The notes beneath the pieces are model-generated. The model was not told the DNA's origin. It did not search any database and saw nothing but the letters and a program-made list of their open reading frames with translations. A stretch of DNA of 18,993 nt from Triparma columacea (taxonomy: Eukaryota > Sar > Bolidophyceae > Parmales > Triparmaceae). The translations under genes and the position numbers were made by a program. Shown one piece after another: positions 1-18,993 of this stretch (position 1 is its first letter; every line of letters begins with the position of its first letter). The stretch is taken from NCBI GenBank assembly GCA_030267965.1, contig BRYA01000423.1:1-18993 (forward strand), in the 5' to 3' direction.

Positions 1-62
1 CTAACCCTAACCCTAACCCTAACCCTAACCCTAACCCTAACCCTAACCCTAACCCTAACCCT
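1..62. repeat. Telomeric repeat array, (CTAACC)n
   Basis: Ten perfect tandem CTAACC units fill bases 1-60, then the sequence degrades into CAAACC-like variants to about base 79. The C-rich strand reads 5' to 3' from the window edge inward, as at a genuine chromosome end with a TTAGGG G-strand. The array is probably longer in the cell and cut short by the assembly. An interstitial block is unlikely because it starts exactly at the edge and a degenerate subtelomeric zone follows. Confidence 0.97.
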
Positions 63-88
63 CAAACCCAAACCCAAACAAATTTATT

Positions 89-377
89 CCCATACACATT
101 TACAACACTTTCATTATACTCACAAAACACTATAACACTTCCACAATTCTTCAGAACTCCATCCATATTTATAATACTACCATAACACTCACAAACCACT
201 ATAACACTGCCAAAACTCTCTAAAACCCCATACACAACTACTACAATCCTTCAATACTCACAAATCGTTATGACATTCCAACAATACTTCTACTACACTT
301 TCACGATGCTCACAAACCACTTTAACACTCCCACAGCGCTCAACATACACCTAAAACATCATAATCACAACTATACC
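89..377. repeat. Degenerate ~69-bp subtelomeric tandem repeat
   Basis: A core resembling CTCACAAACCACTATAACAC starts at 119, 188, 257 and 309, giving spacings of 69, 69 and 52 bases. The part after the core also recurs: CCATACACA followed by an ACAACACTTTCA-like run at about 89-118 matches the tail of the unit at 188-256, so a partial copy precedes the first full one. The copies are clearly diverged. This fills the gap between the telomere and the first gene. I see no gene in 63-419. Confidence 0.75.
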
Positions 378-419
378 AAAATAAATCAATTTGTCCTACA
401 AATGCTGCTGCCCTATTAG

Positions 420-3400
420 TCACTCCCCATCCTCATCCTCAAGCGGCAGAACACTTCTAACTTTAGCCTTCCCACCTCCTACCCCTTCCATAACTCCACC
501 ATCAGCGCCTCCAACACTTGCTCTCCTAAGACTTGATCTCACAGCACCTGCTAGACCACCCTCAGCTTCAGCATCAACACTTGCTCTCCTAGCACTCTCT
601 CTCCTTCTAGCATCTCCATCTGCTGGAATGAACTCCTCTGGGACACTTGCTTTTCTCACATCAGTAAACCACTCTGGCTGCTCCTCTTCCCATTTAGCCC
701 AATTCTCCTCAACCCATTTCATAATTTCTACTTCAATCGAGACCCAGTGATGCCTGGAACTTTCAAAGACCACAATCTTCATTGCATCATTTTCTCCTTC
801 AAGGAAGTATGCCATTGACATATCCTTTGACCTCTGTGTACTCCAGAAGGTGTGCAAGTACTTCTTCTCAATGTTAAAAAAGAAAACACCAAGGCATATG
901 GTAGTTATTGGTATGAAATCATTCACAATCGATGATGCAATATATATTGCCTTCTCACCAACATTAGGTGAAGCTATATATATTGACACGGGTAGACTTA
1001 CCATTGTCAACACAAGACCAAACAACCAATAGGCTCCTCCTACTTCATTAGGATGTCTAAAGTGCACCATTGAAGTGAAGTCTACAATTATCTTTGCAAT
1101 CACCCTGGCTAAAATACTTAAAACAATCTCTAAGTTACCCCCCAATGGCACCCAGTACCAGAAGTCTCCCCTCAATATCTTAACCAACATGTACAGACCA
1201 AGGTCAGCTCCAATGTAGAAAAATGCCCATCTACCTCCCATCACCCCAAGAAGGACTATTGTTGTGCACCTTATTAGAAGCATCCCTGCTGACAACAGCG
1301 ACATAGACACAAACACTACTATTCTCTTGCTTGCTTTTGCTGGTATGTAGCCATAGAAGTCTGGTGTCTGTTCTCTCTTAGCAGGGTCCGTGTCCCAGTC
1401 ATAACTAACTGTTGCTGTGATAAAGCCTGTTGTAATTGCTGACACTGCAACTGAAAGCCATGCTGAAGTTCCAACCTCTTTGTCGCTGGTTGCTATTGCC
1501 ATAAGTTGGATGATAACTCCAGGGATGGCTTCAGCAAACATCTCAATCACTTTCATATAAGTCATCATAATCATTGGGTCAGCTGCAGCCCCAACCTCTT
1601 GCTTTACTCCAGTTGCCACCCTGTAGGCATCTACAGCAGGCTTGTACCCAATCAAAATAGGAAACCATTCCTTAAGCACCATCTTCATCCCCAACTTGCT
1701 GTTCTGTGCCCAAACAGCCAACATTTGAATCCCAATAGACACTGCCAAACTTGCCAAAGAAGCCTTAAAGTACCCATACTTCTTATCTCTCCAAAACATG
1801 TATGCCACATACACATCAGTCAGCAGATCAGACATACTAGTAATAGCCCCAACAGTCACTCTCATCTTCAACCCCCAAGGAACTTCCTCCAAAAGCCTGT
1901 AGCTAATTGTCTCGAGCATAGGCCTGAACCATTCATACTCCTCATCAAGCTCCTGTAAAGCAGGGAAATTTAATATGAATTCATCAACTGCAGCAACTGG
2001 CTGAGTATTAACAGCTAAGCTTCTTGCTAGAGACTCTCCAATCGATCTTCCATCCTTTTCCCCCAGCTCTACAGCCTTACCCTCTACCTTCCTCAACTTG
2101 CACAGCTTGTTCTTGACAACAGCACCAAGCATTGGTATGATAAACGCGTACTTCTCTGCAGCCTGCCTCAGAATGTAGTTTTGCCCAATAAATGACCTGA
2201 CAGCTTCCTCCTTTGTCATTCCCTTCTTCCTGAAACTTAATGCAACTAACAGTTGCTCTCCCAACAACTTTCCTATTTTGTTAGGACCTATACCTTCATA
2301 GTCTTGTGTAGTATCATTCACAGCATGTGAAGCAATCAGTGCACCACCATTGTCCAAGCCAACACTTGCTCTCCTCATACCTGCTCTCAAAGCACCTGCT
2401 ACACCACCCTGAGCTTCAGCATCAACACTTGCTCTCCTTATGCTCTCTCTTTTTCTAGCATCTCCTGCTCCTGGAATGTATTCAACTGGCACTCTAGCTC
2501 TCATAGCGTCATCAAACCACTTTGGCTTCTCCTCTTCCCATCTCTCCCAGTTTGCCTCTACCCATGCTCTTACTTCCGGTTCAATTGATTTCCAGTGATG
2601 TTTTGACATCTGAAATGTGTAAACTGCCTTTGTTGCCTCCTCTTTCCCATTTCTGAAGTTCTTTACTGTCAAGTCCTTACCCCTTTGAAAGCTATAGAAG
2701 GTGCTGAAGTATTTACTCTCCATGCTCATGAAAAAAACTGCAAAAGAAAATATAGTGAATGGTATAACGAGTCCAACTACTGTCCATGCCAATTTGAGCT
2801 TCTCCTCTGCAACATCTCGCCTTTGAGCTAGAATTATAGCTACTGGAAGACTTCCCATCGTCAATACAAATCCAAACATCCAATAGACTCCCCCGACTTC
2901 ATTAGGATGTCTAAACTGCACGATTGAAGTGAAGTCTACAATGATCTTTACTATCAGTCTTATCAAAATGCTACTCCCAATCTCTATGTTTCCTCCCAAT
3001 GGTATCCAGTACCAGAAGTCACCTCTCAATATCTTAACCAAAAAGTACAGACCAAGGTCAGCTCCAATGTAGAGAAAGGCCCAACTGCCTCCCATCAACC
3101 CAAGAAGAACTATTGTTGTACATCTTATTAGAAGCATCCCTGCTGTCAACAGCAACATAGACACAAACACTGCTGTTCTCTTGCTTGCTTTTGCTGGTAT
3201 ATACCCATAGAAGTCTGGTACCAACTCTCTCCTAACTGGGTCAGTGTCCCAGTCATAACTTATTGTTGCAGAGGCAAAACCTGTTGTGATTGCTGACACT
3301 GCAACAGAAAGCCATGCTGAAATTCCAACCTCTTTGTCGCTGGTTGCTATTGCCATAAGTTGGATGATCACTCCAGGGATTGCCTCAGCAAACATTTCAA

Positions 3401-4150
3401 GCACTTTCATACATGTCATCTCCATCATTGGGTCAACAGCTGCACCATTCTCTTGCTTTGCTCCAGTTGCTACCCTGTAAGCATCAACTGCAGGCTTGTA
3501 TCCAAGTAAGATTGGAATCAACTCCTGTACCACCCTCTTCATCCCTAACTTCCTGTTCTGAAACAAAACATAAAGCATCTGAAGCCCAATTGACACAACC
3601 AAACTTGCCAAAGATGCCTTGAAGTATCCATACTTCTCATCATTCAAAAACATGTATGTCACATACACATCAGTCAGCAAATCAGACATGCTTGTGGCAG
3701 CACCAACAGTCACCCTTGCCTTTAAGCCTAAGGAAGACTTCATAAATAGGTTCATAACAATCACCTCAAGCATTGGCCTTAACCACTCTTGTTCATTCAT
3801 TACTTCTTGAACTTCAGTGAATTGATGGGCCCATTCATCTACTGCATGAGCTGCAGTTGCTGTTGTCAACATGACTGCTGTCATTGCACTCCCAATCTCC
3901 CACCCCCTGGCTTCCTCCTCACTCTTATGTTCTCCCTCATTTCTGGCTCTCCTTTTAAATTTGTTCATAACCACAGCATACAGCATAGTTCTCATGAAAC
4001 CATGCTGCTCTGTAGTCTCTGTCAGTGCCCTATTGGCAACAATGAATTCCCTCACAGCCTCTACCTTGCTTTCCCCAACGTTCCTTTTCTTCACTATATC
4101 CATCAGCTGCTCTCCAAACCTCCTCCCATCCTGTTCCCCAGCTTCTGTGC
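420..4150 (-). repeat. Internal 1.85-kb tandem duplication within the giant gene
   Basis: The two membrane modules are direct repeats offset by about 1854 nt (618 codons): GACACTGCAA at 1441 recurs at 3295. Some stretches are nearly identical in DNA, notably around 1441-1545 versus 3295-3400, covering the EAIPG helix. Others are diverged, such as 2040-2330 versus 3900-4130 and the 3' part of each unit. Confidence 0.9.
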
Positions 4151-7100
4151 TATTCAGAAGGTTGTCAAAGTAGTAAGCAGCATCAGTTGCCATGCTCAGG
4201 TGCTTAATTACACTCTGTTTGCTTGCAGTTTTTCCTAAACCCTTATGTCTAATCATCATTTCAACGTCTGTCTTCATCTGGCCAGCCTCTGAGAACCTTA
4301 CAGCTGTGAGATGCCCTTCGTGTTCAACTGTGATTACAAATTTCTGGTTGTTGACACTATGAAGCTTAAGCTGGGATTCAGCTCCACTTTTGAGGCCCCA
4401 GAAGAATGCTGCAACTTCCTTGTGGGATGATCTCACAGTTATTGAAGTCTTCCCCCATCCCATTCCCTTCTCTGCCTTTATCAATGTGTGCCCAGTCAAC
4501 GCACTATTGATCTCTTGAGCTCCATCAATCTCATCAAAGTGACTTTCAATCCTTTGCACTCCCTCAATTGCAATCTCTTCCAACTTTTGAATGATCTGCT
4601 GTCTCTTGAAGGTTCCAATCTCTTGGCTCTTGTCAAACTTCTTCCTCAAGTCTGACACTTGTGCAAGAAACTTTGGGACAGTTGTGTTTTTCAGGATTGA
4701 AACTACAAAGTCTATGACACCACCAAGGTCTATATTTGTTGTCAGGGTCACTGATGTTTGTGGAACACCTCCAATAGGATCAAGCGGCGCGAATACCCAC
4801 ACAGTGTGTACCTTTAAAAACACATTCTCAGCCTTCACTGGATAGTCTTCATGAAGCTCCTCTGTGTCTGTAACATCAATGATAACTTTGCCGTCATCTT
4901 GCTTGAACCAGGTAATTTTACTCCGACCATCACGTGGAGCAAAACCAGGGAGACCAAATTCTCTTGTTGTTACGTAGTAGATGGTGTGGGGATTTACTTT
5001 GATGACTTTCAAGAAGGTTATTCCATCTACTTTTCTTGCGTTTCTTGTGTTTTCTCGGTTGCCTAGTTTTGAAATCTCATTTGCTGCACACTCCTCCACA
5101 CTAGCATCTACTACAGTAGTCGCATAACAAGTCCCACTGCTTGCCCCATCAACATGAACTAGCTTCATCTTGACCCTCTCATCGGGACTCTTCAAATCAT
5201 CAAAGTTCTTGTCCTCCCTGCACTTCTCAAAGAATTCCTTCCCCTTCCTGATTGCAGCCTTCTCCTCGTCAGTATAATCTTGGCGCTCATTCTTGATGAT
5301 GTTGGCAAGAGAGGCCAGTGCAGCTTTATCAACCTCTTCATCCCGATTGAAGGAGTCCCTTAGTGTTGCTATTGCACTTAGTCCTCTTGGTATTGTTCTG
5401 TTGACAACATTTACTGGAATGTGCCCCCCTGCATCCATAAATTGGGTAAATGTGAGTATACACTGGTGGACACCATCTTGGTCCTCAATGTTCTTTGCAA
5501 TTAGAATTCCACTAGTTGTTGCCCGCACAAGCTTTCCAAGGTTTACCCCATAGTCAACCTTCTCCTCAGCTGGGACAAATGCCACAGACATGTTGCCGTC
5601 TAGGTGTCCCCTATGCCACACGAACCTCAACACAAACTCTCTTTTGTGAAGAGGGAAGCGAAGTTTCTTGACTGTCGCAAACAGCTTCTCATTTACCCTT
5701 CCCTTGCCACCCTTCCTCATCTCCAGCCTTGCAGGGTCCCCTTCCTCTCGGCTCATTACCATCCTCTCCCTACTGCAGTACTCAAAGAACCAAGCAGCTG
5801 CTTCCTCGGCTGAGCAGTCGGCAACACACTCGGCTCTTCCAAAACCGAGTGTCTTTTCCCCTCTTTCCTGCTGCTTGTACATGCTCTCCATCTTCACTCC
5901 CCCATAAGGTGACTCAAGAGGCCCCCACCCTTTTTCATCCTCCCCACCAAAGAGCTCCTCCACCTCCTTAAACACCTTCTTCTGGTCCTCCTCCAACTCA
6001 ACACCCTCCCTCATCCTCTCCGCCAAGGCCCCCCTGACCTCAGCGTCAACCTTCTTCCCATTCCTCCTGAACTTCTCCTGCAACATATTTGCATCTTTCA
6101 TCCTGGATTTAGCGAGCATTTCTAGGACAGGCCTTGGCAAATTCATCTTCAAGTCGTTAGTTTCAATCTTAGTATAGGAGCAGACATTTGGGGCAAGTTC
6201 AGTAATGACTTGTGTTCCAAAAGACTTGCAGGGGATGTAGTCTACCAAATTCATGTCCTGAAAGTTGTTTCCGTCTATAGGTACAAAGACCATTACAAAG
6301 GCTGATCTACCTGTCTTGAGCATTACCTTTTTCCACAAAAGTAAGGTTTGGAAAACCCTGTTCTCATAAAGTCCAGGGAACCTCATTGCCACACAGTAGA
6401 GTGTACTATTCTTTCCTTTCTTTCTGATAACCCTTGGTAAACTGCCATGCTTCTTCTTGTGTAGCTGTGACCTCTCATATGTGTTCATTTCATACAGTTC
6501 TGCTAAGAGCCTTGTGGCAGATGTGTCAACATTCATCAACATTGCACCCCAGTACTGTCCCTCTTCCCACCAAAATAGCTTGTCAATGCCCTCCTTCAGT
6601 GTCCCCTTGACTCTCTTCCCCTTTGTTTGAAGTCCCTTCTCTAGGCTCCCAACCCTATCCAACATTGCCTCCTCCTCTGTTGTCAGGTGCGGTGCCCTTG
6701 GCATGACCTCCTCCACAAAGTGTCTTTTCCTCCTCTCATCAATGACAGCAGGCTGTTTGAACTCATCCATTACATCATTGAGAATTCCCTTCAATGAGGT
6801 ATAGGCAGACTTGGTGACGCTTTTCCCGTCACTTTTGAAACTAGGGTGCGCACTTATGAAACTAGGGTGCGCACTTATGAAACTAGGGTGCGCACTTATT
6901 TCATAAGTGCGCGCACTCTTTGAGCTTTTGACTGTGCGAACATCAGCTTCTGGTTTCATCTCTGCTGCTCTCTCCTCTGCCTTAAGAGTTCCCACCACAG
7001 TGACTGCAGATTGTCCAAACTCAAAGTCAGTGAAGCTGAGCTCCCCCTTAATGACACCTCGCTTGACAGTCTTGGTATTTGTTAAAGCTAGAATCTCGAC

Positions 7101-7982
7101 AAGCTTTGCAGTTGCCTCGTCAGAAAGATCGTCCTCATCAAGGGGTGCCAACTCCATAATGCTAGTTGATTCGTCGGGGGAGACGACGCTGATGTCGAGG
7201 AGAAATTCGACAAACTTATTTCCGCTGCCGTAGTGCTGCCAGTAGACGAGTCTGTGAATGACTCCTTCCTTTTCGTCATACTCCTGAAGAGTCTTCCTCC
7301 GGAATTTGCCCTGCTCACAATCGGTGAGGAGAAAGTCAATGATCTTGTCGCGTTCGTCGTGGAAGACATCAGCGAGCTCCATAACCTTCACATTGACACC
7401 GGTAGAGTTGTCGATGAGGCCTTCAACGGCTCCTCTCTCCTCAAGAAGCTTCAAAAGTTTGCCTTGCTCGGGTCCAAGAGCTGCAAAATCAATATCTACG
7501 GGGCCGTGTATTGCGGAGGGTGTGTGATTGGGGCTGGAGAGGGGCTGCGGGGAGGCTTTGTTCCTGACAGTGCTGTCAGGAACTAATGTCATGGACTGAG
7601 CAGCAGTGGGGAGGCTATCAGTCGCAAGGCCGACTGGCGTGTGGCCGGGAGTCGCGCACCCAACAGCCCTGTCAACCTCCTCATCAGTCTGGGTGGCTCC
7701 GCCGATGTTTACGAGGGACGCTTTGTTTTCCTCGGCTTTTTCCTCCACCGAATTTGCGTTGCCACCGAGGCCGTCAGGAGGATCGTCGACGCGAAAAAAA
7801 CGTCCATTCTCCATATTATTGTCGTCGCTAGAGTCAATAACATCTTCAGGAGCACCAAATATCCCCTCGCTCACCCCGCTGGCGATGTCGATGGCTTTTC
7901 CGTGATCCTTGAGGCCATGCTCGACCTCGCTGCTGGCTACAATATGCTTGTCCTCCTGCTGAGGGCTGTCTTTAGTGCTCAT
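420..7982 (-). CDS. Giant multi-START, double membrane-module protein (2520 aa)
   Basis: An uninterrupted 2520-codon frame runs from ATG at 7982 to TGA at 420-422. Residues 1-160 are acidic and low-complexity. Three regions with START/Bet v1-like lipid-binding character follow, near 405-640, 690-900 and 930-1110, and a weaker fourth at 1155-1270. The C-terminal half is two tandem copies of one membrane module, about 1290-1900 and 1905-2520, each with some eight hydrophobic helices. Each carries the motifs MSDLLTDVYV, GYKPAVDAYRVATG, MFAEAIPGVIIQLMAIATSD, LRGDFWYW and FRHPNEVGG. The E-A-I-P-G-x-x-I-Q helix is reminiscent of XK-related scramblase proteins, a tentative likeness. Each copy ends in an Arg/Ser segment with RRASV motifs (about 1843-1880 and 2461-2496) that look like basophilic kinase sites. 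A lipid-sensing or lipid-moving membrane protein is the simplest reading; substrate and membrane are unknown. The 3' end faces the telomere. Confidence 0.9.
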   Translation of the reverse strand: MSTKDSPQQEDKHIVASSEVEHGLKDHGKAIDIASGVSEGIFGAPEDVIDSSDDNNMENGRFFRVDDPPDGLGGNANSVEEKAEENKASLVNIGGATQTDEEVDRAVGCATPGHTPVGLATDSLPTAAQSMTLVPDSTVRNKASPQPLSSPNHTPSAIHGPVDIDFAALGPEQGKLLKLLEERGAVEGLIDNSTGVNVKVMELADVFHDERDKIIDFLLTDCEQGKFRRKTLQEYDEKEGVIHRLVYWQHYGSGNKFVEFLLDISVVSPDESTSIMELAPLDEDDLSDEATAKLVEILALTNTKTVKRGVIKGELSFTDFEFGQSAVTVVGTLKAEERAAEMKPEADVRTVKSSKSARTYEISAHPSFISAHPSFISAHPSFKSDGKSVTKSAYTSLKGILNDVMDEFKQPAVIDERRKRHFVEEVMPRAPHLTTEEEAMLDRVGSLEKGLQTKGKRVKGTLKEGIDKLFWWEEGQYWGAMLMNVDTSATRLLAELYEMNTYERSQLHKKKHGSLPRVIRKKGKNSTLYCVAMRFPGLYENRVFQTLLLWKKVMLKTGRSAFVMVFVPIDGNNFQDMNLVDYIPCKSFGTQVITELAPNVCSYTKIETNDLKMNLPRPVLEMLAKSRMKDANMLQEKFRRNGKKVDAEVRGALAERMREGVELEEDQKKVFKEVEELFGGEDEKGWGPLESPYGGVKMESMYKQQERGEKTLGFGRAECVADCSAEEAAAWFFEYCSRERMVMSREEGDPARLEMRKGGKGRVNEKLFATVKKLRFPLHKREFVLRFVWHRGHLDGNMSVAFVPAEEKVDYGVNLGKLVRATTSGILIAKNIEDQDGVHQCILTFTQFMDAGGHIPVNVVNRTIPRGLSAIATLRDSFNRDEEVDKAALASLANIIKNERQDYTDEEKAAIRKGKEFFEKCREDKNFDDLKSPDERVKMKLVHVDGASSGTCYATTVVDASVEECAANEISKLGNRENTRNARKVDGITFLKVIKVNPHTIYYVTTREFGLPGFAPRDGRSKITWFKQDDGKVIIDVTDTEELHEDYPVKAENVFLKVHTVWVFAPLDPIGGVPQTSVTLTTNIDLGGVIDFVVSILKNTTVPKFLAQVSDLRKKFDKSQEIGTFKRQQIIQKLEEIAIEGVQRIESHFDEIDGAQEINSALTGHTLIKAEKGMGWGKTSITVRSSHKEVAAFFWGLKSGAESQLKLHSVNNQKFVITVEHEGHLTAVRFSEAGQMKTDVEMMIRHKGLGKTASKQSVIKHLSMATDAAYYFDNLLNSTEAGEQDGRRFGEQLMDIVKKRNVGESKVEAVREFIVANRALTETTEQHGFMRTMLYAVVMNKFKRRARNEGEHKSEEEARGWEIGSAMTAVMLTTATAAHAVDEWAHQFTEVQEVMNEQEWLRPMLEVIVMNLFMKSSLGLKARVTVGAATSMSDLLTDVYVTYMFLNDEKYGYFKASLASLVVSIGLQMLYVLFQNRKLGMKRVVQELIPILLGYKPAVDAYRVATGAKQENGAAVDPMMEMTCMKVLEMFAEAIPGVIIQLMAIATSDKEVGISAWLSVAVSAITTGFASATISYDWDTDPVRRELVPDFYGYIPAKASKRTAVFVSMLLLTAGMLLIRCTTIVLLGLMGGSWAFLYIGADLGLYFLVKILRGDFWYWIPLGGNIEIGSSILIRLIVKIIVDFTSIVQFRHPNEVGGVYWMFGFVLTMGSLPVAIILAQRRDVAEEKLKLAWTVVGLVIPFTIFSFAVFFMSMESKYFSTFYSFQRGKDLTVKNFRNGKEEATKAVYTFQMSKHHWKSIEPEVRAWVEANWERWEEEKPKWFDDAMRARVPVEYIPGAGDARKRESIRRASVDAEAQGGVAGALRAGMRRASVGLDNGGALIASHAVNDTTQDYEGIGPNKIGKLLGEQLLVALSFRKKGMTKEEAVRSFIGQNYILRQAAEKYAFIIPMLGAVVKNKLCKLRKVEGKAVELGEKDGRSIGESLARSLAVNTQPVAAVDEFILNFPALQELDEEYEWFRPMLETISYRLLEEVPWGLKMRVTVGAITSMSDLLTDVYVAYMFWRDKKYGYFKASLASLAVSIGIQMLAVWAQNSKLGMKMVLKEWFPILIGYKPAVDAYRVATGVKQEVGAAADPMIMMTYMKVIEMFAEAIPGVIIQLMAIATSDKEVGTSAWLSVAVSAITTGFITATVSYDWDTDPAKREQTPDFYGYIPAKASKRIVVFVSMSLLSAGMLLIRCTTIVLLGVMGGRWAFFYIGADLGLYMLVKILRGDFWYWVPLGGNLEIVLSILARVIAKIIVDFTSMVHFRHPNEVGGAYWLFGLVLTMVSLPVSIYIASPNVGEKAIYIASSIVNDFIPITTICLGVFFFNIEKKYLHTFWSTQRSKDMSMAYFLEGENDAMKIVVFESSRHHWVSIEVEIMKWVEENWAKWEEEQPEWFTDVRKASVPEEFIPADGDARRRESARRASVDAEAEGGLAGAVRSSLRRASVGGADGGVMEGVGGGKAKVRSVLPLEDEDGE
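6837..6912. repeat. Triplicated 21-bp coding repeat ending in a hairpin
   Basis: Three perfect 21-bp copies lie at 6837-6857, 6858-6878 and 6879-6899. They encode ISAHPSF three times near residue 362-382 of the giant protein, in a linker ahead of the first START-like region. The last copy ends in GCGCACTTAT (6890-6899), followed after a 3-nt loop by its exact reverse complement ATAAGTGCGC (6903-6912). The repeat length keeps the frame. Confidence 0.95.
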
Positions 7983-9210
7983 TTCGAAACACGAACTGGC
8001 TTTCTTGATGTCTAATGGTGCGGGTGCGTTAGGGTGGATTGACGGGTTCGGTGAGGCTTAGTGAATGACAAGTCGAGCTTCATGTGCTATTTACGACCAG
8101 TTTCAAGAATTTGCCGAGAAGGCCCCCTTGTACCCTACAATCTTGCCATCTGCTGTGTTCTTCTTCCATTGATCTCCACAATGAAAAGGTTTTCGAAGGC
8201 CTCGAAGCGTCACTTTCTCGACATATTACCCCCCCCCCCACTTCTGCGTCACTTACCTTGACGAATATGCTGTCCGCAAGCTTAGGAATGAGCCTGGAGC
8301 AGGAGGGCTCAGGTCAGGATGGACAATGGTGTGGTTTGTTGGACGGCGGGGGAGTCAAATATGCAATGAGGTTCTGGTGGGAGTCGTAGATGAATGCAAA
8401 AGGTGAGTTACGGGGTGCGAGATGTCCTAATGGGGGAGATCACCAAAACCAGTAAGAGCAGTTGCGGCGAGGGGGAGTGTTGGGGGAGGCCTAGGGGAAG
8501 TTTCGCTTCAACGAGGAAGGTTTTGCTTCGAGTTCGATGTCGAGAAGAGCTGAGGTGCTCTTAATTTGGTGTTAGGTAGTCGTACACTAGATTAATTTTG
8601 TGGTTAAGGATGTGCACTTGCAAATCGAAAATCGGAAAAATTGAATTGTCTATTTTATACCTACTAAATATTTATTGTTATTTACAATCAATATTATAAA
8701 CTAAAATAGTATATATGATAATATGAAACTTGTTTTGATATCTCAAGAATATAATTTTAGTAATGTCTCAAATGTAACTTGATATATTCAATTATCTCAA
8801 ATATATACTAGGTTGAATATTATCTTATGTTTATAGTGCCTAAATAAATATTTGAAATTTCTCAGGTGTAAAATATTTTGCTATATGGATTGGTGTACAT
8901 TTTGAAATCAATTGAGGAAATAATAAACAAACATTAAAATATTTTGGTAACAACAAAGAATTTAGAAGACTTTTGAAAAATGTTGCGAGCAAAGGCGATT
9001 TTTGTCAATGACAAACAAACGTAGTCTTTTTTCATAAAGAGCGTAACAGTTGTCGATATTCTTAGTCCTTTCTACGTCCCTTGTAATTCGCAAACCTATT
9101 GAACACATCTTACCCTCTCCGACGCCACCAATAACCCAAACCACTCTGAACATTTCAACCCTCGTCCCGACAGATACAAGGAACAAGTCAAATTTCCCAA
9201 GACCCAACGA
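7983..9210. other. Divergent intergenic region with AT-rich core
   Basis: This 1.2-kb gap separates the starts of the leftward giant gene and the rightward PDZ gene, so it should hold both promoters. About 8585-8990 is strongly AT-rich with many A/T runs, against mixed or GC-rich flanks. An 11-C run lies at about 8229-8239. I see no convincing ORF, tRNA or TATA element whose position could be defended. Short frames here have no recognisable protein character. Confidence 0.6.
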
Positions 9211-9795
9211 ATGACGGATGACAGGAAGAAGTCGTCGTCAACTAAGACAATTTCCGCTCAGGGCGATGCCCACGTTGTGACAATATCGCTGTCCCCCATA
9301 AAATCCCATACAGGATCAAAACCAACCGAGCCGAGTCGAGAATTTGTTCTGCAGCCCGGGACTTTGGGGCTTACATTCGACAAAGACAAGCCGACGACGG
9401 TGGTTAATGTCGCAGCTCGCAGCTCGGCAGCGTCCGCCGGTATATTACCCAACATGGTTTTATTGACAGTCTCAGGAAAGTCTGTCGTCAACTCGACTGA
9501 TGTGAACAAGGTTTTGGAGAAGGTTGCCAGGACCAACAAGAGTTACCGTTGTGTGTTTCGACTAGAGCCGAAAGTGATACCGACGCCGACGCCTACTCCC
9601 GAACCAATTTCAGAACCGGAACCAACACCAGTAGTTGTCGTCCCGGACACTGGGAAGGTCACACTGCACTACAACATGTACAGCGAAATGTTTGACATAT
9701 CGTTGGGAAGTTTGCCAGTGGCGACGGTGGATTCCGAGTACTGTCTCTCTGATATAATGCCAGGCTGTCAAGTGAAGTTGAGCAGCGTAAACTGA
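9211..9795 (+). CDS. PDZ-domain protein, first exon (194 codons to a TGA)
   Basis: ATG at 9211 is the first ATG after an in-frame upstream TAA. Residues about 44-118 form a PDZ-like domain: GTLGLTF at 50-56 resembles the carboxylate-binding loop, followed by the AGILPNMVLLTVSGKSV segment typical of PDZ/GRASP-like folds. A Pro-Thr/Pro-Glu linker (124-140) leads to a second globular-looking stretch (148-194) ending in KLSSVN, which may start another PDZ-like unit. The frame stops at 9793-9795. A strong donor, ACAG|GTAAGA, lies only 48 nt further on at 9843/9844, and a good coding exon follows the intron. The gene probably continues, but the frames do not join. PDZ domains bind C-terminal peptides; the partner is unknown. 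Confidence 0.7.
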   Translation: MTDDRKKSSSTKTISAQGDAHVVTISLSPIKSHTGSKPTEPSREFVLQPGTLGLTFDKDKPTTVVNVAARSSAASAGILPNMVLLTVSGKSVVNSTDVNKVLEKVARTNKSYRCVFRLEPKVIPTPTPTPEPISEPEPTPVVVVPDTGKVTLHYNMYSEMFDISLGSLPVATVDSEYCLSDIMPGCQVKLSSVN

Positions 9796-9843
9796 TACAA
9801 GAGGGACCACATTAAAACACCCGAAGCTCCTATTTGCGGACAG

Positions 9844-9931
9844 GTAAGAAGCTGGGAGGAGGCATTCCTTCGTTCATAGCTACTCTTTATTATAATATTC
9901 TGACTCGTCACTTCGTTAACCCTCTCAACAG
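9844..9931 (+). other. Predicted 88-nt intron
   Basis: Donor ACAG|GTAAGA at 9844 and acceptor CTCTCAACAG|G at 9931 are both near consensus, with GTTAACC about a dozen bases before the acceptor. The exon after it reads as protein only in a frame that is one base off from the PDZ frame before it. Confidence 0.7.
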
Positions 9932-10253
9932 GTCTCAATTCGGTAATCCTTACGTTAATGAGGACGAGAATAAATGCTTCACGGGGCTACGAGATGGTCG
10001 CGAATACTGGGTTTATATTATTGAGGATCCAGTCCAGGAACAGGAGGACAGGGCGAAGATGGCGAAACTCATCGCTGAAATGGACGTCGAGGAGACTGGC
10101 AAGGCTGATGATTACTCCGAGGCTTGCAGGGAGATGGGAATGACGGAGTCTTGTTCTTGCATAGAGGGGAACCCCTGCGTCAATGAACTTTGTTGTCGAG
10201 ATTGGTATAGGAGATTTGAGATCGCTGCAAAAAACGGATGGAAAGGTCACTGA
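9932..10253 (+). CDS. Second exon of the PDZ gene, Cys-rich C-terminus
   Basis: After the first base completes a codon, this exon encodes 106 residues to a TGA at 10251-10253. It is acidic in the middle (EDPVQEQEDRAKMAKLIAEM) and ends in a cysteine-rich patch, C-x-C-x5-C-x4-CC, followed by RDWYRRFEIAAKNGW. The composition looks coding and the pattern could be a small metal-binding or disulphide unit, but I do not recognise the family. The frame extends upstream through the intron without an ATG, so it is more likely a downstream exon than a separate gene. Confidence 0.5.
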
Positions 10254-10352
10254 AATATTACTTTTGCAAAAGAATATCTTCGTTCCCAAAATTTCACACT
10301 CCTCGCTTGGACTCCAACCAGTTATTTCAATCATTCAACATAGAAAACAGAC

Positions 10353-11819
10353 ATGGGCAACATTTGCTTTGCCGACACCTCCATGGCCTCCAAGCCCGTT
10401 TCATCCCCTCCGGCGCAAACTGTTCCCCCAGTCTCTTTGCCTTCCCTTCCATCCCCTCCTATCACCAATACTGAACCCGAGGCTTCTCCTCCCTCTCCTC
10501 CCTCTCCTCCCTCTCCTCGCTCTCCCGTCCCTTTCGACGAGGAGTTGAAGAACATTGCGACGAAGAGAGCGGAGAGGGCGCTTGCTAACAAGGCTGAGGA
10601 GCTGCAGCGTGTGGCCAAAGAGGTTGCTGAAGCCAAGGAGGCCCAGGCTGCTAAGCTCAAAGAGGCAGAGGCTAAAAGGGAGGCGGCCGAGAAGAAGCGA
10701 AAGGAAGCGGAGCTGCTGGAGCAAGCGTACCTTGCCAATAAACAGTCCCAAGACGCAGCCCTTGCCGTCAAGGAAGCATCGTCTAGGGAAGCCACCCTGA
10801 AGGAGGTCGCCCAAAGGACGAGGCTTGCCGCCGATGCTGCACTGGGCACGGATAGCGAAGATCCTGCTGATCAGTCTGCAAATGCTGCGGAGGAAGATGC
10901 TCGTAGGGCTTCAATAGCAACTAGGGATGCTATAGAGAAGTCAATTGCTATAACCGATGTAAACGCCGAGGCGTCAGACCTTTTGAAGTCCAAGATGGCG
11001 ACAATCGAGAGCGCTGAGTGGACCGTGGCTCGCGTCTTCGCCCTTTTTGATGTCGACGGAGATGGGAATCTCGACAGGGACGAAATTAAGGCTGCGATTA
11101 CCGCCATTTCCGAATCTGTCCCATCCGACGTCCAATTGGCTCAAGCTTTCGAAAAGTACGATGCCAATAATGACGGAACGTTCCAGCGCGAAGAGCTCGA
11201 GGCTATGCTTAGCGATGAGCTGTTGCAGCGCAAGCGCAAAGGTTCTGTGTTTGGACGCAAGAATAAGGACATCGACATCGAGGAGAAATTCACGGTGCAG
11301 CAGGTCAAGGAGGACCTTGTCGCGAAGGAGCTCGTGTTGATGATTGGTAAAGAGAAAGAGGAAGTTGAAAGTATGGCCGAAACCGTGAACAAGACTCTCA
11401 CTGACCACGAAGAGAAGCTCACGGAAGTCTTGACCCAGGCGAAATCTCTGGAGGAACAGGTTGCTCGGCAGGAGAAGGTGGTTGGGTCCATTAAGGTTGG
11501 AGAGTGGAGCAACGAGCGCGTTTTCGCTGCTTTCGACGCCGACAACAATGACAACCTCGACGTTTCTGAGCTCAAGCTTGCCCTCACAGCCCTCCTCGAG
11601 AAAGAGGTGTCCAATTCCGACGCCGCCAAACTCGTCAAGAAGTACGACGTCGATGGCGACGGCTTCCTGAACTTTGACGAGTTCTGCGCGTGTGCAAAGA
11701 CGGCGGAGGCGAGCCTCAACAACTTCTTCAGCCAGATGTTCTCGGATGTGTCTGCTTCCGAGGAGGCCACGAGGGAGGCGAGGGCAGCAGTGGCGGAGAT
11801 GGAGGGCAAGGCTGATTGA
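10353..11819 (+). CDS. Four-EF-hand, coiled-coil, probably N-myristoylated protein (488 aa)
   Basis: ATG at 10353 begins MGNIC, a context typical of N-myristoylation on Gly2 with possible palmitoylation on Cys5, so membrane attachment is likely. Residues 15-60 are Pro/Ser-rich with an SPP repeat encoded by a 9-bp DNA repeat. Residues 61-160 are a long Ala/Glu/Lys helix, probably coiled coil. Four canonical Ca2+ loops follow in two pairs: 233-244 DVDGDGNLDRDE, 270-281 DANNDGTFQREE, 395-406 DADNNDNLDVSE and 432-443 DVDGDGFLNFDE. The pairs are separated by about 110 residues of charged helix. All loops have acidic first and last positions, so Ca2+ binding is expected. No enzyme domain is seen; a calcium-responsive scaffold at a membrane is the best guess. 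The frame has no introns. Confidence 0.93.
   Translation: MGNICFADTSMASKPVSSPPAQTVPPVSLPSLPSPPITNTEPEASPPSPPSPPSPRSPVPFDEELKNIATKRAERALANKAEELQRVAKEVAEAKEAQAAKLKEAEAKREAAEKKRKEAELLEQAYLANKQSQDAALAVKEASSREATLKEVAQRTRLAADAALGTDSEDPADQSANAAEEDARRASIATRDAIEKSIAITDVNAEASDLLKSKMATIESAEWTVARVFALFDVDGDGNLDRDEIKAAITAISESVPSDVQLAQAFEKYDANNDGTFQREELEAMLSDELLQRKRKGSVFGRKNKDIDIEEKFTVQQVKEDLVAKELVLMIGKEKEEVESMAETVNKTLTDHEEKLTEVLTQAKSLEEQVARQEKVVGSIKVGEWSNERVFAAFDADNNDNLDVSELKLALTALLEKEVSNSDAAKLVKKYDVDGDGFLNFDEFCACAKTAEASLNNFFSQMFSDVSASEEATREARAAVAEMEGKAD
10485..10525 (+). repeat. 9-bp CTCCTCCCT-type microrepeat encoding SPP
   Basis: About four tandem copies of a 9-bp pyrimidine-rich unit encode the Ser-Pro-Pro run in the N-terminal linker of the EF-hand protein. 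The unit length preserves the frame, so copy number could vary without harm. Confidence 0.85.
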
Positions 11820-11919
11820 TTGACCAATCGCACGCACATAAGGTAAACGCAAATCACGACGAAAAAAAAACCGAACGATTTCATTCAGTCACTCATGTAT
11901 TCTAATGTTCTTATCCACC
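11820..11919. other. 100-bp convergent intergenic gap
   Basis: The EF-hand gene (plus) and the cyclin/kinase gene (minus) end tail to tail with 100 bp between stop codons. The gap holds a run of nine A. The two 3' UTRs almost certainly overlap. Confidence 0.8.
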
Positions 11920-14900
11920 TTACGAGACCACCAAGTCGTCGTACAGCCCCATTTCGTTATCTTCCTCTGACCCATGCTCCTCCTTGGTGATGTGATCCCC
12001 CTCCTTCTTCTCAACCTCAAGAGTCCCATTGCCACTCGTCATTTCCTCTTCTCCCCCGTTGGCCATCTTTATCCTCTTCGCTTCCACCTCTCTATCTCCA
12101 CTCCCATTCGGGCTCGCATTCCCACTCGTATTCTTGCTCCCATTCCCCTGCCCGTTCTCGTTCCTCCTTAGGCCCTCCCTGACCGTCAACCATCCCTTTC
12201 CGTAGCCTCTCCACCCCCCCCCCTCTCCATCCATCGCCCCGCTGTTCAGCTCCCCGAACCACGCATGCGCGAGGGCCTCCTCGACGCCCACCCTGTTCAA
12301 GGGATCCAAAACTAGGAGCTTGCTCATGAGGTCAACGAACCCTTCCCAGTTCCCCTTCTTCCCCTCCAATACCATACCGAGCCACTTCTCCACTCCGGGC
12401 TTGTACTTCTTCCCCCCCCCGCTAAGCATTTCCTTTTTGTAGTCTTTGTAAAGGGGCAAGCCTTTCCCCCTCTCGAAGTTGCTGCTCCCGATGCTGCCGA
12501 CAATCTTGGTGATGGCGATGAACGTCCCGACCCTGTTTGGGTTCTTGTCCTTGGAGGAGAACGCGTGCTTGCCGAGGGCGAGGCTAGCAACTAAAGCCCC
12601 GACAAGCCACATGTCGGTCTTAGGGGTGTACCTTGTTGCCCCGAGAAGCACCTCAGGGGCGGCGAAGGGCAGGAAACTCTTCCCAAGCTTGAGCTCCTTC
12701 TCTTTCTCCTTGCCACTGCTGATTCCGCTCATGTCGTCGCTCTCCTTCCAGCTGACGGCGCCCCCAACGCTGCTCATCACGAGCCTCCCATCGTCGGCAA
12801 TTGCGACCCCGGCCATTTCCATCTTCCCCACGCACATGTTGTTCTCGTGCAGGCCCTTGCAAATGTTGAGCAAGTCCAGGGTCAGGCCCCGCAAGTAATC
12901 AACTCCGATGGGTGTTCTCGTCTTGATGAAAGCCTGGACCAGCATCGCCATGGTATAGGGCGTCGCGATTTTGTTTACAAAGTGCAATCCCCAAAGCTCG
13001 TCGCACCCGTTGCTCCTAGTCATGTCCGAGGCGGTCACCTTCTTAACCTCTGACTCGATCTTTCTCTTTCTATCGTCACCCTTCTTCTTGGGTTTCCCCT
13101 TCTTCTTCGTCGCCAATTTGTCAATATCAAAGTTGTCCTCCTCCTCTTTGGCCGCATTCTCCCCTTCATCTAAAGATCTGGCCTTCTTCAGCTTCTCGTC
13201 GTCCTTCAGAACCCCCACTGGAAGCAAGAAACACATGTTACCCCCTGTGCCGCGTTGGGCGTGCAATTTGTGCAAAAGGTTGAGTTCCTGCAAGGCAATC
13301 GGGGAGAAGCCGAGGGACTTGGTGTCTACCTTCATCATGGCGAGCTTCACGGTCTCCTTAACCGCCAAGGTGGTTGGGGGCCACCTGCTGAGCTCGAGGA
13401 TTTCCTCGCACCCGTTGCCCCCCGCAGCCCCGTTGAGGTATTCCACGACCTTGCTCTGATCCTCGATGCGCCCTCTGCCCCTCCAGCACTCTATGTTCAT
13501 GAGGTGTGCGACAGTGGCGAGATTGTGCTTGAGGGGCAGAAGGTGCGAGAGCCTCGCGGTGGCGACAGCACCGAAGGGGAGCTTATTGTTGCGAATGACG
13601 TTGAAACTCGGGGCAATTTTTTTGATGGCAGAGGCGTCAATGATGCCACCGTTGCCCTTCCTCCCCTCCCTGAACTCGTCGACCTCCGCTCCGTCACTAG
13701 CCCTCTGTGCATTCACTGTCAGTCCCTCTTCCTGGCTGACAAGCATTTCGATGAATGTGAGGACCCCCCTCTCGCTGCCCTTCACGGTGGCCTCCTCTCT
13801 GCCCCTGTCAACAGTGACGTTGCAGAACGTCGTCCTCCCGAGCTTGGCGATTTTATCTTCGAACGACTGCTTCTCCAGGGCATTCTTAAGACCGGAGATC
13901 CTCGCGAACATAGTCAATTCCTCCCAGCCCAGCCCTCCCGCCTCGGCCTGCAGTGCCTGGGCGGAGGGGAGAGAGAAATCCCCCCCGATCATAGCGAATA
14001 CTCCGGCAGCGTCAACGTGATCGGGGTACTTATCGTTGGTGAGGGCTGGAGCGTAGCGGATAATATCGGTCGCGCAGTCTTCGACGTCGTCGCGGGACAT
14101 GACTCCCATCCCAGCGAGGAGCGTAGATGCGGAGCTCTCGGTCCTGTCGAAGAGGAGGTAACATGCAGCGGAGAGGGTATTGCAGTCGTACTTCCCCACG
14201 AGGCGGCCTCCGCCGAGGGCCATGATCTGCCCGCTCCTATAGACCGCCTTGGCGAGGCCCAGGCAGTTTTGAACATGCCCGCTCGTCCCCAATATCTTTT
14301 CGATCTTCTTCAGCCCCCAGAAACCGTGGTCGCTGACGACGTTCAGCTTCAAAGCCTCGAGAAGTATACTTTCCAGTTTGAGGACTCTTTCCATGATGAC
14401 ATCGACCTCTTCCTTTCGCATGGGATTGTTGGGGTATATGGTACCGTAGTATGTCTTGACGAGCAAGGCGAGCGGTTTGAGCGACTTGAAACTTTTGCTG
14501 AAGAGCTTGGAGCTCTTGTGTGCAACGAAGAGGGCAGCGACTGCGAGGTCCCGGGTGTCCTTCGTGGAACCGCCCGAATAGAAGCGGGAGAAGACGGCAG
14601 CAGCGTGCAGAGCGATAGAGGTATCGAAAGAGGACCTGTTGGTGATAGTGACTTGGTGCAGGATGATAAGTTCCGAAGTAGCCGCACGCTGATCCGCTAG
14701 GGAGAGGTTCTCGATGGGCAGAGCGGAAGAGCTGGCCGTAAACATGGACCCCGCGATGTAATCTGCCTTGAGGTTGTGCAGTGAAATGACTGATTGGGCA
14801 ACTGCCTTGAGCCATTTTCCCGGGCTCAGCTCGTACTTGGACGGCACCTGGATATTCGGGTAGGCCTTGATCTCGAGCCAGCCTTCCCCGTCGTAAGAAA

Positions 14901-15883
14901 ACGAGGCGAATCTGGCGAGGAATTCCTCCAGGGGGGCCCTGACCTTGGCATAAGTCGAAGGGGAGGCACGAACGAAGTGAAAGCCTTTCTTGATTTTATC
15001 AGTGTGTGAGGTGAAGTCAGCATGGACTGTCAAGTCGATCTGGGAGGGAAGTACGCCCTCGTAGAAGACGTAAAGGCTCTGATCCATGACAACGACCTTG
15101 ACCCTGCCCCCCAACTTGGCCGCCAAGAAGTCCAAGTACTCCTGCGTGCGGCGAGCATTCGTTAGTTATATCTTCACACTAGCGACCCCCTGAAGTGTCC
15201 CAACCGTCGCCATTTCTTCTCACCTCGTCAACATTGTCGACGTCAAGTTTCCTCCCGCAAAAGACCGGCGCCGCTCCGGCCGCCTCGCACATTTTATCAG
15301 CCAGCCCATCTGCTCCGATCTCCGGCAGTGTGATCTTAACTAAGTTGTAACCCCCGATGTCGCCTTTTGGGTACATCACCTTGGAGGCAGGTATTTGAAC
15401 GGCCTTATGGACCTCGATGTTGACTCCACTGGAGGGGTTGACTAGCTGCATGAGGGCGGCCCGGGAGTCATCGAGGGAGGTGAGGACGGAGGGGTCGCAG
15501 ATTATATAGGCTGACATCGTCGGCATCTTTGGGTGGGGAAGGGGGAGGTGACCCGTGGCTGCGGCTGCCGCCGAGCTCTCTCGGAGCTGGTTGAAAATCT
15601 TGTTGGCCGAGAACTCGAGCTCTGCGATCGCTTCTATTGCTCTCTGCCCGACGTACGAGATTTCGATGAGATCCTTGTCTTGCGGCGTTAGGCCAAGCGC
15701 CATCATGAGCTCTTCCATTGGTATCTTGCCGCGGGGCTTGACCTTCTGCTCCATTTGACAGTTTAGCTTGGACGATATGCTCTGGGGGATCACCTTGAGG
15801 GCGGTGTAAATGCTGCGCACGAGGAGCAAGGGCTTGCTTTTCTGTTTCATTGTGTCAAGTGACTTCCTGTCAGGCTTCGGTGA
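11920..15883 (-). CDS. Segment of the fusion: unknown domain, cyclin boxes, CDK-like pseudokinase
   Basis: An ATG at 15850 could start a stand-alone 1282-residue protein, and the frame is also open upstream to the acceptor at 15883. Numbering is for the fusion. Residues 400-750 are unrecognised. A cyclin K/T-like double box follows: FSRFYS, the ALFVAHK helix with K818, and LESILLEAL with E866, matching the Lys/Glu pair that contacts CDKs. The kinase part has AMMK (K1213), a PSTAIRE-like SPIALQE helix (E1228), APEVLLGATRY (1437-1447) and DMW (1452-1454), all close to transcriptional CDKs. The catalytic loop reads LHENNMCVGKMEMAG in place of HRDLKxxN and the DFG position reads SVG, so phosphotransfer is unlikely. 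A Lys-rich insert at about 1266-1311 could be a nuclear localisation signal. The frame start near 15135 is TTG, which supports an upstream exon. Confidence 0.9.
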
Positions 15884-17250
15884 CTGCGGAGGAGGAGGAC
15901 GAGAAGCGAAGCGACGACGTTAGTGACACGCGCGTTCCATTCTTAACCTCCCATAATTCCCTCACCATTTTACGCTCAATAACCTTTCCGTGCATGTCTA
16001 GATCCCCGTTGTCCCCGTCGAAGACAGTGACCTTTGCGTTGCTGCGGTTTCGTTGTTTGGGGTTGGCGCACGCATCGGTAATTTTCGTAAGGGTTAGTTA
16101 TATTTTTGGGGGCCTGTTCCCCCCCCGCCGGGCCCATTAGCTCTCTCTGGCATCCTCACCTGTTCCCTGCGCCTTGCCTCTTTTTAATCTCCGTGGGTGC
16201 TAGGCTTTCGTCGAAGACGAGGAAGTCAGAGGAAGCTGGGATGGAGGGGTCGAGGAGCTCCTTAGCCTCCTCGCCGTCGCAAGTGTACTTCACATCGTGC
16301 TTGTTGGTGGATGGGTCGTAGTCGTACACCTCGGCCTCGAGGTAGGAGTAGTTCCCTTCGAAGTAGATCTTTACCTTCTTCCCAACTAGCTCCTTGGCCC
16401 TCTCATCGGGCTTGGGCCTCCTCCAGTTACCCATAGCCTTCCCAGTCTCCGGGTCCTCGACCCACACCTCCGTTTCCAAGAAGCCTCTGCACGAGGGGGT
16501 ACCGCAGTAGCATTTGGTCCTCGGCCTGCCTGGCCTCCTCTCCCACTGGTAATCGAAAGTGAGCTCGGCGCCCTCGGGGATCGTGCGGGTGGCCATGACG
16601 CACATTCTGTAGCCCCCCCTGACCTTCCACTTGTCCATGGTGCAGTTGGGCTCACAGGAGTGGTTGATGAAACGAGCCGCGCCACCCTTCTTGCGGGCAT
16701 CAATGTAGACACCCTTGGTCAGTTGGAGGATGTACAGCATTCGTTCGCCCTTGTAGCTGCGGAACCTTTCCGACAGATCCTTCTCGCCAATTACCTCGCC
16801 GCAGTACTCGATTATAAAGGAGCCCTTGGGGATCTCCTTGCGTGCAAAGAGACCATGGCCCTTGTTTGGGGTGGGAGAGATTATGAGTTGGGACCACTGC
16901 TTCTTTGAGATCCTGTTGTTGCGGCAATTTATCCCTATGCGACATCCGGACCCGCACTCCTCTGCGTTTGCGAGCGTGCCAAGGGGAAGAAGGTTAGAGG
17001 GACGTAACACGGTGGTGGGTTGGGGTGTATTTTGGACGTTATACGCTGTTAACTCACCCATCATTGCGTAGTTGCTACAGCTATTGTCCGTGCAACTCCC
17101 AGTGGAGCACTGGCACATCTCTGCACGCTTGGCTGGAGGGCAAATTAGAGTCGTCGAGTTTGTCGGCCACAATACCTCAGATGTCAACTCAAAGTCTGGG
17201 GGCATTTGGGACGCGGGATGCAGCTGTATGTTGTTTCCGATGTTAGTCAT
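11920..17250 (-). CDS. Predicted SET methyltransferase-Tudor-cyclin-CDK pseudokinase fusion (1682 aa, 4 exons)
   Basis: Proposed exons are 17250-16160, 16041-15966, 15883-15224 and 15141-11920, totalling 5049 nt or 1683 codons with the stop. Junction phases are 2, 0 and 0, and each preserves frame. Domains in order are AWS 46-118, SET 119-235, post-SET 247-259, Tudor-like about 288-389, an unrecognised region about 400-750, two cyclin boxes about 770-975, and a CDK-like pseudokinase about 1196-1575 with a charged, Asn/Gly-rich tail. The apparent stop at 16156-16158 is the TGA inside a GTGAGG donor. All introns carry CTAAC 24-55 nt before the acceptor. A nuclear, transcription-coupled chromatin role is inferred from the domains. 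The alternative is two adjacent genes only 19 bp apart (stop at 15870, ATG at 15850), with independent splicing coincidentally in frame. I favour the fusion but transcripts are needed. Confidence 0.68.
15142..15223 (-). other. Predicted 82-nt intron (phase 0)
   Basis: Donor GACGAG|GTGAGA at 15223 and acceptor CACGCAG|GAG at 15142, with TATAACTAAC as branch site (CTAAC complement at 15161-15165). Without splicing the upstream frame stops at 15179-15181 and the downstream frame has no ATG near its beginning. Splicing gives VDNVDE|EYLDF. Confidence 0.88.
15884..15965 (-). other. Predicted 82-nt intron (phase 0) linking SET and cyclin parts
   Basis: Donor AAAATG|GTGAGG at 15965, branch CACTAAC (complement of CTAAC at 15919-15923), a pyrimidine tract CTTCTCGTCCTCCTCCTCC and acceptor GCAG at 15884. 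Splicing joins HGKVIERKM to SPKPDRKSLDT and runs in frame into the ATG at 15850. Retention instead leads to TGA at 15870-15872. Confidence 0.72.
15966..17250 (-). CDS. Segment of the fusion: AWS-SET-postSET-Tudor histone methyltransferase
   Basis: The first ATG is at 17250. A Cys-rich AWS region (CQC at 46-48, then paired cysteines to C109) precedes a SET domain with all hallmark motifs: GHGLFA 131-136, EYCGEV 148-153, RFINHSCEPNC 193-203 (cofactor-binding NHSC) and ELTFDY 229-234. The post-SET zinc motif CYCGTPSCRG is at 247-256. AWS plus SET plus post-SET defines the SETD2/NSD/ASH1 class, which methylates H3K36, so H3K36 is the expected substrate. Residues 288-334 look like a Tudor/chromo-barrel domain (GKKVKIYF, YDPSTNKHDVKY), which continues in exon 2 (VTVFDGD, MHGKVIERKM). 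RRPGRPR at 238-244 resembles an AT-hook. If intron 2 is retained the protein ends at TGA 15870-15872 with 420 residues; if intron 1 is retained it ends at 364. Confidence 0.93.
16042..16159 (-). other. Predicted 118-nt intron (phase 2) hiding an apparent stop
   Basis: Donor GGGAACAG|GTGAGG at 16159, branch TATAACTAAC (CTAAC complement at 16093-16097) and acceptor AACCGCAG|C at 16042. The TGA that seems to end the SET frame lies inside the donor. After splicing the codon AG|C gives Ser and the frame continues as NAKVTVFDGD. Confidence 0.8.
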
Positions 17251-17555
17251 GGCGGTTGGAGGGGTAGGGGGAGTCGGGGTGTGTGTCTGGGGGGATTTGG
17301 GGGAAGCTATGGGTATTTGGGCAGGTCAGGTGGGGGAGGTGGGGGAGCAATTGGGATGGGAGAGATGGGAGAATTGGCGAGCACAGCGACCTGTGCGTAG
17401 GACTAGGTAAGATAAGGGGAGCTGTGTGTGTGGGGGGAAGGGATATTGTCGCTGGGCGTCGGAAAGAAAATGCAATCCGGAAGAAGTGTGTTAACTTTTG
17501 CAACGACACAAAGGTGTCAGTATGTTTAGCTTTAGTGGGGGTGGGGGGGCAAGGG
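17251..17555. other. 305-bp gap between PHF5A and SET gene
   Basis: This lies between the PHF5A stop codon and the SET start codon, both on the minus strand. On that strand it is C-rich with poly-pyrimidine stretches. It must contain the PHF5A 3' end and the promoter/5' UTR of the next gene. I see no gene or clear element in it. Confidence 0.6.
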
Positions 17556-17778
17556 TTACCGCTTTTTGAAGCCGTACTGAAGGGAAGGAGGGGAGGACGA
17601 GGAGAGGGGGGGTTAGGGTTTGTTGGGAGGGTTGAAGTCGTTTGGTCAGTGGGGGGGGGTGGTCGGTTTGGGGGTTCTTGAGGGTCAACACACACACACA
17701 AACACACACACACACACACACACGCGCACGCGCGCGCATACGAACACACGCAGGCGCACACGTACGCACACACACGCC

Positions 17779-17813
<35 letters not shown>

Positions 17814-18393
17814 CCCCCCCCCCTCCCCCTTGACCCAACTTGCCGCGCTCACCTTCTTCTCCTGGTAGAAATTGTCCTTCTTGGCCTCTCCTAAATTAAC
17901 GATCTTCGGGCATCCGTCTCTATCCTTCTCGAGCTGCGTGCACTCCCTGCAATAGTATGCGTCTGTGACTCCCTGGTTGTCGCAGATCACGCACTTGCCG
18001 CCGTTGGAGGTGCCGCCACCGCCCTGGCCGTAGCTACACTCGTCGCAGACGTGGACGAGAGTGTGAGGGTTCACGAAGGAATCACAGATGGGGCACTGGG
18101 GTGGAGGGTGGAGGGAGGGGTGGGGATTAGGTTTTGGTTTTAGAAAACTCATACCGAAAGCCTCAATCTTGCGTCTTTCAACCCCCTGTTCCCCCTTTCC
18201 CCTACAAAATACTCCCCTCCCCTAATCCTCCCCACCGCCATCGACTGTCTTGTTCTCTCTCCCGCCCGTGACCATGTGTGGCGTGTTAGTCCTCCCTTAT
18301 TCTCACCTTTCCGTCGCATTTATAGCACAGCCTTCCGATACTAAGGCCTGGCTGACGGCGACAGAATATAAGGTCGGCGTGATGCTTCGCCAT
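17556..18393 (-). CDS. PHF5A: PHF5A / SF3b14b / Rds3-type splicing factor (116 aa, 3 exons)
   Basis: Exons are 18393-18307 (29 aa), 18095-17853 (81 aa) and 17576-17556 (YGFKKR plus stop). Exon 1 begins [16 protein letters not shown] and ends CYKCDGK; exon 2 begins CPICDSF and ends YQEKK. Junctions are phase 0 with GTGAG donors. Order, start, cysteine pairs and the KYGFKKR end match the highly conserved PHF5A family, a small zinc-knot subunit of the U2 snRNP SF3b complex that helps form the branch-point adenosine pocket. Human PHF5A has 110 residues; the extra length here is mainly a Gly-rich insert ([11 protein letters not shown]) before the KCVICDNQG segment. A cysteine seen in the human protein after the CDSYVRP segment appears as His here. 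Orientation is the same as the SET gene downstream. Confidence 0.97.
17577..17852 (-). other. PHF5A intron 2 (276 nt) with microsatellite
   Basis: Donor GAGAAG|GTGAGC at 17852, acceptor CTTCCTTCAG|TAC at 17577, branch CCCTAACC (CTAAC complement at 17612-17616) and a clear pyrimidine tract. It contains the CA/CG repeat near its donor. Confidence 0.93.
17687..17812. repeat. (CA)n/(CG)n microsatellite, alternating purine-pyrimidine
   Basis: About 125 bases of almost pure alternating purine-pyrimidine: CA runs, a central CGCGCACGCGCGCGCATACG block, then CA again, followed by nine or more C. Such sequence is prone to Z-DNA. It lies wholly inside PHF5A intron 2, appearing as TG repeats in the pre-mRNA. 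Confidence 0.97.
18096..18306 (-). other. PHF5A intron 1 (211 nt)
   Basis: Donor GGAAAG|GTGAGA at 18306 and acceptor CCACCCCAG|TGC at 18096, with CCTAATCC as a likely branch site and a long pyrimidine tract. Splicing joins CDGK to CPIC exactly as in the family. Confidence 0.95.
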
Positions 18394-18395
18394 GG

Positions 18396-18546
18396 CTTGT
18401 TTGGAGGAGTGTTGGCAGAAGTAAAATCAGTGGAAGGGAAGTTTGAGGGTTGGGGGGTGATTAGGGGGGAGGTAACGTTGACAGGGTAAGTAATTAGGTC
18501 CTTATAGGTGTTGGCGTGTAGGCATAGTGTAATAAATCGTACTTAC
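18396..18546 (-). other. Possible 5' UTR intron of PHF5A
   Basis: On the minus strand a perfect donor, TGCCAG|GTAAGT, sits at 18546. An acceptor-like AACAAG lies two bases before the PHF5A ATG, preceded by a CACTGAT branch-like motif and a pyrimidine-rich run, giving a 151-nt intron. The donor is strong and the acceptor moderate. No coding frame constrains the prediction. Confidence 0.4.
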
Positions 18547-18993
18547 CTGGCAGAAAAGTGTGCTGAAGCTTGAGAATGGAAAAAGGTGAAACAAGTGGGA
18601 AGGAGTGGATTCGGACCAAGAAGGCGATTTTCACTTTCCAATAATAAATCTTATCAATATAGGTAAGGCAGACAACAATGACGATGATAACCCTTGTCAA
18701 GGCTTTCACAAGTTGTTATTTATCCTATCGTTGATTTTTATCTCCTATTCACGTCAAGTTCAAGCTATTTCCCCTCTATAATCACGGTCGAGACTGAGAT
18801 TCATTGGGTTTGGATTATTCGTCTCATAGACGAGATAATACTACTTTCGTCTATATTTACGATGTTATTAGTACCATATTGGGGTTTATATCGGGCAGAG
18901 AACCGCAATTGACGCCGAAATGACTCATTCCTTGAGGATCTTCACAATCCCTCTCCCTAGTTCTTCGTCAATCATACCACACTAACCCTGCTT
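18547..18993. other. Right-hand flank without a supportable gene
   Basis: Upstream of PHF5A the sequence becomes AT-rich and holds only short frames with no protein character. It contains an imperfect palindrome at 18814-18839. It probably holds the PHF5A promoter and the approach to the next gene beyond the window. Confidence 0.5.
18814..18839. repeat. Imperfect inverted repeat
   Basis: ATTAT-T-CGTCT-CAT-AGACG-AG-ATAAT forms two stacked 5-bp stems with a small internal bulge and a 3-nt loop. It could be a protein-binding palindrome or chance; no gene depends on it. Confidence 0.5.

Follow-up and report, generated by a model that had tools for sequence, protein, structure and literature searches.

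Yeast Set2 and human SETD2 are kept at the elongating polymerase by their SRI domain, and the yeast route leading from the CTD kinase to H3K36 methylation involves separate proteins together with a reader of the phosphorylated CTD. The kinase activity of yeast Ctk1 has been linked to the recruitment of Set2 (PMC3335468). In diatoms, the homologs of SETD2 are described as AWS-SET-PS proteins, to which motifs IV-VII are added in polar centric and some raphid pennate species, and H3K36me3 goes with active genes in one diatom (PMC10421102); both "cyclin" and "kinase" are absent from the main text of this 2023 study. The closest precedent for the protein analyzed here is PITG_14137 of Phytophthora infestans, in which a catalytically inactive CDK-like kinase is fused behind a histone-lysine N-methyltransferase (PMC3019232, published in 2010); that study found orthologs in P. 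ramorum and P. sojae but none in other species, H. arabidopsidis among them. The same source describes CDK-cyclin fusions with the catalytic Asp changed to Asn in Phytophthora, H. arabidopsidis, two ciliates and Theileria. (A diatom SET-JmjC fusion [PMC3145265] is distinct from the SET-cyclin-kinase fusion considered here).

We analyzed a window of 18,993 nucleotides, the whole stretch under study of DNA from Triparma columacea, a small diatom-related marine alga, in which a first-pass annotation had proposed a single gene joining a SETD2/ASH1-class methyltransferase to a cyclin-CDK pseudokinase. The proteins of relatives, together with domain matches, support this proposal and confirm, at the level of predicted sequence, one gene for one protein that carries AWS-SET-postSET, a Tudor-like domain, an intervening region, the cyclin and the CDK-like pseudokinase, in that order (table 1). 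The accompanying statement that no protein with such a domain order had been described does not hold in full, for PITG_14137, likewise from a stramenopile, has an N-terminal methyltransferase followed by an inactive CDK-like kinase, a likeness drawn from the published description; however, section 12 of PMC3019232 mentions no cyclin for it. Consequently, the architecture is not wholly undescribed as far as its SET-inactive kinase part is concerned. The CDK-cyclin fusions of the same source resemble our protein in combining a probably inactive CDK-like kinase with a cyclin in one chain, but are described without SET and with the kinase first, the opposite order. PMC3019232 holds the sole description of a SET-kinase fusion found in the parts consulted of the literature on fused SET-cyclin, SET-kinase and CDK-cyclin proteins.

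Table 1. Features of the fusion gene and of its upstream neighbour in the window
Feature	Position	Strand	Basis or remark
Exon 1: start codon, N-terminus, first half of AWS (cysteine-rich) region	17058..17250	-	splice model
Intron 1: 96 bases, phase 1, GTGAGT...CGCAG	16962..17057	-	inserted residues absent from P0005, P0002
Exon 2: remaining AWS, SET, post-SET, Tudor-like domain	16160..16961	-	
Intron 2: 118 bases, phase 2, GTGAGG, CTAAC, CGCAG	16042..16159	-	bridged by protein P0004
Exon 3: 76 bases, linker kept in P0002 and P0004	15966..16041	-	
Intron 3: 82 bases, phase 0, GTGAGG, CTAAC, CGCAG	15884..15965	-	bridged by protein P0004
Exon 4: Tudor-like-to-cyclin stretch	15224..15883	-	conserved with P0002, partly with P0003
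Intron 4: 82 bases, phase 0, GTGAGA, CTAAC, CGCAG	15142..15223	-	bridged by protein P0003
Exon 5: cyclin module, further region, CDK-like pseudokinase, low-complexity tail, stop	11920..15141	-	
Predicted cyclin module (aa 722-960 of spliced protein)	13993..14709	-	
Predicted CDK-like pseudokinase (aa 1158-1570)	12163..13401	-	profile matches and motif columns
Upstream neighbour gene, same strand, presumably PHF5A-like	17556..18393	-	exons 18393-18307, 18095-17853, 17576-17556; by reading

The three introns originally claimed, with donors GTGAGR, CTAAC elements and phases 2/0/0, were recovered at the very positions proposed (introns 2 to 4 in table 1), and each is bridged by proteins of relatives. 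Their total of three did not survive, since a fourth intron lies in the AWS region (intron 1); the claimed length of 1682 residues is reached only when this intron is retained, and the spliced protein with four introns removed has 1650. The length of intron 1 is a multiple of three and contains no stop, so that the frame stays open across it, which is why it was overlooked. Its removal produces CSNYAMM-EECGSGC, matching T. retinervis P0002 (CSNYAMMEECGASC) and P0005 (CSNFAMQEECGSNC). P0005 has a similar N-terminus, in agreement with a start at 17250, and the N-terminus of P0072 fits this start loosely. On the gene strand between 17250 and 11920, the strict pattern GTGAGR..CTAAC..YAG occurs at exactly three sites, namely introns 2, 3 and 4, while in 200 dinucleotide shuffles it turned up 0.31 times on average and never more than twice (none of the 200 reaching 3). 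A looser intron pattern was not significant, with 4 sites observed against a shuffle mean of 3.2 and 79 of the 200 shuffles reaching 4; the proof of splicing therefore lies in homology rather than in the motif. Junction 1 is covered by P0005, junctions 2 and 3 by P0004 and junction 4 by P0003; these predicted proteins appear to derive from plain open frames without introns and were compared as proteins. (The intronless reading of P0004 derives from an unspliced-looking stretch).

Two neighbouring genes merged only by gene prediction are a reading that we consider hardly credible and rejected on the strength of P0004, P0003 and P0073/P0074. Without splicing of intron 2 the frame indeed meets a stop at once, at 16159, and the SURF1 N-terminus of the T. 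retinervis model, which is probably spurious, shows that such prediction errors occur; yet P0004 continues from SET across both intron sites (2 and 3) as far as exon 4, the 12 exon-3 residues preceding the first Met of that exon (VTVFDGDNGDLD) are identical in P0002, and the same order is found in P0073 and P0074. SURF1 was rejected as a member of the architecture, for it sits on C483 in T. columacea and both P0005 and P0072 start without it. The presumed PHF5A-like neighbour is a gene separate from the fusion.

The catalytic unit of the methyltransferase half (AWS-SET-postSET) is SETD2-class by similarity: exon 2 matches Pfam SET with E 1.1e-26, and the best PDB match of the SET part is SETD2 (1.6e-45), ahead of ASH1L and NSD chains. 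Its NHSC, FDYQ and CxCxxxxCRG stretches align with SETD2, and AWS-SET-PS is shared also with the diatom homologs mentioned above (PMC10421102). Another H3K36-class SET gene that we examined, on C398, matches NSD2 best and adjoins open reading frames that read as PHD fingers. The Tudor-like domain was matched weakly (PF21743, E 0.29, under its cut-off). The fusion differs from SETD2/Set2 in having no detected SRI, in the place of which it carries the cyclin and the CDK-like pseudokinase. HMM scans, which diverged domains can escape, found no SRI at E≤1 in the three open reading frames of the gene and none at E≤0.1 in P0073 and P0074; across the genome the best match was 0.052, under cut-off and containing stops. 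Because SRI was not found, we have not filed the protein as a canonical SRI-bearing Set2. C. elegans MET-1 also lacks SRI (PMC10421102). (To the eye, the pre-cyclin region of the diatom proteins seemed to hold KH-like domains, but these were discarded, as the region gave no PDB match at E≤10 and no KH in Pfam at E≤5; the corresponding region of T. columacea was searched as part of whole open reading frames).

The cyclin module appears to be of the Ctk2/cyclin-T type, nearest the transcription cyclins, as suggested by its sequence profile and a modest structure model (mean pLDDT 70.2). The profile matched cyclin T best, 13 of the 24 matches being cyclin T1/T2 and no others falling below E 0.1. 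The modelled cyclin box matched best Ctk2, the cyclin of yeast CTDK-1, over the first box only (model residues 37-168), with cyclin T2 (14.6), cyclin L2 (13.8) and cyclin A (13.2) following not far below. The link to cyclin K/T-CDK complexes is thus stronger than initially claimed, cyclin T coming first by profile and Ctk2 by model. Foldseek searches with the cyclin model gave low TM-scores and no match at E≤0.001, the first row (E > 0.001) being a chain of the Pol II pre-initiation complex followed by cyclin K; a mis-orientation of the two boxes in the model may perhaps have caused these low scores. Only the first box is backed by both sequence profile and model; the models predict two helix runs, with a fold match for the first box. 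A Lys and a Glu, which we take to be the cyclin hallmark pair, are invariant in all seven aligned rows and align with those of cyclin T1. In box fold, profile and paired Lys/Glu, the module therefore resembles Ctk2 of CTDK-I and cyclin T of P-TEFb, whereas it is internal to a methyltransferase and its CDK-like partner in cis is predicted to be dead. These data make it very improbable that the fusion couples the histone mark to the cell cycle via a cyclin A/B-like protein or a MAPK-like pseudokinase: all 13 matches below E 0.1 are cyclin T1/T2, and the T. columacea cyclin taken alone reaches only E 0.014 with Pfam Cyclin_N, under cut-off, against E values as low as 5.7e-45 at other places in the genome. 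The best match of the cyclin profile among the other genome loci compared was 0.025, not significant.

The kinase domain of exon 5 (Pfam Pkinase, E 3.9e-11) belongs to CMGC, our profile A4 matching in the PDB FUS3 (1.9e-28), CDK13 (9.7e-24) and CDK12 (1.9e-23). Because FUS3, CDC2-type and MAPK chains outscore CDK13/12, PDB scores do not mark the domain as specifically CTK-like. Compared with 55 loci of the genome, its own gene aside, the profile matched best a CDK12-like frame on C359 (1.7e-25, the next being 7.4e-21). The HRD and DFG catalytic aspartates are both absent in 5/5 aligned rows, and the domain is accordingly, from its sequence, a pseudokinase and not an active CDK. APE is present in four of the five rows (P0073 having PPE), TDxW and LDPxxR in all five. 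A PSTAIRE-like helix (the likeness judged by eye) is kept as GFSPIALQE in T. columacea and as GFS..ALxE in every row; hence the residues through which cyclin and CDK usually make contact are retained while the catalytic aspartates are lost. A structure model of all exon 5, built from a four-row alignment, had a pLDDT of 30.7. A viral or phage origin was rejected, since none of 51 pattern matches to the kinase in viral_contigs could be confirmed as a relative and no relative of exon 5 was found in phages.

The integrity of the cyclin box, with its paired Lys and Glu kept in 7/7 rows, could also mean that a working cyclin captures an active free CDK and thereby recruits a CTD kinase to the methyltransferase, the fused pseudokinase being left to stabilise or compete. 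A candidate is at hand in the free CDK12-like kinase read on C359, which has the HRDLKTAN and ADWG motifs. We regard this alternative as unlikely, since the conservation of the cyclin-facing helix in the same chain (5/5 rows) makes it probable that the cyclin is already engaged in cis.

Searches in related genomes, proposed in the first-pass annotation, did find the same fused architecture in T. retinervis (TrRE_jg7010) and on the diatom side. The T. retinervis genome was annotated by BRAKER2 with RNA-seq (PMC10328945). P0073 and the Cylindrotheca fusiformis protein P0074 possess both SET and Pkinase in the same domain order; SET is likewise present in P0075 (Stephanocyclus, partial) and P0072 (T. 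laevis), whose alignment extends across the cyclin part. Several sequenced Parmales are absent among the matches of our protein searches. In the SET tree, four Parmales-side and five diatom-side rows group together (99/95). In the cyclin, diatom rows are 19-25% identical to T. columacea, and in the kinase 28-30%. The same arrangement in a close relative and in diatoms argues that the fusion is real and old, and most likely it predates the split between Parmales and diatoms. As a guess, motifs IV-VII of the diatom SETD2 homologs may be this cyclin-pseudokinase module, a possible identity for motifs to which PMC10421102 assigned no function.

How might such a protein work? We see roughly an even chance that, with SRI undetected, its role in linking H3K36 methylation to elongating Pol II is taken over by a pseudo-CTDK module. 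In this reading the dead kinase would pack against the cyclin to form a catalytically inactive likeness of CTDK-I/P-TEFb, the kinase of the Pol II CTD, and this pair would tether the SETD2-class enzyme to the elongating polymerase; H3K36 would thereby be methylated during transcription, and the Tudor-like domain may add a chromatin contact. CTD phosphorylation proper would be left to the free CDK12-like kinase and to a cyclin K/T-like gene elsewhere in the genome (C360, by reading), in which CTD heptad repeats are also present (C203). Pseudokinases often act allosterically, and the cyclin-pseudokinase half could instead be a signal-responsive allosteric switch or an autoinhibitory lid on SET, without direct contact with Pol II. 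Set2 is reported, in the title of PMC4446442, to bear an auto-inhibitory domain in addition to SRI, but the cyclin is most closely related to cyclins of transcription elongation, which points to Pol II, and we hold this possibility to be rather improbable.

Gene fusion in one lineage often marks a physical or functional link, and the fusion would therefore provide independent evolutionary evidence for the pathway between CTD kinase and H3K36 methylation. With a confidence that falls somewhat short of even, we propose that SETD2 of diatoms, Parmales and perhaps oomycetes is coupled to Pol II by a former CTDK-I/P-TEFb pair, which after duplication lost its catalytic activity and took the place of SRI. 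If true, this would build a tie between histone marking and transcription into the methyltransferase itself, and would offer an explanation of how diatoms could target H3K36me3 without SRI. The T. columacea genome also contains, on C228, a separate candidate CDK-cyclin fusion of the kind described in PMC3019232.

The decisive support for the predicted exon joins of the fusion gene comes from proteins of relatives whose sequence continues across the junctions, proteins being compared here and not their underlying DNA. The stretch CSNFAMQEECGS of P0005 (ENA, 217 residues) spans junction 1, while P0004 (ENA, 229 residues) crosses junctions 2 and 3, passing from the SET end through the Tudor-like domain and exon 3 into the first part of exon 4. 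P0004 also has an extra stretch, located between SET and Tudor and missing in the window and in Triparma retinervis; since this looks like a retained intron, P0004 probably represents a simple open frame translated from genomic DNA. Exon 4 is uninterrupted in the window and bridges the end of P0004 and the start of P0003 (jgi, lgn, ena; 1255 residues), which crosses junction 4; its first residue lies within exon 4 and it is therefore uninformative on the SET domain upstream. The T. retinervis protein TrRE_jg7010 (P0002, 1685 residues), from a genome annotated with BRAKER2 and RNA-seq (PMC10328945), has annotated SET and kinase domains. The annotated P0002 also carries a truncated SURF1 domain at its N-terminus, probably a gene-model chimera because SURF1 sits on a different contig here (C483) and both P0005 and P0072 begin without it; moreover, P0002 is without ~31 residues after the Tudor-like domain that are common to the window protein and P0004.

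The three introns proposed in the first-pass annotation were all found, with donors, CTAAC and phases as claimed; the set was incomplete, a fourth intron (17057-16962) having been overlooked. This intron is in-frame within the cysteine-rich AWS region, and once it is spliced out the sequence matches the relatives. The protein is thus corrected from 1682 to 1650 residues, the former length being obtained exactly when intron 17057-16962 is retained. The strict intron motif has three sites, a count reached in 0 of 200 shuffles; the loose motif has four, which is not significant (79/200 shuffles).

The genome containing this contig comprises 37.85 Mb in 789 contigs. The introns of the upstream gene, which we take by reading to be PHF5A-like, likewise start with GTGAG. 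In the protein search, the closest named relative of exon 5 is T. retinervis (77% identity), one ENA protein reaching 99%, which makes a Parmales alga close to Triparma the most likely source. The class including Triparma, Bolidophyceae, is the sister group of diatoms (PMC10328945).

Coordinates of the fusion gene and other features (window positions unless stated)
Feature	Position	Strand	Remarks
Fusion gene	17250-11920	minus	~300 bases downstream of PHF5A-like gene
PHF5A-like gene, intron 2	17852-17577		long GT/TG microsatellite on gene strand
Open frame, 491 residues	10344-11819	plus	coiled-coil + EF-hand protein by reading; convergent with fusion gene, gap ~100 bases
Single open frame, 2545 residues	420-8057	minus	two XK-related stretches (Pfam), best match 3.3e-8 at residues 1451-1777; no confident Pfam match in N-terminal half
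Open frame, 510 residues	L038 589-2121 (G000 C228, ~15.8-17.3 kb)		CDK-like kinase + cyclin joined; CDK2 match 6.6e-47, Cyclin_N 5.6e-32

A full-length search with P0002 as query (E<=1e-40; 7985 candidates scored) returned seven proteins including the query, namely P0001-P0003 and P0072-P0075. The fused architecture, sought in relatives, recurs: SET and kinase domains are also joined in P0002, P0073 (ncbi, 1850 residues; SET, Pkinase) and P0074 from the diatom Cylindrotheca fusiformis (1832 residues; SET, Cyclin_N 0.006, Pkinase 4e-23). P0072 from T. laevis f. inornata (1042 residues) and the partial P0075 from Stephanocyclus meneghinianus have SET and an aligned cyclin part, P0072 showing no kinase match. 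In the SET tree (34 rows, midpoint root), the four rows of the Parmales side (the window itself, two that are named and one other) and five diatom-side rows (including two named) group together with support of 99/95; P0073 falls among the diatom rows and is hence termed diatom-side. In the seven-sequence alignment, P0073 and P0074 are colinear from AWS through the C-terminal tail, the alignment being poor from Tudor to cyclin. Given this colinearity and the joint SET grouping, the fusion was most likely already present in the common ancestor of Parmales and diatoms. Several sequenced Parmales gave no match in either protein search, which may reflect the search length window or split gene models, loss also being possible. 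Eleven of the SETD2-like proteins P0006-P0019 form a group adjoining the diatom-Parmales rows; because in the three members read, P0006, P0007 and P0010, SET is likewise followed by a Tudor-like stretch and by WLDE as a motif, the SET-Tudor arrangement may be older than the addition of cyclin-kinase. The search that yielded these proteins had a length limit and would have concealed longer forms.

Both catalytic aspartates of the kinase part are lost in all five aligned sequences. The HRD position reads VG-K in Parmales-side rows, LRG in P0073 and MRN in P0074, and the DFG position S-V/I-G, IGS and FAG, respectively. The same alignment retains the helix GFS..ALxE, the PE of APE, TDxW and LDPxxR; in the cyclin, 7/7 sequences keep the A.K lysine and the Glu aligned to the E of cyclin T1 LES. 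These retained residues presumably form the cyclin-CDK interface, as in known cyclin-CDK pairs. Judged from the aligned residues, it is the mutual holding of cyclin and CDK, not kinase catalysis, that selection appears to have preserved. That the cyclin-pseudokinase half acts as a lid regulating the SET domain allosterically is in our view a less likely reading.

In yeast, Set2 interacts with the phosphorylated CTD and its recruitment is linked to Ctk1 kinase activity, dimethylation being possible without SRI or Ctk1 (PMC3335468). Domain-profile scans found no SRI domain in the fusion gene or P0073/P0074, and no match above the cut-off in the genome; in its place, a CTDK-like cyclin and pseudokinase are joined to the methyltransferase. 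CTD heptads are present in the genome, as are, identified by reading, a separate CDK12-like kinase (C359), the nearest to the fused kinase among 55 fetched loci, and a cyclin K/T-like gene. The fused pair would be a retired copy of a CTD kinase that now links the methyltransferase to elongating Pol II. We consider it less likely that the fused cyclin is a working one that captures an active free CDK.

The first-pass suggestion that no protein with this domain order has been described is not supported, nor is this kind of fusion new, since a histone-lysine methyltransferase followed in one protein by an inactive CDK-like kinase was reported in Phytophthora in 2010 (PMC3019232). Within the literature searched, the new elements are a cyclin that lies between methyltransferase and kinase and resembles Ctk2/cyclin T, the conservation of interface residues, and the occurrence in Parmales and diatoms. 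Diatom SETD2 homologs are described with motifs IV-VII in addition to AWS-SET-PS (PMC10421102), the words 'cyclin' and 'kinase' both being absent from the main text of that paper.

The separate frame on C228, in which HRD is replaced by HRN by reading, resembles the CDK-cyclin fusions with an Asp-to-Asn change described in PMC3019232, where they are reported as absent from two diatoms; it is a candidate for such a fusion in a Parmales-like genome.
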